Positions 1-11,171 of a stretch of DNA of 11,171 bases are shown in pieces. The notes beneath the pieces are model-generated. The model was not told the DNA's origin and made no database searches. It saw nothing but the letters and a program-made list of their open reading frames with translations. The stretch spans positions 1 through 11,171 of the forward strand of contig WJIO01000305.1 of the NCBI GenBank assembly GCA_014730235.1. The letters are read 5' to 3'. The position numbers and the translations under genes were made by a program. This DNA comes from Candidatus Poribacteria bacterium (GTDB taxonomy: Bacteria; Poribacteria; DTPJ01; WJIO01). Position 1 is the first letter of the stretch, and every line of letters begins with the position of its first letter.

Positions 1-552
1 ATATAGACATGGTCTTAATAAATTCATCCAATTACCCCTTGAATCCCAGGCCGTATCAAGGGAAGTTGTAATACCCTTTTTCTGAGCTTTTTTAAGAACC
101 TGAGCTGTTGGTTCTCCGTCAAAATCAGGCATAAGAAATGCCCCTGCAACATGCAGAATTTTAGCTCCATTAAGGATGTCATAATCCACGTCCTCAATAC
201 AAAAGTCCGCATTAGCACCCAGATAGTGTAGGAATGTACGTTCTCCATCTGCCGAAACCATAACCATAGTAGCCGAAGTATTTACTGATGAAGTGCGTTT
301 AATTCCACGCGTATCCAGACCGGCATCTTCCATATAATTGAGGAAAAAATCTCCAAAACCATCTGTGCCAACTTTACCCATAAGACCGGTGGAAATGCCC
401 AGTTTGTTCAACGCATATCCAGTATTACTGGCACATCCTCCGGTATGAAGTTCCATAGCTTCCACTAATGTCAGTTTACCTTTATCAGGCATTTCTTCAA
501 TAGGTTTTGCCACTATATCAGCGACAAATATGCCCAGACATAATACATCCAT
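1..552 (-). CDS. PfkB-family carbohydrate kinase (partial, C-terminus off the left edge)
   Basis: This is the N-terminal 184 codons of a ribokinase/PfkB-family kinase, which phosphorylates a sugar, sugar acid or nucleoside with ATP in the cytoplasm. The reading frame opens with MDVLCLGIFVADIVAKP, the typical first beta-strand. It continues with HTGGCASNTGYALNKLG (about residues 38-54) and GKVGTDGFGDFF (about 59-70), which match the N-terminal PfkB signature with its GG-x-x-x-N substrate-binding turn. Later segments HVAGAFLMP and TSLDTAWDSRGNW also fit the fold. The C-terminal half with the GAGD anion hole and catalytic Asp lies outside the window, so substrate class cannot be decided. The start is supported by an AGGTG ribosome site about 7 nt upstream (561-566). 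The gene is divergent from an enolase-superfamily dehydratase, which makes a 2-keto-3-deoxy-sugar-acid kinase plausible, but that is inference from context. Ribokinase, fructokinase or adenosine kinase specificity remains possible. Confidence 0.9.
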   Translation of the reverse strand, partial: MDVLCLGIFVADIVAKPIEEMPDKGKLTLVEAMELHTGGCASNTGYALNKLGISTGLMGKVGTDGFGDFFLNYMEDAGLDTRGIKRTSSVNTSATMVMVSADGERTFLHYLGANADFCIEDVDYDILNGAKILHVAGAFLMPDFDGEPTAQVLKKAQKKGITTSLDTAWDSRGNWMNLLRPCLY

Positions 553-623
553 CAATATTCACCTCATGATTACATTTAACAGGTTTGCCAGCTTTAAAAA
601 CCAAAGATGTAGAATCATGCCAA

Positions 624-639
624 AAAGCCTTCAGGCTTT
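624..639. promoter_or_regulatory. Palindrome at the predicted kinase transcription start (operator or leader hairpin)
   Basis: AAAGCCTTCAGGCTTT is a perfect 7-bp inverted repeat with a 2-nt centre. It begins about 4 bp downstream of the -10 box predicted for the divergent kinase gene, so it would cover roughly +1 to +15 of that transcript. A repressor bound there would block initiation. Alternatively the RNA would form a short 5' hairpin followed by U residues. No regulator gene is visible, so the role is inferred from position and symmetry only. Confidence 0.4.
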
Positions 640-643
640 ACAT

Positions 644-672
644 ATATTAGCATGTTTGGACTTTCAATGCAA
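644..672 (-). promoter_or_regulatory. Predicted sigma70-type promoter for the PfkB kinase gene
   Basis: Read on the minus strand, TTGCAT (667-672) and TAATAT (644-649) are separated by exactly 17 bp. TGC immediately before the -10 box makes it an extended -10. Predicted transcription would start near 637 and give a leader of about 85 nt before the kinase ATG. Evidence is consensus match and orientation only. Confidence 0.5.
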
Positions 673-739
673 ATAAAAATTTAATTTATGATAGCACCTT
701 ATGGGTTTATTTTGCAAGGCTTTTATTCATTCCTGGTTC

Positions 740-768
740 TTGACACCAGTTTATTTATAGATTAATAT
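740..768 (+). promoter_or_regulatory. Predicted sigma70-type promoter for the dehydratase gene
   Basis: TTGACA at 740-745 and TAATAT at 763-768 are spaced by exactly 17 bp, close to the ideal consensus. The promoter points at the dehydratase start codon at 1072, implying a leader of roughly 295 nt that contains a complete palindromic repeat element. The promoter core lies inside an inverted repeat, GGTTCTT (735-741) and AAGAACC (774-780), which could be an operator. The arms also resemble the outer 7-8 bp of the repeat family in this window, so they may be element relics. Confidence 0.55.
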
Positions 769-823
769 GGGTAAAGAACCCGAATTATCATATAAAAAAG
801 CTTTACGTGTTAGTAAAACTATA

Positions 824-946
824 TGGTTCTTCCGGGTTTAGCGTGCTAATAATTTGGAAATTTCCTCAGCTTGTCATTCCTGCGAAGGCAGGAATGATAG
901 CATAAAGAAGTCTCTTATCTTTACCACACTGAATCCGAAAGAGCCA
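824..946 (+). repeat. Palindromic MITE-like element, copy A (123 bp, single-hairpin form)
   Basis: The left end TGGTTCTTCCGGGTTTAGCG and the right end (ACCACACTGAATCCGAAAGAGCCA region, 923-946) are imperfect inverted repeats. Between them is one internal hairpin built on CATTCCTGCGAAGGCAGGAATG. It has the same orientation as the 166-bp copy at 3816-3981 but lacks about 43 bp of the centre, i.e. one hairpin and the inter-hairpin spacer. It lies between the predicted promoter and the start of the dehydratase gene. A reading frame that runs through it and beyond (854-1069) encodes SACHSCEGRND from repeat sequence and is not considered a gene. Confidence 0.85.
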
Positions 947-1071
947 ATTATATTTGCATTCTATGAATCTGTTCGGTGCAATGCCCGGGTTGAATTAATG
1001 ATAGAAGATTTTTCAGATAACACATTTATTATAATGCTGGAAAATACTGAATTTAAGCAGGGAGGATAAAG

Positions 1072-2265
1072 ATGAAAATTACTGGAGTTCGTTTTATCCG
1101 TGTTAGTGGAAAATGTTTACATGAAGGTGCTTTTAGCGAAGAGCGATTAGTACGTCCCATTGATATATACCCGGAATTTAAATCTCAGCCAACTTACTGG
1201 CCCGTTTATAGAAAAAATGAAGGTCCGCCATATCCTGTAAGCAGTCTATTTATGTTTATTGATACTGACGAAGGTATAAGCGGCATGTATGGCTCTATTG
1301 GCATGAACGAATGTCGCATCATATCCGGCCTGGTTTCCGGTATACTCAAGGGAGAAAATCCCCATGCTGTGGAACGTATATGGGATAAGATGTATCGTCA
1401 TGCTATACATGGCCGAAAAGGTGAGACCATGATGGCCATAAGCAAAATTGATCTTGCATTGTGGGATTTAAAGGGAAAACTACTGGATGCTCCCGTATAT
1501 AAACTTCTGGGCGGCCCAAGTCGTGAAAAAACCCGCGCTTACGCATCAATGCTGGGTTATTCCATAGAGCCTGAAATGGCGGCTAAAAGGGCAAAAGAAG
1601 TAGTTGAACAGGGATATACAGCAACTAAATGGTTCTTCCGTCACGGCCCCACAGATGGACCAGAAGGCATTCGTAAAAATCTGGAGTTGATAAGGACCAT
1701 AAGAGAAGCCGTAGGGTATGATGTGGATATAATGTTTGATGCATGGAGTAGTTGGGATGTTCCATACACTCAACGCATGGCGGCGTTAGCATCGGAATAT
1801 AATCCCTGGTGGTTTGAGGAGCCGGTTCTTGCCGACATGATACCTCAATATGCGGAACTGCGTCGCTCAATACCAAATGTTTTGATTTCCGGTGGTGAAC
1901 ACGAATATACACGCTGGGGAATAAAAGCCCTTCTGGATGCTGGTGCGGTGGATATTCTACAGCCAGATCCTACATGGGCCGGTGGCTTGACTGAAATGAG
2001 TAAAATTTGTGCTCTGGCTTCCGCACATGGTATCCCTGTTATACCTCATCATGGAGGAATAGCTTCAACTCATTTGATAGCTTCTCAAACTATTACAACA
2101 TGCCCCATACAGGAATGGTTGATACAGGCGGGAATTATAGATAACGTCTTTATGAAACATAAGCTCTTACCGATTAACGGCTATATCCAACTACCCGAAA
2201 GACCGGGTTTGGGTATGGAACTTGACGAAGATGCAATTGAATCCAGGGAAGAGATAAAAATGTAA
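1072..2265 (+). CDS. Enolase-superfamily sugar-acid dehydratase, L-rhamnonate-dehydratase-like
   Basis: This 397-residue protein of the mandelate racemase/muconate lactonizing enzyme type most resembles L-rhamnonate dehydratase. Such cytoplasmic Mg-dependent enzymes abstract the proton next to a carboxylate and eliminate water to give a 2-keto-3-deoxy sugar acid. Residues 1-125 form the capping domain and the rest the TIM barrel. Predicted Mg ligands are Asp223 (MFDAW), Glu249 (WWFEEP) and Glu276 (SGGEHE). His326 (IPHHGG) and Asp299 (LQPDPTW) form the expected His-Asp dyad, at the same 27-residue spacing as I recall for RhmD, and the GEH motif with His277 is also rhamnonate-dehydratase-like. 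The PVYKLLGG and PERPGLGMEL segments are family hallmarks, and the length is typical. The start is fixed by AGGGAGG at 1059-1065, 6 nt before ATG. The exact acid substrate is not resolved, because substrate-contact residues in the 20s and 50s loops differ from E. coli RhmD. Confidence 0.9.
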   Translation: MKITGVRFIRVSGKCLHEGAFSEERLVRPIDIYPEFKSQPTYWPVYRKNEGPPYPVSSLFMFIDTDEGISGMYGSIGMNECRIISGLVSGILKGENPHAVERIWDKMYRHAIHGRKGETMMAISKIDLALWDLKGKLLDAPVYKLLGGPSREKTRAYASMLGYSIEPEMAAKRAKEVVEQGYTATKWFFRHGPTDGPEGIRKNLELIRTIREAVGYDVDIMFDAWSSWDVPYTQRMAALASEYNPWWFEEPVLADMIPQYAELRRSIPNVLISGGEHEYTRWGIKALLDAGAVDILQPDPTWAGGLTEMSKICALASAHGIPVIPHHGGIASTHLIASQTITTCPIQEWLIQAGIIDNVFMKHKLLPINGYIQLPERPGLGMELDEDAIESREEIKM

Positions 2266-2271
2266 AACCTT

Positions 2272-2410
2272 TGGCTTTTCCGATTTGGGTGTGGAAATGT
2301 AAAAAAATGTCTAATAATGAAAAAATATACTCTATTGTCATTCCTGCTTTTGCAGGAATGACAAGCTGAGGAAATTTTCAATTATAACCACGCTAAAACC
2401 GGAAGAGTTA
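2272..2410 (-). repeat. Palindromic MITE-like element, copy B (diverged, between convergent genes)
   Basis: This copy is in the opposite orientation to copy A. Its outer end starting TGGCTTTTCCGATTTGGGTG at 2272 is a diverged right arm. The hairpin TTGTCATTCCTGC-TTTT-GCAGGAATGACAA (2335-2364, perfect 13-bp stem) is intact. The segment 2365-2410, containing AATTATAACCACGCTAAAAC, is the left arm, with a decayed tip (AAGAGTTA instead of AAGAACCA). It begins 7 bp after the dehydratase stop and ends 14 bp before the stop of the convergent radical SAM gene. The hairpin could therefore also serve both transcripts as a 3' stem-loop, although no clear T-tract follows it. Confidence 0.8.
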
Positions 2411-2424
2411 TATTTTAAATACCA

Positions 2425-3672
2425 CTAAACTACAGAATTAGAAGAAAACATGGGATTACCGGGAACAGAAACAGGGCCACAGCAGCAAATGTAATTTTCT
2501 TTATTCATACCAAGTTTAATCGAAAGTTCTTTCCACATCTTATGTGTTTCCATACATATTGCTATCGGTATATTTTCGTTTATCTTCTGTATTTCATTCA
2601 GGAAAAAGTTATATATTTCCAGACGTAAATTATGGGGAAAAATTTGCTTAGGACTGTTTTCAATTCTCCTTACATTATCTCCCGCCATCTCTTCTACAAC
2701 CTGTCTGTATTTATCATCGAATAGGAAAATATCCATAGAGTTTACAATCTGATCCGCGCTCATCCAACCCAGTACATCCATTGTTATGAGGTCTGGTTTA
2801 ACTTTTGAGAACATACGCTTGATCATTTCCGCATTTTCATCCCGCCAGTTTTTGATTGGTATAATTGGCGAAAATCTGAAACGCACAGTATATCCGGCCT
2901 TCTGGCATAGCTCAGCCGCATGAATTCTTTGATCCATAGAAGGTGCTTTCTTTTCAATTTTTTCTGCCACTGTTTCACAGGATAGAGTCCAGTTTATAAT
3001 TGTATGACCTGCATGATCCAGTTCCAGAAGGTGTTCTATGTTATCGCTTTTTGTATATAACATCAGGTATTTATCTTTTTGTCGGGCGAAATAATTCACC
3101 AACAATTCAGATGCACCATATTCTGGTTCGAAACATATGGTATCTGTCTGGTTATCATATTTATAGAGCTGCTGTTTCTCCCGCTTTATCAGAGGGTTTA
3201 TATATTCAACAAAATCCTCCAGATTAAGCATAATATTCACAAAATCTTTTACATGGCAGTAATCGCAGGCATGATAACATCCCCAGGCCGAATGAATTTC
3301 ATATGCTGATTTGCATACACCGTTACCAAAAGTGGACGAATTTCTGAAGGTATAAGGACCAGTACCGAGAAGATGATAAGCCGATAGGGATGGATATATC
3401 CTGTTTAGTTTCTTAAATTCTTCTTCAGGCAAAAATCGAAATGTATTAAAAATCATTATGGGATCATTCTCGCGCTTTAATTCCCCGGTTCGTTTAGATG
3501 ACATATCTAACCAGTTGTTCTCTTCCACTGCAAATGCAAGATTTTCATCATTCACAATATCAATATTATCAGTCTGGATACATGTCATAATTCTATCCAG
3601 CCGCCTTATTGCTTTTTCATCATCATAGACGCTTTTATGGATATATATCCTGGGTGGCTTCATGTTCAGCAT
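2425..3672 (-). CDS. SPL-family (spore photoproduct lyase-like) radical SAM protein
   Basis: This 415-residue protein resembles spore photoproduct lyase, a radical SAM enzyme that repairs a thymine dimer in DNA. The N-terminus (KPPRIYIHKSVYDD) matches SPL proteins. The CYHACDYC segment supplies the CxxxCxxC ligands of the 4Fe-4S cluster (Cys132, 136, 139 from the start used here). NYFARQKDKYLMLYTKSD, LLELDHAGHT and KAGYTVRFRFSPIIP follow SPL order. Cys180 (TICFEPE) lies where SPL carries its catalytic hydrogen-donor Cys (inference). The C-terminus has ICMETHKMW and a CCC triplet seen in SPL-like relatives. The frame is open to 3741, but AGGAG (3679-3683) sits 6 nt before the internal ATG at 3672, and a strong promoter overlaps the upstream codons, so 3672 is chosen. 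True SPL activity is uncertain: no sporulation gene is visible, and many family members have unknown substrates. Confidence 0.85.
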   Translation of the reverse strand: MLNMKPPRIYIHKSVYDDEKAIRRLDRIMTCIQTDNIDIVNDENLAFAVEENNWLDMSSKRTGELKRENDPIMIFNTFRFLPEEEFKKLNRIYPSLSAYHLLGTGPYTFRNSSTFGNGVCKSAYEIHSAWGCYHACDYCHVKDFVNIMLNLEDFVEYINPLIKREKQQLYKYDNQTDTICFEPEYGASELLVNYFARQKDKYLMLYTKSDNIEHLLELDHAGHTIINWTLSCETVAEKIEKKAPSMDQRIHAAELCQKAGYTVRFRFSPIIPIKNWRDENAEMIKRMFSKVKPDLITMDVLGWMSADQIVNSMDIFLFDDKYRQVVEEMAGDNVRRIENSPKQIFPHNLRLEIYNFFLNEIQKINENIPIAICMETHKMWKELSIKLGMNKENYICCCGPVSVPGNPMFSSNSVV

Positions 3673-3719
3673 CTTAATCTCCTGAATTCTATGTATATGA
3701 TTTATTCCAGTGGTATCGA

Positions 3720-3748
3720 AATATATCAATTCTAAAATCAAATGTCAA
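3720..3748 (-). promoter_or_regulatory. Predicted sigma70-type promoter for the SPL-like gene
   Basis: On the minus strand TTGACA (3743-3748) and TATATT (3720-3725) are separated by exactly 17 bp. Transcription would begin near 3713, giving a leader of about 40 nt with the AGGAG ribosome site. The promoter overlaps the most upstream in-frame ATG (3741), which argues against that start. Confidence 0.6.
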
Positions 3749-3815
3749 TAATGAATCCCAAGCATAAATTTTACATCTCTGTGTTATTGCGAATAACGAA
3801 GTAACAAATAAAGTT

Positions 3816-3981
3816 TGGTTCTTCCGGGTTTAGCGTGGTTATAATTGAAAATCCTTTCAGCTTGCCATTCCTGCGAAAGCAGGAATCCAGCAGATCCCCA
3901 TAAAGACTAGATTCCTGCTTTCGCAGGAATGACAGCATAAAGAAGTTTCTTATCTTTACCACACTAAACCCGGAAGAGCCA
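3816..3981 (+). repeat. Palindromic MITE-like element, copy C (166 bp, full two-hairpin form)
   Basis: This is the best-preserved copy. The left end TGGTTCTTCCGGGTTTAGCG and the inverted complement of the right end agree over about 23 bp with two mismatches. Inside are two hairpins that are reverse complements of each other, ATTCCTGCGAAAGCAGGAAT (3867-3886) and ATTCCTGCTTTCGCAGGAAT (3911-3930). There is no transposase coding capacity. No convincing target-site duplication is visible in the flanks. The SFLRKQESS peptide encoded on the minus strand here is a repeat artefact. Confidence 0.92.
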
Positions 3982-4118
3982 GAGTTTTCACGGACTTAAA
4001 TTTTATGCTTCGTAATGAATCAGAATAAAAAAGTATGGAATTCCAAAGAAATTCATGTTAATCTATCTCAGATTTAGCCACGAAAAATCACAGGAATATG
4101 TTTTGAAAGGTTGGATAA

Positions 4119-5015
4119 ATGGAAGATATAACAATAAGAAATTGGAAAGAAGGCGATGACGAGAATATATACAAACTTTTTGACAGAACATGCCGATGGC
4201 TGTCTAACGAAGCTTATGCAAATAAATTCAACGATAAGGGATTGAAGCCGGAAGGTATAATTTTAGCTGAAAAAGATGGTCTTATAATCGGTCATGTTAT
4301 GGGCAACTGGACGGATATTATGTATGAAGGGAAGCCCACAAAATTTGCCGGTATAGGTCAGGTTATGGTAGATGAAAACTTTCGGGGATATGGTATCGGT
4401 AAGGCCATGCTAAAAAAGATAATAGATTACCATATATCCGGCAACTGCAGGGGGATAATTCTTTGGACTCAAAAAACTCTAGTTCCAGCCTATCCCATGT
4501 ACCAGAAATTAGACTTTCAGCCTGTAGTAAATAGAGCTTTCTACAGATTTCGACCAAAAACCACAACATCTTCCCTTTCGGTAGAACCATATAGACCATC
4601 AATGGGTAAAGAAGCAGAGAAAGTCAGGATAGAATGGATGCACAGTTGTTTTCCTGTGGGTGTAAACAATATGAAACCAGGATCAGGTAACTGCTGGGTA
4701 TTATGTAAAAATAAAAAGGTCATAGGTTATTTTTGCAAGTGGGAAAATGATGGAGTGGCTACTATAAATAGTGCTGTATCCTTTATTGAAAATGCTTCTG
4801 AGATGTGCAGTGCTGTTATTGGTTTTCTGAAGGCCTACGGTTACAAAGAGGTTGTATGGCAGACCTGTGCAGGAAGTATCTGGCAGAAGAAATTAAATAA
4901 TCTCGTTCAATACGAGGAAGAGCTTTTAGCCGATGTGAGAATGTGCAAATCCATTGGTTCACCTATAAACATCGAGAGATTACTGCCAGAATTTGATGGA
5001 TGTTCAACATGGTAA
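4119..5015 (+). CDS. GNAT-family N-acetyltransferase with an extra C-terminal domain
   Basis: This 298-residue protein has an N-terminal GNAT domain (about residues 4-145), which transfers an acyl group from acyl-CoA to an amine. Motif A is clear: IGQVMVDENFRGYGIGKAML, with the CoA-pyrophosphate loop R89-G-Y-G-I-G94. Motif B is PMYQKLDFQPV, with the frequent Tyr128. Single-domain GNATs are about 150-180 residues. The remaining 150 residues (SVEPYRPSMGKEAEKVRIEW to the end) form a second region with WVLCKNKKVIGYF and ATINSAV segments, possibly a degenerate second GNAT fold as in two-domain family members; I do not recognise it with certainty. The substrate is unknown. A weak AAAGG ribosome site lies 8 nt before ATG. 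The gene stands alone and is flanked by inverted copies of the palindromic element. Confidence 0.88.
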   Translation: MEDITIRNWKEGDDENIYKLFDRTCRWLSNEAYANKFNDKGLKPEGIILAEKDGLIIGHVMGNWTDIMYEGKPTKFAGIGQVMVDENFRGYGIGKAMLKKIIDYHISGNCRGIILWTQKTLVPAYPMYQKLDFQPVVNRAFYRFRPKTTTSSLSVEPYRPSMGKEAEKVRIEWMHSCFPVGVNNMKPGSGNCWVLCKNKKVIGYFCKWENDGVATINSAVSFIENASEMCSAVIGFLKAYGYKEVVWQTCAGSIWQKKLNNLVQYEEELLADVRMCKSIGSPINIERLLPEFDGCSTW

Positions 5016-5034
5016 AATAATTTTGCTCTTCAGT

Positions 5035-5048
5035 ATTACCACACTAAA
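5035..5048 (+). repeat. Tip fragment of the palindromic element (right end only)
   Basis: ATTACCACACTAAAC, 20 bp after the acetyltransferase stop, matches the right arm of copy C (TTTACCACACTAAACC) for 14 bases and then diverges. It is best read as a relic of another insertion or of a deletion or recombination event at this spot. Confidence 0.45.
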
Positions 5049-5106
5049 CATCTAAGCAATTTCAAGAAAATCTATTCAATTCTTCTCTTAATAGACGAAG
5101 CCCATC

Positions 5107-5138
5107 CCTCCCCTATTAAGGGGGTTAGAGGAATTTTT
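5107..5138 (+). terminator. Possible rho-independent terminator after the acetyltransferase
   Basis: An imperfect hairpin pairs CCTC and CCCC with GGGG and GAGG around a TATTAA loop, followed by AATTTTT (5132-5138). It lies about 90 nt after the acetyltransferase stop. The stem is interrupted by a GTTA bulge and the T-run is short. A CCCTCCCC...AAGGGGG hairpin of this kind is also a common dispersed intergenic sequence, so the terminator role is tentative. Confidence 0.3.
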
Positions 5139-5163
5139 AGAGCGTATTAAAAACAAAAGATTA

Positions 5164-5321
5164 AGGTTCTTCCGGGTTTAGTGATAAGAAGCTTCTTTAT
5201 GCTGTCATTCCTGCGAAAGCAGGAATCTAGTCTTTATGGGAATCTGCTGGATTACTGCTTTCGCAGGAATGGCAAGCTGAGGGGATTTTCAATTATAACC
5301 ACGCTAAACCCGGAAGAACCA
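5164..5321 (-). repeat. Palindromic MITE-like element, copy D (158 bp, inverted relative to copy C)
   Basis: The reverse complement aligns with copy C along its whole length and differs by a few substitutions and one 8-bp deletion (TGGTAAAG, missing after GTTTAGTG near 5182). Both internal hairpins are present, at 5207-5226 (perfect ATTCCTGCGAAAGCAGGAAT) and 5251-5270 (one mismatch, ATTACTGC). The outer base is A instead of T at 5164. Together with copy C it brackets the acetyltransferase gene in inverted orientation. Confidence 0.92.
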
Positions 5322-5375
5322 GTATTTTTAACTAACTGGTTAATCATGCCTAGCGTTTACCCTCTCTATAGATTT

Positions 5376-5570
5376 TCAGTAAGTAATCGAGATTTTGCCA
5401 AAACCACAAGTTTCTATAGAAGCTCTGATAAACTCGCCAAGGGGATCACGTCTTAGTTTATAATCAACTGCTACTACTCTGTTTACTTTTCGCTTTGTAG
5501 CACTCTTATAATTCCATTTCCATTGACAATCATGACATTTGATGTTACGCTTATAATTATTATAAGATAT
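5376..5570 (-). pseudogene. Possible decayed gene fragment (64 codons open, no start codon)
   Basis: The 332-bp gap between copy D and the next inverted-repeat element (5322-5623) holds a minus-strand frame that stays open for 64 codons to TGA at 5376. It has protein-like composition: NIKCHDCQWKWNYKSATKRK (a CxxC pair that could be half of a zinc site), then VNRVVAVDYKLRRD and PLGEFIRASIETCGF. It has no ATG and an in-frame TAA immediately upstream, so it would be the 3' end of a broken gene. I do not recognise the family. A chance open frame is a real alternative. Confidence 0.25.
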
Positions 5571-5623
5571 TTATATATGCCAGTTAACAAGTTTTGGTAA
5601 AAGGACTCATATGTATTATAGAA

Positions 5624-5716
5624 AGTAATCGTTAAAAAATGGATATAATTTAGTTGTCATTTACCATCATTATAGAGATATTTTCTAAACAAATTTTCTA
5701 TTTTTTAACGATTACT
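5624..5716. repeat. Second inverted-repeat element (93 bp), upstream of the propeller-barrel gene
   Basis: AGTAATCGTTAAAAAA (5624-5639) and TTTTTTAACGATTACT (5701-5716) form a perfect 16-bp terminal inverted repeat. AGAA directly abuts both outer ends and could be a 4-bp target duplication, but the flanks are A-rich so this is weak. The element ends 15 bp before the ATG at 5732, so it forms the leader of that gene. It could equally be a large regulatory stem-loop, but related arms at 7627-7644 and 7741-7756 suggest a dispersed element. Confidence 0.65.
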
Positions 5717-5731
5717 AGAAAGAGAAAAATT

Positions 5732-7618
5732 ATGAATAAAAAGGTTGTTGTTTTTCTGTTTTTGATTATCCTTCCTTCGATTTGCTATTCTGCGGATGTA
5801 ATTAAATTTGATATGGAATTTGGCGGAAAAGGTGCAGGTCAGGGAGCTTTTGGAAAAGATATAAAGATGGCTTTTGATGATGAAGGTAATATATATATAA
5901 GTGATAAAGATAACAAGATGCTGCATAAGCTGAACTCAGAAGCCAGATTCCTGATGCAGATACCTGAAGATACAGAAGATAAAACTCTATTTAATACCCC
6001 TGGTGATATTACCGTTGATAAGCAGGGAAATATATATGTAGCCGATTGGTCAAGTAAATATATTGAGGGAACAGAAAATCCCAGACTTCATCTTTATGGG
6101 CCATGTGTATATAAATTCAGCAGTACCGGTTTACTCCTGAATACTTATTTCATAGACAGCGCATCCCCCAAGCCCCGCACTGTGATTCCGGGTATTTTCG
6201 TGGTGGATGAAAAAGGTCAATATGGCTGGGCTTTAAGACCAAAGGGATATGACAGGGCTTTATTAGTAACGGTGGATTCTCAGAAAAATCTATATATACT
6301 GGATGTGGAAAATAATATTATACATAAATATAACCCAGAAGGTGAAAGAGTTGAGAATTTTGGAAATTATGGCTCTGGCGGCGGCGAAATGGATTCTCCC
6401 GGTGACATGGCTGCTGATAATGAAGACAACTTGATAATTGCCGACACCGGTAATAATCGCATAATAAAATTTGATGGTAGTGGGGAATATATCCTGAACT
6501 TTGGATCTAAAGGATATGGAACAAGCCAGTTTATAAAACCTGTATCCCTGGCTGTTACAAAATCAAACGAAATACTGGTAAAAGACTCATCCAGCTTTGA
6601 CCGAATCGGCCTTAAACACTCCTTTGGCAGTGAAAGAAGAACTTTGGGAGGTGAATACGCTATACAGCCAGTTAAGGATTCAGAGTTAATAATGCTTGAG
6701 GAGCGTATTCTTAGGTTGGAAGAAGCTCTGGAGGAGGGTGAAGACGCTGAAAAAGCAAAGGAAAAACTGCTGGCAAAAAGCTCAAGATATTACACAGTTA
6801 TTGAGCGAATCCAGAGATTCAGCGATACTGGCGAATATCGGGATAAAGCCATATATAAGATTGATAAGACTCACAGAGAATTGAATGATTTAGAGTTTCT
6901 AACCCTTGATCCCATGGGCAGGATATATCTCATGGACGCTGATCGGCAGGTGATCAGGAGATATATGATAGATGGTTTTACACCGCGCTTGTCTGAAATT
7001 GAAGCCACATATACAGCCAGAACAGAAAACTCAGATCAGAGTTTTCTGGAGGATTATGGTGACATTGATGAAAAGACAGACCTGGAAGACCGAAGGAGCA
7101 ATCTGGCCATAAGTCAGGCTTTGCTTATGAATTATGACATTTCAGAAAGATGGAATTTTTCTCTCAGGGATACCCACCTATACGCCAAACGGGATAATAC
7201 ATACGAAACACCGCCAAAACCCGAGGATAACTACGATTACTTTGATAACGGCTGGGATAACACTCTGGATTTGAATATGAAATATATCGCGAATCCAGAT
7301 CCCTATAAATACCGGGAGATGAATTTTTATTCTGAAGTTTTGACTGGTTCTACCGAATATACAAGAGAAGCCATGTTCTCAAACGTAAATCTTGAAAGAA
7401 GCGAGCGCGAAGGTGATACAACAGGTATAGTTTTTGGCGCGGATATTGACATACACCATAATATTAACGTAGGTCTCGAATACCTGAGACTAAAACCGGG
7501 CATGATGGGTAGTAATTTTACCACAAGGCTTTACGACGTATCCGGCGATCTGTATCAGGTATCCAGCAGTTATAACAGCACCAATATAGTTGTGGGTGAG
7601 TTGAATATCAAGTTTTAG
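5732..7618 (+). CDS. Exported NHL-repeat beta-propeller with predicted C-terminal outer-membrane barrel
   Basis: This 628-residue protein starts with a signal peptide (MNKKVVVFLFLIILPSICYSA, cleavage after about residue 21). Residues 28-290 carry NHL-type blades recognisable as FGGKGAGQGAF, DDEGNIYISDKDN, DKQGNIYVADW and GDMAADNEDNLIIADTGNNRIIKFDGSGEYILNFGSKG. A charged helix (about 320-350, LEERILRLEEALEEGEDAEKAKEK) interrupts the propeller. A further blade-like strand (about 388-415, DPMGRIYLMDADRQVIRRY) follows. From about residue 420 the sequence turns into alternating amphipathic strands (RWNFSLRDTHLYAKR, YREMNFYSEVLTGSTEY, NINVGLEYLRL) and ends in LNIKF, consistent with an outer-membrane barrel and its C-terminal Phe. 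The frame is open from a TTG at 5654, but the signal peptide supports ATG at 5732, preceded by purine-rich AGAAAGAG. Propellers usually bind protein or polysaccharide; the ligand is unknown. Confidence 0.75.
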   Translation: MNKKVVVFLFLIILPSICYSADVIKFDMEFGGKGAGQGAFGKDIKMAFDDEGNIYISDKDNKMLHKLNSEARFLMQIPEDTEDKTLFNTPGDITVDKQGNIYVADWSSKYIEGTENPRLHLYGPCVYKFSSTGLLLNTYFIDSASPKPRTVIPGIFVVDEKGQYGWALRPKGYDRALLVTVDSQKNLYILDVENNIIHKYNPEGERVENFGNYGSGGGEMDSPGDMAADNEDNLIIADTGNNRIIKFDGSGEYILNFGSKGYGTSQFIKPVSLAVTKSNEILVKDSSSFDRIGLKHSFGSERRTLGGEYAIQPVKDSELIMLEERILRLEEALEEGEDAEKAKEKLLAKSSRYYTVIERIQRFSDTGEYRDKAIYKIDKTHRELNDLEFLTLDPMGRIYLMDADRQVIRRYMIDGFTPRLSEIEATYTARTENSDQSFLEDYGDIDEKTDLEDRRSNLAISQALLMNYDISERWNFSLRDTHLYAKRDNTYETPPKPEDNYDYFDNGWDNTLDLNMKYIANPDPYKYREMNFYSEVLTGSTEYTREAMFSNVNLERSEREGDTTGIVFGADIDIHHNINVGLEYLRLKPGMMGSNFTTRLYDVSGDLYQVSSSYNSTNIVVGELNIKF

Positions 7619-7626
7619 TATAAAAT

Positions 7627-7756
7627 TAATCGTTAAAAATGGATGTTACTTGTTTGTCATTCTTGCTTTTGCAGGAATGACAAGCTGAGAGAATTTTTAA
7701 ATTGCTACCACACTAAACCCCAAAGAACCAAATATTTTTCATTTTTAAATGATTAC
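7627..7756. repeat. Second-family element, degenerate, carrying a half copy of the first family
   Basis: The left arm TAATCGTTAAAAATGGAT (7627-7644) matches the start of the 93-bp element at 5624 (one A fewer), and similarity continues to TTGTCATT. The right arm ATTTTTAAATGATTAC (7741-7756) resembles ATTTTTTAACGATTAC at 5700-5715. The interior is occupied by the half copy of the first repeat family at 7654-7730. With the 5624-5716 element it brackets the propeller-barrel gene in direct orientation. Confidence 0.4.
7654..7730 (-). repeat. Palindromic MITE-like element, copy E (left half only)
   Basis: The hairpin TTGTCATTCTTGC-TTTT-GCAGGAATGACAA (7654-7683, one G-T pair) is followed by AGCTGAG and the left arm, ending CACTAAACCCCAAAGAACCA. 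It is in the same orientation as copies B and D. No right arm is recognisable upstream; the sequence there instead matches the second repeat family. The hairpin lies 36 bp after the stop at 7618 and could act as a 3' stem-loop. Confidence 0.8.
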
Positions 7757-7784
7757 ACAAAAGTAAAATTACCGGAGAGTAAAT

Positions 7785-8351
7785 ATGCCGCTGGTAAAAT
7801 GTCCCGAGTGTGATGCAGAAATAAGCGACAAGGCTGTGGTTTGTCCCAAATGCGGCTACCCTTTGAGTTCCAAAGCTAATATGCTTTACGTTGGTCGTAA
7901 ATTTATGTGGGGTTACGAATGGAAAACAAAATCCCAGATTTTCGGCTGGCCCCTGGTTCATATTGCCATAGGCAGAAGTAAAGAGACTGGCAAGTTAATG
8001 GGGGCAAAAGGCATAATTGCTATAGGGCAATTCGCCGTTGGCCTGATAACCATAGCACAGTTTGGTTTTGGACTGCTTTTTGGTTTCGGTCAATTTGTGG
8101 CCAGTCCCATGTTTGTCATTGCCCAGTTTGCCGTTGGCGGTTATTTTGGATTAGGGCAGTTTGCGATTGGAGTAACAGCCGTCGGTCAATTTGCTGTAGG
8201 ACATTATGTACGGGCCCTGGTTGGTTTTGGTAACCATGTATGGAGTAAACATATTAAAGATCCACAGGCCATAGGCTATTTTTCAAACTTATGGCAATCG
8301 ACTAAAAGTCTTGATTTTATCAGTGTTATTAAAGGGATATTAAATTTGTAG
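7785..8351 (+). CDS. Zinc-ribbon protein with a hydrophobic GQF(A/G)VG repeat domain
   Basis: This 188-residue protein has an N-terminal zinc ribbon (Cys6, Cys9, Cys20, Cys23; CPECDAEISDKAVVCPKCGYPL) joined by a basic linker to a repeat domain. Residues 76-139 contain no charged residue. They repeat GQF/AQF at a 10- or 11-residue period, with Gln at 82, 92, 103, 114, 125 and 135, mostly followed by A/G-V/I/F-G. The segment could be a set of short membrane helices or a tightly coiled beta-solenoid; the sequence alone does not decide. The C-terminus (residues 150-188) is ordinary and soluble-looking. GGAGAG at 7774-7779 precedes ATG. The stop is 16 bp before the potassium channel start, so the two are probably co-transcribed and the protein may be membrane-associated or linked to channel function (inference). 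I do not recognise a named function. Confidence 0.8.
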   Translation: MPLVKCPECDAEISDKAVVCPKCGYPLSSKANMLYVGRKFMWGYEWKTKSQIFGWPLVHIAIGRSKETGKLMGAKGIIAIGQFAVGLITIAQFGFGLLFGFGQFVASPMFVIAQFAVGGYFGLGQFAIGVTAVGQFAVGHYVRALVGFGNHVWSKHIKDPQAIGYFSNLWQSTKSLDFISVIKGILNL

Positions 8352-8367
8352 TTAAGTGAGTTAAAAT

Positions 8368-9402
8368 ATGATTATTGTAATAATCTTCAAAAAGTATCTA
8401 GGATTTTTAAGAAAAGAAAATCTCGGAAGGCTTATGGTTGTCACCTTCGGTATTTTAGTAGTGGGAACTGTAGGTATGGCACTTTTTGAAAGGGGTGCAA
8501 ATGATAATCTCAATAGCATAAGTGATGCCGTATGGTGGAGCTTTGTCACTGTAACCACAGTGGGTTATGGTGATATATCTCCTGTAACTATTGGTGGTCG
8601 AATTGTAGCTGTGGTGGTAATGATATTTGGTATAGGTTTCCTGGGTATGTTCACCGCCACTATAGCCAGTATTTTTGTGGAAAGAAAAATCAGACAGGAT
8701 AAGGGGTTAAAGGCTTTGAAAGGCTTAAAAAATCATATTTTATTATGTGGATGGAACTATAGCGCAACTGAAATCATTTCGGAAATACACGCTGATGATA
8801 AAACCAAAGATATCGTCATAATTGCCAGTCTGGATGAAAACCCCGTAGACAACGAACAAGTTTATTTCGTAAAAGGTGATCCGGCTGATCTGGATAAACT
8901 GAAAATGGCCTGTTTCCGTACCGCGTCCACAGCTATTGTACTTCATGATGATTCGACAGAAGGTAACGGCAGGGACGGTCAAGGTGTTCTTACAGTTCTA
9001 GCCATTAAGCATGAATGCCCGGAAATATATGTCTGCGTTCAGATACTGGACGAAAATAACCTTGAACACTGTTACCGGGCCGGGGCTGATGAAGTTATTG
9101 TAACCGGTGGATTAACAGCCAAACTCCTGGGACAAGCCACTTTGGATCATGGTGTTACAGTTGTGGTTTCAGAATTGCTAAGTAATAAATACGGAAATCA
9201 GTTATATAAGATTAAGTGTCCAGAAAAATATACAGGTATGAGCTTTGGCGACATACTATCCGATTTCAAAGGTAATTACGATGGTATTATAGTTGGTATA
9301 GAAAAGATAAATAAATTTCTTACCAATCCCAAGAAAGACACAACTCTGGAAAAAGATGATCATATAGTTTTAATTGCTGAAAAACGACCTGGCATAAAAT
9401 GA
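8368..9402 (+). CDS. MthK-like potassium channel: two-helix pore plus RCK (TrkA-N/TrkA-C) domain
   Basis: This 344-residue inner-membrane channel subunit would assemble as a tetramer. TM1 is about residues 22-40, the pore helix about 52-63, and the selectivity filter is TVGYGD at 64-69, the canonical K+ filter. TM2 (about 76-104) contains glycines at 88 and 90 suitable as a gating hinge. The RCK domain starts at NHILLCGWNYSATEII (122-137), where the Rossmann loop has the CGW form of MthK rather than GxGxxG, so it may sense Ca2+ or another ligand rather than NAD. Asp171 and following (KGDPADLDKL) match the RCK fold. The second RCK lobe (TrkA-C type) is about 265-338. The start is 16 bp after the preceding stop, with a weak GTGAG ribosome site. 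Its stop overlaps the next ATG (ATGA), indicating translational coupling. Confidence 0.93.
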   Translation: MIIVIIFKKYLGFLRKENLGRLMVVTFGILVVGTVGMALFERGANDNLNSISDAVWWSFVTVTTVGYGDISPVTIGGRIVAVVVMIFGIGFLGMFTATIASIFVERKIRQDKGLKALKGLKNHILLCGWNYSATEIISEIHADDKTKDIVIIASLDENPVDNEQVYFVKGDPADLDKLKMACFRTASTAIVLHDDSTEGNGRDGQGVLTVLAIKHECPEIYVCVQILDENNLEHCYRAGADEVIVTGGLTAKLLGQATLDHGVTVVVSELLSNKYGNQLYKIKCPEKYTGMSFGDILSDFKGNYDGIIVGIEKINKFLTNPKKDTTLEKDDHIVLIAEKRPGIK

Positions 9403-10466
9403 AAAATAAAACTCTTATTCTCATAATGACCGGAGGGTTGGGAACAAGACTCTGGCCCCTTACAAGCAATAAAACCCCCAAGGCATTTTTGAGCTTTGAC
9501 AATTCTGGTATTTCCCTCCTGAGTCGAACTATTTCCAGAAGTTCTAAAATTGTTCCCCATGAATCAATCTTCCTTGTAGCCGGTGAAACCCACAGACAAG
9601 ATCTGGAAAACCACACCGGACTTATCCCCTTTAAAAACATAATACTGGAACCAGTCGGTAGAAGCACGTTACCCTGTATAAGTCTTGCAGGACTTTATAT
9701 GAGAAGATTTTGCAGAGATTGTGTCATGGCTGTTATGCCCGGTGAACAGTTAATTGAAAATGAGGATGAATTCAAAAAGCTGATTCATATAGCCGCAGAA
9801 ATTGCAAGGAAAAATAACTCCATAGTTACGTTGGGTATAAAACCGGATAATCCTGCCACCAGGTTTGGTTATATAAAAATGGGCAAAAAGGTAGAGCGTA
9901 AGGGTGATGCAGGAGTTTTTAAAGTGTCTGCCTTTACAGAAAAACCTGATAAACAAAAGGCTGTAGAATTTATAGAAAGCGGCAGATACCTTTGGAATAG
10001 CGGTATCTTTGTATTTCCTGTAAACTTTTTATTTGATATGATAGAGAAGTTTACCCCTGATATACATAAAATCCTGGGGGAAATTGATAAGAACATAGGT
10101 ACTGATAAAGAGAGGAAAACTATAGAACGAAATTACCCACATATGCCTGATATTTCCATTGATTATGCTATAATGGAAAAGGCAGATAGCGTATTGGTAA
10201 TACCTGCAAGTATTGGATGGAACGATATGGGAACATGGCCGGAAGTGGCTGAGACATGGTCTGAGGATAAACAAAGTAATTCTGTATGGGGGAAGCATAT
10301 ATCTCTTGATTCCAGAAGCTGTATAATTTATAATCCTGACAAAGTAGTTGCGACTATTGGTCTTGAAAATATTATTATTGTGGAGACTCAGGATGCTATC
10401 CTTGTTTGCTCAAGAGATAGATCGGATGATGTTAAAAAGCTTGTTAAACGTTTGGAGGAGGTATAA
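9399..10466 (+). CDS. Mannose-1-phosphate guanylyltransferase-like nucleotidyltransferase
   Basis: This 355-residue protein matches the ManC/GMP nucleotidyltransferase family, which makes GDP-mannose from mannose-1-phosphate and GTP for glycans and exopolysaccharides in the cytoplasm. The nucleotide-binding signature is TGGLGTRLWPLTSNKTPKAF (11-30). EPVGRSTLPCISLAG (84-98), FTEKPDKQKAVEF (179-191), LWNSGIFVF (198-206), DYAIMEKADSVLVIP (255-269) and GWNDMGTWPEV (273-283) follow family order. The length fits the single-domain form without a fused phosphomannose isomerase cupin. Two usually conserved sites deviate: the PSDH-type motif reads PGEQ (114-117), and the GRNTAP motif reads GRSTLP (87-92). 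The gene may therefore have drifted in substrate, metal use or activity. It overlaps the channel gene by 4 bp (ATGA) and is coupled to it. Confidence 0.88.
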   Translation: MKNKTLILIMTGGLGTRLWPLTSNKTPKAFLSFDNSGISLLSRTISRSSKIVPHESIFLVAGETHRQDLENHTGLIPFKNIILEPVGRSTLPCISLAGLYMRRFCRDCVMAVMPGEQLIENEDEFKKLIHIAAEIARKNNSIVTLGIKPDNPATRFGYIKMGKKVERKGDAGVFKVSAFTEKPDKQKAVEFIESGRYLWNSGIFVFPVNFLFDMIEKFTPDIHKILGEIDKNIGTDKERKTIERNYPHMPDISIDYAIMEKADSVLVIPASIGWNDMGTWPEVAETWSEDKQSNSVWGKHISLDSRSCIIYNPDKVVATIGLENIIIVETQDAILVCSRDRSDDVKKLVKRLEEV

Positions 10467-10467
10467 T

Positions 10468-10524
10468 ATGAGGTATATAATTATTAGTTTTATTGCAACC
10501 ACATGGGCGGAGGTGCGGAAGTAG
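10468..10524 (+). CDS. Possible 18-residue mini-ORF behind a strong ribosome site
   Basis: One base after the guanylyltransferase stop, ATG at 10468 opens a frame encoding MRYIIISFIATTWAEVRK and stopping at TAG 10522. GGAGGAGG at 10454-10461, still inside the preceding gene, is a near-perfect ribosome site 6 nt before this ATG. The peptide is a basic start followed by a short hydrophobic run. It could be a tiny membrane or leader peptide, or the surviving signal-peptide start of a gene lost by deletion. No homologue is recognised. Confidence 0.3.
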   Translation: MRYIIISFIATTWAEVRK

Positions 10525-10579
10525 ACTGTATTTATTTTAAATCTTCATTAATATTTGTAGATTTCGGGGGGCATGTATT

Positions 10580-11171
10580 ATGAAGGCTTTTATATTAATT
10601 TTTATATTGATAATGACGTTATCAGGAACAGCTTATAGCTTTGAAGGCATTGTGGCTGCATGGCTTTTTAACGAGGGCAGCGGCGACGATATCAACGATT
10701 CTGTGGGAAACAATAACGGAGAGATTGAAGGAAGTTTAAAATGGGTTGACGGCAAATTTGGTAAAGCTCTGGAATTTGCTGGGGCTGGCGATAGTTATGT
10801 TACCATACCTCATAATGATATTATGGATTCAGTACCTTACACAATAACTGCATGGGTAAAACTGGAGCCAGTAGGCTGGCAGTATATTATATGGAAAAAT
10901 GGCGTAGTATGGCCCGAAGTGCATAAAAAACGTCATATGGACATCTGGGTACATGATGCTGATTACGTCGTGGCCATGTGGCATAACGAGGCCGGCGTTG
11001 AAGAGCGTATTGATGGTACAATTATAGTGGCAGATGGAACATGGCATCATGTAGCCAAGGTATACGACGGAGATACGGTATATCTTTACATAGACGGCCA
11101 GGTTGATGGCGAGGCAACTACCAGCGGTATTGCGGTAAATGGTGAAGATCCATTGTGGATTGGTGCAAGAC
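10580..11171 (+). CDS. Exported LamG/concanavalin-A-like domain protein (partial, right end missing)
   Basis: These are the first 197 codons of a secreted protein. The signal peptide MKAFILIFILIMTLSGTAYS is followed directly by a LamG/concanavalin-like jelly roll. It starts GIVAAWLFNEGSGDDINDSV and NNNGEIEGS, continues GKFGKALEFAGAGDSYVTIP, and includes the WHHVAKVYDGDTVYLYIDGQ strand pair and PLWIGAR, all standard order for this fold. Such domains bind glycans or serve as spacers in surface and secreted proteins; anything C-terminal to this domain is outside the window. The start is chosen for the signal peptide, with a G-rich stretch (10566-10571) 8 nt upstream as a weak ribosome site. It follows the mini-ORF by 55 bp and may be read from the same transcript. 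Confidence 0.88.
   Translation, partial: MKAFILIFILIMTLSGTAYSFEGIVAAWLFNEGSGDDINDSVGNNNGEIEGSLKWVDGKFGKALEFAGAGDSYVTIPHNDIMDSVPYTITAWVKLEPVGWQYIIWKNGVVWPEVHKKRHMDIWVHDADYVVAMWHNEAGVEERIDGTIIVADGTWHHVAKVYDGDTVYLYIDGQVDGEATTSGIAVNGEDPLWIGAR

What the first reader, a model, noticed from the sequence alone, without database searches (positions are those of the whole stretch)
824..7730. MITE-like palindromic repeat family with dRS3-like hairpins: five copies and a tip fragment in 7 kb
Copies at 824-946, 2272-2410, 3816-3981, 5164-5321 and 7654-7730, plus the tip at 5035-5048, share ends beginning TGGTTCTTCCGGGTTTAG. They carry one or two hairpins of the form ATTCCTGCGAAAGCAGGAAT. This 20-bp ATTCCT-N8-AGGAAT layout mirrors the Neisseria dRS3 repeat (ATTCCC-N8-GGGAAT), known as an integration target for filamentous phage. 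Here the hairpins sit inside a larger non-coding element with its own 23-bp terminal inverted repeats, in one- and two-hairpin forms. No transposase is in the window, so mobilisation must be in trans.
Basis: partly seen in the sequence, partly recalled or inferred. Interest (0 to 1): 0.7.

Follow-up and report, generated by a model that had tools for sequence, protein, structure and literature searches.

The report
Mini-transposons carrying REP hairpin passengers
This bacterium's genome is littered with several hundred tiny gene-less transposons that appear to be moved by an ISL3-family transposase, and most carry inside them a palindromic hairpin (a "CGTC REP", the class that includes Neisseria dRS3) found across many bacterial phyla, for which no mobilising enzyme was known.

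Summary
The repeat family is real and genome-wide: 524 terminal sequences (at most 1 mismatch, 0 in the control) and 468 hairpins in 5.53 Mb. The elements start GG and end CC, flanked by an 8-bp target duplication (z = 21). Sequenced ISL3 insertion sequences have such ends and the same duplication, and an ISL3 transposase remnant in this genome lies next to a matching end. So these are ISL3-type MITEs, mobilised in trans; empty sites inside other repeats support insertion. The hairpin fits the published CGTC-1 REP family (dRS3 in Neisseria); over 90% of hairpins lie within MITE ends. In two-hairpin copies the spacer points either way equally often (11:11), and the one-hairpin form is 44 bp shorter (the hairpin spacing), so the hairpins look like recombination or slippage points. 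Filamentous-phage integration is not supported: the strict dRS3 pattern is nearly absent and no IS110-type recombinase was found. The same hairpin sits in MITE-like elements with unrelated ends in other bacteria, suggesting that CGTC REPs spread as MITE passengers.

The parts
825..945 (+). ISL3-type MITE (family A), one-hairpin form (a-H-b); target duplication AACTATAT / AATTATAT (7 of 8)
876..895 (.). CGTC-1-type REP hairpin ATTCCTGCGAAGGCAGGAAT
2273..2409 (-). family A element joining a c-type arm (2273-2316, about 90% identical over 48 bp to the end downstream of the ISL3 transposase remnant on contig C391) to an a-type arm; one hairpin at 2340-2359; no target duplication found
3758..4013 (.). 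family C element (CCAAGCATAAAATTTATG ends) enclosing the A copy; flanked by exact AATGAATC (3750-3757 and 4014-4021)
   Evidence: flanks read from sequence
3817..3980 (+). ISL3-type MITE (family A), two-hairpin form (164 bp), nested in family C
3867..3930 (.). two CGTC-1-type REPs (3867-3886 and 3911-3930, 44 bp apart) with CCAG/CTAG tails facing the spacer and tags outward
5037..5049 (+). possible terminal remnant of family A (TACCACACTAAAC)
   Evidence: short, low confidence
5165..5320 (-). ISL3-type MITE (family A), two-hairpin form (156 bp) with 8 bp missing from the b arm; no target duplication
   Evidence: (I25)
7626..7756 (.). chimera: family B left arm, hairpin (7659-7678), family A arm (to 7729), family B right tip; explained by A inserted into B followed by a hairpin-to-hairpin deletion

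Best explanation
Family A is a non-autonomous ISL3-type MITE. An ISL3-family transposase supplied in trans recognises its roughly 22-bp ends GGYTCTTCCGGRTTYAGTGTGG and inserts it into AT-rich intergenic DNA, duplicating 8 bp of target. Inside the MITE sits a passenger, one or a facing pair of CGTC-1-type REP palindromes (TGTC-ATTCCTGC-N4-GCAGGAAT-CCAG), which has been amplified with it to several hundred copies. Once inside, the REPs act as rearrangement points: deletion between the two palindromes (44 bp apart) turns 164-bp copies into 120-bp copies, exchange between them inverts the spacer, and deletion between hairpins of nested elements builds chimeras such as 7626-7756. Shown: ends, 8-bp duplications, empty sites inside other repeats, ISL3 identity of such ends elsewhere, REP features, length forms, spacer orientations, nesting. 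Inferred: active transposition in trans, the identity of the supplying transposase (only a 58-codon contig-edge remnant is assembled), and recombination or slippage as the cause of the hairpin-centred variants.
For: 8-bp duplication: 33 of 98 exact, mean identity 0.779 against 0.492 +/- 0.014 for shuffled flank pairs, z = 20.9; the next best length, k = 7, reaches z = 4.6. Genome-wide ends 268 + 256, control 0. ISL3 C-terminus PF01610 E = 1.9e-14 on contig C391, with a c-type end 300 bp downstream that matches MITE arms at 83-95% over 40-63 bp. Pirellulaceae L121: PF01610 C-terminus (E = 3.5e-9) running straight into CCCACACTAAACCCGGAAGAGCC. Three ISL3 elements in plasmids, one of them the closest relative of the C391 protein there, have ends GGTTC(A/T)TC... 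and exact 8-bp duplications CTAATGGT, CTTAAAAA, TAAAGAAA. Empty site in family C; A inserted in family B in L095 with ACATATCT/ACATATAT. REP features: tag TGTC 21 of 24, tail CCAG/CTAG 21 of 24, stem 8, loop 4, as defined in PMC3733652. 157 of 170 hairpins within or next to A or B ends. Spacer 11 forward, 11 reverse. 4 of 99 copies inside ORFs of 150 aa or more that cover 82% of the sample.
Against: No close relative carries the family, so no strain-level filled/empty pair exists (no other genome among 144 has more than one match, each with a mismatch). Two window copies (2273, 5165) show no target duplication. In the empty-site alignments only some of the filled copies score better with one duplication copy than with two. 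Whether the REP entered the MITE once or repeatedly is unknown.
Confidence: 0.88

Rival explanations
1. The hairpin is the primary mobile unit (a REP copied by a RAYT/HUH or other enzyme) and lands inside pre-existing MITEs, so the MITE is a target rather than a vehicle.
For: The same hairpin sits in families with unrelated ends (A, B; G003; G107) and alone in other genomes; the literature leaves open mobilisation of CGTC REPs by various transposases (PMC3733652).
Against: In this genome 157 of 170 hairpins are inside or next to MITE ends, most of the remainder in degraded arms; the only Y1/HUH gene (PF01797) is on C236, a contig without family A that may be contamination. It may still explain the original entry of the REP into each MITE family.
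Confidence: 0.2
2. dRS3-like attachment sites: the hairpins are targets for a filamentous phage or IS110/Piv-type recombinase that also causes the spacer inversions.
For: CGTC-1 REPs in Neisseria are dRS3, which Nf1 phage uses as target (PMC3898611; PMC3733652); equal spacer orientations would fit an invertase.
Against: PF02371 has no match in the genome; the strict dRS3 pattern occurs twice in 0.82 Mb and the Nf1 subtype never; no phage was seen at a hairpin.
Confidence: 0.04
3. Functional hairpin elements (terminators, mRNA stabilisers or RNase III sites) kept by selection, with mobility incidental.
For: Almost exclusively intergenic; stable folds, z = -12.4 and -3.2.
Against: Copies lie in divergent, convergent and co-directional gaps alike in the window; no Rfam match; the intergenic bias is also what purifying selection on insertions gives; nesting and chimeras fit selfish spread.
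Confidence: 0.1

Closest known systems
ISL3 insertion-sequence family (PF01610; e.g. ISAeme19-like element in L177)
   Same: Ends GGTTC(A/T)TC... and exact 8-bp target duplication; ISL3 tnp remnant in this genome next to a matching end
   Different: Family A has no gene; autonomous partner not assembled
CGTC-1 REPs / Neisseria dRS3 (Di Nocera et al. 2013, PMC3733652)
   Same: TGTC/CGTC tag, 8-bp stem beginning AT, 4-base loop, CCA tail, paired units with spacer
   Different: Here almost all lie inside MITEs; sixth base pair T-A instead of C-G, so the strict dRS3 pattern is not met
Neisserial intergenic mosaic elements (NIME)
   Same: Two hairpins with tails inward flanking a spacer; a gonococcal pilE fragment reads GTCATTCCCGCGAAAGCGGGAATCTAG...CTGGATTCCCACTTTCGTGGGAATGAC (PMC7593972)
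   Different: NIMEs are not reported, in the papers read, as enclosed by ISL3-type ends
Coxiella QMITE2 (PMC5896051)
   Same: A MITE that contains a REP
   Different: GTAG-type REP, target for IS1111, 7-11 nt duplications
CGTC-1 dimers of H. neapolitanus inside 41-bp palindromes (PMC3733652)
   Same: REP pair enclosed by a second palindrome
   Different: Enclosing palindrome not assigned to a transposase and not found without the REP

Membership tests
ISL3-derived MITE | Terminal inverted repeats of the ISL3 type (GGYTC...) | tested here: met
ISL3-derived MITE | 8-bp target duplication | tested here: met
   z = 20.9 at k = 8; ISL3 references also 8 bp
ISL3-derived MITE | No transposase gene; short; multi-copy; empty sites exist | tested here: met
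ISL3-derived MITE | Autonomous ISL3 element with the same ends in the same genome | tested here: inconclusive
   only a 58-codon remnant at a contig edge with one end
ISL3-derived MITE | Transposition in trans by ISL3 transposase | not testable with these tools
   needs an experiment
CGTC-1 REP | CGTC/TGTC/CCTC tag, 8-bp stem starting AT, 4-base loop, CCA tail | tested here: met
   against the definition in PMC3733652
CGTC-1 REP | No dedicated transposase flanked by the repeat | tested here: inconclusive
   one HUH gene, on contig C236; its flanks were not examined for REPs
Neisseria dRS3 (strict) | ATTCCC-N8-GGGAAT | tested here: not met
   2 against 121 ATTCCT-N8-AGGAAT in 0.82 Mb; definition from PMC3898611
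Neisseria dRS3 (strict) | Target of filamentous phage integrase (IS110/Piv type) | tested here: inconclusive
   PF02371 absent from a 92%-complete assembly
Correia elements | TATAG(C/T)GGATTA... ends, TA duplication | tested here: not met
   ends and duplication differ (definition)

The most novel reading that the evidence does not exclude
CGTC REPs, a cross-phylum class of palindromes with no known mobiliser, spread generally as passengers inside MITEs of many transposase families, and serve those MITEs as recombination joints through which arms are swapped and new chimeric MITE families are made.
Probability: 0.3. Interest if true: 0.7.

Novelty: new variant of a known kind. Interest (0 to 1): 0.5.

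Why it matters
How CGTC-tagged REPs (including Neisseria dRS3) multiply has been open, because no transposase is linked to them (PMC3733652). This genome gives a concrete case: the REP is amplified inside a MITE with an identifiable transposase family, and the same association with unrelated ends occurs in other bacteria. It also gives a natural collection of hairpin-centred deletions, spacer inversions and chimeras, suited to studying how palindromes reshape mobile DNA.

Tried and rejected
Filled/empty comparison with relatives: impossible, no relative carries the family; replaced by empty sites inside other repeats. Zn-ribbon PF14690 to find the N-terminus of the ISL3 protein: no hit. Rfam: no hit. 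IS110/Piv: no hit. HUH/Y1: one hit, on a contig that may be contamination. RNA covariation of hairpin and TIR in one-hairpin copies: hairpin stem almost invariant, TIR covariation only marginally above shuffles, so no claim of a conserved RNA is made. Correia element membership rejected on ends and duplication. The idea that the MITE arose by hairpin-to-hairpin deletion of an ISL3 element (C391 has tnp, then a hairpin, then a c-type end) was considered; the DNA between hairpin and end differs from the MITE arm, so it stays speculation.

Full report
Observation. The four larger copies are present where stated, with shared ends and hairpins. The feature is not local: the genome (5.53 Mb, 451 contigs) holds 468 ATTCCTGC-N4-GCAGGAAT sites with 0 in the reversed-pattern control, at least 40 scored copies of the 166-bp query and 524 matches to the terminal 18-mer with at most one mismatch, again with 0 in the control. 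In a 0.65-Mb sample of larger contigs 72 elements could be paired by both ends; the sample is somewhat enriched, so 'several hundred copies' is the safe statement.

Ends and target. Pairing ends by sequence alone in 0.82 Mb gave 99 pairs. Comparing left and right flanks for every length from 2 to 12, 8 bp stands out: identity 0.779 against 0.492 +/- 0.014 for shuffled flank pairs, 33 of 98 exact, z = 20.9 (k = 7 reaches z = 4.6, everything else is below 2). This fixes the ends at GG and CC. Targets are AT-rich; 4 of 99 copies fall inside long ORFs although such ORFs cover 82% of the sample. Empty sites exist inside other repeats: a family C element without A (L096) aligns with filled family C elements (for example in L063, L070 and L058) after removal of A and one duplication copy. 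One-copy and two-copy joins score differently in only part of these comparisons, so the 8-bp statistic is the stronger evidence.

Which transposase. The ends resemble those of ISL3 elements. Three tests: (1) the ISL3 fragment on contig C391, which also carries family A-type sequence (PF01610 E = 1.9e-14), is followed by an end that matches MITE arms over 40-63 bp, including window 2271-2316; (2) a pattern scan of other species found a Pirellulaceae ISL3 C-terminus running directly into CCCACACTAAACCCGGAAGAGCC; (3) three annotated ISL3 elements, among them the nearest relative of the C391 protein in the plasmid collection (61% identity), have GGTTC(A/T)TC... ends and exact 8-bp duplications. 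That establishes the kind of transposase; activity is inferred.

The hairpin. It fits the published definition of CGTC-1 REPs: tag CGTC or TGTC, 8-bp stem beginning with AT, 4-base loop, CCA tail (PMC3733652). Counts here: tag TGTC 21 of 24, tail CCAG or CTAG 21 of 24. The paper identifies CGTC-1 in Neisseria with dRS3 and states that CGTC REPs lack a dedicated transposase. A gonococcal pilE fragment printed in PMC7593972 shows the same paired layout. The strict dRS3 pattern is nearly absent here, so the correct name is CGTC-1-type REP, not dRS3. In this genome 157 of 170 hairpins lie between or next to MITE ends.

Rearrangements centred on the hairpin. Length peaks at 164 and 120 bp differ by 44 bp, the spacing of the two hairpins. 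The spacer is found in both orientations relative to the arms, 11 and 11 among a-b elements. Other cores replace the loop by long palindromes (141-bp form) or by further spacers. Family B (ends GTAATCGTTAAAAAATG, 5-6 bp duplication signal) carries the same hairpin; L057:4205 and window 7626-7756 each have one family's arm on one side of the hairpin and the other's on the other side, as expected if A inserted into B and the two hairpins then recombined. These are inferences from products, not observed events.

Beyond this genome. The hairpin occurs in 16 of 144 other genomes searched, within and outside the phylum, usually with the same tag and tail, but without these ISL3-type ends in numbers. 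In G003 (same phylum) 6 of 15 sampled copies lie in a roughly 153-bp element with unrelated ends, and G107 (another phylum) carries it between GGCTGTCC ends. Hence the REP is shared by MITE-like elements of different descent. Whether it entered each by its own mobility or by recombination is open.

Verdict. The thing is a MITE family of a known kind (ISL3-derived) with a REP passenger of a known kind; the combination, its scale and the hairpin-centred remodelling are the new part.

Noticed in passing
window 5625-5715; 7626-7756: Second MITE family B with ends GTAATCGTTAAAAAATG / CATTTTTTAACGATTAC and a 5-6 bp target duplication; 16 paired copies in the sample; transposase not identified.
   Followed up: partly
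window 3758-4013: Third palindromic family C (CCAAGCATAAAATTTATG ends) that nearly always encloses a family A copy at about the same site, as if C with A inside spreads as a unit; exact AATGAATC flanks here.
   Followed up: partly
L066:4150-4290, L070:6579-6719, L114:3131-3271: 141-bp form whose hairpin loop is replaced by the long palindrome CTTCAAGCTTTTTGAAAAAGCTTGAAG; further cores contain CTCTTATTCCTTTTTGCTC. Origin unexplained.
   Followed up: no
L046 (C342), L047 (C236): ISL3 transposase fragments on contigs with primase and XRE-type genes and no family A copies; possibly contamination in the assembly (4.8% estimated).
   Followed up: no
L119:5968-6154; L117:1589-1955: Other bacteria have short ISL3-ended elements enclosing different repeats (TTCGTGGTGAA-type, CCCCCCTTTG-type), so ISL3-type MITEs may commonly carry repeat passengers.
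   Followed up: no
L176:1189-1290: Immediately upstream of the Pseudodesulfovibrio profundus ISL3 element lies what looks like a short gene-less derivative with similar ends.
   Followed up: no
window 7785-8351: Zinc-ribbon protein followed by a repetitive glycine-rich region (GQFAVG-type repeats); next to it a potassium-channel-like gene and a mannose-1-phosphate guanylyltransferase-like gene (by eye, not searched).
   Followed up: no
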